Source: Bacillota bacterium (GTDB lineage Bacteria > Bacillota > DSM-12270 > Thermacetogeniales > Thermacetogeniaceae). From it: a stretch of DNA of 64,000 nucleotides. The stretch covers positions 1 to 64,000 of the forward strand of contig JARYLU010000003.1 of the NCBI GenBank assembly GCA_029907475.1. Reading direction: 5' to 3'. The notes below the pieces were generated by a model. That model had not been told where the DNA came from. It was given only the letters and a program-made list of their open reading frames with translations, and did no database searches. Below, piece by piece: positions 1 to 64,000 of this stretch (within the stretch, counting starts at the first letter, position 1; the number at the start of each line of letters is the position of its first letter). A program made the position numbers and the translations under genes.

Positions 1-450
1 CGTGCTGGGGTAAAATATTTTTGCCATTGCCCTAAAACGGCCTATTCATCTTTACTTCCGGTCATCGCAATTGGCTCCTTCAACAACGGCGGGTACCTTA
101 GCATCAAGAATACGCAGGAAAGATATTTTAACGGTAATTTTGTCGGCTGCAATCGGGAAAGCGGCCTCGGGTTGCCCGAGATCCGGAAAATCGGTGGGGC
201 CTACGGGCTCAAAACCATGAGAATTTCCAATAATAGTGAAATTGTGGGGAAGGTCAGAGATGCTCTTGATGGTGAGGGTGCGGTGCTGTGCGAAGTCATG
301 ATCTCCCCTGACCAAAAACTCCAACCAAGGCTTAGTTCAAGGGTTTTACCTGACGGGAGGCTGGTTTCCAGCCCGCTGGAGGACTTAAGTCCCTTTCTGG
401 ACAGGGAGGAATTCCTGGCCCACATGTTGATCAGGCCGGTTGAGGAGTAA
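1..450 (+). CDS. Thiamine-pyrophosphate-binding enzyme, C-terminal part (5' end outside window)
   Basis: The frame is open from the first base to the stop at 448-450. It contains NNGGYLSIKNTQ and, further on, KIGGAYGLK, which fit the C-terminal TPP-binding domain of acetolactate-synthase-like enzymes. In that family the double-Asn segment lies in the pyrophosphate/Mg-binding region. The N-terminal and central domains lie upstream of the window, so the substrate cannot be deduced. The neighbours (epimerase, CDP-glucose 4,6-dehydratase) suggest a role in making an unusual sugar for a surface polysaccharide, since TPP enzymes of this type occur in deoxy- and branched-sugar clusters. That role is inference. 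Confidence 0.7.
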   Translation, partial: RAGVKYFCHCPKTAYSSLLPVIAIGSFNNGGYLSIKNTQERYFNGNFVGCNRESGLGLPEIRKIGGAYGLKTMRISNNSEIVGKVRDALDGEGAVLCEVMISPDQKLQPRLSSRVLPDGRLVSSPLEDLSPFLDREEFLAHMLIRPVEE

Positions 451-505
451 AAGCCGGGAGCCGCCGCAGAGCGGGCTTGTTTCAGCAAGGAGGAGCAAAG
501 GGGAA

Positions 506-1441
506 ATGAACATTCTGATCACCGGAGCCGGAGGGTTTGTCGGGCGCAACCTCAGCGAGCATCTGGCCCCGAAATTTAATGTTTGCGCGGCTACTCACGC
601 CGATCTGGAGCTGCTGGATGAGACTGCGGTTGAAAGGTACATCAAGGAGAACCAGATCGATCTCATCATTCATTGCGCTGCTGTAGGAGGCTCCAGAAAG
701 ACCAACTACGATGCCGGCCGCGTTGATGTTGTCGACAAAAACCTCCGGATGTTTTTTAATCTGGAACGCTGCTTGACTGCGAATATGCGTATGATTCACC
801 TGGGGAGCGGCGCCGAATATGATAGATTGCACTGGCGGCCTAAAATGTCCGAGGATTATTTCGACCGGCATGTTCCAGGCGATGGTTACGGGTACGCCAA
901 GTATGTAATCTCGAAGTATATCGAGCGCGCAGAGAATATCACCTGTTTGAGGATTTTCGGTTTATTCGGAAAGTACGAAGATTACAGATTCAGATTTATA
1001 TCCAATGCAATTGTAAAAAACTTATTACACATGCCGATCATCATCAATCAAAACGCGGTTTTCGACTACTTGTATATTGAGGACTTCGTAAAAATTGTCG
1101 AGCATTTCATCCGGAAAAAACCTGCTGGGAAGCATTACAACGTTACGCCTACCGAATCCATTGATCTGTTAACGGCAGCAAAAATAGTCAATCAAGTGGG
1201 CGGGTTCGAAAGCGAGATGCGCCTCCTGAACGAAGGGATGAATGTCGAATATACGGGGGATAACGCGAGGCTTTTATCCGAATTGGGCGGTTTCAAATTT
1301 ACCGGTTACCGGGAAGCGATTGCGGCGCTTTTCAAATATTACAGCCAGGTGCTGGTTGCGCTCGACATCGAAACTATCCGGAAAGATCCCTATCTGGAGA
1401 GCTGCAGGGTGTCGACTGAGCAAAAGCAGCCGTCAGCTTAA
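506..1441 (+). CDS. NAD(P)-dependent sugar epimerase/dehydratase (extended SDR family)
   Basis: This 311-residue protein starts with MNILITGAGGFVGRNL, the TGxxGFxG dinucleotide-binding turn of extended short-chain dehydrogenases. It has an SGAEYD serine segment and a YGYAKYVISK stretch carrying the catalytic YxxxK. I chose the ATG at 506 because AAGGAGG lies at 487-493, while a longer in-frame extension to 440 has no ribosome site. It follows the TPP enzyme by about 55 bases and precedes CDP-glucose 4,6-dehydratase, so it probably acts on a nucleotide-linked deoxysugar. GDP-fucose synthase-like or 4-keto-reductase activity are both possible; the exact substrate is not visible. Confidence 0.8.
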   Translation: MNILITGAGGFVGRNLSEHLAPKFNVCAATHADLELLDETAVERYIKENQIDLIIHCAAVGGSRKTNYDAGRVDVVDKNLRMFFNLERCLTANMRMIHLGSGAEYDRLHWRPKMSEDYFDRHVPGDGYGYAKYVISKYIERAENITCLRIFGLFGKYEDYRFRFISNAIVKNLLHMPIIINQNAVFDYLYIEDFVKIVEHFIRKKPAGKHYNVTPTESIDLLTAAKIVNQVGGFESEMRLLNEGMNVEYTGDNARLLSELGGFKFTGYREAIAALFKYYSQVLVALDIETIRKDPYLESCRVSTEQKQPSA

Positions 1442-1491
1442 AGACCCAAAAGCCTTTTTTAAAGAAAATGTTGTACGGAGAGGATGCGGGG

Positions 1492-2595
1492 ATGCAGGAG
1501 ATCTTCCAGGCAGTTTACAAAGGGAAAAAGGTCATGGTTACCGGGCATACAGGGTTTAAGGGCGGGTGGCTGTGTTTATGGCTTGTGCAGCTGGGCGCGG
1601 AGGTTTTGGGGTACTCTCTCCCGCCTCCTACGGAACCAAATCTCTTCACTGCGATAGGCCTGGAAAGTTTTCTGCGACACGTGGAAGGGGATATCCGGGA
1701 TTTTCAGCAACTTGAGATGGTTGTGGACCGCTTCCAGCCGGATCTGATCTTCCACCTGGCTGCCCAGCCCTTGGTAAGGTTGTCTTACGAAGATCCGGTG
1801 CTGACCTTTGAAACCAACGTTCAGGGCACTGTAAATCTGTTGGAAATTTTCCGAAAGTGTGATTCAACTCAGGTTTTCATTGCTGTTACGAGCGACAAGT
1901 GCTACGAGAACAGGGGGTGGGTATGGGGCTACCGCGAGTGTGACCCCCTGGGCGGCCATGACCCGTACAGCGCTTCCAAGGGTTGCGCTGAACTTGTTAT
2001 CCAGGCTTATGCGAGGTCCTATTTTACAGAGGAGCCAGGTAAAAGGGTGGCCTCGGTCCGCGCCGGAAATGTCATCGGGGGAGGGGATTGGGCGAGGGAC
2101 AGGATTGTGCCTGATGCCGTCACGGCAATTGTGGAGGGGGAAAAGGTCCGGGTGAGAAACCCCCGCGCCGTCCGGCCTTGGCAGTATGTCCTGGAACCCC
2201 TATCAGGGTACCTCTGGCTGGGAGCTCTGATGTGGCAGAACTTTCAAAATTATGCAGGAGCCTGGAATTTTGGACCGCCTCTTGATTCGGCTAAAACTGT
2301 GAAACAACTGGTAGAGGAACTAATCCTGCAATGGGGCTCCGGCGGGTGGATTGATGCCTCAAATCCGGAGGATTTTTACGAGGCTCCCCAGCTGCGTTTA
2401 TCTACTGAAAAGGTATGTGAACTGCTCGGGTGGCGGACGGTCTATGACTTTCAGCAAGCCATTACCGCCACGGTCAATTGGTACCGCGCTTTCTATGCAG
2501 GGGCGGACACCAAGTTTCTCAGGGATTTATGTTGTTTCCAGATTGCGGGGTATTGTACTGAAGCGCAGGTCAAAGGTTTGCCCTGGTTATCTTAG
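1492..2595 (+). CDS. rfbG: CDP-glucose 4,6-dehydratase
   Basis: The 367-residue product carries VTGHTGFKGGWL at the NAD-binding turn, VTSDKCYEN in the active-site region and YSASKG with the catalytic Tyr and Lys. This combination is typical of RfbG, which converts CDP-glucose to CDP-4-keto-6-deoxyglucose, the entry step to 3,6-dideoxyhexoses and related sugars. The ATG at 1492 is preferred because GGAGAGG lies about nine bases upstream; the ATG at 1468 has a poor site. It lies 50 bases after the epimerase gene and probably shares its transcript. No rfbF (cytidylyltransferase) is visible in the window and may lie upstream. Confidence 0.88.
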   Translation: MQEIFQAVYKGKKVMVTGHTGFKGGWLCLWLVQLGAEVLGYSLPPPTEPNLFTAIGLESFLRHVEGDIRDFQQLEMVVDRFQPDLIFHLAAQPLVRLSYEDPVLTFETNVQGTVNLLEIFRKCDSTQVFIAVTSDKCYENRGWVWGYRECDPLGGHDPYSASKGCAELVIQAYARSYFTEEPGKRVASVRAGNVIGGGDWARDRIVPDAVTAIVEGEKVRVRNPRAVRPWQYVLEPLSGYLWLGALMWQNFQNYAGAWNFGPPLDSAKTVKQLVEELILQWGSGGWIDASNPEDFYEAPQLRLSTEKVCELLGWRTVYDFQQAITATVNWYRAFYAGADTKFLRDLCCFQIAGYCTEAQVKGLPWLS

Positions 2596-2746
2596 GCGGC
2601 TTTTGAAATTTCAAAGAGGAAAGGGATGCCTTAAAAAAGATTACTTTTGAGTCACCTGGCACGGGCCTCCGAATACAATATAGGTAAGTGTAATTTTTCT
2701 TTTTTCAACAGGCTTTGGACAATAAAGTACAGGGGGGGAACGATTA

Positions 2747-3181
2747 TTGGCACAGGAACAAGGCTCCGGTTCGGGGGGCCAGGTTGTCAGTCTGTTTTCT
2801 TTGATGGCGAATACACTTAACAACCTCGAAGCAAAACGAGGCGACCTCTCAAGTATCGTAGCCCTGCTCGCGCTTTTCAACCTTTTCAGTATTCTTAATC
2901 TCGTCCAGGACCAGGGTTTGGCGACTTCAAAAGATGGGGGAAGTATGCTTGCGAGCAAAGACCTTATCGGGGCCCTGGCCAGCTTGCTCGCCGATGGAGG
3001 GAAGGCAGGCCCCGAACTCCTCCTCAATCTTCTTCAGAAGCAGGGGAAAAAGATCAACCCCCAACTTCTCAGCACTCTCCTTTCACTTGCCGGAAAGGGG
3101 GGGGAGGCCTTTGAGGGAGGAGAAAGCAAGCCAAAAACGGAATCCCCTCAGGATAAGCGGCAGGGAAGGGGAATTCTTTAG
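2747..3181 (+). CDS. Hypothetical protein, 144 residues
   Basis: I do not recognise this protein. It starts at a TTG with AGGGGGG at 2731-2737. The N-terminal half is hydrophobic and low-complexity (LSSIVALLALFNLFSIL), followed by Leu/Gly-rich segments (LIGALASLLADGG, LLSTLLSLAGKGG) and a charged Lys/Glu/Gln-rich tail. No cysteines, signal peptide or catalytic motif are evident. The repeated short Leu-rich helices ending in Gly suggest an assembly or membrane-associated protein. It stands alone between the sugar genes and manC and is followed by its own terminator. Confidence 0.6.
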   Translation: MAQEQGSGSGGQVVSLFSLMANTLNNLEAKRGDLSSIVALLALFNLFSILNLVQDQGLATSKDGGSMLASKDLIGALASLLADGGKAGPELLLNLLQKQGKKINPQLLSTLLSLAGKGGEAFEGGESKPKTESPQDKRQGRGIL

Positions 3182-3189
3182 GGCTTCAT

Positions 3190-3211
3190 GAGCGGATCAA
3201 CCGCTCTTTTC
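3190..3211 (+). terminator. Rho-independent terminator after the 144-residue protein
   Basis: GAGCGG (3190-3195) pairs with CCGCTC (3201-3206) across a five-base loop and is followed directly by a T run. It begins nine bases after the stop codon. Confidence 0.8.
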
Positions 3212-3324
3212 TTTTTGGCAAGCAGGCGCTTCTTTGCTGGCAATGGAGATATTTTACTGCTTTCTGCGAGCACATTTTTTTCGGTTAGGCATATCCTGGT
3301 AAAAAAAGGACGGGAGGAAGTTTT

Positions 3325-4383
3325 TTGAACTGGGCTGTAATTCTCGCAGGAGGAAAGGGACAGCGTTTTTGGCCCTGTAGCAGTTCGGCTTTACCCAAGC
3401 AGTTTCTTGATTTACTGGGAACGGGAGAAACCATGCTCCAGATGACGTTGAAACGGCTTGCTTCTCTCTTTAAAAGGGAGCAAATCCTGGTTGTCACGCT
3501 GCTTGAATACAAAAATTTGATCTTAGAGCAGGCCCCTCATTTACCTCCCGAGAATCTTCTCTTCGAGCCGGTCTCTCGCAACACTGCGGCGAGCATCGGC
3601 TGGGCGGCGGCTCTTATCAAGGAGCGGGACCCTGATGGTGTGATGGTGGCTCTCCCGGCAGACCACTGGATTGCCGACCTTCAAATTTTTCTCAAAACTC
3701 TCCAGGCAGCCTGCTCTTTTGCTGCGAGTCAGGATTGTCTGGTAACCTTTGCGATTCCTCCTACCCGTCCCGAAACGGAGTACGGGTATTTATGGTGCGA
3801 GCCCCAGGCCGTAAAACAAAGCGATCCCCCGATCTATCCGGTCAGGGCTTTTATTGAAAAACCTTCTTACCAAAAGGCAGTCCGTTTTCTCAGTCTCGGC
3901 AACTATTACTGGAACAGTGGAATTTTTATCTGGCAGGCGCAGGCCTTCTGGGAGCGCTTTAGAAAACTGCTTCCCGACCACGCGGCGGGGTTGGATGTGA
4001 TTGCGAGGACACGGGGAAAGGAAGAAACCGAATTCCTGCTTGCAGAAATTTACCCCCGTCTTCCCGCAATTTCTGTTGATTACGGGATTATGGAAAAAGC
4101 AGCTCCCATCTATGCTGTCAGAGGAAATTTTGGGTGGGATGATGTAGGAGGGTGGGCTTCTCTGGCCCGGATCCTCCCCCGGGATTTACATGGTAATGTG
4201 GTACGGGGGTGCTATCACGGGAGAGCTACGCAGAACTGCATCGTTAACAGCGCAGGGCCCCGGATCGTGACCCTTGGGGTACGAGGCCTGGTAATTGCTG
4301 CAACCCCAGAACTGACTTTTGTGGCAGCCCAGGATAGGCTTAATGAAATTAAGGATTTGCTTCAAGAAATAGATCTCATGTAG
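3325..4383 (+). CDS. manC: Mannose-1-phosphate guanylyltransferase
   Basis: The 352-residue protein begins with WAVILAGGKGQRFWP, the GGxGxRxWP nucleotide-binding loop, followed by PKQF. It also contains RPETEYGYLWC, AFIEKP and NSGIFIW, all characteristic of GDP-mannose pyrophosphorylases that make GDP-mannose from mannose-1-phosphate and GTP. The TTG start has GGGAGGA at 3312-3318. The length matches the single-domain form, without the phosphomannose isomerase fusion. A phosphohexomutase follows 53 bases downstream and could supply mannose-1-phosphate, so the two genes probably provide GDP-mannose for surface polysaccharide or glycoprotein. Confidence 0.9.
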   Translation: MNWAVILAGGKGQRFWPCSSSALPKQFLDLLGTGETMLQMTLKRLASLFKREQILVVTLLEYKNLILEQAPHLPPENLLFEPVSRNTAASIGWAAALIKERDPDGVMVALPADHWIADLQIFLKTLQAACSFAASQDCLVTFAIPPTRPETEYGYLWCEPQAVKQSDPPIYPVRAFIEKPSYQKAVRFLSLGNYYWNSGIFIWQAQAFWERFRKLLPDHAAGLDVIARTRGKEETEFLLAEIYPRLPAISVDYGIMEKAAPIYAVRGNFGWDDVGGWASLARILPRDLHGNVVRGCYHGRATQNCIVNSAGPRIVTLGVRGLVIAATPELTFVAAQDRLNEIKDLLQEIDLM

Positions 4384-4436
4384 TTTCACGAGTTTCGCAT
4401 AAGAACCAAACTCTTGCCAGCGAGGAGAGGGTGAGC

Positions 4437-5825
4437 ATGGAGATTAAATTTGGTACCGAAGGATGGCGGGGAGTAATCAGCGATCAATTTACTTTTGGTA
4501 ATCTCCGGGCTGTGGTCCGGGCCCTCGCCGCTTTTCTTCTTGCCCACGGCAAAGCGAGACAGGGTGTTGTTGTAGGTTATGATACCAGATTTCTCTCCCG
4601 GGAATACGCGCAGGAAACCGCCGGCGTTCTGGCATCCTCCGGAATCGAAGTTTTTCTGGCCCGGGAACCGGCACCCAGTCCTGTGATTTCATATAGTGTG
4701 AAAACTTTTCGGGCGGCTGCAGGGCTGGTGATTACAGCAAGCCATAACCCTCCTGTTTATAACGGCCTCAAGATTAAAGGCCCCCACGGGGGACCGGCTT
4801 TTACAGAGATGCTGGATGAAATTGCAGGCCGCATTTCTTTTGCTGATTCAGGGGAGAAAAGGGCTGGTGCCGAGATCCACGAGTTTCACCCTGCCGCGAC
4901 CTACCTTCCCCGCGTGTTGACCCTTGTGGATGGCAGCAATCTTGCCCGGAGCGGGCTGCGGGTTGTAATCGACAGCATGTACGGGGCCGGGCAGGGGTAT
5001 CTTTCCTCTCTGCTCCGGCGCTGCGGGGTATCCTGTCAGGAAATTCGGACAGGTTATAATCCGGGCTTCGATGGAATTTCTCCGGAGCCTGTGGCCAGGA
5101 ACATGGGAGCTTTGGCGGCGGCCGTCCGCGGTTGCCAGGCAGATTTAGGTTTGGCTCTGGATGGCGACGGAGACAGGCTGGGTGTTGTGGATCGGGACGG
5201 CAATTTCGTTGACTCGCACCATGTGATGGTGATCATTGCCCGGCACCTCGTTGAAAACCGTCACTGGCCGGGGGGTTTTGCAAAAACTGTTGCCACAACG
5301 GAAATGATGGATAAACTGGCGCGGCTCTACGAACGCCGCCTCCACGTGACACCGGTCGGATTTAAACATATTACCCAAATGTTTTTAGAGGAGGAGCTGC
5401 TCCTGGGAGGCGAAGAAAGCGGCGGAATCGGGGTTCGCAACCATATTCCAGAACGGGATGGGACGGTTGCGGGCCTGCTGCTGCTCGATGCCCTTGCCGC
5501 AAGGAATCTTTCCCTTTCGGAACAGGTCGCAGAAATTCACGAACTGCTCGGCCCTCACTATTGCCAGCGTTTAGATTTGTCTCTGACGCCGCAATTAAAG
5601 GAGCGCTATCATGCCCTGGCCCAAGAGGCGCCTGGCTGCCTGGGACGTTTTAGAGTAACGGCGCTGGAAACCCTGGACGGGATCAAATTCCGGCTTGGCA
5701 AGCACGGGTGGGTTCTTTTGCGTGTATCAGGCACGGAACCGTTGTTGAGGATCTATGGGGAAAGCAACAGTTTACGCAAGACAAAAGAAATTTTGCGTTG
5801 CGTGCGCAAAATTTTACCGGAGTAG
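4437..5825 (+). CDS. Phosphoglucomutase/phosphomannomutase (alpha-D-phosphohexomutase family)
   Basis: The 462-residue enzyme has all four hallmark motifs. TASHNP with the phospho-serine is near residue 101, DGDGDR metal loop near 242, GGEESGG sugar-binding loop near 324 and RVSGTEP phosphate-binding loop near 429. It interconverts hexose-1- and hexose-6-phosphates. The ATG at 4437 is chosen because GAGGAGAGG ends six bases upstream; the GTG at 4431 directly abuts that site. Next to manC, a phosphomannomutase role is most likely, but family members are often dual-specific. It is distinct from GlmM, whose gene is not in this window. Confidence 0.88.
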   Translation: MEIKFGTEGWRGVISDQFTFGNLRAVVRALAAFLLAHGKARQGVVVGYDTRFLSREYAQETAGVLASSGIEVFLAREPAPSPVISYSVKTFRAAAGLVITASHNPPVYNGLKIKGPHGGPAFTEMLDEIAGRISFADSGEKRAGAEIHEFHPAATYLPRVLTLVDGSNLARSGLRVVIDSMYGAGQGYLSSLLRRCGVSCQEIRTGYNPGFDGISPEPVARNMGALAAAVRGCQADLGLALDGDGDRLGVVDRDGNFVDSHHVMVIIARHLVENRHWPGGFAKTVATTEMMDKLARLYERRLHVTPVGFKHITQMFLEEELLLGGEESGGIGVRNHIPERDGTVAGLLLLDALAARNLSLSEQVAEIHELLGPHYCQRLDLSLTPQLKERYHALAQEAPGCLGRFRVTALETLDGIKFRLGKHGWVLLRVSGTEPLLRIYGESNSLRKTKEILRCVRKILPE

Positions 5826-5859
5826 AAGCCCTTTTGCCGCCACATTTGCTGGAAGCTCT

Positions 5860-5888
5860 CACGTCTCACGGCTGAACAGGATATTATA
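5860..5888 (+). promoter_or_regulatory. Sigma-K-like promoter candidate upstream of the Gly/Tyr-repeat gene
   Basis: CACG (5860-5863) and GATATTATA (5880-5888) are separated by 16 bases. The known sigma-K consensus is mACm, 16-17 bases, then CATAnnnTA, so the -10 mismatches only at its first base. The AT-rich element could instead be a weak housekeeping -10. Confidence 0.35.
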
Positions 5889-5918
5889 AGATAGGCTTAA
5901 TTAAAGGGAGGTAGTAGC

Positions 5919-6287
5919 GTGGGCAAGCCTGGAAACGGCAAAAAGCATTTTCTGGATCACGTTTATGGGGACGGGTACGACCGCGGCTATGCGGACGGTT
6001 ACGCGGACAGCTTTGCCAAGGCGTATAAATTAGGAGCCGCCAAAGGTTATGAAAGCGGTTTTGAACAGGGCCGGCGCCAGGGATATCTTGCCGGATTCGA
6101 AAGTGGTTACCAGACAGGGAAGAAGGATGTAGACAGTTTATTTAACCAGGGTTGGGAGCAGGGGTATTTAAAAGGTTACGATGTTGGGTTCGGTGTTGGC
6201 TTTAACGAAGGTTTTAAACAGCATCACCATGAACTGAAAAAAGAGTCCCCGCAGGCCGGAACAGGGAAAGAAGGCCAGCATGATTAG
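5919..6287 (+). CDS. Gly/Tyr-repeat protein of unknown function
   Basis: The 122-residue protein is built from a four-residue repeat of the form GYxxGY/F (for example DGYDRGYADGYADSF and GYLKGYDVGFGVGF) running from about residue 12 to 105, with a charged tail. The periodicity resembles the repeats of Yae1-like and some spore or envelope proteins, and would put glycines and aromatics on fixed faces of a helix. The GTG start has AAAGGGAGGT just upstream. It sits alone between the phosphohexomutase and the CAP protein. I cannot assign a function. A sigma-K-like promoter would make a spore-surface role plausible. Confidence 0.7.
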   Translation: MGKPGNGKKHFLDHVYGDGYDRGYADGYADSFAKAYKLGAAKGYESGFEQGRRQGYLAGFESGYQTGKKDVDSLFNQGWEQGYLKGYDVGFGVGFNEGFKQHHHELKKESPQAGTGKEGQHD

Positions 6288-6349
6288 GACTAAATTCCTA
6301 AATTATTCCAGAACCCCTAATTATTGTGACAGCATCCTGAAAAAGTATG

Positions 6350-6388
6350 CTGGCTTCTGTATTTTCTCTTATTGGGACTTGAAGCCAG
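6350..6388 (+). repeat. Inverted repeat downstream of the Gly/Tyr-repeat gene
   Basis: CTGGCTTC (6350-6357) and GAAGCCAG (6381-6388) form an eight-base inverted repeat around a 23-base T-rich loop. There is no T run after it, so it is not a classical terminator; it lies just upstream of the next promoter. Confidence 0.4.
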
Positions 6389-6398
6389 AATAACAGCT

Positions 6399-6427
6399 TT
6401 GTCCTGATTTGGGATCCGCGATATAAT
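6399..6427 (+). promoter_or_regulatory. Housekeeping promoter of the CAP-domain gene
   Basis: TTGTCC (6399-6404), 17 bases, TATAAT (6422-6427). The ATG at 6426 overlaps this -10, which supports the downstream start at 6462. Confidence 0.7.
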
Positions 6428-6461
6428 GGGGGAGCAATTTACCAGGAAAGGGGAACTGAGG

Positions 6462-7139
6462 ATGTATAGGAAGCTTCAGCTTGTTGTCTGTTTGCTCCTC
6501 ATAAGTTTGTTTTTGGGAACTCTATCCTTCCCGGCTCTCGCTGCGACACGCGTGGTTTATTATCAGGGTAGTTTAAGCGATGCAGTTCTGATGCAAATTT
6601 TAAAGAATGTGTTTCCGAATGATGTAATCAAAATCGTGCGGACAAGCCCTCAACCCCGGCCCCAGCCCCAGCCTCAACCCCAACCCCAACCCCAGCCCCA
6701 GCCCCAGCCTCAACCTCAACCCCAACCCCAGCCTCAGCCTCAGCCGGACTTACAAGAACTCACACAAGACGAGCAGGCGATGTTTAAACTCGTCAATCAG
6801 GAGCGCACCCGGGCCGGACTCAGCCCTCTGACCATCGATTATCAGTTGGTGAAGCTGGCGCGCCTTAAGAGTCAGGATATGGTGGACAAGGGGTATTTCG
6901 GTCATGATTCTCCGACGTACGGCTCCCCTTTTGATATGATGAGCAGGGCCGGGGTGAAATACCGCTACGCCGGCGAGAACCTCGCCGGGGCGAGCACGGT
7001 AGAGGCGGCCCACCGCGCCTTGATGAATTCGTCCGGGCACCGGGCCAATATCTTGAACCCGAAATTTACCCGGATCGGGATCGGCGTGGTTTCCGGAGGG
7101 CCTTACGGGAAGATGTTTACTCAGATGTTTACAGGATAA
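6462..7139 (+). CDS. Secreted CAP/SCP domain protein (YkwD-like) with a Pro-Gln repeat linker
   Basis: The 225-residue protein has a signal peptide (LLISLFLGTLSFPALAA near residue 28). A Pro-Gln dipeptide repeat of about 30 residues (roughly 64-95) is followed by a C-terminal CAP domain with LVNQERTRAGL, HDSPTYGSPFDMM, GENLAG and SGHRANILNP, all typical of bacterial YkwD/CAP proteins. These are extracellular and often spore- or wall-associated; the biochemical activity of bacterial CAP domains is poorly defined. The short N-terminal segment after the signal resembles the small domain found on many clostridial YkwD proteins. ATG 6462 is chosen because the 6426 start lies in the promoter -10. 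Confidence 0.85.
   Translation: MYRKLQLVVCLLLISLFLGTLSFPALAATRVVYYQGSLSDAVLMQILKNVFPNDVIKIVRTSPQPRPQPQPQPQPQPQPQPQPQPQPQPQPQPQPDLQELTQDEQAMFKLVNQERTRAGLSPLTIDYQLVKLARLKSQDMVDKGYFGHDSPTYGSPFDMMSRAGVKYRYAGENLAGASTVEAAHRALMNSSGHRANILNPKFTRIGIGVVSGGPYGKMFTQMFTG
6655..6745 (+). repeat. Pro-Gln codon repeat tract inside the CAP protein gene
   Basis: About fifteen tandem copies of a six-base CCx CAG/CAA unit encode the Pro-Gln linker. The third-position bases vary (CCC/CCT, CAG/CAA). Such tracts can change in length by slippage or recombination without altering the frame. Confidence 0.85.
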
Positions 7140-7143
7140 CGCG

Positions 7144-7181
7144 CGCTTAGTTCCGCCACGCTGTCCGGGCGGAACTAAGCG
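7144..7181. repeat. Perfect 14-base inverted repeat downstream of the CAP gene
   Basis: CGCTTAGTTCCGCC (7144-7157) is exactly complementary to 7168-7181, with a ten-base loop. No T run follows. It is the first of three consecutive hairpins in this intergenic region. Confidence 0.7.
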
Positions 7182-7193
7182 GGCGAGAGGACC

Positions 7194-7228
7194 GGTAACC
7201 GCTTTTTACAAATAAAAGGCGGGTTACC
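7194..7228. repeat. Second hairpin, GGTAACC/GGTTACC
   Basis: GGTAACC (7194-7200) pairs with GGTTACC (7222-7228) across a 21-base AT-rich loop. It lies between the 14-base inverted repeat and the terminator. Confidence 0.5.
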
Positions 7229-7236
7229 TGCAGTCA

Positions 7237-7266
7237 AGCCGCTGTTTCCAAGCAGCGGCTTTTTTG
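7237..7266 (+). terminator. Strong rho-independent terminator upstream of the SPOCS genes
   Basis: AGCCGCTG (7237-7244) pairs with CAGCGGCT (7253-7260) across eight bases and is followed by a run of T. It separates the CAP gene from the SPOCS-LysM gene. Confidence 0.88.
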
Positions 7267-7283
7267 TTTGAGAAAGGGTTACG

Positions 7284-7311
7284 CACATCTTGCACCTCTC
7301 TACATATTATA
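7284..7311 (+). promoter_or_regulatory. Sigma-K-like promoter candidate of the SPOCS-LysM gene
   Basis: CATATTATA (7303-7311) fits the sigma-K -10 consensus CATAnnnTA completely. CACA at 7284-7287 is a possible -35 with a 15-base spacer, one shorter than usual. A mother-cell promoter would suit a spore-envelope protein. Confidence 0.4.
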
Positions 7312-7350
7312 TTATAGAAAAATTTGCCCAAGTAAGGGAGGGAAATGAGG

Positions 7351-8886
7351 ATGAACCATGTCGCCTGTGAAAGGCTTAAGGTTGAGCATGTCGTCGGCGA
7401 AAAAACTGTGCAAGTGGTCGTGAAAGAAGAGTTTACCATACCAGAACCAAAGCCCGATATCCAAAAGGTTATTTCGATTGATAAAACCGTTAAGGTTACT
7501 GACGTCCAGGTTATTCAGGACAAGGTCATTATCGACGGGCAGCTCAACCTCCAGATTGTCTACGTTGCGGCGCTGCCCGAACAACCGGTCCACCATACCC
7601 ATGCAAAGCTGGAGTTTACCCAGTTTGCGGAAATACCCGGCGCCGAACCCGGGATGACGGCGCGTGTAAGTGTGAAGGTTGTGGACATCCAAGGTAAAGT
7701 AAATCCCCGCAAGGCGGGCGTCTTTGAAGTTGCCGCGGTCCTTCATATTTTTGTCAAAGTCACCGAGACCAAAGAGATCAATGTGATGGTAGAACCCCCC
7801 CCGGGTGTCGTGGCCAAAGTGGAAAAACTCCGGGTTGAAGAGGTCATCGCGGAGGGGAAGGCACAAGTCGTTGTATCGGGGCGATTTACCGTTCCGGCGG
7901 AAAAGCCCCCGGTTGACAAGATCCTGGACGTAGATGCTAAGGTAACTGTTACGGACAAAAAGATCCTGGATGGCAAGGTCATCGTCGAGGGGGATGCCGA
8001 CCTCCAGTTTATTTACGTGGCACTGGAGACAACCCAGCCGGTTCACCACATGCACCATGTCCTCCATTTTACCCAGTTCATCGAGGTACCGGGAGCCGAA
8101 CCAGATATGCACGTCCAGGTGGAGGAAATGATTACGCACATTGGGTGGGATGTCATCAACCCGGAGACCGTTGGCGTCGAAATTATTATGGATAAGGTCG
8201 CAAAGGTCACCGAAACCAGGGAGTTAAAGGTCGTTACCGATGTCGAGAAGGTCAAAGTTGAGAAAAAGCGCCTCCGGGTCGAGCGCGTGGTGGGAGAAGA
8301 CCGCGTTCAGATCGTTGTGCGGGAGCAGGTGGATGTGCCGCCCGAAAAGCCGGGAGTTGTCAAGGTTTTAGATGTGAAGGTCCATAAAATCGAAATCTCT
8401 GAAGAAGAAATCGTAATTATTAAAGACAAAGTAATTTTAAGCGGAAGAATCGAAGTCCAGGTCCTTTACGTAGGTGAAGGACTGGAACAGCCCGTCCACC
8501 ACATGGAGGCAGAACTCAAGTTCCGCCACTTTATTCCCATTCCCGGCGCCCAACCCGATCAAACCGTTCTCGTCCAGACTACGGTAGAGCATACGGCGGC
8601 GAGGATCGGCATCACGGGAGGGAAGCTGACCCTCGAGGCTGTCCTGAAAGTTACCGCCCGGGTGATCGAAACCATTCAGATTGACGTAGTCCTTTGTCCG
8701 GTTCCGGATCAGGTGCCCTGCCCGCCGGGTGAGGTGTTGCGACACACGGTTCAGCCCGGCGATACGCTCTGGAAACTTTCTCAAAAGTATCACGTGAGCG
8801 TGAATGCAATTATGAGGGCGAACCCGGGGATCGATCCCGATAACCTCCGGGTGGGTACGGTTTTAATAATCCCGTGCGATCCTTAA
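7351..8886 (+). CDS. Triple SPOCS-domain (DUF3794) protein with C-terminal LysM
   Basis: The 511-residue protein contains three similar repeats of about 150 residues. Each carries a QPVHHxH segment followed by an IPGAxP(D/G) segment, the SPOCS (DUF3794) pattern found in clostridial spore-coat and envelope proteins. The C-terminus from about residue 462 is a LysM domain (HTVQPGDTLWKLSQKYHVS...NPGIDPDNL), which binds peptidoglycan or related glycans. ATG 7351 is favoured over 7345 because GGGAGGG ends eight bases before it. It is the first of two SPOCS genes and probably helps build the spore surface, anchored to cortex or wall by LysM. That location is inferred from the family. Confidence 0.88.
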   Translation: MNHVACERLKVEHVVGEKTVQVVVKEEFTIPEPKPDIQKVISIDKTVKVTDVQVIQDKVIIDGQLNLQIVYVAALPEQPVHHTHAKLEFTQFAEIPGAEPGMTARVSVKVVDIQGKVNPRKAGVFEVAAVLHIFVKVTETKEINVMVEPPPGVVAKVEKLRVEEVIAEGKAQVVVSGRFTVPAEKPPVDKILDVDAKVTVTDKKILDGKVIVEGDADLQFIYVALETTQPVHHMHHVLHFTQFIEVPGAEPDMHVQVEEMITHIGWDVINPETVGVEIIMDKVAKVTETRELKVVTDVEKVKVEKKRLRVERVVGEDRVQIVVREQVDVPPEKPGVVKVLDVKVHKIEISEEEIVIIKDKVILSGRIEVQVLYVGEGLEQPVHHMEAELKFRHFIPIPGAQPDQTVLVQTTVEHTAARIGITGGKLTLEAVLKVTARVIETIQIDVVLCPVPDQVPCPPGEVLRHTVQPGDTLWKLSQKYHVSVNAIMRANPGIDPDNLRVGTVLIIPCDP

Positions 8887-9001
8887 GGTTCCGGCCTCAA
8901 GCCTTCTCACGGAGCCGGAGCGAAGTTGGGACCGGGAAGTTGCCGGGTTGCCGGTACCGGCATCTTAAGAATTAAATTTAAAGCGAAGGAGGTTTTTGGC
9001 G

Positions 9002-9754
9002 ATGGTCAACCAGAACCTAGAAACATGTATCAGGATTAAAATTCCGGTTGTAGTCGGTGAGGCCACGGTTCAGCACATCGTCCAGAGCGTTGTTCACATT
9101 ACTGAGGGAGCAATAAAAATTGACCATATCGAAGCGTCTATTAAGGAGCTGGATTGGGATGTGCTTGACGGGAAGGTTGTTTTTCACGGGGTCATTCACA
9201 AGCAGATCTTTTTTGTGAGTAAAGACAACTTCGTCCGGCACCAGGCCGAGGATGTTCAATTCAGCGGTCATGCCGTGATTCCTGGGGCGATGCCCGATAT
9301 GGAGGCCCAGGTTACGGCTACCATCAGGCGCCCTATTAGTTTCCAGCTTCTTACCCGGAGCCGTCTTGAACAGCACATTCTCGTTGATGTAGTGGTGCGG
9401 GTTGTTAAGACGGAGGAGCTTCCTGTTCCGCTGCTGGGAAGCATCGCAGGCCAGGTTGTTTTAAACGGCGTTCCTCAAACCCTTGCTCCGGTTGCCGTTT
9501 TCGATGCCATGTGGCGCCTGATCAATTTCGCCTTTACCAACAACAACGGCGGTTACCGCTTTGTTTCCTTGCCGCCCGGAGAATACAATGTTGTGGCAAC
9601 CGCGGCCGGGGTGTTCGAACTCAAGCGGGTTAACGTCAAGGCCTGTGAGGAAACTCAGGTTAACTTCTTCCAAACGCCGAGCACAGATTGTACTGCAATT
9701 CTGCCCGCCTTCGTCTGCACCCTCCTGGGCGGACTACTGGGCATCGTTACGTAA
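9002..9754 (+). CDS. SPOCS-domain protein with carboxypeptidase-regulatory-like domain
   Basis: The 250-residue protein has one SPOCS repeat (VVGEATVQHIV near residue 16, then HAVIPGAMPD) followed, from about residue 148, by a beta-sandwich of the carboxypeptidase regulatory type (GSIAGQVVLNG, NNNGGYRFVSLPPGEYNVVA). The last 25 residues are hydrophobic and contain two Cys. ATG 9002 is used because AAGGAGG at 8986-8992 is nine bases upstream; a TTG at 8996 is too close. It follows the triple SPOCS gene by 115 bases and ends in its own terminator. The domain pairing suggests a protein-protein or glycan-binding component of the spore envelope. Confidence 0.82.
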   Translation: MVNQNLETCIRIKIPVVVGEATVQHIVQSVVHITEGAIKIDHIEASIKELDWDVLDGKVVFHGVIHKQIFFVSKDNFVRHQAEDVQFSGHAVIPGAMPDMEAQVTATIRRPISFQLLTRSRLEQHILVDVVVRVVKTEELPVPLLGSIAGQVVLNGVPQTLAPVAVFDAMWRLINFAFTNNNGGYRFVSLPPGEYNVVATAAGVFELKRVNVKACEETQVNFFQTPSTDCTAILPAFVCTLLGGLLGIVT

Positions 9755-9783
9755 ACAAAAGACCGAACCGTCAAGGGATCCAG

Positions 9784-9830
9784 AACCCCTGTTACCGGCA
9801 ATACCGTATCTGCCGGGGACAGGGGTTTTT
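9784..9830 (+). terminator. Rho-independent terminator after the SPOCS genes
   Basis: AACCCCTGT (9784-9792) pairs with ACAGGGGTT (9819-9827), with an inner ACCGGCA/TGCCGG stem, and is followed by a T run. Confidence 0.88.
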
Positions 9831-9839
9831 CTGTACAAG

Positions 9840-9869
9840 GTTTAGGAAAACAAAATTTTGGAAAGAATA
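9840..9869 (+). promoter_or_regulatory. Sigma-F promoter of spoIIR
   Basis: GTTTA (9840-9844), 15 bases, GGAAAGAATA (9860-9869). The forespore sigma-F consensus is GYATA, 15 bases, GGnnAnAnTw, so the -10 fits fully and the -35 mismatches at one base. spoIIR is sigma-F dependent in Bacillus subtilis. Confidence 0.7.
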
Positions 9870-9903
9870 GGAAGCAAATGGTTCGGGGGAGAAGGTGAAT
9901 CAA

Positions 9904-10659
9904 ATGAAAAAGTTTTTCATCCGCTTGGGAATGATCTTATTATTCGGCATTTTTCTTTTTACCTGCATGGCCCTGGCGCCCGTAGAAAAAGCTCCGGAAC
10001 GGCCGGGGACCCTGGAGGGACTAAAATTGGAGCAAGATCAAGCAGGGCCGGCCCGCGGCATTATCCGGTTTCACGTGATTGCAGCCGACAACAACAGCCA
10101 GCAGCAGGAATTAAAGCTCAAGGTCCGGGACGCGGTGCTCGCTTATCTCCAGCCTGAGCTTCAGAATGCGCCGGGCGAGGCAGCCGCCGCTGCTTACATC
10201 GAAAAACACCTCTCCCAGATCGAAGAGGTAGCCGCAGAGGCGGTCGGGGAGGCCGGGTTTTCGGAGCCGGTCCAGGTTATCTGGGGAGTATCCCGCTTCC
10301 CGGTAAAGGTTTACGGGCCTTTGGTCTTTCCTCCGGGGCCTTACCGGGCGCTGAAAATTGTAATCGGGTCCGGGGCGGGCAGAAACTGGTGGTGCGTCCT
10401 TTTTCCTCCCCTTTGCTACGTGGACCTGACCCGGACTTCCCAGGAGCTTGTGGGAGAAGCATTGGATCCGGAAACAGTCTCAAACAGCATGCGGGACGGA
10501 CACCTCCCCGGTGCATCCGGGAAGGACACAAATTTGCGGCCTGGCAAGGCTCAAACCCGGCCTGCGCCTTCGCCCAGGTTTGCCTGGAAAGCCGGTGAGT
10601 GGTTCCAGAAAACCACTTCCCGTTCCTTGATTTCCTGGCTCTGGCCGCGTCGCAGTTAA
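9904..10659 (+). CDS. spoIIR: Stage II sporulation protein R
   Basis: The 251-residue protein has an N-terminal signal/anchor segment (LGMILLFGIFLFTCMALA), the conserved IIRFHVIAADNN and LKLKVRDAVL segments, and NWWCVLFPPLCYVD, which are the SpoIIR signatures. SpoIIR is secreted by the forespore into the intermembrane space and triggers SpoIIGA to process pro-sigma-E. ATG 9904 is chosen because GGGGGAGAAGG ends eight bases upstream; the GTG at 9895 overlaps that site. The C-terminal 60 residues are Pro/Arg-rich and extend beyond the conserved core. A sigma-F type promoter lies directly upstream. Confidence 0.92.
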   Translation: MKKFFIRLGMILLFGIFLFTCMALAPVEKAPERPGTLEGLKLEQDQAGPARGIIRFHVIAADNNSQQQELKLKVRDAVLAYLQPELQNAPGEAAAAAYIEKHLSQIEEVAAEAVGEAGFSEPVQVIWGVSRFPVKVYGPLVFPPGPYRALKIVIGSGAGRNWWCVLFPPLCYVDLTRTSQELVGEALDPETVSNSMRDGHLPGASGKDTNLRPGKAQTRPAPSPRFAWKAGEWFQKTTSRSLISWLWPRRS

Positions 10660-10673
10660 GGGCAACGAAGAGA

Positions 10674-11396
10674 TTATTTTAAGGCCTGGGCAAACCAAAG
10701 CAGGAGGTAACCCAGGGTAAGCCCAAGCCAGGCCCAAACCGGGTTCTGGTAATGGGCAGCAGGGATCAGTTCGTCCTTGATCAGATAGGTCATCGCCCCG
10801 GCGGCAAGGGCAAGGAGAAAGGCAAGGTGCCGGGGAGAGAGGTGGATTAAAAAGAGCCCGAGTAGGGTACCCAGAGGGGTAAAGATGCTCACGATGACGT
10901 TGAGGAAAAATACCTGGCGCCTCCGGAGACCGCCCATCTGGAGGGGGGTCGCCGCGGCAATCCCTTCGGGAATGTTGTGCAGGGCGATGGAGAGTGCGAG
11001 CAGGGGCCCCAAGATCCCCCCCGCCGCATAGGCCCCCGCAATCGCGATTCCTTCCGGGAGGTCATGGAGGGCAATCCCGGTCGCGATCAGGTACCCTAAC
11101 CGGCGGTAGGCAGTTTTTCCGTTGAAGCGAAAGGTTTCGTTGCCCAGGGAGAGCAGCCTGTCGAGACCCCAAAGAATGATCAGGCCCAGGGCAAAACCAG
11201 CTCCGGTTTCGAAGGCGCTCCCGAACCGAAAGGCCGCCGGAAGCAGGTCGAGAAGCACAACGGCCAGCATCACTCCCGCCGCTCCCCCAAGCGTCACTGC
11301 AAGGGCGCGGCGCCCGGGGCACCTCCCGAGCAAAACAATGAGGCTGCCCAGGGCAGTGGCCAGGCCGGCCAGCAAGCTGGGGAGCAGAGCGTGCAT
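10674..11396 (-). CDS. ZIP-family divalent metal transporter
   Basis: The 240-residue membrane protein has about eight hydrophobic segments and the two metal-binding helices of ZIP transporters: HDLPEG and HNIPEG. It resembles bacterial ZupT/GufA importers of zinc and other divalent metals. A GGCGGGTGG ribosome site precedes the ATG. The gene converges with spoIIR with 14 bases between the stop codons, and diverges from the cyanophycinase gene. The metal cannot be deduced from sequence. No metal-regulator gene is adjacent. Confidence 0.88.
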   Translation of the reverse strand: MHALLPSLLAGLATALGSLIVLLGRCPGRRALAVTLGGAAGVMLAVVLLDLLPAAFRFGSAFETGAGFALGLIILWGLDRLLSLGNETFRFNGKTAYRRLGYLIATGIALHDLPEGIAIAGAYAAGGILGPLLALSIALHNIPEGIAAATPLQMGGLRRRQVFFLNVIVSIFTPLGTLLGLFLIHLSPRHLAFLLALAAGAMTYLIKDELIPAAHYQNPVWAWLGLTLGYLLLWFAQALK

Positions 11397-11508
11397 TTTT
11401 CCACCCGCCTTTTCCGTAAAATTTATGCAGATTCCCCGGGTTTATAACCGGCCCGAATTAAAGTCGGTTATCCTTGCATTGATAATTTTCAACCAGGAGG
11501 TGAAGGGT

Positions 11509-12321
11509 TTGACGGAACAAGTTCAGGGGATTCTCTTAATCATCGGCGGTGCTGAAGATAAAACGGGAGAGTGTCTTATTTTGAAAAAGTTTGTGGAATT
11601 GGCAGGAGGAAAAAAGGCGCATCTCGTTCTCGTTACATCGGCAACCAGTCAGCCCCTGGCTGCAGGGGAGCTTTACAGCAGGCTTTTTGCCGGATTTGGC
11701 GTTCAGGAAGTTTCTGTTTTAAATGTCGCAGGCCGTTATGAGGCAAACACCCCGGCTGTGTATGAAACGGTTCAAAACGCTTCGGGGATTTTTTTTACCG
11801 GGGGTGACCAGCTCCGCATCACCAGCCTCCTGGGCGGCACCCGGTTTGATGAGGCTCTCCGGAAGGCGCACCAGAAAGGAGCGGTTGTTGCCGGTACCAG
11901 CGCCGGTGCTTCGGCAATGAGCGAAACGATGATTGTTGAAGGAGAGGGAGCCGAGGCCCCGAAGAAAAACACCGTCCAGATGGCGCCCGGGATGGGCTTA
12001 ATCCGGGGGGTCGTTGTGGACCAGCATTTTGCCCAGCGGGGGAGGCTAGGGCGCCTGCTCACGGCTGTTGCCCAGCACCCTAGCGTGCTGGGGGTAGGGA
12101 TTGACGAAGATACTGCCATTGTTGTTACACCTGGAGCCTTTTTTGAGGTCATTGGATCCCAGACGGTAACGGTGATTGACGGGACGCGTGTTCAAGAGAC
12201 TAATGTTTCCGAACTGGGTCCCTGCGCCCCGCTTGCTTTAACGAACGTGATCCTGCACATCCTGCCGGCCGGCTACAGATTCGATTTAAATAAAAGGCTC
12301 CCTATTTCCCCTTCTTTATAA
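11509..12321 (+). CDS. cphB: Cyanophycinase
   Basis: The 270-residue enzyme contains the nucleophile motif GTSAGASAMSE with the catalytic Ser at residue 131, close to its place in characterised cyanophycinases, plus FFTGGDQLRITSLL. It is a serine exopeptidase that releases beta-Asp-Arg dipeptides from cyanophycin. TTG 11509 is chosen because CCAGGAGG at 11493-11500 is eight bases upstream; the longer open frame overlaps the divergent ZIP gene. It is followed by cphA, giving the typical degradation-synthesis pair. No isoaspartyl dipeptidase gene is visible nearby. Confidence 0.92.
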   Translation: MTEQVQGILLIIGGAEDKTGECLILKKFVELAGGKKAHLVLVTSATSQPLAAGELYSRLFAGFGVQEVSVLNVAGRYEANTPAVYETVQNASGIFFTGGDQLRITSLLGGTRFDEALRKAHQKGAVVAGTSAGASAMSETMIVEGEGAEAPKKNTVQMAPGMGLIRGVVVDQHFAQRGRLGRLLTAVAQHPSVLGVGIDEDTAIVVTPGAFFEVIGSQTVTVIDGTRVQETNVSELGPCAPLALTNVILHILPAGYRFDLNKRLPISPSL

Positions 12322-12334
12322 ATCCGGGGCGTAG

Positions 12335-12379
12335 AAAAAGTGGCCGCCTGTTTTTCGCGCATAAAAAGGCCATTTTTTG
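12335..12379 (+). terminator. Possible attenuator between cphB and cphA
   Basis: AAAAAGTGGCC (12335-12345) can pair with GGCCATTTTTT (12368-12378) around a 22-base loop, ending in a T run. Only the GGCC core is strong, so it may reduce rather than stop read-through into cphA. Confidence 0.4.
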
Positions 12380-12430
12380 GAAAACTTAGTTAAGGGCATC
12401 AGTCAGGCACGAACAAAAGGAGGTCAGGGT

Positions 12431-15073
12431 GTGGAGATCTTGGAAACCCGCGTTTTTGAGGGCCGGAACGTTTGGAGTCACACCCCGGTCCTGCAGGCCC
12501 GGCTCCGTTTAGAACCCCGAGAACAGCTTCCGACATGTGAAATACCGGGTTTTACAGAGCGCCTCCTGGACCTGCTCCCCGCGCTGGCGGAACATGCCTG
12601 CGGCCGCGGTTACGCGGGCGGCTTTTTGGAGCGTCTCCGGGAGGGGACGTACCTCGGCCATGTGGTTGAACACGTGGCCCTGGAACTCCAGGCAGAGGCG
12701 GGCTTTCAGGTCAGATACGGCAAGACTGTCAGGGGTTTCTCTTTGGAAACCTGGGATGTGGTGCTGGAATACGGGACCCCGGCGCTCGGGGAGGCGGCCC
12801 TGCAGGCCGCGGTGGCGCTGGTGACCGCGGTGCTCGAGGAACGCGCCTTTCCAGTCCCGGAAACCCTGGCAAGACTGCGGGAACTGGGGGCCGAGACCTG
12901 TCTGGGGCCAAGCACCAAGAGTATTCTTGAGGCCTGCCGCGCCCGCGGGATTCCGGTTCTTTCCCTTTCCTCCGGCAGTCTCTTCCAGTTGGGTTACGGC
13001 TGCCGGCAAAAACTTGTGCGGGCCACGATTACCTCCCAAACCGGGGCGCTTGCGGTAGATCTGGCTTGCGATAAGGTTTTGACCAAAAACCTCCTGGCAG
13101 AAGCCGGGCTCCCCGTTCCCCGGGGCCGGGTTGTCTCCTCCATCCAGGATGCGCAGGCTGCGGTCCGGGAAATGGGCGGCCCGGTTGTGCTCAAGCCGCG
13201 CCACGGCAACCAGGGCAAAGGGGTCATCTTGAATTTAAACGACCCCCGGGAAGTGGAGACCGCTTTCCGGATTGCTCAAAATTACGATTCCCAGCTCCTG
13301 GTCGAGGAATATATTGCAGGCCGTCATTACCGCCTCCTGGTAATCGGGGAAAAGCTGGTAGCAGCCGCAGAACGCCTTCCTGCCAGTGTTACCAGCGATG
13401 GAATTCATTCGGTTCAGGAATTGGTGGAACGTGCAAATCAGGACCCCCAGCGGGGAGAAGGGCATGAAAAGCCGTTAACTAAATTGAAAATTGACCCGAC
13501 CTCCCTCCTCGTTCTGGCCAGACAGGGTTACCGCCCGGAAAGCCGTCCCCCCGCCGGAGAAACGGTGATCTTGCGGGATAACGCGAATTTAAGTACCGGT
13601 GGCACGGCGCGGGACGTGACCCCACTGGTCCACCCGGAAAATGAGATGCTTGCAGTGCGCGCCGCCCGCGTGCTGGGGCTCGATGTCGCCGGGGTGGATC
13701 TGGTGACACCCGCGATCGAAAGGCCTGCCCGTGGGGAGGGGGGAGCGATTATCGAGGTAAATGCCGCCCCGGGCTTTCGCATGCATCTTTTTCCCAGCGA
13801 GGGGGAGCCCCGCGACCCGGGGCGCGCCCTTGTCGACTACCTTTTTCCGGCCGGCGGCAAGGTGAGCATCCCGGTGATTTCAGTAACCGGGACCAACGGG
13901 AAAACGACTACAGTCCGCAGCATCGGGCACTTTTTCCAGCAGCGGGGCTCTGTCGTGGGAATGACCACCACCGGCGGGGTTTACGTCAACGGAAACTGCC
14001 TCTGCACCGGGGATACCACGGGACCCGCCAGCGCCCGCATGGTTTTGCGCGACCCGGCGGTTGAGGTTGCCGTGCTGGAAACGGCAAGGGGCGGGATCCT
14101 GCGCGGGGGGCTGGGCTACGACCGTGCGGATGTGGCGGTTGTCACCAACATCGGGCCCGATCACCTCGGGCAGGACGGAATTGAAACCCTCGAGGACCTG
14201 TTTTGGGTGAAATCCCTCGTTGTGGAGGCGGTCAAGCAAGACGGTTTTGTCATCCTCAATGCAGATGATCCCTTTGCACCCAAGTTTGCCCGGCGCGCCC
14301 GGGGCCAGGTGGTCTACTTCAGCCTGAATGAAAACAACCTGCTTGTGAGGCGGCACCTGGGGACCGGGGGGCATGCCGTTTTCGTTAAAGATGGAAGCGT
14401 CTATTTCGGCCACGGCGAGGATGCCGTGCGGGTTATCGACCTCAAGGGAATCCGGGCCGGAGTCGGGGGGCGGGCTCTCCACAACCTCGAAAACGCCCTC
14501 GCCGCGGCGGCAGCAGCATGGGTCGCGGGCCTCTCTCCCGCCTTGATCCGGCGCGGCCTGCGCTCCTTCGGCACTCACCTTGACCACAACCCCGGTCGCT
14601 TGACCATCCGCCGTGTGGGTAAAGTCACGGTGATCGTGGACTTTGGGCATAACGCCCCCGCCTTCCGCCGCGTCTCCGAATTTGCCCGCACTTTAAAACC
14701 GCGCCGCGTGCTTGGAGTGATCGGGGTGCCGGGGGACCGGTGCGATGAGCAGATCGTGGCCGCCGGGGAAGCGGCCGGAGCCGGATTTAACGAAGTGTTC
14801 ATCAAAGAGGACCGCGACCTGCGCGGGCGCGCCCCGGGTGAGACGGCACGCCTCCTGTATGTGGGAGCGCGGCGCGCGGGTTTGGCCGCAGCATCCCTCA
14901 ATATTGTTCTTGAGGAAACTGCTGCCGCTCGATGTGCTCTGCACCGGGCCTGCCCCGGTGATGTGGTCGTGATTTTCTACGAGGAACTGGAGCCCGTTTT
15001 GAGGGTTTTGGAGGAGGTTGAAGGCGCAATTCGGAAAGCCGAGGGCGAGAAAAAAGCCGTTTTTCAGAGCTAA
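12431..15073 (+). CDS. cphA: Cyanophycin synthetase
   Basis: The 880-residue protein has the expected three parts. The first is an N-terminal domain (about 1-160, including HVVEHVALELQ). The second is an ATP-grasp domain with KPRHGNQGKGV, which adds Asp to the backbone. The third is a Mur-ligase-like domain from about residue 480 with VTGTNGKTTTV, which adds Arg to the side chain. The product is the nitrogen store cyanophycin. The GTG at 12431 has AAAAGGAGG seven bases upstream, and homologues start the same way (MEILETRVFEGRN). It is paired with cphB upstream. Cyanophycin is best known from cyanobacteria, but anaerobic Firmicutes also carry it. Confidence 0.93.
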   Translation: MEILETRVFEGRNVWSHTPVLQARLRLEPREQLPTCEIPGFTERLLDLLPALAEHACGRGYAGGFLERLREGTYLGHVVEHVALELQAEAGFQVRYGKTVRGFSLETWDVVLEYGTPALGEAALQAAVALVTAVLEERAFPVPETLARLRELGAETCLGPSTKSILEACRARGIPVLSLSSGSLFQLGYGCRQKLVRATITSQTGALAVDLACDKVLTKNLLAEAGLPVPRGRVVSSIQDAQAAVREMGGPVVLKPRHGNQGKGVILNLNDPREVETAFRIAQNYDSQLLVEEYIAGRHYRLLVIGEKLVAAAERLPASVTSDGIHSVQELVERANQDPQRGEGHEKPLTKLKIDPTSLLVLARQGYRPESRPPAGETVILRDNANLSTGGTARDVTPLVHPENEMLAVRAARVLGLDVAGVDLVTPAIERPARGEGGAIIEVNAAPGFRMHLFPSEGEPRDPGRALVDYLFPAGGKVSIPVISVTGTNGKTTTVRSIGHFFQQRGSVVGMTTTGGVYVNGNCLCTGDTTGPASARMVLRDPAVEVAVLETARGGILRGGLGYDRADVAVVTNIGPDHLGQDGIETLEDLFWVKSLVVEAVKQDGFVILNADDPFAPKFARRARGQVVYFSLNENNLLVRRHLGTGGHAVFVKDGSVYFGHGEDAVRVIDLKGIRAGVGGRALHNLENALAAAAAAWVAGLSPALIRRGLRSFGTHLDHNPGRLTIRRVGKVTVIVDFGHNAPAFRRVSEFARTLKPRRVLGVIGVPGDRCDEQIVAAGEAAGAGFNEVFIKEDRDLRGRAPGETARLLYVGARRAGLAAASLNIVLEETAAARCALHRACPGDVVVIFYEELEPVLRVLEEVEGAIRKAEGEKKAVFQS

Positions 15074-15146
15074 ATTAAAAAAGGAATTTGGCCCTGCGCA
15101 TTTAATTTAAATTTAGAAGCAACTCGGAGGGGAGGTTAATCAGAGC

Positions 15147-16061
15147 TTGGTAGCCCTCCGCCTGCCGGCTTTCGCCAAAATCAATCTTACCCTGGATGTA
15201 GGTTCCAGGCGGCCCGACGGGTACCACGAAATCTGTTCGGTAATGCAGACGGTGAGCATTGCCGATTCCCTTGCTTTTACCCGGGTCGAAGAGGGGATTA
15301 CGGTGACCTGCGCTTCTCCCGCGGTCCCCGCCGGTGCCGGTAATTTGGCCTACCGGGCACTTGCCTTGCTGCTCCCCCGGCTGCCCGGAGGCATAAGGTT
15401 GGACATCGAAAAGAGAATCCCAATGGCTGCAGGTTTGGGAGGGGGGAGCAGTGACGCTGCCGCGGCGCTCCGGGGGGCGGATCTTCTTTACCGGTTGGGG
15501 CTCGAGGAAGAAGAACTGATCCGGTACGCTGCCCGCTTGGGTTCCGATGTTCCTTTTTTTATTCTCGGGGGGACGGTCCTGGCACGGGGCCGGGGGGAAA
15601 TTGTGACACGTCTTCCTCCTCTTCCCTCCTGCTGGCTTGTCCTGGTCAAGCCGGACTTTGGGGTTTCTACCGGCGAGGTCTATGCCCGCTTCCGGCCCGG
15701 GAGGGGGGAACCCCGAACCCCGAAGTTTATTTCGGCCCTGGCCCGCGGCGACCGCGCCGGGATGCTGGCCGCCCTGGGAAACGATCTGGAACAGGTCACA
15801 GTTCAGCAGTACCCCGCGGTGCTTGACCGGAAGGCCCGCCTGGATGGGCTGGGAGCCGAAAAAACGCTCATGGCAGGGAGCGGGCCCGCGGTCTTTGGGA
15901 TTTTTCCGGGGGAAAGTGAGGCACGTTTCGCGGCCGAGCAGCTTGCAGGGGGAACGGACCGGGTTTTTATCTGCAGAACCATCGCTGCAGAGGAAATTAA
16001 AAGCGGAAAGGGGATAGGGGGAACAGATGGGAAAAGCGGAGAGGAGATTACTGCCCGTTAA
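15147..16061 (+). CDS. ispE: 4-diphosphocytidyl-2-C-methyl-D-erythritol kinase
   Basis: The 304-residue GHMP kinase begins LPAFAKINLTLDVG with the Lys and Asn seen in IspE, and has RRPDGYHEICSVMQ and the ATP loop PMAAGLGGGSSDAAAAL. It phosphorylates CDP-methylerythritol in the MEP isoprenoid pathway. The TTG start is preceded by GGAGGGGAGG about twelve bases upstream. It overlaps the downstream GntR gene by 35 bases. In Bacillus, ispE also opens this conserved neighbourhood, followed by purR; here a GntR regulator takes that place. Confidence 0.93.
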   Translation: MVALRLPAFAKINLTLDVGSRRPDGYHEICSVMQTVSIADSLAFTRVEEGITVTCASPAVPAGAGNLAYRALALLLPRLPGGIRLDIEKRIPMAAGLGGGSSDAAAALRGADLLYRLGLEEEELIRYAARLGSDVPFFILGGTVLARGRGEIVTRLPPLPSCWLVLVKPDFGVSTGEVYARFRPGRGEPRTPKFISALARGDRAGMLAALGNDLEQVTVQQYPAVLDRKARLDGLGAEKTLMAGSGPAVFGIFPGESEARFAAEQLAGGTDRVFICRTIAAEEIKSGKGIGGTDGKSGEEITAR

Positions 16062-16743
16062 GCTGGACACATACAAACCCTTGCGGGAGGTTGTCTTTGA
16101 AACCCTGAGGGAGGCCATCATCAACGGCACGCTGCGTCCCGGGGAGAGGCTGATGGAAATCCAGCTGGCGGAGGAGCTGGGAGTGAGCCGGACCCCCGTC
16201 CGGGAGGCGATCCGGAAACTGGAACTGGAGGGGTTCGTGGTGATGGTGCCCCGGAAAGGGGCTTATGTTGCCGGGATTTCCCTCAAAGACATCGCGGATG
16301 TCTTCGAAGTGCGGGCATCCCTTGAAGCCCTTGCGGCCGGTCTGGCAGCGGAGCGGATTACCGGGGAGGAGCTCGAAGAGCTGGAGCGGATCCTTGTACG
16401 CAAGGCGAAGATCATCGAAGAGGAAAACCTTTCTCTTTTTGTGGAATCTGACAGCAAATTCCACGATACCCTGTATCAAATGAGCCGGAATCAGCGCCTG
16501 ATCCAGATTTTGAGCAACCTCCGGGACGAGATCCAGCGTTTCCGGGCGGTATCACTTGCGTATCCCGGCAGGATGCGGGAGGCGCTTGAGGAGCACCGCA
16601 AGATTGTCGAGGCGATCGCCGAACGGGACGTTATCCAGGCCCAGGCGCTGGCCCGGGAGCACATCGAAAATGCGGAAAACAGCCTCCTGGAAGCGGTGCA
16701 GCGCAAACAGGAAATAAAAAAAGAAGAGGGCGAACAATACTAG
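16027..16743 (+). CDS. GntR-family transcriptional regulator (FCD domain)
   Basis: The 238-residue protein has an N-terminal winged helix (GERLMEIQLAEELGVSRTPV, REAIRKLELEG) and a C-terminal all-helical FCD ligand domain of the FadR subclass (residues about 85-220, with an ExRxxLE-type start at FEVRASLEALAAG and later HDTLYQ). FCD regulators usually bind small organic acids. The reading frame overlaps ispE, so the two are probably cotranscribed. It occupies the slot held by purR in Bacillus, but it is not a PurR homologue. The target is unknown. Confidence 0.88.
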   Translation: MGKAERRLLPVKLDTYKPLREVVFETLREAIINGTLRPGERLMEIQLAEELGVSRTPVREAIRKLELEGFVVMVPRKGAYVAGISLKDIADVFEVRASLEALAAGLAAERITGEELEELERILVRKAKIIEEENLSLFVESDSKFHDTLYQMSRNQRLIQILSNLRDEIQRFRAVSLAYPGRMREALEEHRKIVEAIAERDVIQAQALAREHIENAENSLLEAVQRKQEIKKEEGEQY

Positions 16744-16753
16744 CAGAGGAGAT

Positions 16754-17542
16754 GTGAAGGTGATCGACGGGGTTAATGCGGTAGTTCTGGCGGGGGACGG
16801 CGGCTTTCAGGACCCGTCCGCGCCGGCCGGTGAGCTGGCGGGCAAAGCCCTCCTCCCCATCGGCTCCCGTTTCATGGTGGATTACGTGGTGACGGCCCTG
16901 AAAAATTGCGCGGAGGTCCGGAAAATCGTGCTGGTAGGGCCGGAGGCGCTCTACCCGTTCTACGGAGAAGAATCCGGACTGCTGTTCGCCGCACCGGGTT
17001 CCTCTCCTTTAGAAAGTTTTGCTGCCGGCGTGGCGGCTCTGGATGAGGAAAACGAAACCCCGTGGGTTCTGGCCTGCACCGGGGACGTGCCTTTCCTCAC
17101 CCCTGCCGCAGTCGCGGATTTTCTCGACAGGTGCCGGGAGCGGGAGGCTGGCCTTTATTACCCGATTATCCCCCGCGAAGTTGCGGAAAAACGCTTTCCG
17201 GGGGTCAAACGCACCTATGCCCGGCTCCGGGAGGGAACCTTTACGGGAGGCAACCTTTTCCTTCTAGACAGGAGGATTTTGCAGTCCTGCCTCCCAAAGG
17301 CGGAGGAATTCGTCCGCCTCCGGAAAAACCCGGCCGCGCTGGCCCGGCTGGTCGGATTCGAAATCCTTGGGAAATATCTCTTCGGCATCCTTTCAGTAAA
17401 GGAGATAGAGCGGCGTGTTTCGGAATTGTTCGGTGTACAGGGGGCAGCCGTTATCAGTCATTATCCTGAAATCGGAGTAGATGTTGATAAACCGGCAGAT
17501 CTGGCGCTTGCCCGGAATCTGCTCGCTCCTTCTGAAACGTGA
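16754..17542 (+). CDS. Nucleotidyltransferase family protein (MobA-like NTP transferase fold)
   Basis: The 262-residue protein has the NTP-transferase layout: VVLAGDGG near the N-terminus, GKALLPIGSRFMVDYVV, and a central CTGDVPFLTP with the metal-binding Asp. It would transfer a nucleotide to a phosphorylated substrate, but the loop differs from the GxGTRM of true sugar nucleotidyltransferases and the substrate is unclear. The GTG at 16754 or the one at 16760 could start it; AGAGGAG lies 16745-16751, so 16760 has better spacing. It follows the GntR gene by ten bases and lies just before spoVG. The C-terminus (GVDVDKPADLALARNLL) is typical of this family. Confidence 0.75.
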   Translation: MKVIDGVNAVVLAGDGGFQDPSAPAGELAGKALLPIGSRFMVDYVVTALKNCAEVRKIVLVGPEALYPFYGEESGLLFAAPGSSPLESFAAGVAALDEENETPWVLACTGDVPFLTPAAVADFLDRCREREAGLYYPIIPREVAEKRFPGVKRTYARLREGTFTGGNLFLLDRRILQSCLPKAEEFVRLRKNPAALARLVGFEILGKYLFGILSVKEIERRVSELFGVQGAAVISHYPEIGVDVDKPADLALARNLLAPSET

Positions 17543-17586
17543 AGGGAATTTGGCGGGGCCGGGGTTGTGAAAATTTTCATGAGGCT

Positions 17587-17615
17587 GCAGGAATCTCCCA
17601 TGTGATGGAGAATAC
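17587..17615 (+). promoter_or_regulatory. Sigma-H promoter of spoVG
   Basis: GCAGGAATC (17587-17595), 11 bases, GGAGAATAC (17607-17615). The sigma-H consensus is RnAGGAwWW, 11-12 bases, RnnGAATww; only the last base of each half deviates. spoVG is a classical sigma-H gene in Bacillus. Confidence 0.78.
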
Positions 17616-17657
17616 ATTCACTAACAGAAAACCTCAGGCAGGAGGGGTGGTTAAGGG

Positions 17658-17912
17658 GTGCAAGTGACAGATGTACGGATCCGGAGGGTCAACCAGGAGG
17701 GGAAGATGAAGGCCATTTGTTCCGTGACCTTCGACGATGCTTTTGTGGTCCACGACGTGAAGGTGGTAGAGGGACAGAAGGGACTTTTTGTTGCCATGCC
17801 CAGCCGTCGGACACCGGCAGGAGAATTCCGGGATATTGCCCACCCCATTTCGGCAGATGCAAGGGAACTGATCCAGAGCGCAGTTTTAAAAGCCTACCAG
17901 GAGGCAATTTAA
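17658..17912 (+). CDS. spoVG: Septation/RNA-binding regulator SpoVG
   Basis: The 84-residue protein is a typical short Spo[20 protein letters not shown] at the start, then [22 protein letters not shown]. SpoVG affects asymmetric septation and binds nucleic acids. The GTG at 17658 has AGGAGGGG eight bases upstream and matches the family's start. The gene has its own promoter and is the first sporulation gene of the conserved cluster leading to glmU. Confidence 0.95.
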
Positions 17913-18421
17913 ATTTTCCCGCCGGCAGGTGTCCTCCTCTGAAAGGGAGGGGATGAACTGCTGCAGGCTGGTGGTGGAGCAGTGTGCGGGGGGATGTTTC
18001 ACTCCATCTGTTACCGCATTGATGAGGAGGACGGATTTAAGGCGGGGTGTTCTTCGGGAAATGGTGCTACAGGACTTAAAAAGGGGTAATCTCCCCTTTT
18101 TTGTTTCATGTCCCCGGAAAGATTTTTTTACATGCGGCGGGAACCTTTCCCCGGCGTAGGACTGAAAAGAAGGGGTTCTTCTTAAGAAATGCTCCGGAAT
18201 CTTAAAGGAAATGGATATTTAGTGTAGAAAAAATAGTCCAGGCGGTTTCCTCCGCCTTGCCCTCCCCGGGCCGTGAAGGATTTTTTTTAAGTGGAGGGCA
18301 ATTTAACTCATGCCGGAAATGGGAACGATATTAAGGTCATGATTTGTTGCGAAAAAAGCACGGCAGGAATACAATAATACCGGTTCAAATCCCCGGTCCA
18401 TCAAAAGGGGGCTCGGACTTA
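17913..18421 (+). other. Long gene-free leader between spoVG and glmU
   Basis: About 510 bases lie between the spoVG stop and the glmU ATG. No open frame has a convincing ribosome site. The segment 17940-18080 is G-rich with several short self-complementary runs and ends in a terminator (18079-18102). Downstream, TGCCCTCC (18258-18265) pairs with GGAGGGCA (18293-18300). The layout, potential structure and then terminator before a biosynthetic gene, would fit a regulatory leader, but I recognise no known riboswitch class. Confidence 0.4.
18079..18102 (+). terminator. Rho-independent terminator between spoVG and glmU
   Basis: AAAAGGGG (18079-18086) pairs with CCCCTTTT (18093-18100) across a six-base loop and runs into further T. 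Confidence 0.75.
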
Positions 18422-19807
18422 ATGCAGGGGGTAGGAGCAATTATCCTGGCTGCAGGTCAGGGAAAGCGGATGAAATCGGAAATTCCGAAGGTACTGCACC
18501 GCATTGCGGGGGCGCCCCTGATTTGCCACGTGCTGGGTGCCGTCGAAGAAGCCGGTATTAAAGAAATTATTGTCGTCACCGGTCAGGGAGCGGAGCTTGT
18601 GCAGAAAACGCTGGGAGCGGGGTACCGGTACGCCTGCCAGGCGGAACCCCGGGGGACCGGGGATGCCGTGGCAAAGGCTCTTCCCCTCCTTTCTCCGGAG
18701 TGCCGCGAGGTTCTGATCCTGTGCGGTGATACACCCCTCCTCAGACCTCAGACCTTGCTCCGGTTAATCGAGGCCCGGCGTACGGCGGGCGCTCCTGTTG
18801 CAGTTTTAACAAGCAACCTTGAGAATCCATGGGGTTACGGGCGCATTTTGCGGGATGAGGGGGAGCGCGTGCTGGCGATCGTCGAAGAAACCGATGCCAC
18901 TCCCGGGCAAAAGGAGATCAAAGAGGTCAACGCGGGGACTTACGTCTTTGCGAGGGAATCTTTAGAAGATACGATTTCGAAGCTGCGTCCCGAAAACAGG
19001 CAGGGGGAGTATTATCTCACCGACTGCGTTGGGTTTTTATGTGCCAGGCGGCAACCTGTTAACGCCGTAAGTGCCCCGCCTGAAGAAATCCAGGGGATCA
19101 ATACCAGGGAGGAGCTGGCCGCGGCGGCGCGTCTCCTCCGGCGCCGGGAGTGTTCGCGCTTGATGGAGGCAGGGGTTACCATCCTCGACCCCGAAACAAC
19201 CTATCCCGACCGGGGGGTGGAAGTCGGCCGGGACACCGTCATTTATCCTTTTACTTTTATTGAGGGTAAAACGAAGGTGGGTCGGGGGTGCCTCCTCGGG
19301 CCCGGCACGCGGCTGCTGGATTGTACCCTCGGCGATGGGGTGGAAGTCCAGTATTCTGTAATCACCTCGTCAACGGTAGGAGACCGCTGCCAGATCGGCC
19401 CCTTTGCTTACCTTCGCCCCGGGAGCATCCTGGCCGAAGGGGTGAAGGTCGGAGATTTTGTGGAACTGAAAAAGGCGGTTGTAGGAGCAGGGAGCAAAAT
19501 TCCGCACTTGAGCTACGTCGGCGACGCCGTCATCGGATCCGGCGTGAATGTAGGGGCCGGAACGATTACCTGTAATTACGATGGTGTTCAGAAGCACGAA
19601 ACGCGCATCGAAGATGGAGCTTTCATCGGAAGCAATACCAACCTTGTTGCCCCGGTAACCGTCGGGAAAGGTGCCGTGACCGGTGCAGGCTCTACGATCA
19701 CCAGAAACGTTCCGCCCGGTGCTCTCGCTGTGGAGCGGGCGCGGCAGGTTGTGATTCCGAACTGGGAAAAGAAGAAAGCAGAGAAAGGAAAGACCCATGG
19801 AGATTAA
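18422..19807 (+). CDS. glmU: Bifunctional GlcNAc-1-P uridylyltransferase / GlcN-1-P acetyltransferase
   Basis: The 461-residue protein has an N-terminal uridylyltransferase domain ([20 protein letters not shown], with the GxGxRM loop) and a C-terminal left-handed beta-helix ([39 protein letters not shown]) that binds acetyl-CoA. It makes UDP-GlcNAc for peptidoglycan. The ATG at 18422 has an AAAAGGGGG site about ten bases upstream and gives the family's usual length; the longer frame to 18344 has no site. prs follows 22 bases downstream. Confidence 0.95.
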
Positions 19808-19829
19808 AAGGGCAGAAGAGGGGATCGGT

Positions 19830-20777
19830 ATGCCGCTTTACACGAAAAAACTAAAAGTTTTCACGGGAAATGCTAATCCGCGCCTGGCGGAGGAAATTAC
19901 GGAATATCTCGGTATTTCTCTTGGGAGTGTTCAGGTAAGCCGCTTCAGCGACGGAGAAATTTCTGTGGGGATCAATGAGAGCGTCCGGGGGGCAGATATT
20001 TTTCTGATTCAACCTACCTGCCCCCCTGTCAATGAAAACGTGATGGAGCTTTTAATTATGATGGATGCCTTGCGCCGTGCTTCGGCGCGGCGAATTTGCG
20101 TCGTCCTCCCTTATTACGGTTACGCCCGTCAGGATCGAAAACTTAAGGCGCGCGACCCCATCACCGCGAAGCTTCTGGCCAATCTGATCACGGCTGCGGG
20201 GGCGGGCCGGGTCGTGACGATGGATCTCCACGCCGGTCAAATTCAGGGGTTCTTCGACATTCCGGTGGATCACCTGCCGGGGGTTCCGATCCTGGCCGAG
20301 TACTTCCTGAGTCTCGAACTGGTCAACCTCGTTGTTGTATCCCCCGATGTCGGGGGGGTGACCCGGGCCCGGGATCTGGCCAGCCGCCTCGGGGCTTCCA
20401 TTGCAATCATTGATAAACGGAGGCCGAAGCCGAACATTTCGGAGGTGCTCCACATCATCGGGGAAGTGGAGGGAAAAACGGCCATAATCATTGACGATAT
20501 TATTGATACTGCGGGAACGATCACGCAGGGAGCCGAAGCGCTCCTGCGGCATGGAGCCCGGGATGTTTATGCCTGCTGCACCCATCCGGTTTTTTCCGGT
20601 CCCGCCCGGAAACGCCTCGAAGCCTCTCCGCTTAAAGAGGTCGTTGTCACCAATACGATTCCGGTTCCTCCGGAAAAGTTTTTTGCGAAATTAAAGGTAC
20701 TTTCTGTAGCGCCCCTTATGGGGGAGGCCATCATCAGGATCCACGAGGACCTTTCAGTAAGCAAACTTTTCGATTAG
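19830..20777 (+). CDS. prs: Ribose-phosphate pyrophosphokinase
   Basis: The 315-residue enzyme makes PRPP from ribose-5-phosphate and ATP. Visible motifs are [28 protein letters not shown] with the ATP-binding region, [12 protein letters not shown] and the PRPP loop [13 protein letters not shown]. The ATG at 19830 gives exactly the usual family length and has GAGGGG about eight bases upstream; a further ATG at 19797 overlaps the glmU end. The stop overlaps the end of the convergent PRC-barrel gene by four bases. Confidence 0.95.
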
Positions 20778-21505
20778 TTTATGGGGCCCTCCTTATTCGT
20801 TACTTGCTCTTGAGGTGCGGGAGTTTCGGGCTTTACACCTGTTTCTGGCCGGGATCCCTGCTCATTGTCTCTTGCGGGTGTCTGGAGGTCCCGGGGAGAA
20901 ATCTCTTCCTCCTTCAAGGAATGGTTCTGTAACTGCCGCGTCTTTTGGACAAGGCGGGTTGTGCTCTCCTTCAAACTTTTTACGGTTTCCGTCAACTTTC
21001 CCTCGCCTCTCGTGAGTGCCGCCTCAGCCCCATTTCGTACCACCAGGATATCCTGGCCAATGGTACGCACCTCCTGGGCAGGAAGCACCCCCCTTCCTTT
21101 CAAGAGCCCTTCTCCAAAGCGACCACCTACTTCAAAAGCCGTAATTTTTCCTGTGTCAGGATCGACAAGAAATTCTTCTACATAACCAAGGGCGGTCCCT
21201 CCCTCGGTAATGACGCGGGCGCCCCGCAGCTTGACCTGTTCCTTGACCAGGTTCAAGATTTGGGGGAGACTCGTTAGTTTTTCTGCACTGCCGATCTTCT
21301 GGATGGTGAGGGCGTTGTTTCCGACGCTGACCACGTGGGGATAGGGAATCACTTTTTGCTCGGAGAAGAAACCGCTCCGCTGGACGAGGAGCGCCGCTAC
21401 TTCTACGGTTTGGGGATTGATTACCAGCCCCCGAATCCTCCCGATTTCTTTTCCCTCCTCCAGGCTGACCACCGGGAGAGAAAGAAACTGCCGGCCCTTC
21501 CGCAT
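20774..21505 (-). CDS. PRC-barrel domain protein
   Basis: The 243-residue protein has two PRC-barrel repeats: residues about 5-80 ([18 protein letters not shown]) and about 90-165 ([34 protein letters not shown]). A coiled, charged tail with Pro/Glu-rich end follows. PRC barrels of this sort occur in sporulation proteins of the YlmC/YmxH type and in RimM; the partner is unknown. An AGGAGGCG site precedes the ATG. It lies on the opposite strand to its neighbours inside the otherwise collinear glmU-prs-rplY-pth block and is absent from that position in Bacillus. Confidence 0.8.
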
Positions 21506-21712
21506 TTGATTCGCCTCCTGATTTCTTGAAATTAGTCTAATGAGAACTTGCTCAGGGTAAATTAAAAAAAGAGAAGAGTTTTTTGTTTAAGTATATTGGT
21601 CCAGGCTTTCAGGTATGACTCGGGCGCGCCGAACTCCTCCTTGCAAAAGTCTTTCGAGGCCGAAACTTGATTTTTCCCCGGAAGTAACGCTAAACTAGGG
21701 AAGAGGCCCGGG

Positions 21713-21741
21713 TTGACTTGATTTTTTTATAGAAGTAACTA
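21713..21741 (+). promoter_or_regulatory. Possible promoter of rplY-pth
   Basis: TTGACT (21713-21718) and TAACTA (21736-21741) are separated by 17 bases. The -35 is good and the -10 poor. TATAGAAG is repeated directly at 21728 and 21740. Confidence 0.4.
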
Positions 21742-21788
21742 TAGAAGCAATTACGGAAATAATTTAAAGAAAAAAAGGGGGTTAATTG

Positions 21789-22430
21789 ATGGAAACCATC
21801 ACCCTGCGTGCCCGGCCCAGGGCGCGTAGCACGAAAGGCGGCTTGAAAATGTTGCGCCGCCAGAGGCTGCTGCCGGCGGTTGTCTACGGAAAGGAGGCAG
21901 GAAACGTTCTCGTCCAGGTCCCCGCCCAGGCACTGGCCAATATCCTTGCCAACCACAGTATTGGCAGCACCTTAATTAACCTTGAAGTTTCGGATGGGGA
22001 GAAGAGTGAGCCGGAATCTTACCTTGTGATGATCCGCGAGGTCCAGCTTGAACCCCTGCGCCAGGAAATGTTGCATGTTGATTTTTTCCAGGTTTCGCTA
22101 ACCGAGGAAATTGAAACCGGGATTCCCGTCCATTTGGTGGGAGAGGCTCCGGGCGCTAGAGAGGGGGGCGTACTGCAGCATATGCTTCGGGAGGTTAGGG
22201 TGTCGTGCTTGCCGACCCGGCTTCCCGGGCGGATAGATGCCGACATCAGCAACCTGGGCGTTGGAGACCAGTTGACTGTAGCCGATCTCCAAGCGCCGGC
22301 TGGCGTAAAAATCCTGGATGATCCGGAAAGCATCATTGTGCTTGTGGTACCACCTGTCATTGAAGCCCCCGAAGCCGAGGAGGAGGCGGCCGAGGCAGGC
22401 GGGGTTGCTCCGGAGCCGGGAGAGGAGTAA
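21789..22430 (+). CDS. rplY: 50S ribosomal protein L25 (Ctc/TL5 type)
   Basis: The 213-residue protein has an N-terminal L25 domain that binds 5S rRNA (RARPRARSTKGGLKMLRRQ, then LPAVVYGKEAGNVLV) and a C-terminal TL5 beta domain (HLVGEAPGAREGGVLQHML). The length is that of the two-domain Ctc form. ATG 21789 has AAAGGGGG upstream. The tail is Glu/Ala-rich. It sits between prs and pth exactly as ctc does in Bacillus, and its stop abuts the pth start. Confidence 0.93.
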   Translation: METITLRARPRARSTKGGLKMLRRQRLLPAVVYGKEAGNVLVQVPAQALANILANHSIGSTLINLEVSDGEKSEPESYLVMIREVQLEPLRQEMLHVDFFQVSLTEEIETGIPVHLVGEAPGAREGGVLQHMLREVRVSCLPTRLPGRIDADISNLGVGDQLTVADLQAPAGVKILDDPESIIVLVVPPVIEAPEAEEEAAEAGGVAPEPGEE

Positions 22431-23072
22431 ATGCTCGGGCTGCTCCGGAGGCTTCTTTCCCGTACCGATCAGGATATGCCGGGAGGGCAGCGGATCATCT
22501 GCGGGCTGGGAAACCCGGGCCCCCGCTACGCAAAGACGCGCCATAACGTGGGGTATGAAGTGGTGGTGCGGCTTGCAGGCGCCAACCGGGGTGATTGGCT
22601 GACATACCGGCACCTGGCACGGCTCTGTTCCCTGGAAATTAACGGTGTGCCTGTCCTGCTGGTCCAGCCTTTAACCTTTATGAATTTAAGCGGGTCTGCC
22701 CTCCGGCCCCTTGCAAAGAAACGCGGCCTTAAGCCCAGTTCTCTACTGGTTGTATGCGATGACCTGGATCTGCCCTTCGGCGCACTCCGCCTCCGCGCCC
22801 GGGGGAGCGCAGGCGGTCACCGGGGTCTCCAGTCCATCATCGATCACTTGCAGACCCAAGATTTCCCGCGGCTTCGCATCGGAATCGGCCGCCCCCTAAC
22901 CGGCGGGGATGAGGCAAATTACGTCTTGAGTCCATTTACAAGAGAAGAGCAGGATTTGCTGGAAGGGATCCTCGACCAGGCCGCGGCTGCCGCCCGGGTC
23001 TGGGCAACGGAGGGAATCGAAGTTGCCATGAACCGCTTTAACAGGCGGCGCGAAGACCTGGGCTCCACTTAG
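22431..23072 (+). CDS. pth: Peptidyl-tRNA hydrolase
   Basis: The 213-residue enzyme frees peptides from peptidyl-tRNA that drops off the ribosome. Key motifs are ICGLGNPGPRYAKTRHNVGY with the catalytic His at residue 38, PLTFMNLSG and SAGGHRGLQSI. The ATG follows the rplY stop with no gap and uses GGAGAGGAG in the end of rplY. The N-terminus is about 18 residues longer than in most homologues, and an internal in-frame ATG (22476) could give the shorter form. Confidence 0.94.
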   Translation: MLGLLRRLLSRTDQDMPGGQRIICGLGNPGPRYAKTRHNVGYEVVVRLAGANRGDWLTYRHLARLCSLEINGVPVLLVQPLTFMNLSGSALRPLAKKRGLKPSSLLVVCDDLDLPFGALRLRARGSAGGHRGLQSIIDHLQTQDFPRLRIGIGRPLTGGDEANYVLSPFTREEQDLLEGILDQAAAAARVWATEGIEVAMNRFNRRREDLGST

Positions 23073-23191
23073 CTGCGTATGGATCAATCTCCTTTTGGTT
23101 AAACTAAAAAGTGCTTACCGCCTTGCTTTGTTTCTGCAGCAGCAGGTACACAAATGGCGGGAGGCGAGTTTAACCTTAAGGGGGTGAAAAA

Positions 23192-23581
23192 ATGGCAGAA
23201 GAAGGAGGGAACCGCGGTAATGCCGCCGGTTGGTCCCGGATCGTAGGAGAAGGCTGGCTTGCCCACATCATCAGATTTATCGTGGCGGCGATTGTGCTCA
23301 TGGTGGTAAGCTATATTACGCCCGGTTTTACCCGACTCAGTTTTTGGTACGCCTTGCTGGCCGCAATTTTGATTGCCGTCATCGGCTATGGCCTTGAGAC
23401 CATCTTTGGGCGCAATATTTCTCCCTACGCGCGGGGCGGTATCGGTTTTATTGTCTCTGCGGTAATCTTTTACCTGATCCAGTTCGTGATTCCGGGAATG
23501 CGCGTTACAGTCATTGGCGCCTTGATTGCCGCGGCCATTGTCGGCATCATCGATATGTTCGTACCAACAGGACTTCGCTGA
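23192..23581 (+). CDS. Phage-holin-family membrane protein (YvlD-like)
   Basis: The 129-residue protein has four hydrophobic segments (IIRFIVAAIVLMVVSYI, FWYALLAAILIAVIGYG, IGFIVSAVIFYLIQFVI, VIGALIAAAIVGIIDM) and charged ends. It matches the small four-helix family annotated as phage holin 4-2 or YvlD, most of which are chromosomal membrane proteins rather than lysis proteins. AAGGGGGTG lies upstream of the ATG. It sits where the sigma-F regulator fin is found between pth and mfd in Bacillus, but it is unrelated to Fin. Confidence 0.75.
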   Translation: MAEEGGNRGNAAGWSRIVGEGWLAHIIRFIVAAIVLMVVSYITPGFTRLSFWYALLAAILIAVIGYGLETIFGRNISPYARGGIGFIVSAVIFYLIQFVIPGMRVTVIGALIAAAIVGIIDMFVPTGLR

Positions 23582-23615
23582 AGCCACCGGCTGTGGAAGA
23601 AACAGCAATTTAAGA

Positions 23616-23640
23616 CCCCGCCTCTCCGGCGGGGTTCGTC
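23616..23640 (+). terminator. Terminator after the holin-like gene
   Basis: CCCCGCC (23616-23622) pairs with GGCGGGG (23628-23634) around a TCTCC loop, followed by TTCGTCTTTG. Confidence 0.65.
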
Positions 23641-23668
23641 TTTGTTCTGCGCGGCCTGGCAATACGAA

Positions 23669-23697
23669 AACCCCGCTTCTCCAGCGGGGTTCATTTG
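23669..23697. terminator. Second, near-identical hairpin (tandem terminator)
   Basis: AACCCCGCT (23669-23677) and AGCGGGGTT (23683-23691) flank the same TCTCC loop as the hairpin 53 bases upstream. It may terminate transcription from both sides, as the ImmA gene converges here. Confidence 0.6.
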
Positions 23698-23732
23698 TGC
23701 GGCAAGGCTTATTGCTCTGGCTTTTTATTTCG

Positions 23733-24245
23733 TCACGCGGAAATTTCCAGCTCCTCGAGCCTGTTGACCAGCGCCCCTAAGGATACCCCGAACAATTTCT
23801 TGATTTCCTCGATTTGCGTAAAATCGCTCACTATTCCCATGATTTCGCGGAGCCATTCCGCCGGCATGAGCAGTTCTTCCGCAAAAATATCAGCTTCTTT
23901 ATCAAGGATGTATCTCTCCGCATCGTTAAGTTTATCTTTGGCCAGGGTATCTACATCATAAATTTCGAAATGGCCTAACTTAATGTGCCCGAGCTCGTGG
24001 GCGAGTGACCACCTGTCCCTTCCTTCATCGCCTGAAAGATAAACACTTACAACGTACCTCCCTCTTTTCCTGTCCTTTAATGCAACTGCACATTTTAAAT
24101 CAGATGTTTTATGGGACGAAATAATTACTCCCTCCTGCCTGGCAATTTCTTCTACAGGAACGGGGGGAGTCGAGATATTGTACTTCCTTACCAGGCTTTT
24201 AGCTTTCGCTCTCGCAAGATCTTCCCTGATCCGACATGGCTTCAA
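23733..24245 (-). CDS. ImmA/IrrE-family metallopeptidase
   Basis: The 170-residue protein has the zinc-binding motif SLAHELGHIKLGH with the HExxH glutamate, and a following DKEADIFAEELLMP segment typical of the COG2856 family. In mobile elements such proteases cleave the partner XRE repressor to switch gene expression. TTG 24245 is chosen because AAGGAGG lies nine bases upstream, whereas the longer frame has none. It is 109 bases downstream of the XRE gene on the same strand, forming the usual pair. No integrase or attachment site is visible, so the pair may control local genes rather than an element. Confidence 0.88.
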   Translation of the reverse strand: MKPCRIREDLARAKAKSLVRKYNISTPPVPVEEIARQEGVIISSHKTSDLKCAVALKDRKRGRYVVSVYLSGDEGRDRWSLAHELGHIKLGHFEIYDVDTLAKDKLNDAERYILDKEADIFAEELLMPAEWLREIMGIVSDFTQIEEIKKLFGVSLGALVNRLEELEISA

Positions 24246-24354
24246 GCAAATCACCCTCCTTGGCAAAAGTCGACTTGAGTTAATTACGTTCGACGTTTTG
24301 TTAAAAATTCCCCCTAATAACTACTTTTTATGACGGGTTTTTCGCTAAATCCTT

Positions 24355-24699
24355 TCAGTCATTATCCACAAGGCTTTTGATCAGCCGCATCACTGCTCTT
24401 CTTTCCCTTTCCGACATTGCCCTGTATGCTCTTCTGATGGTCAGGATATCTTCAGCCATTGGTTCCTCGGGTTTTTCTAAAATAATACCTTTAGGGTCAT
24501 CCGTGAGACCTAAAAGATAGTCAGTGGAGACGTTCAGGGTTTGGGCGATTTTAACCAAACCCTCCACCGAGGGGTATGCTCTGCCCGTTACATATGCGCT
24601 TACGGTCCTACTCGATACCTTAATCTCGTCGGCCAGCTCTTTTTGTTCCATGCGTTTTTCCCGGAGCAGTTTTACGAGACGCTCTCTAAATACAGTCAT
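24355..24699 (-). CDS. XRE-family helix-turn-helix repressor
   Basis: The 114-residue protein has an N-terminal Cro/C1-type helix-turn-helix (LVKLLREKRMEQKELADEIK, VSSRTVSAYVTGRAYPSVEGL) and a short C-terminal helical region rich in Arg and Glu. ATG 24699 is best placed after the AGGGAGG site; the ATG at 24702 is also possible. With the ImmA protease it forms a repressor-protease pair. The target promoter is probably its own AT-rich upstream region and perhaps the divergent gene at 25113. Confidence 0.88.
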   Translation of the reverse strand: MTVFRERLVKLLREKRMEQKELADEIKVSSRTVSAYVTGRAYPSVEGLVKIAQTLNVSTDYLLGLTDDPKGIILEKPEEPMAEDILTIRRAYRAMSERERRAVMRLIKSLVDND

Positions 24700-25112
24700 C
24701 ATAGGCCTCCCTGAACCTTTGTAATTAAGCCGGTCAACATGAAAGAAGCTTGATCATGGGCAAAATTCAGAAAAGTCCCTTGCCGTTATCTGAAATCCGG
24801 AAGGGGCGTTTTGCTGCGGCTTCTGATACATCTATTTTAACAAAAAAATTTAAAAAACTGTTGCATTTGTATAGAATTTTCTGAAAAACTCGGCGGCAAA
24901 TGTGGGAGACTCACGATATTGTACCTCTAGACTAATATAATGATAAATTACTCTGGACAAACTCAGTATAATAGTTTATAATATTAAGCAGTAATTGTAT
25001 AAACCAATATTATTGGATCGAATCCCAGCCGTAGTTGACTAATTTTTTGTAAAAGGCGTCACCCCGAACTTTTTTTAAAACCAAAAAACCTGAAAGAAAG
25101 GAGGGTCGTTGG
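24700..25112. other. AT-rich divergent intergenic region
   Basis: This stretch of about 410 bases between the XRE gene (minus) and the unknown gene at 25113 (plus) has no coding frame of note. It is much richer in A and T than its surroundings, especially 24830-25020. It contains a clear plus-strand promoter (24954-24982) and several other TATAAT-like words. Binding sites for the XRE protein would be expected here, but I could not identify an operator by eye. Confidence 0.5.
24954..24982 (+). promoter_or_regulatory. Housekeeping promoter of the 25113 gene
   Basis: TGGACA (24954-24959), 17 bases, TATAAT (24977-24982). This is one of the closest matches to the vegetative consensus in the window. 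It leaves a leader of about 120 bases before the ribosome site. Confidence 0.75.
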
Positions 25113-26105
25113 TTGTGCCATGAAATCGTTTTCGACGGAGTGGCCTGGAGGGACCGCCTGGTTGTAGTCGCGGCATATGACTTTAGCTCCTGGCAGAAGA
25201 TCACGGGATCTGAGGAGGTTGAAGCATACAAGGACTTTTTAATCGAACAGGAGAATGTGGTGCAGCAATTAAAAAATAATCGAACTGTGCTGGTAATCCG
25301 GGTCCCGTTTGATGCGGAGGACTACCAGGCGTGGTTAAAGGCAAATCCCGACCTGCGGGATGGACCGGAAGCACGCGGGATCTGGGCTTTAACTGCCGCA
25401 GAGGACCACCTGAAACTTGTGGCGTTATTCAGGAAATACCCTGACCTGCCGCGCGTCCCTGAGGACTGCGAAAGCGTCAGGGTTTTTTTTGGAATATTTC
25501 TTGCTCCTCTTTCCTGTCTGGAGGAAGCAGATTATCTAGACCAGGAGATTCCCCGGCAGGACCTTGAAAAAATCGTACGTGGCTTGCAAGCGGAGCTTCC
25601 TGCCCTAACTTCTTTTGAGCGGGTTTCCCGTTTGCGGGCGAAGGGGGCGCGCGTTGTTGTCTGCAATCACTTCATTACTGATTGGGACGCGGGTGATGTC
25701 GAGACGTTACTCAATCAGGATCTCTGTTTCAGGAGCAGTTCCCTTTATAATTATACACCTCGCACGAAAATCAGAGAATCTTTAGAGGGTACCGGGGAAA
25801 AAAGCATGTTCCCGCTGGCGGCAGGGCTGTTATTGCCCGTCGCATTCCACGGTGCGGCTAATGTACTGGATTTTTTGGAAAGCTGCCTGGAGGAGTTCTG
25901 CGGAATGTTGCCCGGATTTTCAGAGGGTGTTATTGCTGTGATTGAGAAAATGCTCAGGAGAAAGGGAATCTTGGGAGTTGTACCTCTTGTTCCTTCGTAC
26001 CTGGCGGAATCCCTCCTGGAAAATCTCGTAGCAAATCTAAAAATTGTTGTGGCGGCATCGAAAGGTATGTCTGGCAGCAGCATTGCTCAGCTCACAGGGA
26101 ATTGA
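25113..26105 (+). CDS. Unknown 330-residue protein encoded with an EAL protein
   Basis: I do not recognise this protein. It starts at a TTG with AAAGGAGGG eight bases upstream. The product is soluble and acidic, with no signal peptide or membrane segment; the C-terminal part (from about 235) is mildly hydrophobic. Possible landmarks are RVSRLRAKGARVVVCNHFIT and HGAANVLDFLESC. It is the first gene after a strong promoter, 22 bases before an EAL-domain gene, and divergent from an XRE/ImmA pair. Coupling to the EAL gene suggests a sensor, effector or partner in cyclic-di-GMP signalling, but this is inference. Confidence 0.65.
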   Translation: MCHEIVFDGVAWRDRLVVVAAYDFSSWQKITGSEEVEAYKDFLIEQENVVQQLKNNRTVLVIRVPFDAEDYQAWLKANPDLRDGPEARGIWALTAAEDHLKLVALFRKYPDLPRVPEDCESVRVFFGIFLAPLSCLEEADYLDQEIPRQDLEKIVRGLQAELPALTSFERVSRLRAKGARVVVCNHFITDWDAGDVETLLNQDLCFRSSSLYNYTPRTKIRESLEGTGEKSMFPLAAGLLLPVAFHGAANVLDFLESCLEEFCGMLPGFSEGVIAVIEKMLRRKGILGVVPLVPSYLAESLLENLVANLKIVVAASKGMSGSSIAQLTGN

Positions 26106-26127
26106 GAATACGAAATGGGGAGAGCCT

Positions 26128-26823
26128 ATGTTCGGCAATTTCTACCTTTTGTACCAGCCCATTTTTTGTCTCCGGGATCTTTCTCGCGTCGTAGGATACG
26201 AGGCATTGATCCGTCATCCTGTGGGGTGGTCACCCGGTGACCTCTTCCGGGAAGCCCGACTGAGGGGGGCGATCCCTTTTTGGGAGCTGCGAATTCTGGA
26301 ACGTGCAGCAGGAGAAGCTTTAAGCCATGTTCCAGAAATGCTTTTCTTCAATATTTCGCCAGAAGCATTTTTAGATCTTACATTCCCGGTAAAAGCAGTT
26401 CACCTTCTCGAAAAAAAGGGCATTGCTCCTGCCAGGGTTTGCGTTGAAGTCTCGGAACAGAACCTTTATAAGCCGGAAGATTTTGAAAAAACACTTGATT
26501 TCTGGATTGCTTGCGGGTTTTTTACTGCACTGGACGATCTGGGTACAAAAGGGGCAAATTTAGACTTAGTTTTGAAGACAAAACTGGACTACGTTAAAGT
26601 AAACCGCGCATTGATCAGTGGAATCGCACGAAATAAGCATATGCAGGGGTTGATTGTCGGGATCGTAGAAATGCTCTTAGGAAACGGTGTTTTCCCTATT
26701 TTGGAGGGGTTGGAGAAAGAAGATGATTTAAAGTGGCTGCAGGAAAAAGGTTGGGATATCGGGGTGCAGGGGTTCATCCTGGCGTGCCCTGCAGTATTAC
26801 CGGAGTATTCCGGCATAGAATGA
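26128..26823 (+). CDS. EAL-domain protein, probable cyclic-di-GMP phosphodiesterase
   Basis: The 231-residue protein is a single EAL domain with no attached sensor. Residues needed for hydrolysis appear present: Glu25 in YEALIR, Asn75 in FFNISPEAF, Glu107 in CVEVSEQN, Asp136-Asp137 in ALDDLGT, Lys157 in DYVKVNR and the Glu pair in LEGLEKED. The loop 6 sequence (DDLGTKGANLD) departs from the usual DDFGTGYSSL, so activity or dimer control could be altered. ATG 26128 has GGGGAG upstream. It follows the unknown gene by 22 bases and precedes a transglutaminase-like gene by 49. Confidence 0.85.
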   Translation: MFGNFYLLYQPIFCLRDLSRVVGYEALIRHPVGWSPGDLFREARLRGAIPFWELRILERAAGEALSHVPEMLFFNISPEAFLDLTFPVKAVHLLEKKGIAPARVCVEVSEQNLYKPEDFEKTLDFWIACGFFTALDDLGTKGANLDLVLKTKLDYVKVNRALISGIARNKHMQGLIVGIVEMLLGNGVFPILEGLEKEDDLKWLQEKGWDIGVQGFILACPAVLPEYSGIE

Positions 26824-26872
26824 CTCCCGACTTAATAAGGACATCAGTTTTCCCGGTAAGGAGGGGAGTAAG

Positions 26873-28198
26873 ATGCTGAGATGTTTTAAGTTCTTTCTGC
26901 TGGTATTGGCCCTGCTCTTTCTCTTCGCGGCTCCGGTTTTAGCCGGCGAGGTAGATGTTTATCTTTGCGGTAACCGGGTGGAACCTTCCGAACAGGGGAT
27001 AATTTTTGATCGGGAAATGGCACGGGTAATGGTGCCGTTATCTTTTTTTTCTCAAACGTTCGGGGCGAAGGTCTCCTGGACGGACAGGTCTCAGGAAGTG
27101 ATCGTCAATGATGGGGATGTAACTGTTCGAATGTACGTGGGCCGGCACACAGCGTTTCTTGAAGAGGAAGGCTTGACGCGAACCTTTTCGCTTGGGGCCC
27201 CGGCGGTTTTTTTAAAAGGCGAGGTGTTTGTCCCCCTGCGTTTCGTTGCGGAAGCGCTCGGGTATCGTGTTTCGTGGGACGCCGAAAGCCGAACGGCTAA
27301 CATTGTCCCTGATCTTTTAGCCCTTTCAGGAGACGCAAAAGTTCTTGACGCCGGGGAGCCCGCGGTTTATGCGAACGGTAGCTACTACGGTTTTTCTCTG
27401 GCCGAACCGGGTGCCGGCAGGATTGCGGCGCGGGCGCGCTTTCGGGTGACGGGAGCCCTTGCACCGGGGAGCTTTATAAAGCTCGCCTGGCAAGTAAAAA
27501 AGGGGGACGAAGGAGCCTGGCAACTTTTTTCACCTTTACCGGACGGACGGTTCTCTACTGATGTTTGGTTACCCTTCGGGCCCGGCGAGTACATCGTGGA
27601 TATTTTCGGAGTAATCAGAGAAGAAAACGCAGGCGGCAGGTACGAGTGGACCGGTGTTCCGCTTGCCTGTCTTAAGGCAGTTAACTCGGCTCCTGACATA
27701 CGCTTTCTTGCTCCAATAAACGGTATCAACTGGGATAGTCAGGAAATTTTCTGGCTTGCTCAAACCCTGACCGGAGGAGGGAAGTCTGAAAAGGAAAAGG
27801 TGCTGACTGTCCATGATTGGGTGGCCCAAAATATTGCGTACGATACGCAAAGTTACTTTAGTGGAAACATTCCTTACCGGACTGCATTGGAGGTACTGCA
27901 GGAGCGCCTCGGGGTATGTGAACATTACAGCAAACTTGCGGCATCTCTCCTCAGGGCGGCTGGCATTCCTGCTAAAGTAGTTTACGGCTACGTCCGAAAA
28001 GCTGTGGAGGGGTGGCAGGGCATCTCGAACGGTGTACCGAACCACGCCTGGAACGAGGTTTTTATCGGCGGCAGGTGGGTTACGATGGACGTTACATGGG
28101 ACGCCGGGTATCTAAATGGCAGCAGTTTTGTGCCGGCGTACACGCGAAAATATTTTGCTCCTGACCGCGCTCTCTATGAGAAAATGTACGAAAGATAA
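26873..28198 (+). CDS. Secreted protein with copper-amine-oxidase-N-like domain and transglutaminase-like domain
   Basis: The 441-residue protein has a signal peptide (FFLLVLALLFLFAAPVLAG). Next come a copper amine oxidase N-terminal-like domain (about 30-145, with VMVPLSFFSQTFGAKVSW and VFVPLRFVAEALGYRVSW), a middle beta region, and a C-terminal transglutaminase-like core. The core has LGVCEHYSKLAASLLRAAGI with the Cys, NHAWNEVFIGGRW with the His and DVTWDAG with the Asp, so the papain-like triad is intact. Such proteins act outside the cell as peptidases or cross-linkers. AAGGAGGGG precedes the ATG. It ends the accessory block before mfd. Confidence 0.85.
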   Translation: MLRCFKFFLLVLALLFLFAAPVLAGEVDVYLCGNRVEPSEQGIIFDREMARVMVPLSFFSQTFGAKVSWTDRSQEVIVNDGDVTVRMYVGRHTAFLEEEGLTRTFSLGAPAVFLKGEVFVPLRFVAEALGYRVSWDAESRTANIVPDLLALSGDAKVLDAGEPAVYANGSYYGFSLAEPGAGRIAARARFRVTGALAPGSFIKLAWQVKKGDEGAWQLFSPLPDGRFSTDVWLPFGPGEYIVDIFGVIREENAGGRYEWTGVPLACLKAVNSAPDIRFLAPINGINWDSQEIFWLAQTLTGGGKSEKEKVLTVHDWVAQNIAYDTQSYFSGNIPYRTALEVLQERLGVCEHYSKLAASLLRAAGIPAKVVYGYVRKAVEGWQGISNGVPNHAWNEVFIGGRWVTMDVTWDAGYLNGSSFVPAYTRKYFAPDRALYEKMYER

Positions 28199-28274
28199 AG
28201 CTGGAATTTTAGTTATCTCCTGGAGTAAAACAATTTTTGATCAGAGCCGCGTGCCGGCACGTTCATACTCATGA

Positions 28275-28306
28275 GCCAGGCCTGAAACAAGAGCCTGGCC
28301 TTTTTT
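28275..28306 (+). terminator. Terminator after the transglutaminase-like gene
   Basis: GCCAGGC (28275-28281) pairs with GCCTGGC (28293-28299), followed by a C and six T. Confidence 0.85.
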
Positions 28307-28402
28307 ATGAAACCGGGAGTAGTTTTGGTCGCGCAACCTGCCGCTGACCAAATTGCCCCGGCGATTTAAGGAAGTGGTTATGTATATTCTTTAGGGAAAC
28401 GG

Positions 28403-28411
28403 TGATATAAT
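28403..28411 (+). promoter_or_regulatory. Extended -10 promoter element upstream of mfd
   Basis: TGATATAAT fits the extended -10 TGnTATAAT. No good -35 is seen at the usual distance. The ribosome site of mfd is about 150 bases downstream. Confidence 0.5.
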
Positions 28412-28570
28412 GTTTTAGGATCAGGAAAGGACTAAAGAGCGTTAACAGGGGGTTTTCATGAACCCGCCTTTTTTGGCGTGGTCCCGGAAGCTCAATCCGA
28501 AGTCCATTTCGGTTTTCGGAAACCGGAAACCTGAAGCGGCCTCAATGCCGGAAATCAAAGGGGAGGTACG

Positions 28571-31500
28571 ATGCGGAATCTGCTTGAACAAGTGCCGGAA
28601 TTCCGGGAAATCCTCCGCGCCCTTCACCAGGGAAAGTTCCCCGTACTCCTTTCGGGGGGGCGTGGCGCCTTTAATTCCGTGTTGACCGCGGCCCTCCTCG
28701 ACGCGGGACAGGTGCAGGGCGCCCTTCTTGTAATCGTTCCGTCTTCTCAGCAGGTAAGCGCGTGGCAGGTCGATCTGGAGGCCCTCCTCCCCGACCGGGA
28801 GGTGCAGGTTTTCGATCCGGCGGAAGCGCTGCCCTTCGAGGTAATGGCCGCCAGCCGCGAACCTGCTGCAAGCCGGCTTCGGGTCCTTGCTGCTTTGCGC
28901 AGTAAAGATAAACCTCCCGCCATCATTGCTCCTGTTGAGGCGCTCATGCCGAAGTCGATCCCTCCTTCCGTCTGGGAGCAGGCTGTTCTTACCTTGAGGG
29001 TCGGAGCTGAATACGACCTCACATCCCTGCTCGGCTCGCTGGACCGCGCCGGTTATGAAAGGGTCGAGCTGGCGGGAGGGCCAGGCCAGTTTGCGCTGCG
29101 CGGAAACATCCTGGACATCTACCCTTTTCAAGGAACGCCGGTGCGCCTCGAGTTCTGGGGAGACGAGATTGCTTTACTAAAAGAGCTCGACCCGGCAAGC
29201 CAGCGCTCCCGCGGCTCGCTCTCGGAAGCGATGATCTGGCCGGCGCGGGAGTTTGTTTATGATCCTGACCGCGCCGCGGCTGCCGAAGCGCGGATCAGGG
29301 CGGCCCACAAGGCGAGGCGAGAGCAGCTCAAAGGGAGCAGGAGCGCTCTGATCCGGCTTGACCAGCGCCTCCAGCGTTTTCTGGAAATGGCGGCCGAGGG
29401 GCGGGGGTCCCTGAACCTCATCCAACCCTATTTTTATCCCGAGCAGGTTTCTCTTTTTCAATACCTCCCGCCGGGATCCCTGGTAGTCATGGACGAGCCG
29501 GGGCGGATTCTAGAGGAATGCAACGCCCGGGTTGCGCTCCTGGAATCCGACTACCGCCGCTTCTTCCAGGAGGGGCTCTCTTTCACCCCCTGGCAGGATT
29601 ATTACCTGAGCGGGGACGATCTTTTCCGGGAATGTACGACCCTTCCCGTTTTTGTCTTTTCTCAAATGCTCTCCCGGCCCGGGCCCTTAAAGCCGGAAGC
29701 GGTTTTTACTTTGACTGTTAAGGAGATGCAACCCTTCTTCTCCAGGCCCGACCTGCTGGTGCCGGAAGTCCGGGAATGGCTGCGCGGGGGTGCTGCCGTT
29801 CTTTTGCTGCTCCCTACGGAGGGGCGCCTCCGCCAACTGGAGCGCGACCTCCGGGACCACGAGCTTGCCCCGCTTGGGGAGCCCGGCTGGCCGGTTCGCC
29901 TGGAGAAAGGCCGCCTCTTCGTCGGGATTGGAAATTTAAGCCGCGGCTTTGAGCTCCCGGGCCGGTTGGCCGTGGTTACCGCCGGAGAGCTTTACGGGCG
30001 GAAGGTAAGAGGACGGGGCCGTGCCAGACCAGCCGGTGAAGCAGCGAGCGTCTTATCTGAGCTGGCTCCGGGAGACTACGTGGTGCACCTCCACCACGGT
30101 ATCGGCCGGTATCTGGGCATCAGGGAGATAGAGGTCGAGGGAAGAAAAAGGGATTATTTAGAAGTAGTTTACGCCGGGGAAGACCGCCTTTATCTCCCCG
30201 TCGACCAGGCAGGCTTGATTACGAAGTATACCGGCCCCGACGGGCAGGTACCCCGCCTTTCCCGCCTCGGAGGGTCTGATTGGGTACGCTTGAAGCAACG
30301 GGTGAAGAAGCGTGTCCGCGAGTTTGCCCAGGATTTGCTGGCTCTTTATGCCCGGCGGATGGCTGCGCCGGGCCATGCCTTTTCCCCCGATACGGTCTGG
30401 CAGCAGGAATTTGAAGCCGCCTTTCCCTATGAAGAGACGCCGGATCAAAAGCGTGCCATTGCTGAAGTAAAGGCCGATATGGAAAAGCCCCGCCCCATGG
30501 ACCGCCTGGTTTGCGGTGACGTCGGTTTTGGGAAAACCGAGGTGGCGATCCGGGCTGCTTTTAAAGCCGTTCAGGACGGGAAGCAGGTGGCGGTACTGGT
30601 ACCGACGACCGTGCTGGCGCAGCAGCACTATCATACTTTTAAAGACCGCTTTGACCGGTACCCGCTCCGGGTTGAAGTGCTCACCCGGTTCCGGTCGCCC
30701 GGTGAACAAAGAGCAGTTGTGCGCGACCTGGCGCTGGGGCTGGTTGACGTGATCATCGGAACCCACAGACTTCTGTCCGATGATGTCAAATTTAAAGATC
30801 TCGGCCTTTTGATTATTGACGAAGAACAGCGCTTCGGCGTGACTCACAAAGAAAAAATTAAAATATTCCGGGCCAGCGTGGATGTTTTAACCCTTACGGC
30901 TACTCCGATTCCCCGCACGCTGCACATGTCTTTGAGCGGGGTCCGGGACCTGAGCATGATCGAGACTCCCCCGGAAGACCGCCTCCCGGTTCAAACCTAC
31001 GTCCTGGAGTATGCTCCAGAGGTAATCCGGGATGCCATCAGGCGGGAGATCCAGCGGGGAGGCCAGGTTTTTTATGTTCACAACCGGGTGCAGACCATCG
31101 GGAAGTGCGCCGCTTTCTTGCGGGGTTTGGTGCCCGAGGCCACATTCCGGATTGCGCACGGCCAGAGCAGAGAAGACGACCTGGAGGAGGTAATGTGGGA
31201 TTTTCTCAACCGGAAGTTCGATTGTCTCATCTGCACCACAATCATCGAGAACGGCCTTGATCTTCCCAATGTGAACACGCTCATCGTGGAGCGGGCCGAC
31301 CAGTTTGGTCTTGCCCAACTGTATCAACTGCGGGGGCGGGTTGGGCGTTCGAACCGCCTGGCATACGCTTATTTCACCTATCCGAAAGACAAGGTGATTA
31401 CTGAGCAGGCCGAGAAGCGCCTCCGCGCCCTCCAGGAATTTACGGAGTTTGGGTCGGGATTTAGACTCGCCTTAAGGGACCTGGAAATCCGGGGAGCAGG

Positions 31501-32119
31501 AAATCTTCTGGGGCCCGAACAGCACGGGCATATGGCCGCAGTCGGCTTTGATCTCTACCAGCAGCTCCTGGCGGAAGCGGTATGCGAGCTGAAGGGAGAA
31601 AAGGAACCGGAACCTGCGGTTCAGGCACCGGTCTGGGAGATCCAAATAGACTCCTACCTCCCCGATACTTACGTCCGGGATGCCCGTCAGAAGGTAGAAA
31701 TTTACCGGCGCCTGGCCCTGGCCGGTGATTTAAAAACCATCGGTGACCTGGCGGAAGAAGTGCGTGACCGCTTCGGCCCCCTGCCGGAACCGGTTGTTTA
31801 TCTTTTTGAGCTCGCCCGCCTCCGGGTCCGCGCCCGGGAACTGAAGATCAGGGAGGTCCAACTGGTGGACCGCACCCTGGTGGTGCGGTTTGCAGCCGGT
31901 GCGTCCCCCAAAGGCGCAGAGCTCAAGCTCTGGAGCGCGGTTTTCGGAAACAGGTTGAGTTTTTCGGCTGTGGGAGAGTTGGAGGTGCGGATCGAAACGG
32001 GCGGGCTTTCCCCGCGGCACCTTCTGCAAATGCTCACCCGGGTGCTCCTGCCCAAACCGGCTTTGCCGGGCGGCGGAGATTTCAAGCAGGCAATCAAGGC
32101 GGGCGCGCAAGATGGGTAA
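28571..32119 (+). CDS. mfd: Transcription-repair coupling factor
   Basis: The 1182-residue ATP-dependent translocase removes stalled RNA polymerase and recruits UvrA. In order it shows the UvrB-like N-terminal module (LAGGPGQFALRGNILDIYPF near 173), the RNA-polymerase-interacting domain (GDYVVHLHHGIGRYLGI near 500), Walker A DVGFGKTEVA near 650, DEEQ box IIDEEQRFGV near 748, TATPIPRTLHMSLSGVRDLS, the translocation motif in RGRVGRSNRLAYAYF, and the C-terminal D7 domain (SYLPDTYVRDARQKVEIYRR). Length and order match the family. GGGGAGG precedes the ATG. In Bacillus, mfd is also followed by spoVT. Confidence 0.97.
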   Translation: MRNLLEQVPEFREILRALHQGKFPVLLSGGRGAFNSVLTAALLDAGQVQGALLVIVPSSQQVSAWQVDLEALLPDREVQVFDPAEALPFEVMAASREPAASRLRVLAALRSKDKPPAIIAPVEALMPKSIPPSVWEQAVLTLRVGAEYDLTSLLGSLDRAGYERVELAGGPGQFALRGNILDIYPFQGTPVRLEFWGDEIALLKELDPASQRSRGSLSEAMIWPAREFVYDPDRAAAAEARIRAAHKARREQLKGSRSALIRLDQRLQRFLEMAAEGRGSLNLIQPYFYPEQVSLFQYLPPGSLVVMDEPGRILEECNARVALLESDYRRFFQEGLSFTPWQDYYLSGDDLFRECTTLPVFVFSQMLSRPGPLKPEAVFTLTVKEMQPFFSRPDLLVPEVREWLRGGAAVLLLLPTEGRLRQLERDLRDHELAPLGEPGWPVRLEKGRLFVGIGNLSRGFELPGRLAVVTAGELYGRKVRGRGRARPAGEAASVLSELAPGDYVVHLHHGIGRYLGIREIEVEGRKRDYLEVVYAGEDRLYLPVDQAGLITKYTGPDGQVPRLSRLGGSDWVRLKQRVKKRVREFAQDLLALYARRMAAPGHAFSPDTVWQQEFEAAFPYEETPDQKRAIAEVKADMEKPRPMDRLVCGDVGFGKTEVAIRAAFKAVQDGKQVAVLVPTTVLAQQHYHTFKDRFDRYPLRVEVLTRFRSPGEQRAVVRDLALGLVDVIIGTHRLLSDDVKFKDLGLLIIDEEQRFGVTHKEKIKIFRASVDVLTLTATPIPRTLHMSLSGVRDLSMIETPPEDRLPVQTYVLEYAPEVIRDAIRREIQRGGQVFYVHNRVQTIGKCAAFLRGLVPEATFRIAHGQSREDDLEEVMWDFLNRKFDCLICTTIIENGLDLPNVNTLIVERADQFGLAQLYQLRGRVGRSNRLAYAYFTYPKDKVITEQAEKRLRALQEFTEFGSGFRLALRDLEIRGAGNLLGPEQHGHMAAVGFDLYQQLLAEAVCELKGEKEPEPAVQAPVWEIQIDSYLPDTYVRDARQKVEIYRRLALAGDLKTIGDLAEEVRDRFGPLPEPVVYLFELARLRVRARELKIREVQLVDRTLVVRFAAGASPKGAELKLWSAVFGNRLSFSAVGELEVRIETGGLSPRHLLQMLTRVLLPKPALPGGGDFKQAIKAGAQDG

Positions 32120-32245
32120 ATTTATTCAGGTCACCTGCGGCAGGATTACGGAACGGGGAAGCGAAACCTATGAAGAAGGTGGAAAAATAAGATCGTGCCG
32201 GGTGGAAGAGGCAAGACCGCCTGTCGCGAAAGGGAGGGTTTGAAT

Positions 32246-33274
32246 TTGAATTTACTTGGAGCACGACCGGAACTTCAGTCGCAGTTGTTCTCCCGGCCGG
32301 GGCAAGAGGAACCGAAACGCGGAGGCGCTCTGCTCCCCCGGCTGCTCCTTCTCGTCCTTTTGCTGGCACTGGGAGGGGGCTGGTTTTGGTGGTCGGAGCA
32401 GGGGGATTGGGTTTTGCGGGTCAACGGGGTCAAAGTATCCCGGGCAGATTGGGAGAATGAAACCGCCCGCGCGGAAGAGTTTCTCGCCCGGGTTTACGGG
32501 CTTAATCTACAGGAACCGGAGGCGAAGCAGATCCGGGAAGAGGTGAAAAAGGAAGTGCTCCAGCAACTGGTCGACCGTGCGCTGCTGTACCGGGCGGCGG
32601 TCCGGGCGGGGATTGAAGTAATTCCGGCAGAAGTGGAGGCCCGCGTTGCAGAAGACGAAAAGCGGAGCGGGGGACCTCAAGAGTTCCAGCGGATTTTGAA
32701 CACCCGGAGCCTCACCCGGGACCAGTATCGTGCCCAAGCGCAGGAATTGATCATGATCGAAAAATTATGGGAATACGTGACCCGCAACGTCACGGTAGAT
32801 GAAGAGGAAATCAGGCTTGCTTTCAGTGCTCGCAGAGGAGAGCTGGAGACCCCGGAGCAGGTCAAGGTCGGTCATATTCTCGTAAAATCAGAGTCGGAGG
32901 CCCTCGCACTGATCCGCTCCCTTGACCGGGGTGCGGATTTCCGGGAACTTGCGGTCCAGTCCTCTCTTGATCCCGGCGTTTCTCAAAATAAAGGTATCTT
33001 AGGGTATATCGCGCGGGATGATCCGCGCCTCCCGGAAAATTTCCGGGCGGCGGCGTTCCAGATTCCGGTAGGGAGTTACAGCCGGGAGCCGGTCCGGAGC
33101 GAATTGGGTTATCACGTTCTTTTTGTCTTTGAAAAAAAAGCCCCGGCTCAGATCAAGTACGAGGAGGTACGGGACGCCCTCCGGCAGGAACTTCTTGACC
33201 GCAAAAAAAACGAGGTCTTCCTGGCTTATTTGGAAGGGCTTCGCAAAAACAGCCGGTTGATGTACCGCTTCTAA
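32246..33274 (+). CDS. Parvulin-type peptidyl-prolyl isomerase (PrsA/SurA-like foldase)
   Basis: The 342-residue protein has an N-terminal membrane anchor (LLPRLLLLVLLLALGGGWFW), a SurA-N-like helical region and a parvulin domain (VKVGHILVKSESEALALI, FRELAVQSSLDPGVSQNKG, LGYHVLFVFEKK). It would fold exported proteins at the outer face of the membrane. There is no lipobox Cys, so it is not a classical PrsA lipoprotein. TTG 32246 is chosen because AAAGGGAGGG lies seven bases upstream; a TTG at 32240 abuts that site. It lies between mfd and spoVT, as in many clostridia. Confidence 0.88.
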   Translation: MNLLGARPELQSQLFSRPGQEEPKRGGALLPRLLLLVLLLALGGGWFWWSEQGDWVLRVNGVKVSRADWENETARAEEFLARVYGLNLQEPEAKQIREEVKKEVLQQLVDRALLYRAAVRAGIEVIPAEVEARVAEDEKRSGGPQEFQRILNTRSLTRDQYRAQAQELIMIEKLWEYVTRNVTVDEEEIRLAFSARRGELETPEQVKVGHILVKSESEALALIRSLDRGADFRELAVQSSLDPGVSQNKGILGYIARDDPRLPENFRAAAFQIPVGSYSREPVRSELGYHVLFVFEKKAPAQIKYEEVRDALRQELLDRKKNEVFLAYLEGLRKNSRLMYRF

Positions 33275-33336
33275 AGGAACGACAGGACCCAATTCTCAAC
33301 AATGTTTTAAATTTTAACCCCTTCATGGAAAAAAAT

Positions 33337-33366
33337 GAATAAGTCCCCCATTCTCGTTATATACTA
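33337..33366 (+). promoter_or_regulatory. Sigma-G promoter of spoVT
   Basis: GAATA (33337-33341), 18 bases, TATACTA (33360-33366). The sigma-G consensus is GnATR, 17-18 bases, CATnnTA; the only mismatch is the first base of the -10. spoVT is sigma-G dependent in Bacillus. Confidence 0.65.
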
Positions 33367-33419
33367 TTCGTGAGAACACTGCTCAATTTTATTTTGGAAT
33401 GAAGGGGGGATAAAAAGAC

Positions 33420-33983
33420 TTGAAAGCAACAGGTATTGTTCGCCGCATTGATGATCTAGGTCGCGTGGTAATACCCAAAGAGATCCGCCGGACCCTACGG
33501 ATTCGGGAGGGTGATCCCCTCGAAATCTTTGTAGACCGGGAAGGAGAGGTTATCCTCAAAAAGTATTCACCCATTGGTGAATTGGGGGATTTTGCAAAGG
33601 AATACGCAGACTCTCTCCACGAGGCGATTGGCCATATTGCCTGTATTGCTGATAGGGATAATATTATTGCCGTAGCAGGCGCCCCGAAGAAGGAGTTCCT
33701 TAATAAACCGATCGGTCCTGCGGTAGAGCGGGTAATGGAGGAGCGCAAGCCCATACTGATCGAAAGGGCCGGGGAACACCCCTTTTGTAAGGGCTGCCTG
33801 ACCGACGAAGAAGAAGAAGAGTGTAAATTTTCAAGCGAGGTGATTGCTCCGATTATAGCCGAGGGGGACCCGATCGGGGCTGTGATCATCTGTTCCAAGG
33901 AGCCCAATGTCCGGATGGGTGAACTCGAGCTGAAGCTTGCCGAAACGGCAGCGGGATTCCTTGCGAAGCAAATGGAACAATAA
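33420..33983 (+). CDS. spoVT: Forespore transcription regulator SpoVT
   Basis: The 187-residue protein has an N-terminal AbrB-like swapped-hairpin DNA-binding domain (ATGIVRRIDDLGRVVIPKEI, then REGDPLEIFVDREGEVIL) and a C-terminal GAF domain (about 55-180) with EHPFCKGCLTDEEEEECKF. SpoVT adjusts late forespore gene expression under sigma-G. The start is a TTG with AAGGGGGGA nine bases upstream. A sigma-G-like promoter lies directly upstream. Confidence 0.95.
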   Translation: MKATGIVRRIDDLGRVVIPKEIRRTLRIREGDPLEIFVDREGEVILKKYSPIGELGDFAKEYADSLHEAIGHIACIADRDNIIAVAGAPKKEFLNKPIGPAVERVMEERKPILIERAGEHPFCKGCLTDEEEEECKFSSEVIAPIIAEGDPIGAVIICSKEPNVRMGELELKLAETAAGFLAKQMEQ

Positions 33984-34058
33984 GCCTCGCCTAAAACCTG
34001 GAGTCCGGCCGTCTTGATTTTCGGGATCTAGCTTTTGCCTCCTTAGATGAGGCGAATA

Positions 34059-34085
34059 AAGGGTGGCGTCATCAGCCGCCTTTTA
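34059..34085 (+). terminator. Terminator after spoVT
   Basis: GGTGGC (34062-34067) pairs with GCCGCC (34075-34080) with one G-U pair, extended by AAA/TTT, and is followed by TTTTAATTTTTT. Confidence 0.65.
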
Positions 34086-34158
34086 ATTTTTTGGCCTGGT
34101 CTAACAGGCTGCCTCCCTTCGTAAGCATTAGTTAAGAAGAAAAATGGGAGGAAAACTG

Positions 34159-35706
34159 GTGAGAGCAGACTCCTTTTTGCGCGGTGCATTTATCCTGACG
34201 GTTGCAGGGCTCGTTGTCAAAGTACTGGGTGCTCTTTACCGAATTCCCTTTACGCGTTTGGTGGGAAGCGAGGGAGTGGGACTGTATCAAATGGCTTACC
34301 CCATTTACGCCACTCTGCTTGCCCTTTCTTCCTCCGGTATCCCTGTCGCCATTTCGCTCCTTGTGGCGGAAAAAGGCGCCCTTGGGGATCGCCTCGGAGC
34401 ACGCCAGACCTTTTATTTATCGCTTATGATTTTATGCCTTTTGGGCCTCCTTCTTTCTCTCGGGCTTTTTAAGATTGCGCCGTATCTTGCGATGGAGGTT
34501 TTGGGAGATGTCAGGGCATATTACCCGCTGATCACGGCGGCTCCTGCCGTTCTGGTGATCTCGGTGGTCTCGGCCTTCCGGGGCTACTTCCAGGGGTGGC
34601 AGTTGATGTGGCCGACAGCCCTCTCCCAGCTTGTGGAGCAACTGGTACGGGTGGGAACGGTGTTCTGGGCGGCCCTCGTGCTTCTTCCCCGCGGTGTCGA
34701 GTTTGCCGCCGCCGGGGCGACCTTCGGAGCTTTTACCGGTGGTTTTGGGAGCCTGCTGGTTCTCTTTATAATTTTCTTGTGGTTTGAAAAACACGCTCAA
34801 ATTAAAACCCAACCTTGCAAAATAAAACCGGTTTCACCGGGGGGGATGGGGCTCTTGCTGAAACGCCTCTTTGCTTACGCCTTTCCGGTTTCTGCGGGCT
34901 CGCTGGTGATGCCTTTGGTGCAGGCGATAGATACCGTGATGATTCCCAACCGCCTGCGTGCTGCGGGTTATTCCCCCCGGGAGGCCACCTCTCTGTTTGG
35001 AGAACTCTCCGGAATGGCCAGCACGCTGGTCTACCTCCCCGCGATTTTAACCGTTTCCCTTGCCAGCAGTCTTGTTCCGAATGTGGCGGCCGCCCTGGCG
35101 CGGGGAAACAGGGAAGCCATCAGGAGGCAGGTGACGACGGCCGTACGGATTACCATCATCTTGTGCCTTCCTGCCGCGGTCGGGCTTGGGGTACTCGCAA
35201 CCCCGATTACGGCACTGCTTTTCGGCGATCCGGACGCCGGCCCGGTTACGGCCTGGCTCGCACCTGCCGCTTTTTTTTCGGGCCTCCAGCAGACAACCTC
35301 GGGGGCCTTGCAGGGTTTGGGATTTACCTGGCTTCCAATGGTCAACCTCATGATCGGGTGTGGGGTAAAGATCCTTTGTAATTATTATTTGACCGTGATC
35401 CCGGGCCTGGGCGTCAAAGGAGCGGCGCTGGGGAGCATCTTCGGCTTTTTTACTGCATCTTTCCTCAACCACCTGTCCCTGCGGTTTCTCTTGAAGTACG
35501 AGGGGCTGGTATTCTCCTTGCTCCGCCCCCTGCTAGCTGCTACAATAATGGGGGTGGGACTCCCCGCTTTTTATGCCTTCCTGAGCCCGGCGGGACTTCC
35601 TGTAGCAACCTCGGGTGCAGTGCTCGCCGGGGGGATCTGCTATTTTACAGTGCTTTTAATGAGCCGCGAGCTCAGTCCCGGCGAGTTGCGCCGGATCTTG
35701 CGCTAA
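34159..35706 (+). CDS. spoVB: Polysaccharide-biosynthesis / stage V sporulation B-type flippase (MOP superfamily)
   Basis: The 515-residue protein has about fourteen hydrophobic segments and the MATE/MOP fold start FLRGAFILTVAGLVVKVLGA followed by YRIPFTRLVGSEGVGLYQM. This matches SpoVB/YabM proteins, which take part in cortex peptidoglycan assembly, probably as lipid-linked precursor flippases. GTG 34159 is chosen because GGGAGGA is six bases upstream; an ATG at 34144 has none. It lies between spoVT and mazG as in Bacillus (spoVT-yabM-mazG), which supports the call. Several paralogues usually exist, so the exact SpoVB role is inferred. Confidence 0.85.
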   Translation: MRADSFLRGAFILTVAGLVVKVLGALYRIPFTRLVGSEGVGLYQMAYPIYATLLALSSSGIPVAISLLVAEKGALGDRLGARQTFYLSLMILCLLGLLLSLGLFKIAPYLAMEVLGDVRAYYPLITAAPAVLVISVVSAFRGYFQGWQLMWPTALSQLVEQLVRVGTVFWAALVLLPRGVEFAAAGATFGAFTGGFGSLLVLFIIFLWFEKHAQIKTQPCKIKPVSPGGMGLLLKRLFAYAFPVSAGSLVMPLVQAIDTVMIPNRLRAAGYSPREATSLFGELSGMASTLVYLPAILTVSLASSLVPNVAAALARGNREAIRRQVTTAVRITIILCLPAAVGLGVLATPITALLFGDPDAGPVTAWLAPAAFFSGLQQTTSGALQGLGFTWLPMVNLMIGCGVKILCNYYLTVIPGLGVKGAALGSIFGFFTASFLNHLSLRFLLKYEGLVFSLLRPLLAATIMGVGLPAFYAFLSPAGLPVATSGAVLAGGICYFTVLLMSRELSPGELRRILR

Positions 35707-35712
35707 AGGGAG

Positions 35713-37266
35713 ATGCCAGCAGAAACCATGCCCGAGCGTCCTGTAAAAGTAGATACCGGAGAAGTTTACGTGGTGGGTTTGGGACCCGGCGATCCCATGG
35801 ATTTGCCGCCCCTCAACCTCAGTTTAATGCAGGCTGGAGGAAGTGTGTACCTTCGTACCCGGTGCCACCCGGTCGTTCCCTTTTTAGAAAAAGAGGGGGT
35901 AAAATTTGCCTCGTTCGATGATTTTTATGAAAAGGCGATATCCTTTGAACAAGCCTACCGGCAAATGGCGGATTTTCTCATCACAGCCGCGCAGGGAAGC
36001 GACACCCCCGTTGTTTTTGGGGTTCCGGGTCACCCCCTGGTCGGCGAGAGCGTAGTCAGGCACCTCCTCGAGATGGGCCCAAAAAAGGGGATACGGGTGC
36101 GCCTCTGGCCCGCTCCGAGTTTTCTGGAGGCTGTTTGTGGGGTGCTGGGGCTTGACCCGGCACAGGGAATCCTGATGGTCGATGGTTTTGAATTATGCCG
36201 CTTTTCCCCGGAAGCCCCTTCCTTTTTCGTGCCCCGCGGGACCGGTGTTCTTGTTGCCCAGGTCTATAACCGCGTCCTTGCGTCGGAGGCCAAACTCACC
36301 CTCATGGAGCACTTTCCTGATGATCACCCTGTCGCTCTCGTGCGGGCGGCAGGGGTGCGGGGGGAGGAGCGCGTGGAAAAAATACCCCTTTACCGTCTGG
36401 ACCGGTGTAAGGATTTAGACCACCTGACCACCCTTTATCTTCCCCCTTTCACTCCGGAAAGCGACAGCGCCCCGCGCTACGTCCTCGACCCCCTTGTGGA
36501 GGTGATGAATCGCCTGTTGGGCCCCGGAGGCTGCCCCTGGGACCGCCGGCAGACTCACGAAACTTTAAAAAAGTACTTAATTGAAGAGGCTTACGAGGTT
36601 ATCGATGCCATCGATGAGGGAAATATGCATAAACTATGCGAAGAGTTGGGAGACTTATTACTGCAAGTTATCTTTCATGCCGCCCTTGCAGCAAGGGATG
36701 AAGAATTCAACTTGAGCCAGGTGATCGCAGGGATTACCGAGAAATTAAAGCGCCGCCACCCCCATGTTTTTGGAACAGGAAAGGCAAAAAATGCGGCAGA
36801 AGTCCTAAGAAACTGGGAAGCAATCAAACGGGAAGAAAAGGAGGGGTCATCGCTTTTAGGAGGAATCCCCCGCGATCTTCCGGCCCTCCAGCGGGCTCAA
36901 AAAGTTCAGGGAAAGGCGGCTCTCGTGGGTTTTGATTGGCCGGACCCGCAGGGCGCGGCTGCGAAGCTTGAAGAAGAATGGCAGGAACTTCGGGCGGCCT
37001 GGGCACGGAATGACGCCGAGGCGGTCCGGACCGAAGCGGGCGATTTCTTCTTTGCCGCAGTTAACCTAGCCCGGTTGCTCAAGGTAAATGCAGAGGAAGC
37101 ACTCCGGGCGGCTGTGGACAAGTTTACGAAGAGATTTCGCTGCATGGAGGAGCAGGCCCGGGAACGGGGAACTGAATTACAGGGCCTTTCGCTTGCGGAA
37201 CTCGACGCTCTCTGGGACGAGGCGAAAGCCCAAGAACGCTTGGATCAGAAGAATTCTCAAACTTAA
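35713..37266 (+). CDS. mazG: Fused tetrapyrrole-methylase-like / MazG nucleotide pyrophosphohydrolase (YabN type)
   Basis: The 517-residue protein joins an N-terminal SAM-dependent tetrapyrrole-methylase-like domain (VYVVGLGPGDPMDLPPLNL, then VVFGVPGHPLVGE) to a C-terminal tandem MazG domain (GGCPWDRRQTHETLKKYLIE, EEAYEVIDAID, EELGDLLLQVIFHA with the metal-binding Glu/Asp). MazG hydrolyses non-canonical or stress-related nucleoside triphosphates. The same fusion occurs as yabN in Bacillus at this position. The ATG at 35713 overlaps its AAGGGAG site; the ATG at 35728 is an alternative. Confidence 0.93.
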   Translation: MPAETMPERPVKVDTGEVYVVGLGPGDPMDLPPLNLSLMQAGGSVYLRTRCHPVVPFLEKEGVKFASFDDFYEKAISFEQAYRQMADFLITAAQGSDTPVVFGVPGHPLVGESVVRHLLEMGPKKGIRVRLWPAPSFLEAVCGVLGLDPAQGILMVDGFELCRFSPEAPSFFVPRGTGVLVAQVYNRVLASEAKLTLMEHFPDDHPVALVRAAGVRGEERVEKIPLYRLDRCKDLDHLTTLYLPPFTPESDSAPRYVLDPLVEVMNRLLGPGGCPWDRRQTHETLKKYLIEEAYEVIDAIDEGNMHKLCEELGDLLLQVIFHAALAARDEEFNLSQVIAGITEKLKRRHPHVFGTGKAKNAAEVLRNWEAIKREEKEGSSLLGGIPRDLPALQRAQKVQGKAALVGFDWPDPQGAAAKLEEEWQELRAAWARNDAEAVRTEAGDFFFAAVNLARLLKVNAEEALRAAVDKFTKRFRCMEEQARERGTELQGLSLAELDALWDEAKAQERLDQKNSQT

Positions 37267-37401
37267 TAAAAAGATTATTCGAAAAAATTTTTGGCGGGCG
37301 GCAAAAATTTTCAAAAACCAGTCCTACTTAGCAGGAGTTTCAAGGATTCTGGCGAATATGGTAGTTCCGAAAGATAAAACTTCGAAAAGGGAGGGTTTTT
37401 T

Positions 37402-37674
37402 TTGAACAAGGCCGAACTGATCAGCAGTGTCGCAGATAAGTCGGAAATGACCAAGAAGGATGCAGAAAAGGCTGTAAATGCGGTTTTTGCTGCCATTGAA
37501 GAAGCGCTTACCCGGGGTGAAAAGGTTCAACTTATCGGGTTTGGCACCTTTGAGGTAAGAAACCGGGCGGCAAGGACGGGCCGTAACCCGCAAACAGGGG
37601 AAGAAATCCAGATCGCAGCAACGAGGGTCCCCGCCTTCCGGCCTGGCAAGGCGCTTAGAGATGCCATTACTTAA
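37402..37674 (+). CDS. hup: HU-type DNA-binding protein
   Basis: The 90-residue protein is a canonical [22 protein letters not shown], then [20 protein letters not shown] with the DNA-bending arm and conserved Pro, and [12 protein letters not shown]. It compacts and bends DNA. The TTG start has AAAGGGAGGG upstream. It lies between mazG and the S4 protein, as in many clostridia. The 135-base leader contains TCCTACTTAGCAGGA, a short hairpin. Confidence 0.96.
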
Positions 37675-37888
37675 AAGCTCTCTCCCTGTCAAAAAAAATC
37701 GGAAGAGCGGATAAAAGGTCGATTTCCAGAAGTTTTAGCGAGAAACGCAATCTTCGCGGGTGATGATCCCTTGCCCAGGGGCAAGAAGATTTTCTTAGAA
37801 TAACGGCACCAGGGAAGGGAAGTATGGCAAAACTACCTGTGAAAGAGTTCCCATTTTTAACAAAACGTTTTTCTTAAGGCGGTTCCGG

Positions 37889-37912
37889 AAAGGTCGGAGG
37901 ACCTTTTCTTTT
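37889..37912 (+). terminator. Terminator between hup and the S4-protein gene
   Basis: AAAGGTC (37889-37895) pairs with GACCTTT (37900-37906) across GGAG and continues into TCTTTTC. A 17-codon open frame (37824-37877) with an AAGGGAAG site lies just before it and could be a leader peptide. Confidence 0.65.
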
Positions 37913-37938
37913 CTTTTGGGAGAAATCGGGGAGGAACA

Positions 37939-38217
37939 ATGCGACTTGACAAGTTCTTGCAGGTAAGTCGCCTCATCAAGCGCCGCGCCGGCGCAAAAGA
38001 GGCGTGCCTGGCCGGACGGGTCCAGCTTAACGGAAGAGTGGCAAAACCCGGTTCTGAAATCAAGGCAGGGGACGTGATCACTCTTGCCGGGGGGAGAAAA
38101 ATTACCCGCGTGGAGGTTTTGATCGTTCCGGAACGCAGTGTTTCGAGCGCCCAGGCCCGGACTCTCTACAGGGGCCTCGAGGAGGAGCGGCTTCCTTCCT
38201 CTAAAGAGGAAGAATAA
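37939..38217 (+). CDS. rqcP: S4-domain RNA-binding protein (RqcP/YabO)
   Basis: The 92-residue protein is an S4 domain: MRLDKFLQVSRLIKRRAGAK at the start, then GRVQLNGRVAKPGSEIKAGD. YabO/RqcP helps RqcH add Ala tails to nascent chains on stalled 50S subunits. The ATG has a GGGGAGGAAC site. In Bacillus it is followed by yabP, yabQ and divIC; here spoIID follows instead. Confidence 0.9.
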   Translation: MRLDKFLQVSRLIKRRAGAKEACLAGRVQLNGRVAKPGSEIKAGDVITLAGGRKITRVEVLIVPERSVSSAQARTLYRGLEEERLPSSKEEE

Positions 38218-38286
38218 GGATACCGGCGCCGGCCTTTTTGAGGCAGGGGATTCAAAGAGGAACGGTATACAGGACCTCCCTCCTGT

Positions 38287-38315
38287 TCATAATAAAACCG
38301 CGAAGGTAATAGATT
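38287..38315 (+). promoter_or_regulatory. Possible sigma-E promoter of spoIID
   Basis: TCATAATA (38287-38294), 13 bases, AATAGATT (38308-38315). The -10 matches CATACAnT at six of eight positions. spoIID is sigma-E dependent in Bacillus. Confidence 0.4.
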
Positions 38316-38345
38316 TTTATTTTAATTTCAGGAGGGAAGGTCAAG

Positions 38346-39320
38346 ATGGAACAGGCCAAGAGGGGGCGCGTGTTGACCGTTGCAGTTCTTGCCGTTTTGG
38401 CCATCGCGGCGTTTTGGGGATTGCTCCGGGGGGGAAGGCCTCCGGCGCGGCAGCCTCTGCGGGTACCCGAGCAGGAATTTCGTTACACCGAGCCTACAAT
38501 TACGCTCTACGATCACCGAACAGGGGAGAAGAGCAGCATCAAATTCGAAACGTACATTGCGGGGGTTGTCGCGGCTGAAATGGAGCCTACCTGGCCGACG
38601 GAGGCGCTGGCCGCCCAGGCAATCCTGGCTCGCACCTTCACCCTGCACAAGATCAGGTATGAGGGAGGCGTTTCCGAGCGGGGAGCAGATGCGTCCACCA
38701 GCCCCGAGGAGTTTCAGGCATATGACCCCGGCCGGATTAACGCGAATGTACGCAGAGCTGTTGAGATGACCCGGGGAATGGTGATCAAGCACAACGGCCG
38801 GTATGTGCGCGCCTGGTTTCACGCCAATGCCGGGGGGCGTACCGCCACGGCCCCTGAGGGATTAAATTTTACCAAAGAGCCGACCCCATACATTAAAAGC
38901 GTATCCGACCCCGGCCAGAAGGTTGCTCCTCCTGCAGAACGAAGCTGGACGGTTTCCTTTTCCCTGAGCCGGGTCCGGGAGGCGGTGCGGAGCCTGACCG
39001 GACATGACCCGGGCGCCATTGAGTCGGTGCAGATTCTTAAACGGGGTCCCTCCGGGCGGGCAGTCCAAATTCGACTCGGAAACGCTACCATCAGCGGGAA
39101 TTCCTTGAGGCTGGCTTTGGGGCCCGAGGTAATGCGCTCTACGCTGCTCGACCGTTTGGAGGTACGGGATCAAATGCTGGCGATCTCCGGCCGCGGACGC
39201 GGGCACGGCGTAGGGATGAGCCAGTGGGGGGCTTACTACCTGGCAAAGCAGGGGAAGTCCCCGGCGGATATCGTCCGCTATTATTACAAAGGTGTTACCC
39301 TCGAGAAGGTCTGGCGGTAA
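38346..39320 (+). CDS. spoIID: SpoIID-type peptidoglycan lytic transglycosylase
   Basis: The 324-residue protein has an N-terminal membrane anchor (VLTVAVLAVLAIAAFWGLL) and the SpoIID/LytB domain: FETYIAGVVAAEMEPTWPTE with the catalytic Glu, AQAILARTFTL, and GRGHGVGMSQWGAYYLAKQG. SpoIID is part of the DMP complex that drives forespore engulfment by cleaving denuded glycan strands. GGAGGGAAGG precedes the ATG. LytB paralogues share these motifs, but the sporulation neighbourhood and the sigma-E-like promoter support SpoIID. Confidence 0.88.
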   Translation: MEQAKRGRVLTVAVLAVLAIAAFWGLLRGGRPPARQPLRVPEQEFRYTEPTITLYDHRTGEKSSIKFETYIAGVVAAEMEPTWPTEALAAQAILARTFTLHKIRYEGGVSERGADASTSPEEFQAYDPGRINANVRRAVEMTRGMVIKHNGRYVRAWFHANAGGRTATAPEGLNFTKEPTPYIKSVSDPGQKVAPPAERSWTVSFSLSRVREAVRSLTGHDPGAIESVQILKRGPSGRAVQIRLGNATISGNSLRLALGPEVMRSTLLDRLEVRDQMLAISGRGRGHGVGMSQWGAYYLAKQGKSPADIVRYYYKGVTLEKVWR

Positions 39321-39401
39321 GATCTAGGGACACCAGCCCAAATCTCTCAGGCAAGTCTTCTGCTTGCCCAGGTACTTTTAATCTGTTGCCGCATAAGTAC
39401 C

Positions 39402-39430
39402 AGGCCTGTGTTTGTACAGGCCTCTTTTTT
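39402..39430 (+). terminator. Terminator after spoIID
   Basis: AGGCCTGT (39402-39409) pairs with ACAGGCCT (39416-39423) across six bases and is followed by C and six T. Confidence 0.88.
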
Positions 39431-39461
39431 CCCTATGACACCATCGCTCTTTTTGACCTGT

Positions 39462-39542
39462 CAGGCAAGCCCTTCCGCTCGCTCCGGATTCCGTTTTCCA
39501 GCACTCACTGCTGCTTCGTGACAGTTCTGGGTTCAGGCGAAA
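39462..39542 (+). repeat. Imperfect direct repeat, copy 1
   Basis: This 81-base unit starts CAGGCAAGC and includes CTTCCGCTCGCTCC, GATTCCG and GACAGTTCT. It recurs imperfectly at 39579-39663. It is not part of any supported gene. Confidence 0.7.
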
Positions 39543-39578
39543 TTTAAACACTCGCTCCCAGACTTCCGGTTTGGTTGC

Positions 39579-39663
39579 CAGGCAAGCACTTCCACTCGCT
39601 CCTGATTCCGCTCCGGACAGCACCACGGCTTGCTTCGGGACAGTTCTAGGCTGCTGCGGAAAA
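39579..39663 (+). repeat. Imperfect direct repeat, copy 2
   Basis: It shares CAGGCAAGC, CTTCC-CTCGCTCC, GATTCCG, CAGCAC, GGACAGTTCT and GCGGAAA with copy 1, with substitutions and short indels throughout. The start-to-start distance is 117 bases. Confidence 0.7.
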
Positions 39664-40117
39664 CCTCCGCAACTTTATATCCATTTATGCCGCGCTTTGA
39701 ACCGGCGCTTCGCCACTGCTTTTAGTTTCCGCCGTGTTGAAAGTCCTCGCAGCCTGAACTGTCAACCTCGCGGCGCCGGGTGCTGTTACCCGTCGCTCCA
39801 TATGTCGCTCGTCAGAAGGCTTGCCTGGCTTAGTTGGCGAGGGTAACAACCCCCGCAAGGCCTTCAGGCGCAAGAATAACCCCTTTATTTTTCGTCCTTC
39901 TGATGGTGCCGCCGGAGGCGGCATGAGCGACTGCCTCGAGCAGTGCAACAGCCGGCCAATCTCGTCTTGTGCATCGGGCGGCGCCCGGATGCGCAATGAT
40001 AACCAAATTGTATTTTCAGGAAGGAATTATGGCAGGAGGTGGCGAAAACTTACAAGATTAAAAGCGAGAAAAAATTTAGGAAAAATGTCGAAGTAGATTC
40101 TCAAGGGGAAAAAATTA
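39664..40117. other. Gene-free, hairpin-rich stretch upstream of the SLH protein
   Basis: No open frame with a ribosome site is found on either strand. Strong local structure includes GCCGCC-GGA-GGCGGC (39908-39922) and GCATCGGGC pairing with GCCCGGATGC (39971-39992). With the repeats upstream this makes nearly 800 bases without a gene after spoIID. It could be a dispersed non-coding repeat element or a decayed insertion; I recognise no transposase. Confidence 0.45.
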
Positions 40118-40972
40118 GTGGATAATATAAAAAGATTGCTTTTAATCTTAATAACAGTTCTTTCTTTTGGCGCAAGCGCTTTTCTGGGAGCCCCCGGTCC
40201 TTGGCGGGAGAAGGTCGCGGACGACAAGGCTCTGGCGTCTTCCTTGACAGCAGGTTCCGGGGATGAAAACCTGGAGTTGCCGGGAAGCGGCGAGCCGGGT
40301 TCTGTTTCCGATCCGGTTTTAACGAGGAGTTCTTTTGAACAGTACCTGGAACGCCTTTTCCGGGAGCCGCGCCAGCAACTGGCCGCGCTGGAGGGGCGCC
40401 TTGCCCGGGTTGAACAGGGAATCCAGGCGATTCAAGGGAGTTTTGCCGCTTCTTTTCCGGATCTCCGGGGTCACTGGGCGGAACAGGCCGTAATTGCCTT
40501 GCGGGCGCGCGGGATCATCGACGGCTACCCGGACGGCAGGTTCCACCCGGAACAGCCGGTGACCCGGGGAGCGCTGGCCGTGATGCTGGCCAGAGCGAAA
40601 AACCTTCCCCTGCGGCCTGGTGAGGCGGTTTTTTCCGATCTTGCGCCGGGCCATTGGGCGGCCGGGGCGATTGGGGCGGCGCGTGCTGCGGGATACCTGC
40701 AGGGTTACCCGGACGGAACCTTTCGCCCTGAGCAAAATGTAACCCGCGCCGAGGTGGCGGTTATTTTGAATAAGGCTTTCAAGCCCCGGGCGGGGAGCGG
40801 GACCCCCAAACTTTTCCGGGACGTGGCAGGCCACTGGGCAGCCGCTGACATCGGGGAACTGGCCGGGGACGGGATTCTTGGCGGTTATCCTGACGGTACC
40901 TTCCGCCCCCAGCGCACCATGAGCAGGGCGGAGGTTGCAGGAGCCATGGCGCGCGTCCTGGCGCTGGAGTGA
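40118..40972 (+). CDS. SLH-domain surface protein
   Basis: The 284-residue protein has an N-terminal signal segment (LLLILITVLSFGASAFLGA), a short coiled region (residues about 75-105) and three SLH repeats. Each repeat has a GHWA segment, a GYPDG(T/R)F(H/R)P segment and a TRAE-type end. SLH domains bind pyruvylated wall polysaccharide. The protein has no other domain, so it may be a structural S-layer component or adaptor. GTG 40118 has AAGGGGA upstream. It precedes LCP and WecG/TagA genes, which make and attach wall polymers. Confidence 0.85.
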   Translation: MDNIKRLLLILITVLSFGASAFLGAPGPWREKVADDKALASSLTAGSGDENLELPGSGEPGSVSDPVLTRSSFEQYLERLFREPRQQLAALEGRLARVEQGIQAIQGSFAASFPDLRGHWAEQAVIALRARGIIDGYPDGRFHPEQPVTRGALAVMLARAKNLPLRPGEAVFSDLAPGHWAAGAIGAARAAGYLQGYPDGTFRPEQNVTRAEVAVILNKAFKPRAGSGTPKLFRDVAGHWAAADIGELAGDGILGGYPDGTFRPQRTMSRAEVAGAMARVLALE

Positions 40973-41030
40973 GGGGGAGAGCCTTGCAGGTCGGGAAACT
41001 TTCAGGGGTTAAAGGGTTGGGTGATCGAGG

Positions 41031-42086
41031 GTGAATTTTGAGTTCAACGACTGGGAAGAGACGAGAGACTGGGGCCCGGTCGAATCTGGCCGGCTGCCGG
41101 GATATGCGGAGGAAGATTTGGTGCGCGGAAGTAAGGGGAAGAGGCGGAAAAAGAAGTTGCGGCGCGCCGGAGGGACGGCGTTTTTAATCCTGCTCTTCCT
41201 CGCCTTGTTGCTGTTGGGATACTTTCTGGCAGGGGGCCGCGTTCCTTTTTCCGGGACGAACAGCATCGTACCGCCGCCCGCGGCTGCCGCCGAGCGCGTG
41301 GTTCCGGTGCTCCTGCTGGGGATTGACCAGCGGGAACCCCGGGAGCCTTCCCGGGCGGATACGATTATCGTGGCCTTTCTGGACCGGGAGGAGAAAAAGG
41401 TGCGTCTCTTATCGATTCCCCGGGATACTTACACTTCTGTGCCGGGACGTTCGCGCAAAGACAAGATCAATGCCTCCCACGCCCTGGGAGGACCTGAGGC
41501 AACGGCAAGAGCGGTCAGCGATCTGCTTGGAGTCGAAATAAAATACTACATCGAGACCAATTTTGAGGGGTTCCAAAAAATTGTGGATACCCTGGGCGGC
41601 GTGACGGTCGAGGTCCAGCAGCGCATGTATTATCCTGAAGAAGGAATCAATCTTTACCCCGGGGTGCAGCGGCTTGATGGCTCTGATGCCCTCGCCTTTG
41701 TCCGCTTTCGAGGCTACCCACTGGCTGACATTGACCGGATCAAGCAGCAGCAGCGCTTCTTTTCGGCCCTGGCTGATGAAGCTTTACAATGGCGAAACTT
41801 GTGGCGGATTCCGGACCTGGTGCGCGCCTTGAAAGAGGCTGTAGAAACAAATCTAAGCGTTTCCCAAATGATTGAGCTCGCCAAGTTGTTTCATCAAATT
41901 AATAACTCCCAGGTAGAAGGGTACATCCTGCCGGGAGACCCGGAAACCATTAACGGCGGGGACTATATTATACCCAGGCTGAATGAAATCCCTCCCCTGG
42001 TGCGCGCCCTCCAGGAAGGGTCATCTCCTGAGGGTGACTCGCCGGAGAAGGGCCCCTCGCGGCTCGAAGGTCCGGGCAGAAGTTAA
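41031..42086 (+). CDS. LytR-CpsA-Psr (LCP) family wall-polymer ligase
   Basis: The 351-residue protein has one membrane segment (about 46-68, GTAFLILLFLALLLLGYFLA) and an extracellular LCP domain: RADTIIVAFLDREEKKVRLL, SIPRDTYTSVPG with the phosphate-binding Arg, KINASHALGG, and LAFVRFRGYPLADIDRIKQQ with the second Arg cluster. LCP enzymes transfer lipid-linked glycopolymers to peptidoglycan. The GTG start has a modest site. It overlaps the duplicated ribosome-site segment leading to the WecG/TagA gene. Confidence 0.92.
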   Translation: MNFEFNDWEETRDWGPVESGRLPGYAEEDLVRGSKGKRRKKKLRRAGGTAFLILLFLALLLLGYFLAGGRVPFSGTNSIVPPPAAAAERVVPVLLLGIDQREPREPSRADTIIVAFLDREEKKVRLLSIPRDTYTSVPGRSRKDKINASHALGGPEATARAVSDLLGVEIKYYIETNFEGFQKIVDTLGGVTVEVQQRMYYPEEGINLYPGVQRLDGSDALAFVRFRGYPLADIDRIKQQQRFFSALADEALQWRNLWRIPDLVRALKEAVETNLSVSQMIELAKLFHQINNSQVEGYILPGDPETINGGDYIIPRLNEIPPLVRALQEGSSPEGDSPEKGPSRLEGPGRS

Positions 42087-42120
42087 GGAGGCAGAACGGG
42101 TAGAAGTTAAGGAGGCGGAA
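42078..42120 (+). repeat. Duplicated ribosome-site segment before the WecG/TagA gene
   Basis: AGAAGTTAAGGAGGC is present at 42078-42092 and again at 42102-42116, with a 24-base period. The first copy spans the LCP stop codon, and the second supplies the AAGGAGG used by the ATG at 42121. Both copies read in the downstream frame as EVKEAE. Confidence 0.85.
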
Positions 42121-42960
42121 ATGGCCAAAATAACCCTGCCTGAGAAAAGAGAGGTTTTAGGGGTGGGTATCCACCCTTTAACTTTGGCAGAATGTGCGGC
42201 TGTGATCCGGAACTGGATCCGGGAGCAATACATGTGGGAGGAGATTACAGGTGACAGGGGGGATGGGGAGGGGTTCGGGCAGCGTCCTGCTGCACTCCAC
42301 CAGGTTGTTACCCTGAATGCGGAAATGCTTTACAGGGCGCAATATGACACCTCCTTCCGGGACCTGTTAAACCAGGCGGATCTGGTGGTCCCGGACGGCC
42401 ACGGAGTGGTCTGGGCGGGGCGCAGGCTTGGTTGTCCCTTTCCCGAACGAGTCACCGGTATTGATTTAATTTATTCGCTCGTTTCTTACGCAGCGCGTGA
42501 GAAGTGGCGCATTTTTTTGCTCGGAGGGGTATCCGGAGTCGCCGAGGCTGCAGCATTAAAGCTCCGGCAGAAATACCCCGGCCTGCATGTGGCCGGGACG
42601 GAGCACGGCTATTTTTCCGAGACAGAGATCGTCCCAGTACTCCGTAAGATCCGGGCAACCAGGCCAGATTTACTGCTTGTGGCATTGGGGTCGCCAAGGC
42701 AGGAATTTTTTATCTGGGTTCACCGGCGGGAGTTGGGTGCCCTCGTTGCAATTGGAGTAGGGGGGAGTTTAGATGTCCTGGCAGGACGGCTGCGCCGCGC
42801 CCCTGTTTTTTTCCAGCGGCTTCACCTGGAATGGCTCTACCGCGTCCTCCAGGAGCCTTCCCGCTGGCGGCGCGCGCTGGTGCTCCCTCGTTTTGCGTGG
42901 AAGGTCCTGCGGGCACCCCGCCGCCGGGCACGGAAGCGGCCCTCCCAGACCGGGGCATGA
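42121..42960 (+). CDS. WecG/TagA/CpsF-family glycosyltransferase
   Basis: The 279-residue enzyme has VTLNAEMLYRAQYD, VVPDGHGVVWAGRRLG, RVTGIDLIY, IFLLGGVSGVAEAAA and VALGSPRQEFFIW, the family signatures. TagA-type enzymes add N-acetylmannosamine to lipid-linked GlcNAc, committing precursors to wall teichoic acid or related polymers. ATG 42121 has AAGGAGG six bases upstream; the longer frame overlaps the LCP gene. With the LCP ligase upstream it probably forms a wall-glycopolymer synthesis and attachment unit. Confidence 0.92.
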   Translation: MAKITLPEKREVLGVGIHPLTLAECAAVIRNWIREQYMWEEITGDRGDGEGFGQRPAALHQVVTLNAEMLYRAQYDTSFRDLLNQADLVVPDGHGVVWAGRRLGCPFPERVTGIDLIYSLVSYAAREKWRIFLLGGVSGVAEAAALKLRQKYPGLHVAGTEHGYFSETEIVPVLRKIRATRPDLLLVALGSPRQEFFIWVHRRELGALVAIGVGGSLDVLAGRLRRAPVFFQRLHLEWLYRVLQEPSRWRRALVLPRFAWKVLRAPRRRARKRPSQTGA

Positions 42961-43099
42961 ACTTTCCCGAATTGGGAGCCTGTAACCGATTCCAGAAAAG
43001 CTGTAAGAAACAATTCCCGGAGGGCGTATTCTTACAGAGAACGGATTGAAGTTATCCTGAAGTACATTTTGCGAACCGGAAGAATTGGAGAGGAGTTCT

Positions 43100-46000
43100 T
43101 TGAGGCCGGGAAGATCGAAGTTGCTCAAGTACTGTCTCTTATTTCTTTTAACAGGCTGTCTGGTGGCCGGAACACTGCTTTTGGAGCCGCCCGGGGATGG
43201 CGCGTCTCCTGGCAGGGTTGGAGATTTTCTCAAAGGCAGCAAACCCGGCGGGGCCGGGACGGGAGAAACAAGCGGTTTATTTGTGGTCCGTTTCCAGAGC
43301 GAGGAGCTTCGGAAAGAGGAGGAAACCATCCGGTTTATGCTCAACAAATTGGGCGCTGAAAGCGGGGACCTGCTGGGAAAAGACCTTCTTCTTGTCCGGC
43401 TTCCCGCGAGCGGGGTTGCTCAAGCGAGAGCGGTGCTGGGGGCGGCGCTGGAGCCGTACCTCCCGGAGGCGCGCCTCGCGCCGGAACTCCTTAAAAAGAT
43501 CCGGGCGGCGGAAACTCAAACCGTAGAGGTGAACGTTACCCTTTTCCAGGAGACTGATAAAGAGACTGTGGCACGGGCGGTGCAGGGCCTCGGCGGGCTG
43601 GTGGTGCGGGGCAGGACAGAGCCGGGGCGCGTCCTGCGAGTCCGCATCCCGGTGCCGCGCCTCTCCGACCTGGCCGGGCTTCCTGACGTGATCTTTATTG
43701 AACCGGCCTCTTCTTTCCGGTTCTTGAACGACCGCGCCCGGGACATCACGGGGGTTACTCCGCTGAGCGTTTCCGGCTTTCTCCCCCTCACTCCGGCATC
43801 CTCCTCTACTGCCGGCAGGGGGCTCACCGGGGCGAAGCAGATTGTGGCCCTGGCAGACAGCGGCCTGGACAAAGGTTCAACGGAGGAAGTTCACCCTGAT
43901 TTAAAAAGCTTGCCAGGGCAGATGCCGAAAGTGGTGATGCTGAAGTCCTGGGCGGGAGCTTCCCTGGCCGCAGATCCTGACGGGCACGGTACCCACATGG
44001 CAGCGACGATTGCCGGGAGCGGGGCCGCCTCCCAGAAGAAATTCCAGGGCATCGCCCCCGGGGCCAGCATTTACTTTCAGGGCCTGTTGAATCCCCAGGG
44101 AAAGCTGGATCCCCCGCCGGACCTCACCGCACTTTTTGAGCCCGCATACGCCGCGGGGGCGCGGATCCACGTGAACGGTTGGGGTGGTGAAGGCGGTGGT
44201 TACCTGGGGGCGGCGGCCCAGACCGACCAGTTTGTGCGGCGCCATCCCGATTTTCTCGTAATTTATGGTGCCGGAAACAGCGGTCCGGGGGACGGGAGCC
44301 TGACGCCCGAGGCCGCGACCAAAAACGGCCTTGTGGTAGGAGCGAGTCAGAGCCCCCATCCTCTTTTTAATCCTAACCAGTCGGATGCCACGGAACCTGC
44401 CGCCTTTTCCAGCCGGGGACCCACCCGCGACGGGCGCCTGAAACCGGAAATCCTCGCGCCCGGGGCGGTCGTTTCCGCACGGACGCGCCTGGGTACGGAT
44501 GAATCCGGTCCAGGCTCTTTTTATACTTACATGGAGGGAACCAGCATGGCGGCGGCGGTAGCCGGGGGAAGCGCCGCCCTCCTGCGGGAATACTTCCAGA
44601 AGTACGAAGCGGTGGCGAATCCCACGGCGGCACTCCTCAAGGCGGTGTTAATCTGCGGGGCGCGCTCCCTGCCGGACGGCCCCAGCAGTGCAGGATTTGG
44701 GATCCTGGACCTGGGCGGGACGATTCTGGCCCTCCGGGAAAAGACCTTCCGTTATCATGAAGCAAAAGAGGGTGTCGGAGAGGGAAAGGTCATAAGTTAT
44801 ACCTTTCAGGTGCGGGACGGAAGTGCCCCTCTCAAGGCGACCCTGGCCTGGACAGACCCCGAGGTGGCGCCCGGTTCGACTCGCCCTCTTGTCAACAACC
44901 TCGATCTTGTGGTTCGCGATCCTGAGGGGAAGGAATTTCGGGGGAATGCCTTCCTTTTTCCCGAAAAACCGGATGATGTCAACAATGTAGAACAGGTCTT
45001 GATTCCCCGTCCGGTTCCGGGAACGTATACGATTTTCGTCAAGGGAACGGAGATCACCCGGAATACGGTTTCCGGAGCTACGGGCAAAGCCCAGGATTTC
45101 GCGCTGGTATTCGGGCAACCCCTCGCGCGCGATGTGATTACAGCGGTTGGGGATCGGGTTTCTCTTGCCTCCGGACGGGAGGTCGCTCTTGTCCCTGAAA
45201 AGGTCCGGTTTGTTCAGAACGGGCGGCTCCTCCCCTGGCCCTCCGCTTTCCCTGTGAGGAGGGTGCTCGCTCCGGACGGGAGAAATCTTTTGCCTGACGG
45301 GGATGTGCCCATTGGCGGAGATATTTACCTTCCGCAGGAGAATGGCACCGGCCCCGGGTTTACGTATATCGCGGCGCGCACCTGGCTGGCGGAGGGTGTT
45401 CAGGTTCTGGAGACAGACCGCGGTTTCCTTGTTACGGAAATCAACCCCGGGGCGCGCTCGGGGGGCTTTTATCTCGCTCCCGGGGCTCAAAACTTTCTCT
45501 GGGCCAACGGGGTGCCGGTCACGGACCCCGCCTCCCTGCCGCCCGGAGGAGAGGTTAGAGGGTGGCTCAACCCGGCCACCCAGGCCCTTTGGGGGGCGGC
45601 GTTCTCCTTCTCGGAAACGGACGGTTTTTTAAGTAAAGTCGACCTCTTGCGGCGGGAGATCTTCCTGCTCGGGAACCCCCGTCCTCTTTCCCTGGCCTCC
45701 CAGGCGGCCCTGGCTTACCTGGATGAGCTGGTTGAGGTTGACCCGGCCGATCTCCCCTTTGGAGCCGGTTCCTGCCCCGATTGGGAAAAGCTCCTTCCCG
45801 GGTTGAGGGTAAAACTTGTGTGCAACCCGCGCAGCGGAGATGTCATGTACGTTGGGGCACGGCGCCAGCTGGCGATCGGAACCCTGGCCAGAGTGGACGC
45901 CGACGCCGGGGAGGTTTTCTTAACCAACGGGAGCTCTTTCCGGCTGCGCCCCGGGATTTCCCTCCAACTGGATCAAAAAGAGATTACACTGGAGCAGCTC

Positions 46001-47359
46001 CGGCCCGGACAACACGTTGTTGCGGTTTTACTTCCCGATACTGGAGAAGCCCTGGCTCTCAACGCACACAGCGGCGTTGGCTATGGACGCGTTGTTTACA
46101 TCAGCACGAAGAACCAGGTGCTCTACCTGATTGATGACCAGAACAGGTTCCGGGTCTTCAATTTCAAACCTGACACAATGTTCTTTCGCTGGGGCCTCCC
46201 CGCAGAGGCTGTCGCGGTCGAACCCGGCAACTGGGCGCGTTTCTATCTCGGTCCCGAAGAAGGCGCAATCCGCCGGATCGATCTTGCCGAAACAACCGGT
46301 GAAAGGAAAGAGGTTTTGTACGGCTACGACCGGGAGAGCGGCGCCCTAGTCACGGAAAAAGGCACTTACTACCTGAGCGCGCGAACCCAGGTAACGAAGA
46401 ACGGATATCCTATAACTCCCGAAGACCTTGTGCCAGGGGAGGAAGTGACTCTGACACCGTTCCTGGCTGAAGGGCCCCGAGGACCCCTTCTCGCCGCTGT
46501 CGCTGCCAGGATGCGGCCCGGGGTAACAGCTCCCCGGCTCGAGGTAGCGGCTTCCTGGCGCAATGGTGATGTTGTCCTTTCGGGGGTGACTTCGGCCGAC
46601 CGGCTTTACCTTTACCGGCCCGAAGGAGGGCGTGAAGCAATCCCTCCCGGTAGAGGGGGGCAGTTTACCTGTTATTTTACTCCCGGGGAAGAGGGCAGGG
46701 ACGCCGTGGTGCTTCAGGTCGTTGCCGTTGATTCCCGCACCGGGGGGGTAACCGGCCAGTTCGTCACTCTCCCGCCCGCGCCGGCCAAAAGCACATTAAA
46801 AGATCTCGCGGGGCATTGGGCGACCGGGGAAGTGGAAGCCCTCCTCGCGCAGGGCCTGGTGACAGGCTACCCCGATGGCACTTTCCGGCCCGGGGCGCCG
46901 GTAACCCGCGCCGAGCTGACGCTGCTTTTATGCAGAGCGCTTGGCTGGTCCGGCGCCACCGGCTCCCTGGAATTTGCTGATGCCGGGGTGATTCCTGCCT
47001 GGGCACGGCCTGCCGTTATGCAGGCGGTCCAGCGAGGCCTTGTATCCGGCTACCCCGACGGGTACTTCCGGCCGAATCGTGCTCTGAGCCGGACGGAGGC
47101 GACGGTGCTCCTTGCCAGGGTGCTCGATCTTTTTGTCCCGGAGCTCAACAAACGAAAAGAACCGCAGCAATCCGTCCCACCCTGGCAGGACTGGGCTCAG
47201 GTTCCCGGCTGGGCCCAAGAGGCTGTAGCATGCGCCTTTCAAGCCGGGATTACACGCGGCCGGACCCCTGAAAGCTTCGCCCCGGCAGCCCCTTTCACAC
47301 GCGCCGAGGCGGCCGTCGCAGTCAGCCGCCTGCTGGAGGTCCTGCGTACCGGGGATTAG
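43100..47359 (+). CDS. Very large subtilisin-like (S8) protease with C-terminal SLH repeats
   Basis: About 1419 residues. The N-terminus has a short signal with a possible lipobox (LLTGC near residue 20). A prodomain-like region leads to a complete S8 triad: Asp253 in VALADSG, His296 in GHGTHMAATIAG and Ser482 in GTSMAAAVAGGSA, with the oxyanion Asn in GAGNSGPG. A P-domain-like beta region follows, then about 600 residues of beta-rich sequence, and at least two clear SLH repeats plus a third divergent one from about residue 1230 (LAGHWATGEVEALLAQGLV, then GYPDGTFRPGAPVTRAE). It is probably a cell-surface protease held on the wall. TTG 43100 is close to GGAGAGGAG; TTG 43085 is the alternative. 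Confidence 0.9.
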   Translation: MRPGRSKLLKYCLLFLLTGCLVAGTLLLEPPGDGASPGRVGDFLKGSKPGGAGTGETSGLFVVRFQSEELRKEEETIRFMLNKLGAESGDLLGKDLLLVRLPASGVAQARAVLGAALEPYLPEARLAPELLKKIRAAETQTVEVNVTLFQETDKETVARAVQGLGGLVVRGRTEPGRVLRVRIPVPRLSDLAGLPDVIFIEPASSFRFLNDRARDITGVTPLSVSGFLPLTPASSSTAGRGLTGAKQIVALADSGLDKGSTEEVHPDLKSLPGQMPKVVMLKSWAGASLAADPDGHGTHMAATIAGSGAASQKKFQGIAPGASIYFQGLLNPQGKLDPPPDLTALFEPAYAAGARIHVNGWGGEGGGYLGAAAQTDQFVRRHPDFLVIYGAGNSGPGDGSLTPEAATKNGLVVGASQSPHPLFNPNQSDATEPAAFSSRGPTRDGRLKPEILAPGAVVSARTRLGTDESGPGSFYTYMEGTSMAAAVAGGSAALLREYFQKYEAVANPTAALLKAVLICGARSLPDGPSSAGFGILDLGGTILALREKTFRYHEAKEGVGEGKVISYTFQVRDGSAPLKATLAWTDPEVAPGSTRPLVNNLDLVVRDPEGKEFRGNAFLFPEKPDDVNNVEQVLIPRPVPGTYTIFVKGTEITRNTVSGATGKAQDFALVFGQPLARDVITAVGDRVSLASGREVALVPEKVRFVQNGRLLPWPSAFPVRRVLAPDGRNLLPDGDVPIGGDIYLPQENGTGPGFTYIAARTWLAEGVQVLETDRGFLVTEINPGARSGGFYLAPGAQNFLWANGVPVTDPASLPPGGEVRGWLNPATQALWGAAFSFSETDGFLSKVDLLRREIFLLGNPRPLSLASQAALAYLDELVEVDPADLPFGAGSCPDWEKLLPGLRVKLVCNPRSGDVMYVGARRQLAIGTLARVDADAGEVFLTNGSSFRLRPGISLQLDQKEITLEQLRPGQHVVAVLLPDTGEALALNAHSGVGYGRVVYISTKNQVLYLIDDQNRFRVFNFKPDTMFFRWGLPAEAVAVEPGNWARFYLGPEEGAIRRIDLAETTGERKEVLYGYDRESGALVTEKGTYYLSARTQVTKNGYPITPEDLVPGEEVTLTPFLAEGPRGPLLAAVAARMRPGVTAPRLEVAASWRNGDVVLSGVTSADRLYLYRPEGGREAIPPGRGGQFTCYFTPGEEGRDAVVLQVVAVDSRTGGVTGQFVTLPPAPAKSTLKDLAGHWATGEVEALLAQGLVTGYPDGTFRPGAPVTRAELTLLLCRALGWSGATGSLEFADAGVIPAWARPAVMQAVQRGLVSGYPDGYFRPNRALSRTEATVLLARVLDLFVPELNKRKEPQQSVPPWQDWAQVPGWAQEAVACAFQAGITRGRTPESFAPAAPFTRAEAAVAVSRLLEVLRTGD

Positions 47360-47410
47360 CTTGAGACCAGCCGGCGCCGGACTGCATTCTGGACAGGGCT
47401 TGTTAGAGCA

Positions 47411-47450
47411 AACAAACCCGGAGAGGTGCTGGTTCCTCTCCGGGTTTGTT
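47411..47450. terminator. Bidirectional terminator between the S8 protease and anti-sigma genes
   Basis: A perfect 16-base stem (47411-47426 with 47435-47450) encloses an eight-base loop. The arms begin AACAA and end TTGTT, so either strand shows a T-rich end. Both convergent genes stop beside it. Confidence 0.88.
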
Positions 47451-47475
47451 TTGCTTAGTTCGTAATGTTCAATTG

Positions 47476-48636
47476 TTACTGTTCAAGCCAGAGGATGACG
47501 ACCTGCTTCTCGGCCTCTTCATCCCAGCTTTGTAACTGCTGCTCCAGGAAATTAATCTGGCCATCAAGCCGCGGCCTTTCGCTTTCGGGAGCGGCCGCCC
47601 GCTGCGCTTTGAGCGTCTGGTATTCTTCCAGGGTACGGGTGAAGCTGGCCGTTACGTCCTGGTTGGTTGTATCTTTAAGGATTACTTCACCCAGGGAAGC
47701 CAGGCGGTCGAGAAACTCTCCGGATTTTTCCGGTGCGAGGGTAAAGCGGATAATAATGTTCTTCCGCCCGTTGTTCTGGGCCGAAACCTCCGGGCTGGCT
47801 TTCGCTCCTGTGCTGCGGGCAATCTCCAGACTGCCGCTCCGGGCGCGCTCCAGATCCGCCACCGCGACCTTCAGCATTGTTGTTTTGATTGTCCTTGGTT
47901 TACTTAAGAATGTCCTTACATCTGGGGGTTTGTTTGTCGCAACGACTGCCGGTTTATCCGGTTCTTTTACCGGGGGCGTTTGACCGGAAAGTTCCGGCTG
48001 CTCTTCTTCTTCCGGCGTGCTCCCGGGGGGATTTAAATCTGGAGTTGGCCCCTCAGTCCCGGGTTCCACCGGCACTACCACCCCGGTTTCGTTTTCTCTC
48101 TGACCGGGAAGTTTTTTAATTTCGCGCTCGCGCTCGCCTCCTTGCTTCCCTTCCCTTTCGGCGATGTAGCTTCCTGCCTTCCCCGGCCAGTACTTACCTG
48201 CAAAGCTGGCCGAACCGGTTAGAAGAGCAAGAATCACGGCAGCAGCAGCCACGCCCTTTGACCAATTTGGCCAATTCCACCGGAACCCCTTCGCTTTGCG
48301 CCTCGCCGCGCCGGCGCCGCTCTCTTCCCCTTGAGCAGGGCCTTCGAGCCCGCTCTGGGTAATGCGGGCGATTACTCCGGCTGCAAATGCCGGCGGAGGT
48401 GAGACCTTTGCCTTGCGGAGAGCGGACCGGATCTCGCGCCAGGCAGTAAACGCTTCGTGGCAGTCCGGGCAGGAGGTTTCGTGAACGTAAAGGATATGTG
48501 CTGTTTCTGGATCCAGTTTTTCTTCTCCGGTGTTATAAAAAAGCTCGCGCGCCTCACTGCATTTGATCCCTGCGCCCTTTTCCCGGTCCGCGGGAGTCCC
48601 CTTTTTTGCTTTCCTTCTTTTTATTTCCCTGCCCAT
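47476..48636 (-). CDS. Membrane anti-sigma factor with zinc-binding N-terminus and DUF4349-like C-terminus
   Basis: The 386-residue protein has Cys26 and then HETSCPDC (His52, Cys56, Cys59), the zinc anti-sigma (ZAS) layout. One membrane segment follows at about 130-150 (GVAAAAVILALLTGSASFAG), then a Pro/Glu-rich linker and a C-terminal extracellular coiled domain (LEEYQTLKAQRAAAPESERP, NFLEQQLQSWDEEAEKQ) resembling DUF4349. It would hold the ECF sigma factor encoded just upstream and release it on an envelope signal. ATG 48636 is chosen for its AAAGGGG site; GTG 48645 overlaps that site. Confidence 0.82.
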   Translation of the reverse strand: MGREIKRRKAKKGTPADREKGAGIKCSEARELFYNTGEEKLDPETAHILYVHETSCPDCHEAFTAWREIRSALRKAKVSPPPAFAAGVIARITQSGLEGPAQGEESGAGAARRKAKGFRWNWPNWSKGVAAAAVILALLTGSASFAGKYWPGKAGSYIAEREGKQGGEREREIKKLPGQRENETGVVVPVEPGTEGPTPDLNPPGSTPEEEEQPELSGQTPPVKEPDKPAVVATNKPPDVRTFLSKPRTIKTTMLKVAVADLERARSGSLEIARSTGAKASPEVSAQNNGRKNIIIRFTLAPEKSGEFLDRLASLGEVILKDTTNQDVTASFTRTLEEYQTLKAQRAAAPESERPRLDGQINFLEQQLQSWDEEAEKQVVILWLEQ

Positions 48637-48679
48637 CCTGCTCACCCCTTTGTAACGACATCAGGATCTGCCATTAATT

Positions 48680-49339
48680 CTAGTTCGAAACAGGTACAGG
48701 TTTTGTGCCGGCTGCGTGGAACTCCTTCGCTTCTGCTTCAATTCTTTCTCTCAGCGCCTGGCGTGCCCGGTTGAGCCGGGACTTTACAGTGCCCAGGGAG
48801 CACTCCATCAGAGAGGCGATTTCCTCGTAAGTATAACCTTCTATTTCGCGCAGGACCAGCACGGCCCGGAAATCGTCGGAAAGTTTTAGCAGGGCCTGCT
48901 GCACCAGTCTCTGTAGTTCTTTCCCTTCCAGGGCTTCTTCCGGATCTCCCGCCGGATCAGCCACAGCCACCGCGCGGGTGACTTCCCCTTCGCCGGTGCG
49001 AACCGGATCGTCTAGTGAAAGGAGTTGCGGACTTTTTTGCCGGCGGCGCTGCATATTCAGCCACAGGTTAACCGCGATCCGGTGCAACCAGGTGCTCAAA
49101 TCTGCTTCCTGGCGGAAACTCCCCAAGCCCAGATACGCCTTCACGAATACTTCCTGCGCCAGATCCTGGGCATCGACGTGGTTCCCCGTCAGAAAATAAC
49201 TCAGTGTATATACTTTTTCCTCGTAGAGGACAACCAGATCTTCAAAAGCCTTGGCATCTCCGGCCTGAGCGCGGCGGATCAGGATTCCTGTATCGATTTC
49301 GCCTGCACCCGGCCTGTTCTGCCGCAATTTTTTATACAA
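48680..49339 (-). CDS. ECF-type RNA polymerase sigma factor
   Basis: The 219-residue protein has region 2 (FEDLVVLYEEKVYTLSYFLT, DLAQEVFVKAYLGLGSF, LSTWLHRIAVN) and region 4 (LKLSDDFRAVLVLREIEGYT, YEEIASLMECSLGTVKSRL). This is the SigW/RpoE-like ECF group that answers envelope stress. The start is uncertain: the TTG at 49339 has only GGGGTG as a ribosome site, and conservation begins near residue 14. It is followed by its ZAS anti-sigma gene 43 bases downstream and probably activates its own promoter. Confidence 0.92.
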   Translation of the reverse strand: MYKKLRQNRPGAGEIDTGILIRRAQAGDAKAFEDLVVLYEEKVYTLSYFLTGNHVDAQDLAQEVFVKAYLGLGSFRQEADLSTWLHRIAVNLWLNMQRRRQKSPQLLSLDDPVRTGEGEVTRAVAVADPAGDPEEALEGKELQRLVQQALLKLSDDFRAVLVLREIEGYTYEEIASLMECSLGTVKSRLNRARQALRERIEAEAKEFHAAGTKPVPVSN

Positions 49340-49380
49340 GGAGGATCACACCCCGGATTCCGGGTATTCCCCTGATCCAT

Positions 49381-49408
49381 TAGACAACAAAAAAACAAAA
49401 AAAGTTCC
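49381..49408 (-). promoter_or_regulatory. ECF-type autoregulatory promoter of the sigma gene
   Basis: Read on the minus strand, GGAAC (49408-49404), 17 bases, TGTCTA (49386-49381). GGAAC is the usual ECF -35 core, and a GTC-containing -10 is common. The spacer is almost pure T and G runs. The transcript would begin about 35 bases before the TTG start. Confidence 0.55.
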
Positions 49409-49660
49409 CGCAGTCACGTGAAATTTCTCCGGTTTTTTCTTAATACTTGAAAGCGTCTCCCACCGCTTTGGTCACTACGGAGATCAGAAGGGGCCCGAAA
49501 CAATTTAAACTCGCCGTTCTTTTAAACTCTTCCTCTAATACTTTACCCTATTTTTTTCTTCCCTGCAATTACCAATTACATCCTTTCCCAAGGAAAAGGG
49601 CCGGGAATGCGGGTTGTCCTCCGCCTGCCTAAATGATGTGTGCTTTGTTAATCCGGATCG

Positions 49661-49723
49661 CGAAAAAATAAAACCTCCTGAGGTCGACTTGAGAACAGCA
49701 GCATTTCTGATCGTCCCAGGAGG
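49661..49723 (-). terminator. Minus-strand terminator after the glutaredoxin gene
   Basis: CCTCCTG (minus strand, 49723-49717) pairs with CAGGAGG (49680-49674) across a 36-base, partly palindromic loop containing GTCGAC. TTTTATTTTTT follows. The length of the loop allows alternative folds. Confidence 0.5.
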
Positions 49724-49808
49724 TGGTACCACTGATAAACGGCGGTTCGAAGACTTTCTTCAAATTCCGCCCCGCGCGCACTGCACCCGGCAGTCTTGCT
49801 TAAAGGCG

Positions 49809-50027
49809 TCATCCACCGCCGGTCTCGTCTCCCACCTGGACGAGTTTCCCCTCACGGACCACAACAGGCACGCGGTCGGCCGCATACTCCTCTTTCACCT
49901 TTTTTCTCAGTTCAGGGTCCCCGGTTAAACAGATTTCCTGAAAAGATATGCCCTGCTTCCGGTAGCCTTCCATTACCTTTTGGCAGTACGGGCACCCTGT
50001 GAGAGTGTAGATTACCAGATCTCCCAA
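49809..50027 (-). CDS. Glutaredoxin-like thiol redox protein
   Basis: The 72-residue protein is a minimal thioredoxin fold with the redox motif TGCPYCQK near the N-terminus and RVPVVVREGK with the cis-proline. It would reduce or carry disulphides, or shuttle electrons in a redox pathway typical of anaerobes. TTG 50027 is chosen because AAGGGGTG lies upstream and the product then begins immediately before the first beta strand. It lies 120 bases downstream of the Spo0E-like gene on the same strand. Confidence 0.87.
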   Translation of the reverse strand: MGDLVIYTLTGCPYCQKVMEGYRKQGISFQEICLTGDPELRKKVKEEYAADRVPVVVREGKLVQVGDETGGG

Positions 50028-50147
50028 AATAATCACCCCTTCCAGCTTTCGCCTACATTTTATCCCAGCGCCCGGGAGAAAGCAATCCTCTTTCTTGGTT
50101 GCGTGCCTTTTCCTGCCTTGAAAATAGTCAAACACCGGAACGGCTTC

Positions 50148-50333
50148 TTAACCCCCGTCCTTTTTTGAGCAATCATTTTTTTGGGCTTTCAACCGGAGGT
50201 ACCGGTTGATGAGATCGTCCAGCTTTTCCGAGATCAGGAGCACTTCGCGCGCGGTAAGCGCGCCAAGGGAGCATTTTTGCTCCAACTCGCTTCTGAGTTT
50301 TTCAATTTCTTCGAGCAGTTTTTCCTGTTTCAG
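50148..50333 (-). CDS. Spo0E-like aspartyl-phosphate phosphatase, apparent CTG start
   Basis: This 61-residue protein matches the small helical-hairpin Spo0E family: LLEEIEKLRSELEQK as the first helix and LISEKLDDLINRYLRLK, with the SxxLDxLI signature, as the second. Spo0E proteins dephosphorylate Spo0A~P and delay sporulation. Between the upstream in-frame stop and the conserved region there is no ATG, GTG or TTG. The CTG at 50333 follows GGGGTGA by about seven bases and gives exactly the length expected, so a CTG start is the simplest reading. A sequencing error or a first codon such as ATT are less likely alternatives. Confidence 0.75.
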   Translation of the reverse strand: MKQEKLLEEIEKLRSELEQKCSLGALTAREVLLISEKLDDLINRYLRLKAQKNDCSKKDGG

Positions 50334-50471
50334 TTTCTGATCACCCCGGGGTACACTCTAAATTTTTCTAATTACTAATTTATGAATCAAAAACCCTTTT
50401 AATTCTGAGAAAGTTTGTTAAAATGATTCGCCCATCAGCGGAGTGGAAATTCCAGGCCGCTAGGCACGGGG

Positions 50472-50501
50472 TTCACTGACAGGCTTTTTGTATGTTATAA
50501 T
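50472..50501 (+). promoter_or_regulatory. Promoter of the SCIFF peptide gene
   Basis: TTCACT (50472-50477), 18 bases, TATAAT (50496-50501), with TG at 50493-50494 forming an extended -10 (TGTTATAAT). Confidence 0.65.
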
Positions 50502-50543
50502 AGCTGCGGCAGTTCCTGCCAGGAGATTTTGAGGAGGGAAAGA

Positions 50544-50699
50544 ATGAAAAAGAAAAGACATATCCAGACCGTGATTGCAGGCAGCCTCCGCAAACCCCAT
50601 TTCGGGCCGGGGTGTGGCGAGTGCCAGACTTCCTGCCAATCGGCCTGTAAAACTTCCTGTACGGTAGGGAACCAGGCTTGTGAAACCCGGCAAAAGTAA
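50544..50699 (+). CDS. SCIFF ribosomally made peptide precursor
   Basis: The 51-residue product has six Cys in the C-terminal half (24, 27, 31, 35, 39, 46), in the arrangement CGECQTSCQSACKTSC then CE, which is the SCIFF (six cysteines in forty-five) pattern. SCIFF precursors are modified by a radical SAM maturase that forms sulphur-to-alpha-carbon thioether bonds. The ATG has GAGGAGGG upstream. The maturase gene overlaps its end by 20 bases. It is too short for routine gene calling. The mature product's role is not known. Confidence 0.93.
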   Translation: MKKKRHIQTVIAGSLRKPHFGPGCGECQTSCQSACKTSCTVGNQACETRQK

Positions 50700-52098
50700 C
50701 AGTACGCCCTCAGGGGTGCACCTCCACCTCTTTGCCGTTGACGGCCTCTACCTGGCTTTCGATGTCAACAGCGGTTCGCTCCACAGGCTGGACCACGTGG
50801 CATGGATCCTTCTCCGGGAACTCGTGGCAACCGGCGGCAGCTGGAATGATGCCCGCCAGGAGGCGGCCAGATTCTACCCTGCCGGCGAGGTTGCGGAGGC
50901 GGCCGCGGAAATCAAGGCTTTGGCGGAAGAGGGTCTTCTCTTTAGCGGGGATGAAGAATGGCGCTCCTTTGTACCCGGGGCGAATTTAGGCCTGAAAGCC
51001 CTCTGTCTTAACATCGCCCACAGTTGCAATTTGGCCTGTAACTACTGCTTCGTTCCCGCCGGACTCCGGACCGCAAAGGAAATCATGCCTCTGGAAGTGA
51101 TCCGGGCCGCCCTGGACTTTTTCATCAAGGAGACCCCTTATGAATTTTTAGCTGTTGACTTTTTTGGCGGGGAACCCCTCCTGCATTTTGCGGGAGTTCA
51201 AGCTGCTGTCGCCTATGCCCTTGAGATTGGAAAACATAAAAAGTGGAAATTTACCCTGACCACGAATACCCTGCTGCTTGACGAGGAGGTCCTTTCTTTT
51301 CTGCGCAAACACAACTTCTGCCTCGTCTTGAGCTGTGACGGGAGGCCCGAGACCCACGACCTTTACCGGGTGACGCCGGGGGGAGCGGGCACGTCTGCCC
51401 GGGTGGAGAAAAGAATCAGGGATTTTTTGAAGACCGGGGTGGTTCAGGAGTATTACGTCCGGGGTACGTACACGCGCCGGAATTTGCATTTCACCGAAGA
51501 CGTGCTTCACCTTGCGGAGCTGGGGGCGAAGAGCATTTCAATCGAGCCTGTCGTTGCTCCGCCCGACCAGCCTTACGCCCTCCGGCGGGAAGACGTCCCT
51601 GTGATCAAGAAAGAGTATTTCAAGCTGGCAAGGGCTCTGAGGGCACGGGAACAGGAAGGAGAAGAAATCACCTTTTACCATTTCTGTTTAGATCTTCAAG
51701 GAGGGCCTTGCGTGGCCAAGCGACTTACAGGTTGTGGCGCGGGCTACCAGTATCTTTGTGTGACCCCGGGCGGAGAGCTTTACCCCTGCCACCAGCTCGC
51801 GGGAAATCCCGCCTACCGGGTTGGTGATGTCTGGAATGGAGTTACCTCCTGTTCCCTGCCGGAAGATTTCCGGAATGCCCATGTGTACCGGAAAGAGCCG
51901 TGCCGGTCCTGCTGGGCGCGGTTTTTGTGCGGGGGCGGGTGTCACGCCCAGGCCGCTTTGCGGCAGGGGGAAATTTTTCATCCCGATTCCCTAGCCTGCG
52001 AACTGATGCGGGCACGCCTCGAAGGCGCCCTTTATTACCTCGCCCTGGGCGCGGAAACCGGAAAGGGGAGAGAAGGCCTTGCAGCACGGAGTTCCTGA
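50680..52098 (+). CDS. Radical SAM SCIFF maturase (SPASM-domain)
   Basis: The 472-residue enzyme has an N-terminal RiPP-recognition-like region (about 10-95, VDGLYLAFDVNSGSLHRLD), the radical SAM motif CNLACNYCF (Cys116, 120, 123) and a Cys-rich SPASM region (GCGAGYQYLCVTPGGELYPC, then CRSCWARFLCGGGCH). It installs thioether cross-links in the SCIFF peptide encoded just upstream. GTG 50680 overlaps the SCIFF gene; GTG 50716 is an alternative. The chromate transporter gene downstream overlaps its end by 20 bases, so the four genes are probably one transcript. Confidence 0.93.
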   Translation: MKPGKSNSTPSGVHLHLFAVDGLYLAFDVNSGSLHRLDHVAWILLRELVATGGSWNDARQEAARFYPAGEVAEAAAEIKALAEEGLLFSGDEEWRSFVPGANLGLKALCLNIAHSCNLACNYCFVPAGLRTAKEIMPLEVIRAALDFFIKETPYEFLAVDFFGGEPLLHFAGVQAAVAYALEIGKHKKWKFTLTTNTLLLDEEVLSFLRKHNFCLVLSCDGRPETHDLYRVTPGGAGTSARVEKRIRDFLKTGVVQEYYVRGTYTRRNLHFTEDVLHLAELGAKSISIEPVVAPPDQPYALRREDVPVIKKEYFKLARALRAREQEGEEITFYHFCLDLQGGPCVAKRLTGCGAGYQYLCVTPGGELYPCHQLAGNPAYRVGDVWNGVTSCSLPEDFRNAHVYRKEPCRSCWARFLCGGGCHAQAALRQGEIFHPDSLACELMRARLEGALYYLALGAETGKGREGLAARSS

Positions 52099-52684
52099 AA
52101 AAAAGAAGCCGGAGACAGCACGTCTCTGGCTTGAGCTCTTCTGGACCTTTTTCAAGATCGGTGCCCTCACTTTAGGCGGGGGGTATGCCATGCTCCCTTT
52201 AATCTATCACGAGGTGGTTGAACGCCGCCGCTGGCTGGACCGGGAAACCTTTTTTGCAGGCACCGCACTCGCCCAGGGGCTACCTGGCGCGAACGCGGTG
52301 AACACTGCAGTTTTTGTCGGTTACCGGCAGGCAGGCTTAGGGGGAGCCGGGGTTGCGGCATTGGGTTCCGTTGTCCCCTCTTTTATCATTATCTTAGCGC
52401 TTGGCCTTGTTATTTTTCGGATTTCCGCACTCCCGGCTGTTGCCGACATTTTCCAGGGGCTCCGGGCGGGAATCCTGGGTATGCTTTTATATTATTTAGG
52501 AACCTGGAGTCGTGCTCTGTACCGGGATTTCAGGTCTTTGCTCATCCTTGGGCTGGCCCTTTACGCTCTGCTGGTTCTGCAGTGGCACCCCATTGCAGTA
52601 ATTATCTGTGGCGGCCTGCTGGGCCTGCTCCTTTCCGCCGGGAATGTGCGTGTTGAACCAAAAGAAGGGGAGAAGCTATCTTGA
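52079..52684 (+). CDS. Chromate transporter, N-terminal-type half (CHR family)
   Basis: The 201-residue membrane protein has the CHR signature FFKIGALTLGGGYAMLP and GLPGANAVNTAVFVGYRQAG. In this split form the two halves form the transporter. CHR proteins export chromate, but many members in anaerobes probably move other oxyanions. The TTG start overlaps the SCIFF maturase end and has GGGGAGAGAAGG upstream. It overlaps the second half by four bases. Confidence 0.88.
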   Translation: MQHGVPEKKKPETARLWLELFWTFFKIGALTLGGGYAMLPLIYHEVVERRRWLDRETFFAGTALAQGLPGANAVNTAVFVGYRQAGLGGAGVAALGSVVPSFIIILALGLVIFRISALPAVADIFQGLRAGILGMLLYYLGTWSRALYRDFRSLLILGLALYALLVLQWHPIAVIICGGLLGLLLSAGNVRVEPKEGEKLS

Positions 52685-53196
52685 ACCTCTTCGATTTCCT
52701 CTTGACTTTTGTAAAAATCGGCCTTTTTAGTTTCGGAGGGGGGTATGCCGTAGTTCCACTGATCGCCGCCGAGGTGGTACAGCACCACCAGTGGCTGACC
52801 GCTTCCGAGTTTGCCGATTTGCTGGCTCTTTCCCAGCTTACTCCGGGCCCGTTGATGGTAAACACCGCCACTTTTATCGGGTACCGGGTCGGAGGGGTGC
52901 CCGGCGCGGCCCTGGGGACCCTCGGCGTCGTCCTCCCCGCTTTTATGATCATGCTCATATTAACTCATTATTACAGGATGTTTCGGGAGCGTGCCCTCGT
53001 CCGCCGGCTCCTCCGGGGATTTTATCCTGTTGTTGTCGCCCTTCTTGCCAGTGCCACCATTTTTTTTGCCCGTACCACTCCTTTTTCATGGAAAGTGCCC
53101 GTGATTGCCGCTTTCACCTGCGGGACCCTTGCAACAAGGCGCCTTGACCCTTTTTGGACTTTGATCGGGGCGGGGTGCTTAGGCTGGCTGCTGTAA
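52681..53196 (+). CDS. Chromate transporter, C-terminal-type half (CHR family)
   Basis: The 171-residue membrane protein has FVKIGLFSFGGGYAVVPLI and LTPGPLMVNTATFIGYRVGG, homologous to the first half, as expected for short-chain CHR pairs with antiparallel topology. The TTG start is overlapped by the stop of the first half (TTGA), a translational-coupling arrangement. No further gene follows on this transcript for 240 bases. Confidence 0.88.
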   Translation: MNLFDFLLTFVKIGLFSFGGGYAVVPLIAAEVVQHHQWLTASEFADLLALSQLTPGPLMVNTATFIGYRVGGVPGAALGTLGVVLPAFMIMLILTHYYRMFRERALVRRLLRGFYPVVVALLASATIFFARTTPFSWKVPVIAAFTCGTLATRRLDPFWTLIGAGCLGWLL

Positions 53197-53326
53197 GGAT
53201 AGGTGAATTGTCAAGGTCTTACCCGGTTGAAGCGGTTGCGGTGGAGCCTTTTAACGGTAAAAATGACCGGATTCGATTTTCTCGGTCAAGAATCGCCAGT
53301 ATTTAACTTTTACGGAATATCTTACC

Positions 53327-53355
53327 TTTACTTTACCGATTTTCCGTGTTATAAT
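53327..53355 (+). promoter_or_regulatory. Promoter of the M23 peptidase gene
   Basis: TTTACT (53327-53332), 17 bases, TATAAT (53350-53355), with an upstream TG giving an extended -10 (TGTTATAAT). Confidence 0.65.
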
Positions 53356-53438
53356 TCTTTTGGTTGTTTTTCCCGAAACCTAGGTAAAAGCATAAAATAA
53401 AATAAAAATTGAATTCTGGTTCATGGGAGAGGAAAGGG

Positions 53439-55049
53439 ATGAATTCGGAAGACAGGAATGTTTTTTCTTTATTGTCCCGATTGCGCCAACTTCACCTCAC
53501 ACCAGAGGATGGATTTAAAGAATGGCTGGGACGGCAGGCAGAGTTTATCCTGCCTTACCTGATGGAGTTTAAGGAATTGGCGAAGGCCTGGGGGGAAGAC
53601 CGCTGGCTCTGGATGAAGGGTGATCTCAAGGAAAAATATTCGCAAATTTCTTTTTTCATTCAGGATCTGCGCGCCGGGAAACGGCGTGTGCAGATTCCGG
53701 CGTCTGTAAAAAATCCTCGTTTCCTCGCGGCTGTTCTGGCCGGTTTTTTATTGTTTGGGGGGAACTTTTATCTCCTCCAGAACCGGCTCGTTTATGCCGT
53801 GAATTTCCAGGGGAGTGAGCTTGGATACGTTTCTTCCCGGCAGGCGGGAGAAGAGCTCAAATCCCGGGTCGAGAAAGAGCTGGAAAGGCGCCTCGGCGGG
53901 GATGTTTTTCTCCCTGACCCCTTAACTTTTACGACATGCCTTGCACCCGGCACGAGGCTGACTTCTCAAGGGGAGCTCCTTGCAAACTACCGGAGACTTC
54001 CCTGGCTGACCCAGGGTGTGGAAATTTTCATCGACGGGGAGCCCGCCCTGGTGGTCCAGAGTAGAGAGGTGGCAGAAAAGGTACTTGCCACAGTAAAAGG
54101 GACATACCGCGCGAAACTTGCGGGAGAAAAGGTTGAGGAGATCAGGTTCCGGGAAAAGGTCACCCTTCACCCCCGACAGGTGGCAGTTAGTGAGATCACC
54201 CCCCCGGACGCTGCTGTCTCGCTCCTGCAGCAGGGGAGGGTTCAGACGAAAAAGTACATCGTCAAAGATGGTGATTCCCTCTGGAGTATCGCTCGTGCTC
54301 ACGACCTCCTTGTGGATGACCTTTACAGGGCCAACCCGGAATTAACCTCAGATCGTTTAGATATCGATCAGGAGTTAAAGCTGGCGGCGAGCGAACCCTT
54401 AATCAATGTCATGATTACCAGCACCGCAGTAAAGAAAGAGGCCATTCCGTTTGAGGTACGGGTAGAATACGACTCCGGGTTATGGCGCGGCCAGACGCGG
54501 GTTCGCCGGGCCGGCGAGGAGGGGGAAGTGGAAGTAACTTACCGGGTTGTCCGCCAGAACGAGACGACCGTGTCCCGGGAAGTTCTCGGGCGGCGGGTTT
54601 TGAAAGAACCCGTTTCCAAGGTTGTGGCGCAGGGAACGCGGCGCACGGTGGCCGTTGCTCAGGTTTCGCGGGGCTCGGGGAGCGGAACGCTTAGTTGGCC
54701 TGTCGGAGGAAGCATTACCTCGGGCTACGGTTACCGCGGCAGGGAGTTTCACGGGGGAATCGACATTGCCGCCGGTTCCGGAACCCCTGTCGGAGCCGCC
54801 GCCGGGGGCCGGGTCGTTTCTGCGGGTTGGGACGGGGGTTACGGGCAGGCAGTTGTGATTGATCACGGGAATGGCCTGGCGACGCGCTACGCGCATCTCT
54901 CCCGGATTAGTGTCAGCAGCGGAGAAACGGTGAGCCGGGGCGAAGTAATCGGCACTGTCGGGTCAACGGGAAGGGCATCAGGCCCCCACCTTCACTTTGA
55001 GGTGCTGGTAAACGGGAGCAGGACGAACCCTTATAATTATTTAAGGTGA
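53439..55049 (+). CDS. Membrane-anchored M23 endopeptidase with LysM and G5 domains
   Basis: The 536-residue protein has an amphipathic cytosolic N-terminus (about 1-90) and a membrane segment (FLAAVLAGFLLFGGNFYLL). LysM (KYIVKDGDSLWSIARAHDLL near 275-320) and G5 (about 330-410) domains precede a C-terminal M23 domain with HGGIDIAAG and HLHFEV, the zinc ligands. The M23 domain would cleave peptidoglycan peptides; LysM and G5 bind glycan. Sporulation M23 proteins such as SpoIIQ are similar in plan. ATG 53439 has GGGAGAGG upstream. Confidence 0.92.
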   Translation: MNSEDRNVFSLLSRLRQLHLTPEDGFKEWLGRQAEFILPYLMEFKELAKAWGEDRWLWMKGDLKEKYSQISFFIQDLRAGKRRVQIPASVKNPRFLAAVLAGFLLFGGNFYLLQNRLVYAVNFQGSELGYVSSRQAGEELKSRVEKELERRLGGDVFLPDPLTFTTCLAPGTRLTSQGELLANYRRLPWLTQGVEIFIDGEPALVVQSREVAEKVLATVKGTYRAKLAGEKVEEIRFREKVTLHPRQVAVSEITPPDAAVSLLQQGRVQTKKYIVKDGDSLWSIARAHDLLVDDLYRANPELTSDRLDIDQELKLAASEPLINVMITSTAVKKEAIPFEVRVEYDSGLWRGQTRVRRAGEEGEVEVTYRVVRQNETTVSREVLGRRVLKEPVSKVVAQGTRRTVAVAQVSRGSGSGTLSWPVGGSITSGYGYRGREFHGGIDIAAGSGTPVGAAAGGRVVSAGWDGGYGQAVVIDHGNGLATRYAHLSRISVSSGETVSRGEVIGTVGSTGRASGPHLHFEVLVNGSRTNPYNYLR

Positions 55050-55078
55050 GCCCGGTAAGTGATTCAGAATCCTTACCT

Positions 55079-55110
55079 CCCCCAGGATAAGCCTGGGGGC
55101 TTCTCTTTTT
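55079..55110 (+). terminator. Terminator after the M23 peptidase
   Basis: CCCCCAGG (55079-55086) pairs with CCTGGGGG (55092-55099) around ATAAG, followed by CTTCTCTTTTT. Confidence 0.85.
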
Positions 55111-55251
55111 ATCGAGAGCCGCTCTGCTAAAGCAAAGTCTTGCGCTTTCTCGTGAGCTCCAGGGTTACAGATTGCAACCCTCGACATTTTCCTGTTTAGC
55201 CAGTTCTGCAACGCGGCGTGGGCAATAGTTTCAAGGAAAGAATTCTTTTTC

Positions 55252-55263
55252 ATTTTCGACAAA
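55252..55263 (-). promoter_or_regulatory. Spo0A box (0A box)
   Basis: ATTTTCGACAAA is the exact reverse complement of TTTGTCGAAAAT, which includes the TGTCGAA core bound by Spo0A~P. It lies 19 bases upstream of the TATAAT at 55283, so it overlaps where a -35 would be. That is the placement of activating boxes in known Spo0A-dependent sigma-A promoters such as spoIIG and spoIIE. Confidence 0.7.
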
Positions 55264-55279
55264 CTGCTTTTGAGCTTTG

Positions 55280-55288
55280 TGCTATAAT
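55280..55288 (+). promoter_or_regulatory. Extended -10 promoter of the TPR-protein gene
   Basis: TGCTATAAT (55280-55288) is a full extended -10. No good -35 exists at 16-18 bases upstream, and the Spo0A box lies there instead. Confidence 0.65.
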
Positions 55289-55366
55289 AATTGGCAGGTC
55301 GGAGGCGGGAAGAGTTGCCCGATAAAAGCAGGGGAATGGAGAAGGGAGAAGAGGAGATGGGAGAGG

Positions 55367-56008
55367 ATGTTGCGAATTTTCCGTGAGCGACGCCTTTGGG
55401 CGCGGGTGGTTCTCTGCGTTTTGGTGGGAATGCTGGCACTGGGTTTAATCGGGTCAACAATAGCATGGTACCTGGAACCCGGTCAACGAGCCCCCGGTTC
55501 CTCCCCCCGGCCGGACCGGGATGAACCGGGCAGCCAGACGGAGGAGGACCAGCTCAAGGCCCTGTATGCGGAGTATGAAACAATGCTGGCAGCCAGTCCG
55601 GATGATCTGGCCGTTCTGACAGGATCCGCCAGGGTAGCGGCAGAACTGGGATACTTTTATTTTCAAGAGGGGAAACAGGTAGAGGGAAGGGAATTTTACC
55701 AGCGTGCTGTAGCGCATTACGAAGGGGTTTTGGCCCGGCAGGAGGAACCGGGCATCCGCCTCGAACTGGCAGAAGCCTATCAGGCTTTGGGGTCCTTTGA
55801 GCAGGCCGAGCAGGAGCTTCAAACCGTGCTGGAAAAAGACCCCGGAAATGTTCAGGCGCAGGTTCAAAGGGGGCTGTTGCGGGAGGCCTGGCAGGATTGG
55901 AGCGGTGCAGCAGAGATCTGGGAAGCCCTGGCTCAGGAGCAAGCTGACCTGGCGGTGCGTGAGTTTGCCCAAGCGAGGTTGGAAATGGTCCGGGAAAAAT
56001 TAAAGTAA
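55367..56008 (+). CDS. Membrane-anchored TPR protein
   Basis: The 213-residue protein has a membrane anchor (about 12-32, VVLCVLVGMLALGLIGSTIA) and at least two TPR-like repeats (LGYFYFQEGKQVEGREFYQR, LAEAYQALGSFEQAEQELQT). TPRs mediate protein assembly. ATG 55367 has GGAGATGGGAGAGG upstream; a longer frame to 55277 covers the promoter. The Spo0A box and the neighbouring M23 and MA peptidases suggest a role in sporulation or wall remodelling, but no partner is evident. Confidence 0.82.
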   Translation: MLRIFRERRLWARVVLCVLVGMLALGLIGSTIAWYLEPGQRAPGSSPRPDRDEPGSQTEEDQLKALYAEYETMLAASPDDLAVLTGSARVAAELGYFYFQEGKQVEGREFYQRAVAHYEGVLARQEEPGIRLELAEAYQALGSFEQAEQELQTVLEKDPGNVQAQVQRGLLREAWQDWSGAAEIWEALAQEQADLAVREFAQARLEMVREKLK

Positions 56009-56171
56009 AGCCCGTGCAGGCTTCTTTTTTTTCAGAAGTTCGGATGGGCCCGGTCCCGGTGACCGGTAAGGGCGTTGAAGACAGGCGGGATGAAGAACGG
56101 TTGGGTTTTATTGCTAGCCACGAACTCACTTTCTTTTAGTATAATGGGGGAGGAGAGAGGAGGAAGGAGGA

Positions 56172-57014
56172 ATGGACCGGTTTCTTATTGTTTGCCTGGT
56201 CTTGTGCCTTGTTGTCCTGGTGGCCTTTAACGTTGTCCAGCCGAGCCCGGTCCGTACCTTTGGCTACGGATTATTTCGAGAATACCAGCGTTTCTTGCTC
56301 ACCCTTGAAACATCCTCCTGGCCCACCCGCGCAGGAGAGCATTTTATCGTGAAATACCGGCCGGGGGATGAGGCGAGCGCCAGTTTGGTTCTGCAGGAGG
56401 CGGAAAGGGTCTACCGTCCTTTAGGGGATTTTCTGGCTTACCTCCCCGAGGAAAAGGTCCCAATTCTCATTTATCCCGACCGGGCCTCCCTCAACCGGAT
56501 CTTTGGCTGGGGGAGCGAAGAGAGCGCAATGGGTGTTTACTGGGCCGGGACTATCAGAATTTTATCCCCCAGCGACTGGCTGGGAGATTTGCCTGACGCC
56601 CAAAAGGAGACGGCCTTCAGAGCCCAGGGGCCTGTTGCCCACGAATTCATTCATTACCTGGTAGACTATAAGAGCAAGGGGAACTACCCCCGCTGGTTGA
56701 CGGAGGGTCTTGCTCAATACGGGGAGGAGCACGTTGCCGGGACTGTCCCCCCAAATTCCAGGAACCTTTCCCTCACACCTCTTCCTTTAAGGGATTTGGA
56801 CAGGAAATTTGACGATCCGGTCTGGCAGGATTATAGTTACGCCCTGGCGCGGGACGTGGTGGCATATCTCGTGGAAAAGTACGGAGCGGAAAAAATCCCC
56901 CGCCTGTTAGATTCCCTCGGTCAGGGGTACAGTTTAGAGCAGGCCTTTACGCAAACCCTGGGGGTTGGGGTTGACGAATTTTTAGAAGGCTACAGAGGCA
57001 GCCGGGTTGAATAA
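56172..57014 (+). CDS. Membrane-anchored peptidase MA family protein (zinc metallopeptidase)
   Basis: The 280-residue protein has an N-terminal membrane segment (LIVCLVLCLVVLVAFNVV) and a gluzincin-like core with VAHEFIHYLVDY (HExxH) and, about 20 residues later, WLTEGLAQYGEE with the third zinc-ligand Glu. It should be an extracytoplasmic metallopeptidase; no substrate is known. GGAGGAAGGAGG precedes the ATG, and a TATAAT lies at 56140. It lies between the TPR gene and a small membrane-protein gene. Confidence 0.88.
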   Translation: MDRFLIVCLVLCLVVLVAFNVVQPSPVRTFGYGLFREYQRFLLTLETSSWPTRAGEHFIVKYRPGDEASASLVLQEAERVYRPLGDFLAYLPEEKVPILIYPDRASLNRIFGWGSEESAMGVYWAGTIRILSPSDWLGDLPDAQKETAFRAQGPVAHEFIHYLVDYKSKGNYPRWLTEGLAQYGEEHVAGTVPPNSRNLSLTPLPLRDLDRKFDDPVWQDYSYALARDVVAYLVEKYGAEKIPRLLDSLGQGYSLEQAFTQTLGVGVDEFLEGYRGSRVE

Positions 57015-57059
57015 TTTTTCCCCCTTTTGCCCAAGACTAACGGCAAAAGGAGTGAGTTG

Positions 57060-57215
57060 ATGGGGCCGAGAATTGTCGCACTGGTTTTGGGGATCGTGCT
57101 TTTTCTTGCTGCTGTTGCCGGAATGACCGGTTTGGTACGGCGCGCCAGGCACCACGTACCGGTTTGCGAGACGGCCGGCGTGCCTGCGATCCATGCAGGG
57201 TATTGGTGCAGGTAA
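57060..57215 (+). CDS. Small membrane protein, 51 residues
   Basis: The ATG at 57060 follows AAGGAG by eight bases. The product has one strong membrane segment (RIVALVLGIVLFLAAVAGMT) and a short basic, Cys-containing tail (HVPVCETAGVPAIHAGYWCR). I recognise no family. It lies between the MA-family peptidase and murA on the same strand. The long murA-frame extension overlaps it only partly, so it is likely a separate gene. Confidence 0.5.
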   Translation: MGPRIVALVLGIVLFLAAVAGMTGLVRRARHHVPVCETAGVPAIHAGYWCR

Positions 57216-57346
57216 TGGCTTTACAGACTTCGCGAAACAGGGCAAAAGAAGTCACCGGGAGGGAAGGAATATTCAATCCCGGAGAGAATATAAAAGTTAC
57301 GGAAAAGGACCATTTTTCGGTGCCGATGACTGGAGGAAACAATCGC

Positions 57347-58597
57347 ATGAAATTGAGGATTAAAGGGGGGAGTCGCCTCCGGGGGAGGGTCCGTGTCAGC
57401 GGTGCAAAGAATGCCGCCCTGGTTTTAATTGCTGCGAGCGCGCTGGCGCACGGGGAAGTTATTTTAGACAATGTGCCGAGAATTTCGGATGTGGAAACCC
57501 AACTGAAAATCGTCCGGACCCTGGGAGCAAAGTCTACGTGGCTGGGACAAAATACGGTTTCTCTGATCTGGCCCGACCAGGTCGAGAGTGCGCCTCCCTA
57601 TGACCTTGCAAAAAAGCTGCGTGCTTCGAACCTGTTTTTAGGTGCACTTGCCGCCAGACAGGGCAGGACGGAAATTCCCCTGCCCGGTGGTTGCAATATC
57701 GGATCTCGCCCGATGGATCTTCATTTAAAGGGCCTTCGGATTTTAGGCTTTGAAGTCGGTTTAGAACACGGTTTTATCAGGGCCCGGGCCCGGCAATTGC
57801 AGGGTGCCCGGGTCTATTTAGACTTTCCAAGTGTGGGGGCTACGGAAAATCTCATCATGGCAGCAAGCGGGATTCCCGGGACGACCGTGCTCGAAAATGC
57901 TGCGAAGGAACCGGAAATCGTTGACCTTGTAAGTTTTCTCAACGCCCTGGGAGCACGCATCCGGGGTGCGGGGACGGATCTGATTAAGATCGAAGGGGTC
58001 CGGGAGCTGGGAGGCACGAGGTTTAGCGTGATCCCGGACCGCATCGAGGCGGGCACCTATATGATTGCAGCCGGCATTGCAGGCGAAGAGGTAACCGTTG
58101 AAAACGTCATTGTTACCCACCTGCAGTCCGTGATCGCGAAGCTGGAGGATGTGGGCCTCGAAGTAGAGCCTGGAGAGGATTCTTTAACCGTGAGGAACAA
58201 GGGAGAGCTTCGCGCCACCGATATCAAGACGCTCCCTTATCCTGGTTTCCCGACAGATTTGCAGTCCCCAATGATGTCTCTCCTCTGCCTGGCCCGCGGT
58301 ACCAGCCTGATTGTGGAAAATGTTTTTGAAAACCGTTTCCAGGTGGCCGACGAATTGAAACGGATGGGGGGCCGGATCAGGGTTAAAGGGCATATGGCTG
58401 TGGTAGAGGGTGGAGCGAAGCTCTTTGGCACCCAGGTGAAGGCTACAGACCTCCGCGCGGGGGCCGCCCTTCTCCTTGCGGGACTTGCCGCCGAGGGAGA
58501 AACGGAAATTTGCCAGGCAGAACTGCTTGCCCGGGGATATGAAGGGGTGGTTGAGAAGTTTACCGCCCTGGGGGCGCGGGTAGAGAATATTTCTTGA
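57347..58597 (+). CDS. murA: UDP-N-acetylglucosamine 1-carboxyvinyltransferase
   Basis: The 416-residue enzyme catalyses the first committed step of peptidoglycan synthesis. It has VSGAKNAALVLIAASALAHG, LRASNLFLGALAARQG and PGGCNIGSRP with the fosfomycin-target Cys at residue 116. ATG 57347 has TGGAGGAAA upstream and gives the family's usual length. Firmicutes usually carry two MurA copies; this one lies beside a deacetylase and a PAP2-like gene. Its stop overlaps the next start (TTGA). Confidence 0.95.
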   Translation: MKLRIKGGSRLRGRVRVSGAKNAALVLIAASALAHGEVILDNVPRISDVETQLKIVRTLGAKSTWLGQNTVSLIWPDQVESAPPYDLAKKLRASNLFLGALAARQGRTEIPLPGGCNIGSRPMDLHLKGLRILGFEVGLEHGFIRARARQLQGARVYLDFPSVGATENLIMAASGIPGTTVLENAAKEPEIVDLVSFLNALGARIRGAGTDLIKIEGVRELGGTRFSVIPDRIEAGTYMIAAGIAGEEVTVENVIVTHLQSVIAKLEDVGLEVEPGEDSLTVRNKGELRATDIKTLPYPGFPTDLQSPMMSLLCLARGTSLIVENVFENRFQVADELKRMGGRIRVKGHMAVVEGGAKLFGTQVKATDLRAGAALLLAGLAAEGETEICQAELLARGYEGVVEKFTALGARVENIS

Positions 58598-59307
58598 GGA
58601 GTTTGGCCGGGGTGGAAGGGCTCGCTGAAGGATTGCTCGCTTTATTTGGAACGTGGGCTTTTCTGCCCGATCTCTGGTTACGCATCCGGAGCCGCCGGGT
58701 CTTGTGCGAAAGGCGGACACAGGGAGGGAAGATAGCCTTAACCTTTGATGATGGACCGGATCCCCGCGTCACGCCTCTCATTTTGGACATCCTGGCCGGG
58801 CGGGGTGTTCGGGCCACCTTTTTTCTCGTTGCGAGGAGAGCCCTGGAGCACCCGGATCTCGTCCGGGAAATTATTAAAAGGGGACACGAAGTGGGAAGTC
58901 ACGGGATGAACCACCTCCCCTTTTGGGTCCTTTCGCCGGGGCGGACGCGGTTTGAGATCAGAGAGGCAGCGCGTTGTCTAAGAAACCTTACAGGCCAGGT
59001 AGTTTCTTATTTCAGGCCACCCTGGGGGAGTTTTAATTTGCTCACTTATTTTTATGCAAAGCAGGAGGGCCAGAGGATCATCCTCTGGACGCTGGATTCC
59101 TGCGACTGGTTTTTTCTGGCACCGGACCGGAGCATTATCAAGCGGGTTCTCCGGCGGGTCCGGGGGGGTTCGGTGATCCTGTTTCACGACGGCCGGGGAG
59201 CAGGCCGAAAGGGTATTGCCCTGGTCAAGGCGTTGCCGGTCCTGCTCGAAAAATTGCAAGAAAAGGGTTATGCGCCGGTTCCTGTCGGCGAGCTTCTGAA
59301 TGTATGA
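58594..59307 (+). CDS. Polysaccharide deacetylase (NodB-fold)
   Basis: The 237-residue protein has the NodB motifs: ALTFDDGPDPR with the catalytic and metal Asp, SHGMNHL with the two metal His, RPPWGSFN and VILFHDGRG. It is a zinc-dependent deacetylase of peptidoglycan or other amino-sugar polymers. The TTG start overlaps the murA stop. The N-terminal 25 residues are hydrophobic and may anchor it. The coupling to murA suggests wall or cortex modification. Confidence 0.9.
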   Translation: MRSLAGVEGLAEGLLALFGTWAFLPDLWLRIRSRRVLCERRTQGGKIALTFDDGPDPRVTPLILDILAGRGVRATFFLVARRALEHPDLVREIIKRGHEVGSHGMNHLPFWVLSPGRTRFEIREAARCLRNLTGQVVSYFRPPWGSFNLLTYFYAKQEGQRIILWTLDSCDWFFLAPDRSIIKRVLRRVRGGSVILFHDGRGAGRKGIALVKALPVLLEKLQEKGYAPVPVGELLNV

Positions 59308-59326
59308 GAAAGGGTGAGGGAGAGGA

Positions 59327-59863
59327 ATGACTGTAGGGAGCGTTGTGACGCGAATTTTGAGCTTCGCCCGGCACCGCTTGTTTTATATCCTGGCGGTGAT
59401 GAGCATGGTTTTGTGGGGCGGACCCCGCTTTCTCCCGGTACTTTTTCACGATCGCTACATCCTTTCCAGTTTGTTGAGCGTTTTCTGCTCTCAAGGAATG
59501 AAGCCCTTTACGGCGGCGCGGACGGAAAAAGACGGTTTCGCCTGGGGGCGGGCCTTCAGGTGCGGCGGGATGCCGAGTTCGCACGCGGCAGTGGCGGCTG
59601 CCCTCACCACCTCTCTGGGGATCGATTACGGCTGGAACTCCCCCTTCTTTCAAATTGCAGCAGTTCTGGGGGGGATCGTCATTTACGACGCGGTTACGCT
59701 GCGCCGGGTTGTAGGTGAACACTCCCGCCTCTTGAAGGAAATGATTCGCGAGAAAACAAAAGTTTGTCCCCTCTTTGGTGAGATGGTGGGACATACCCTG
59801 CCCGAGGCCTCGGTGGGAATTTTGATCGGAGTGCTTTGTGCAGTTGTGGTGGTGTGGGGTTAG
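59327..59863 (+). CDS. Divergent PAP2-family (DUF212/YuiD) membrane protein
   Basis: The 178-residue protein has about four membrane segments and the conserved CGGMPSSHAAVAAALTTSLG and YDAVTLRRVVGEHSRLL segments. These are those of the divergent PAP2 family, related to phosphatidic acid phosphatases and undecaprenyl pyrophosphatases. The family's activity is undetermined. The ATG has GGGAGAGG upstream. It lies 20 bases after the deacetylase gene. Confidence 0.88.
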   Translation: MTVGSVVTRILSFARHRLFYILAVMSMVLWGGPRFLPVLFHDRYILSSLLSVFCSQGMKPFTAARTEKDGFAWGRAFRCGGMPSSHAAVAAALTTSLGIDYGWNSPFFQIAAVLGGIVIYDAVTLRRVVGEHSRLLKEMIREKTKVCPLFGEMVGHTLPEASVGILIGVLCAVVVVWG

Positions 59864-59880
59864 ACGAAACGGGGGAAACG

Positions 59881-60516
59881 ATGGTCAGCACGAAAGAGTT
59901 TGAATTTTCTCTCCCGGGTTTAAACCTCTCTTTGGAAATTGTAGCCAATATGGAGGAACTCATTACCGACCCGGAGGACGATGAGCGAATTCCTTACTGG
60001 GCCGAGCTCTGGCCTGCGGCGCGCGGCCTGGCCCAGTACATTTGGGAATCTGTTGATTTTCGGGGTGAAAGTGTTCTCGAACTGGGGGCGGGTTTGGGGC
60101 TGCCCGGTCTGGTGGCCGCACTGAAGGGCGGGAAGGTAACCATCACAGACTACCAGCCCCCCGCGCTGGAAATCGCGGCCCGCAATGCAAGCAAAAACGG
60201 GATTGAGGGGGTTACCTTTGTCTGCGCGGACTGGCGGGATTTTCCTTTAGGCGCCCGGTTTGATTGGATTATCGGGTCCGACATTCTTTACAACCCCAGG
60301 TCCAATCCTTATGTGGCACAAATCATCGAGCGCAACCTGGCACCGGGCGGCCAGCTTCTCTTTGCCCACCCGGGCCGGAAAGTCACCAACGACTTTATCC
60401 GGGAACTCGTCCGCCTGAAAGGGATGAAAGAGAAGCAGAGTTCTCTTCCGGTCCTGGTAGATCACCCTCATTTTCCTTTTTATGAAATCGATATTCACCA
60501 CTTATTCTTAATTTAA
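59881..60516 (+). CDS. Class I SAM-dependent methyltransferase (Methyltransf_16-like)
   Basis: The 211-residue protein has IPYWAELWPAARGLAQYI, the SAM loop VLELGAGLGLPGLVAAL, VTITDYQPPALEIAARNASK and IIGSDILYNP. These fit the group that includes lysine and ETF-beta protein methyltransferases. The substrate is unknown. ATG 59881 has ACGGGGG upstream and begins at the conserved region; a longer frame to 59836 overlaps the previous gene. It ends the transcript before a strong hairpin. Confidence 0.85.
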   Translation: MVSTKEFEFSLPGLNLSLEIVANMEELITDPEDDERIPYWAELWPAARGLAQYIWESVDFRGESVLELGAGLGLPGLVAALKGGKVTITDYQPPALEIAARNASKNGIEGVTFVCADWRDFPLGARFDWIIGSDILYNPRSNPYVAQIIERNLAPGGQLLFAHPGRKVTNDFIRELVRLKGMKEKQSSLPVLVDHPHFPFYEIDIHHLFLI

Positions 60517-60524
60517 TCTTGACT

Positions 60525-60566
60525 CGCAAAGAGGGAACCTGCTTACGCCAGGGTTCCCTCTTTGCG
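60525..60566 (+). terminator. Terminator-like hairpin after the methyltransferase gene
   Basis: A perfect 15-base stem (60525-60539 with 60552-60566) with a 12-base loop begins nine bases after the stop. The T run is displaced by about eight bases. Confidence 0.7.
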
Positions 60567-60599
60567 CGGAAAATTTTTCAAGGACAAAGGAAAAAACCC

Positions 60600-60623
60600 T
60601 TTTGCGTCGAAACTTTTTGCGTC
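60600..60623 (+). repeat. Direct repeat TTTTGCGTC upstream of the KaiC-like gene
   Basis: TTTTGCGTC occurs at 60600-60608 and 60615-60623, 15 bases apart start to start. The second copy overlaps the possible -35 (TTGCGT, 60617-60622) of the promoter at 60638. It may be an operator or activator site. Confidence 0.5.
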
Positions 60624-60643
60624 AGGCTATTTAATTTTATAAT
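60617..60643 (+). promoter_or_regulatory. Promoter of the KaiC/RAD55/V4R cluster
   Basis: TATAAT lies at 60638-60643. TTGCGT (60617-60622) would be a -35 with a short 15-base spacer; TTTTGC (60615-60620) gives 17. The first gene starts 62 bases downstream. Confidence 0.55.
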
Positions 60644-60704
60644 TGCGTGAATTGGGATGAGATAGTTTTCGTTTCAAGGTGATTGCGGAAGGGGGGAGAT
60701 TATA

Positions 60705-62090
60705 TTGACAAAAATTCGCACCGGGATTACTGGTTTTGACGAGCTTTTCTACGGCGGAATCCTGGCAGGGAGTACAATTCTTGTGGAAGGAATTCCCGGG
60801 GCGGGAAAAACGACCTTCGGAATCGAGTTTATCTACCGGGGAGCCCAGAATTTTGAGGAACCGGGTATCGTTTTGACCTTTGAGCAGTTCCCGGCCTCTC
60901 TTTACCGGGATGCCCTGAATTTCGGTTGGGATCTCCAGGCTTTAGAAAGGCAGAATAAGCTCCGGGTGATTTGTACTTCTCCGGAGGTTGTGCTGCGGCC
61001 GGAATTAGATATGCTGGAGGGTGCCGTCCGGGAGATCGGGGCGCGCCGGGTGCTGGTTGACAGCATGTCTCATTTTCGCCAGGTGGTGGACAATCCCCTC
61101 GAGCTGCGGCAGGCGGTTTATGCCTTCTGCAACGGACTCCGCCGGCTTAATCTAATCTCTCTGCTCGTGAAGGAACAGGAGCAGGAAGAGAGGGATTTTT
61201 ACAGTTTCGAGGAGTTTCTGGTTGATGTCGTGGTGCGGCTCCGGTACGGAGCGAACGGAGGGCTGCAGCGCCAGCGCACCGTAGAGATCATCAAAAGCCG
61301 GGGACAACCCCATGTATCCGGGCGGCACAGTTTTAAAATCGCCGAAGAGGGGATCCAGGTTTTTTCCCTGCACCCTCTTCTCCCGGCGCCGGAGGAGGGC
61401 TCTTTTGCGGGGCCTTTATTAAAGACCGGGATCAAGGGTTTGGACGAACTCTTACGGGGTGGCCTCCCCCGGGGCGTCAGCATTGCCGTCGTAGGAGAGG
61501 CGGGTACCGGAAAGACTGTTTTGGGCCTGGAATATTTAGTCCGGGGGGCGCTGCAGCGGCAGGAAAAAGGTCTTTTTGTCTCGCTTGAAGAAACCCCCCA
61601 GAAGATTCAGGCCCACGCTGCCGCCTTTAATTGGGACCTCGCTGACCTGATGCGGAAAGGAATGGTTCAGGTAATCTTCACGCCGCTGGTAGAAGTGGAT
61701 TTCGATGAACTGCTCATCCGGGTGGGAAACATCATCCAGGAGCACAAGATCATGCGGGTCGTTTTTGACACTTTACCTGCCTTAATTACCCGCCTGCGGG
61801 ACGTATACGTGCTCCGGGAAAAGCTCTTCTATCTGGTGACCTATCTTAATAATTTGGGGTGCACGACCCTGCTTCTTTATCCCGGAACCGGAGCCCCCAG
61901 CGAACAACTGGATATTGTTCAATCTCTCGTTCAGGGGAGCATTCTGCTTAAATCAAGTTTGTTCCACAACAGGCGCCTGCGGTATTTGGAGCTTTACAAG
62001 TTGCGGGGGGTCAGCCATGTCACGGGTAATCATCTCATGGAAATCACGCAAACCGGGATTCAGGTCTTCCCCCGGGTAGGAGGTTGGTAG
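60705..62090 (+). CDS. Double-domain KaiC-like RecA-fold ATPase
   Basis: The 461-residue protein contains two KaiC/RadA-like ATPase domains. Domain 1 (about 3-225) has Walker A EGIPGAGKTT with Lys35 and RVLVDSMSHFR. Domain 2 (about 240-461) has VGEAGTGKTV with Lys270, SLEETP with the paired Glu seen in KaiC, and MRVVFDTLPAL. Domain 1 has FEQ in place of the paired Glu, so the domains probably differ in activity. The arrangement is that of KaiC, but no KaiA or KaiB is present. TTG 60705 has GGGGGGAG seven bases upstream. Confidence 0.9.
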   Translation: MTKIRTGITGFDELFYGGILAGSTILVEGIPGAGKTTFGIEFIYRGAQNFEEPGIVLTFEQFPASLYRDALNFGWDLQALERQNKLRVICTSPEVVLRPELDMLEGAVREIGARRVLVDSMSHFRQVVDNPLELRQAVYAFCNGLRRLNLISLLVKEQEQEERDFYSFEEFLVDVVVRLRYGANGGLQRQRTVEIIKSRGQPHVSGRHSFKIAEEGIQVFSLHPLLPAPEEGSFAGPLLKTGIKGLDELLRGGLPRGVSIAVVGEAGTGKTVLGLEYLVRGALQRQEKGLFVSLEETPQKIQAHAAAFNWDLADLMRKGMVQVIFTPLVEVDFDELLIRVGNIIQEHKIMRVVFDTLPALITRLRDVYVLREKLFYLVTYLNNLGCTTLLLYPGTGAPSEQLDIVQSLVQGSILLKSSLFHNRRLRYLELYKLRGVSHVTGNHLMEITQTGIQVFPRVGGW

Positions 62091-62092
62091 GA

Positions 62093-62809
62093 GTGAGGCA
62101 AAAGGCTTATTTTGGCGTGGAAGGGCTCGACAAGATTGTTTCCCAGGGTGTAAGCTACGGTTCTCAAATTATGCTCGAGGGAGACACCGGAGTGGGAAAA
62201 ACGGTTTTGGCGGGGGAATTTATTAAAGAAGGGCTCCGGTGCGGCGATGTCTGCATCTATGTGGCCTGCGACGAGCCCCCGGCAGTAATGCGCCGCCATC
62301 TCGGGACTTTCAAGGTGGGGACCCAAGCTTACGAAGAGGCCGAACGCTTGATTTTTGTGGATGCTTACGAAGAAGAGGCCAGTTCCGAAAAATTTCATAT
62401 CGCCGACCAGCACAATCTGGATAAATATTTCGCCCTCGAAAAGGAGTTCTTAAAGCGCTTTGCCGGACGCCGCATCCGGCTCGTTGTAGACAGCCTGAGC
62501 ACCCTGTTCACCCCCTTTGAGCCTGCAGAAATCCTGGAATTCCACCGGAGCCGTTTAAAATACCTCCGGAAGTGCGGGGCCCTCACCCTTGACATCTTTG
62601 TGGACGGGGTGCTTGAAGACCGGGTTGTTGCAATAGCCAGCCATCTTTACAACGTTATTTTAAAGATGAAGTTCGGGGGCTCTGAAACGCGTCCGGTCCG
62701 GATTTTGCAGGTGGGGAAGGTCCGGAGCGGGAGGTTCAGTTCGACCCCCTACATGTTTGGAATCAGCTCCACTTTTGGAGTTCTCGTCGCGACAGAGTTG
62801 GAGGTGTAG
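62093..62809 (+). CDS. RAD55/KaiC-like single-domain ATPase
   Basis: The 238-residue protein is one RecA-fold domain with Walker A EGDTGVGKTVLAGEF, a YVACDEPP catalytic-site segment and LVVDSLSTLFTPF as Walker B. It fits the RAD55-like RecA-superfamily ATPases linked to signal transduction in archaea and some bacteria. GTG 62093 is preferred (GGAGG nine bases upstream); TTG 62084 overlaps the end of the KaiC-like gene. It is followed by the V4R gene after three bases. Confidence 0.87.
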   Translation: MRQKAYFGVEGLDKIVSQGVSYGSQIMLEGDTGVGKTVLAGEFIKEGLRCGDVCIYVACDEPPAVMRRHLGTFKVGTQAYEEAERLIFVDAYEEEASSEKFHIADQHNLDKYFALEKEFLKRFAGRRIRLVVDSLSTLFTPFEPAEILEFHRSRLKYLRKCGALTLDIFVDGVLEDRVVAIASHLYNVILKMKFGGSETRPVRILQVGKVRSGRFSSTPYMFGISSTFGVLVATELEV

Positions 62810-62812
62810 GCA

Positions 62813-63832
62813 GTGGACGAGAGTGCGTTGATTTACCGGAAAATTTTGAACTACCTCTATTTAACGTTGAGCAAGACAGTTGCCGCGATTCCTTTCAGCG
62901 GAAAGTACTGGCTTGAAGAAGTAACGCGCGGGGTAGGGGAAAGAGTCCTGCGTGAATACGGGGAGAAGCTGGAGCTTTCCGGCCGGCGTCCCCTGGATAT
63001 TTGCCAGGCGTACTTAAATGTGCTCGACCGCGAGGGTTTTCTGCGGGCGAGCGCTTATCAGCTGGAGGAAGAGGGGGAAAACGTCCTGGTGACTTTAAGC
63101 CGGAGTCGCTGCGTTTATCAAGATTTCTGCCGGGGTGCAGAAAAAGAAAGCCTTTTCTTCTACTGCCCCCGCCTGGGAGCGCTCCAGGCTGCCCTCCAGC
63201 AGACGCTTCATGTCGATTATTCTACGGCGGTCGAGCTCGACGCGGAGGCGGATACGTGCCATGGCCGGATTTACCCTGCGAAGCGCCTGAAAACGGAAAT
63301 TGTTACCAGGGACGGGGACCTCTTAAAGATTGCAGGCGAAAGGGCGATTCTTTTGCCCAAGGAAACCTATGCCTCAATTCTTGTTGCAATTAGAGAATAT
63401 GCACCTCATATTATCAAAACAGTTCTCTACGATGCAGGCTACTATTCGGCGCTTACGGTTGCCCGGCAGGCGAAAACCTACTACAATACACCCCTGGAAG
63501 CGCTCGAGGCCCTTTTTGAGGAGGTCAAGAATTGCGGCCTGGCGAGGGTGGAATTAGTTTCACTGGAACCGGAAGCGGGCCGTGCGGTCATCAGGTGCTA
63601 TAATTCCTTCCAGGTGGCAACGGTCAAGAAATACGGTGAGCTTTACCGGACGCCGCGCGTTGTCTGCGACCTCCTCCGGGGGATGTTTTCCGCCTATTTG
63701 ACTGTAATCTTAGAGCGGCCTGTTTTGTGCGAGGAAATGAGGTGCGAGTCCCTGGACGGTGAGTACTGCGAATTCTACGCATTGCCGGACGAAAGTGAAA
63801 CACAGGTGGTTAGGAGTGAGCCTCTTGTCTGA
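62813..63832 (+). CDS. V4R-domain protein
   Basis: The 339-residue protein has a C-terminal V4R (4-vinyl-reductase-type) small-molecule-binding domain from about residue 195 (LYDAGYYSALTVARQAKTYY, then CEEMRCESLDGEYCEFYAL). An N-terminal half (about 1-160) has a comparable helical build and a Cys-containing segment (CVYQDFCRG, FFYCPRLGALQ). V4R domains bind hydrocarbons or tetrapyrrole-like ligands; some contain zinc or iron sites. GTG 62813 has GGAGGTG upstream. It probably senses a ligand and passes the signal to the ATPases or to the putative DNA-binding protein encoded next. Confidence 0.82.
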   Translation: MDESALIYRKILNYLYLTLSKTVAAIPFSGKYWLEEVTRGVGERVLREYGEKLELSGRRPLDICQAYLNVLDREGFLRASAYQLEEEGENVLVTLSRSRCVYQDFCRGAEKESLFFYCPRLGALQAALQQTLHVDYSTAVELDAEADTCHGRIYPAKRLKTEIVTRDGDLLKIAGERAILLPKETYASILVAIREYAPHIIKTVLYDAGYYSALTVARQAKTYYNTPLEALEALFEEVKNCGLARVELVSLEPEAGRAVIRCYNSFQVATVKKYGELYRTPRVVCDLLRGMFSAYLTVILERPVLCEEMRCESLDGEYCEFYALPDESETQVVRSEPLV

Positions 63833-64000
63833 CCAGCAGGAGTACCGCCCGAAAAACGGCGGTATTGAGGGGAGCATTATTCGGATTGAACTCCTGACAT
63901 TTTTCCAGTCTAACCCCCACACCAGGGATACCGCCGCGGGGCTGGCGCGGCGCCTGCACCGCCCGCCTGAAGATGTTGAGGCCGCAGCGGCGATGCTTGC
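63825..64000 (+). CDS. Possible winged-helix protein, 3' end outside window
   Basis: The frame is open to the window end, starting at TTG 63825 (AGGAG eight bases upstream) or GTG 63816. The visible sequence (IIRIELLTFFQSNPHTRDTA, AGLARRLHRPPEDVEAAAAM) has the helix spacing of a winged-helix DNA-binding domain of the type that reads 'domain present or absent' partner signals. It overlaps the V4R stop by eight bases, so it belongs to the same transcript. The call is provisional because only 58 residues are visible. Confidence 0.55.
   Translation, partial: MSDQQEYRPKNGGIEGSIIRIELLTFFQSNPHTRDTAAGLARRLHRPPEDVEAAAAML

Follow-up and report, generated by a model that had tools for sequence, protein, structure and literature searches.

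Overlap of a SCIFF Ranthipeptide Cassette with a Short-chain CHR Transporter Gene Pair, and Recurrence of the Linkage in Three Bacterial Classes

Introduction

The closest described counterpart of the first two genes of the locus considered here is the SCIFF/ScfB ranthipeptide system of clostridia, which comprises a six-cysteine precursor peptide and its radical SAM/SPASM maturase. As given in a section of one review (PMC8326336), the cross-link sites reported for CteA and Tte1186 are the fourth cysteine and the threonines at positions +2 and +5 relative to it. Passages of two reviews, both citing Chen et al. 2020, assign a quorum-sensing role to SCIFF-derived ranthipeptides (PMC8326336, PMC8102284), and an excerpt of one of the two describes lowered expression of sporulation genes and a raised agr locus upon disruption of the cassette in C. 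beijerinckii. The statement in a preliminary description of the present DNA that the function of SCIFF is unknown is thus partly out of date.

The counterpart of the other two genes is found in the CHR family, whose division into short-chain and long-chain types is set out in part of a further article, which also describes the short-chain pair YwrB/YwrA of B. subtilis as a chromate efflux system (PMC8940164). A search of the open-license literature returned no paper joining SCIFF with chromate transporters; the one match for ranthipeptide together with chromate is listed as a genome survey of Stenotrophomonas. The window analyzed here is a stretch of 64,000 nucleotides from a Bacillota bacterium (contig JARYLU010000003.1) whose genome assembly comprises 3.01 Mb in 114 contigs.

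Results

Four overlapping genes in the window. The SCIFF gene, scfB, CHR1, and CHR2 follow one another on the plus strand, each overlapping the next, by 20 bases at SCIFF/scfB, 20 bases at scfB/CHR1, and 4 bases at CHR1/CHR2, and all four are matched by curated profile models (Table 1). The preliminary description had reported a 51-residue precursor with six cysteines, a maturase start inside the 3' end of the SCIFF gene, and a maturase gene running into a CHR pair, and all three observations hold. Between SCIFF and CHR2, no promoter-like site was found by a consensus scan of the plus strand; one such site lies upstream of SCIFF, with hexamers and spacing that appear by eye to be kept in the sister genome G001, and the next lies only after CHR2, where it likely marks the start of the next transcription unit. 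Judging from this arrangement of the sequence, the four genes are likely co-transcribed. The promoter evidence itself is weak, since two sites were found against 1.5 expected in shuffled sequence; terminator-like sites are also at the shuffle level.

Table 1 Features of the SCIFF-CHR locus, in window positions
Feature	Coordinates	Strand	Start codon	Evidence
SCIFF precursor peptide, 51 residues, six cysteines	50544..50699	+	ATG 50544	TIGR03973, 77.6 bits (cut-off 50); PF13165, 78.9 bits (cut-off 27); sequence
scfB, radical SAM/SPASM SCIFF maturase, 472 residues	50680..52098	+	GTG 50680	TIGR03974, 462 bits (cut-off 425); PDB 5wgg, 374.5 bits
CHR1, first half of short-chain CHR pair, 201 residues	52079..52684	+	TTG 52079	PF02417, 153.8 bits (cut-off 28.6); TIGR00937 positions 1-163
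CHR2, second half of pair, 171 residues	52681..53196	+	TTG 52681	PF02417, 171.6 bits (cut-off 28.6); TIGR00937 positions 205-368
Promoter-like site upstream of SCIFF (TTCACT, 18 bases, TATAAT)	50472..50501	+		consensus scan, weak; hexamers and spacing kept in G001 (by eye)
Promoter-like site before M23/G5 peptidase gene	53327..53355	+		consensus scan, weak; M23, G5, and LysM domains of the gene

Several smaller features surround the SCIFF gene. An inverted repeat, GGCAGttcCTGCC, lies at 50508-50520, just 3' of the -10 hexamer of the promoter-like site before SCIFF, and G001 carries GGTAGttcCTGCC at what appears by eye to be the matching position; the repeat may act as an operator or fold as an RNA hairpin. 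A small Spo0E-like open reading frame (50148-50285, minus strand; PF09388, 24.2 bits against a cut-off of 23) adjoins SCIFF and draws attention in view of the tie of SCIFF to sporulation; frames weakly similar to this one lie near SCIFF in five more loci of the window's family. Farther upstream, at 49809-50135 on the minus strand, is a glutaredoxin-like gene resembling UXX-star but scoring below the model cut-off, relatives of which (L039 8508-8750 and L049 6432-6674) immediately precede SCIFF, in the same orientation, in G004 and G015.

The SCIFF peptide and its maturase. The six cysteines of the precursor, at positions 24, 27, 31, 35, 39, and 46, fall within ~45 residues, and C35, the fourth, is followed by threonine at +2 and +5 (T37 and T40). 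In ScfB, the CxxxCxxC motif reads CNLACNYC, and the SPASM model TIGR04085 is matched with 63 bits against a cut-off of 27; the Pfam SPASM model falls slightly below its cut-off (19.0 against 21.5 bits). The best solved relative of the maturase is 5wgg (Table 1). Throughout the window's family, f1 (20 genomes including that of the window), the scfB domain start, as extrapolated from the profile model, precedes the SCIFF stop codon in all 17 loci with a readable scfB; on these extrapolated starts, the overlap of the two genes is a trait of the family. SCIFF itself was recognized in 159 of the 181 loci surveyed, some having been missed at contig ends, and its core looks alike in loci with and without an adjoining CHR pair. 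In two loci, L150 and L157, a tRNA-Gly (CCC) gene (3102-3176 in both) with the same orientation as SCIFF ends a short distance ahead of it, and the SCIFF open frame extends back through the tRNA gene.

A complete short-chain CHR pair. Because CHR1 covers the first half and CHR2 the second half of the full-length model and each contains a whole PF02417 domain, they constitute a complete short-chain pair; neither half alone reaches the full-length TIGR00937 cut-off of 171.7 (92.4 and 121.7 bits). The term "split" chromate transporter, used in the preliminary description, is therefore misleading: by domain content, the window genes are an ordinary short-chain pair, not a broken transporter. Both proteins miss the cut-off of 250 bits of the ChrA/ChrB equivalog models NF053760 and NF053759 (81.4 and 76.3 bits for CHR1, 83.7 and 90.7 bits for CHR2), so far that chromate should not be inferred from the family name. 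The idea that the pair is a plain chromate-resistance determinant that shares the SCIFF promoter by chance draws on the account of YwrB/YwrA as a chromate efflux pair in the part of PMC8940164 cited above, but with neither protein exceeding 90.7 bits and with no chromate reductase or known chromate regulator among the annotated genes around the window pair, we regard it as very improbable.

An AlphaFold model of CHR1, built from the window sequence and 33 homologs, has a mean pLDDT of 86.4 and a pTM of 0.63. Foldseek returned no match to this model at E below 4, and the best VIA-align match (Z of 7.0, a common value according to the note accompanying the tool) is to part of a mannose PTS complex. 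For CHR2, a sequence comparison with solved structures found no relative (best E 0.95). Neither peptide export nor chromate export by the CHR pair is supported.

Linkage within family f1. Among the 20 genomes of f1, scfB is present in 17 and CHR in seven, and in all seven the CHR pair stands directly after scfB; one of these (G002) is counted as linked from a 3.75-kb contig that opens inside the 3' end of scfB. No CHR was detected at E <= 1e-10 in the other 13 genomes, which include G006, read as Thermacetogenium phaeum. In nine of the 11 unlinked f1 loci read, the next recognized gene after scfB encodes an M23/G5 peptidase, the same gene that lies 3' of CHR2 in the linked loci, so the CHR pair was either inserted at, or lost from, the scfB/M23 junction. 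As for the remaining two loci, the contig ends in G007, and the M23/G5 peptidase was not found in G014.

Linkage in two further classes. Of 398 genomes drawn evenly from the phylum, 310 carry scfB, 293 carry CHR, and 221 carry both, the last figure being the 293 minus 72 CHR genomes without scfB that were picked by eye. The flanks of scfB were read in 161 draw genomes with both genes, and the CHR pair is linked in 21 of these and unlinked in 140. The linked genomes fall into three sets: six belong to f1, thirteen to the families f10, f52, f103, and f119, which form a second class, and two to f134, which is part of a third. All thirteen genomes of the second class share a divergent layout, in which CHR2 and CHR1 read to the left and SCIFF and scfB to the right from one shared intergenic region; three of them (G145, G246, and G269) contain further CHR matches. 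In the third class, CHR is present in six of 13 genomes tested (five of f134 and one of f69), in each case directly after scfB, and no CHR lies within at most 1.5 kb of 29 further scfB loci; four genomes (G412, G437, G441, and G403) were added to the test only once linkage was known from f134. The preliminary description had held that a CHR-SCIFF adjacency confined to this genome would carry no functional meaning; since the linkage recurs in three classes and in two layouts, such confinement does not hold.

Some linkages may have been missed owing to short flanks and contig ends. Flanks were fetched for 140 of the 161 genomes read, lower-scoring maturases first, and 22 of these loci have <1.5 kb upstream and five have <1.1 kb downstream because of contig ends; ten further genomes were read with flanks of 1.5 kb at most, two of them (L007 and L015) with <130 bases downstream. 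Gene models are greedy picks of open reading frames and include antisense artifacts (in L045 and L049; clusters 14, 53, and 49 appear by eye to be SCIFF-antisense-like). When an alignment of linked CHR1 sequences was compared with genome contigs, recognizable SCIFF or scfB was seen in none of the 80 best loci listed, which derive mostly from Bacteroidales and related groups and so say little on clostridia.

Alignment columns of linked and unlinked CHR sequences reveal no residue that distinguishes all three linked groups; three columns distinguish f1 and the divergent class only. In three genomes, G004, G011, and G015 (L039 10267-10926, L045 1743-2399, and L049 4256-4915), none of the first 60 codons of CHR1 is ATG, GTG, or TTG, and a CTG occupies what appears by eye to be the place of the window TTG, making a CTG start possible. 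A frameshift fusion of scfB and CHR1 was another candidate, given that in the loci examined the CHR1 frame stays open into scfB and that a usual start is lacking in these three; it was set aside, since f1 and f134 differ in relative frame and the CTG is available. In the divergent loci of f10, f103, and f119 (L053, L057, L058, L059, L061, L131, L135, and L161), a stretch of the CHR1-SCIFF intergenic region around TTGTCAC, together with GATAAGATAA or a close variant before SCIFF, appears by eye to be conserved.

Number of origins. In a FastTree tree of scfB (176 rows, three short rows having been dropped), the 21 linked rows require five changes, of which at least three are forced by starred branches. 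A tree of joined CHR pairs (54 rows, 20 of them linked, with unlinked rows taken from high-scoring matches) left out eight pairs that are incomplete or of odd order (linked G315 and G356; unlinked G342, G231, G211, G158, G045, and G304). Linked CHR pairs occupy four places in this tree, namely f134, f1, f52, and f10 with f103 and f119, and in none of 200 bootstraps do all linked rows fall on one side; starred branches force only one change. AU tests reject neither a single clade of all linked CHR (p 0.38) nor a clade of f1 and f134 (p 0.50). The independent origins may therefore number as few as two, and given the two layouts, at least two events are the natural reading. Taken together, these results suggest at least two origins, with the trees allowing two to four.

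Linkage and chance. Under random placement in genomes of 2500 genes, ~0.15 linked genomes would be expected among the 161 examined, compared with the 21 seen. These considerations bear on a rival explanation, in which the CHR pair landed beside SCIFF by chance once or twice and was then kept through inherited gene order, without any joint function. In f1 and f134 alike, the pair sits at the scfB/M23 junction and may stem from one shared insertion, and if only one independent event besides that of the window is accepted, the chance probability is ~0.07 (75 times 0.00092). Against such chance placement stand the two layouts in separate classes, the location of every CHR found in f1 and in the third class at the SCIFF locus, and a model treating 75 families as independent, again with 2500 genes, in which the probability of at least two other linked lineages is ~0.002 and that of at least three is ~5e-5. 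The case for linkage beyond chance is good, albeit not closed.

Conserved neighborhoods and co-occurrence. As an inner control, the neighbors of scfB were clustered over the surveyed loci. The CHR cluster, with six families, occurs in two layouts with two or more families in each, which holds for only one other cluster, that of a gamma-carbonic-anhydrase-like protein scoring below its curated cut-off. Gene order around scfB is conserved in any case: the scfB/M23 junction is found in 22 families, and retention of CHR in the divergent class is not special, as genes downstream of scfB are conserved there too. In loci L053, L059, L066, L131, and L135 of this class, the gene after scfB encodes a lysine-rich protein, one tested member of which has no Pfam match, and the gamma-carbonic-anhydrase-like gene is mostly next, on the other strand.

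No positive co-occurrence of scfB and CHR was found in the draw: CHR is present in 221 of 310 genomes with scfB, being absent from the other 89 at E <= 1e-10, and in 72 of 88 genomes without it, a difference in the opposite direction (Fisher p 0.055, kinship ignored). With this lack of co-occurrence, the restriction of linkage to few lineages, and the conserved gene order, chance arrival followed by inherited retention is a serious explanation, to which we assign somewhat over a third of the probability.

Among the 48 loci in which M23 lies just downstream of scfB, the sizeable same-strand genes that intervene are CHR, a DsbD-like membrane protein, and a molybdopterin oxidoreductase, and thioredoxin reductase often follows the M23 peptidase. 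The DsbD-like gene, the molybdopterin oxidoreductase gene, or both stand beside SCIFF-scfB, upstream or downstream, in six families, f3, f4, f47, f74, f101, and f123 (L008, L014, L184, L187, L192, L198, and L199), and represent a second recurrent link of scfB. These genes and thioredoxin reductase give no more than a hint of a possible redox theme around scfB.

Discussion

The SCIFF cassette of the window, precursor and maturase, leads into a complete short-chain CHR pair and, with it, would form a four-gene operon. Such a unit is kept in f1 wherever CHR exists, and two other classes also link these genes, one of them with the opposite layout. We consider it about an even bet that the operon is real and that its transporter has an accessory role, under regulation shared with SCIFF. 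The four genes would give one transcript with coupled translation, ScfB would cross-link SCIFF, and CHR1 and CHR2 would jointly form one secondary anion or oxyanion transporter. SCIFF control over CHR genes would have arisen on two or more occasions, as peptide and transporter would serve one condition, perhaps the redox or sulfur/oxyanion state. The transporter is placed as an accessory since in most species SCIFF occurs with no CHR linked to it.

The joining of SCIFF and CHR in distant groups and in two layouts hints at a shared job. A closer relation, in which the two are functional partners, the cross-linked peptide controlling or passing through the CHR anion transporter, and in which the pairing arose independently in several anaerobic lineages, appears unlikely to us; if true, it would give CHR a natural role beyond chromate and tie SCIFF to redox or oxyanion traffic. 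The preliminary description had proposed a link to export or to metal/oxyanion handling. Its premise of coupling gains from the recurrence of the arrangement, while the functional link itself is weakened by the lack of co-occurrence, the separation of the genes in 140 of 161 genomes, the missed ChrA/ChrB cut-offs, and the lack of a residue that marks linked CHR.

RiPP gene clusters often contain a transporter, and the tight gene coupling in the window could be taken to mean that the CHR pair acts on the SCIFF-derived ranthipeptide, as its exporter, importer, or gate. CHR is, however, also present in the 72 genomes without scfB, and it cannot be the general exporter of SCIFF, because most SCIFF loci read have no adjoining CHR and 89 scfB genomes have no CHR at E <= 1e-10. 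To our knowledge, no CHR protein transports a peptide, and we judge peptide traffic through the pair to be improbable.

The locus is informative in two ways. Few handles on the role of SCIFF exist, and a recurrent, physically coupled neighbor is one; here it directs attention to a transporter and perhaps to redox. For the CHR family, which is known for chromate, the linkage offers a possible natural context in anaerobes.

In comparison with known systems, the window locus resembles the SCIFF/ScfB ranthipeptide system in its six-cysteine precursor with the conserved SCQSACKTSC core and in its adjacent maturase, both of which score above curated cut-offs. It differs from the usual arrangement in that the f1 maturase begins within the precursor gene, whereas the median over 155 loci is a separation of 44 bases, and in that the window cassette continues into a CHR pair in the same string of genes. 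The CHR genes are in turn like short-chain CHR pairs such as YwrB/YwrA of B. subtilis, being two adjacent mono-domain proteins that jointly cover the full-length model. Unlike YwrB/YwrA, which part of the article cited above describes with the Lrp-type regulator ChrS (PMC8940164), the window pair lies below the ChrA and ChrB equivalog cut-offs and is coupled to a RiPP cassette.
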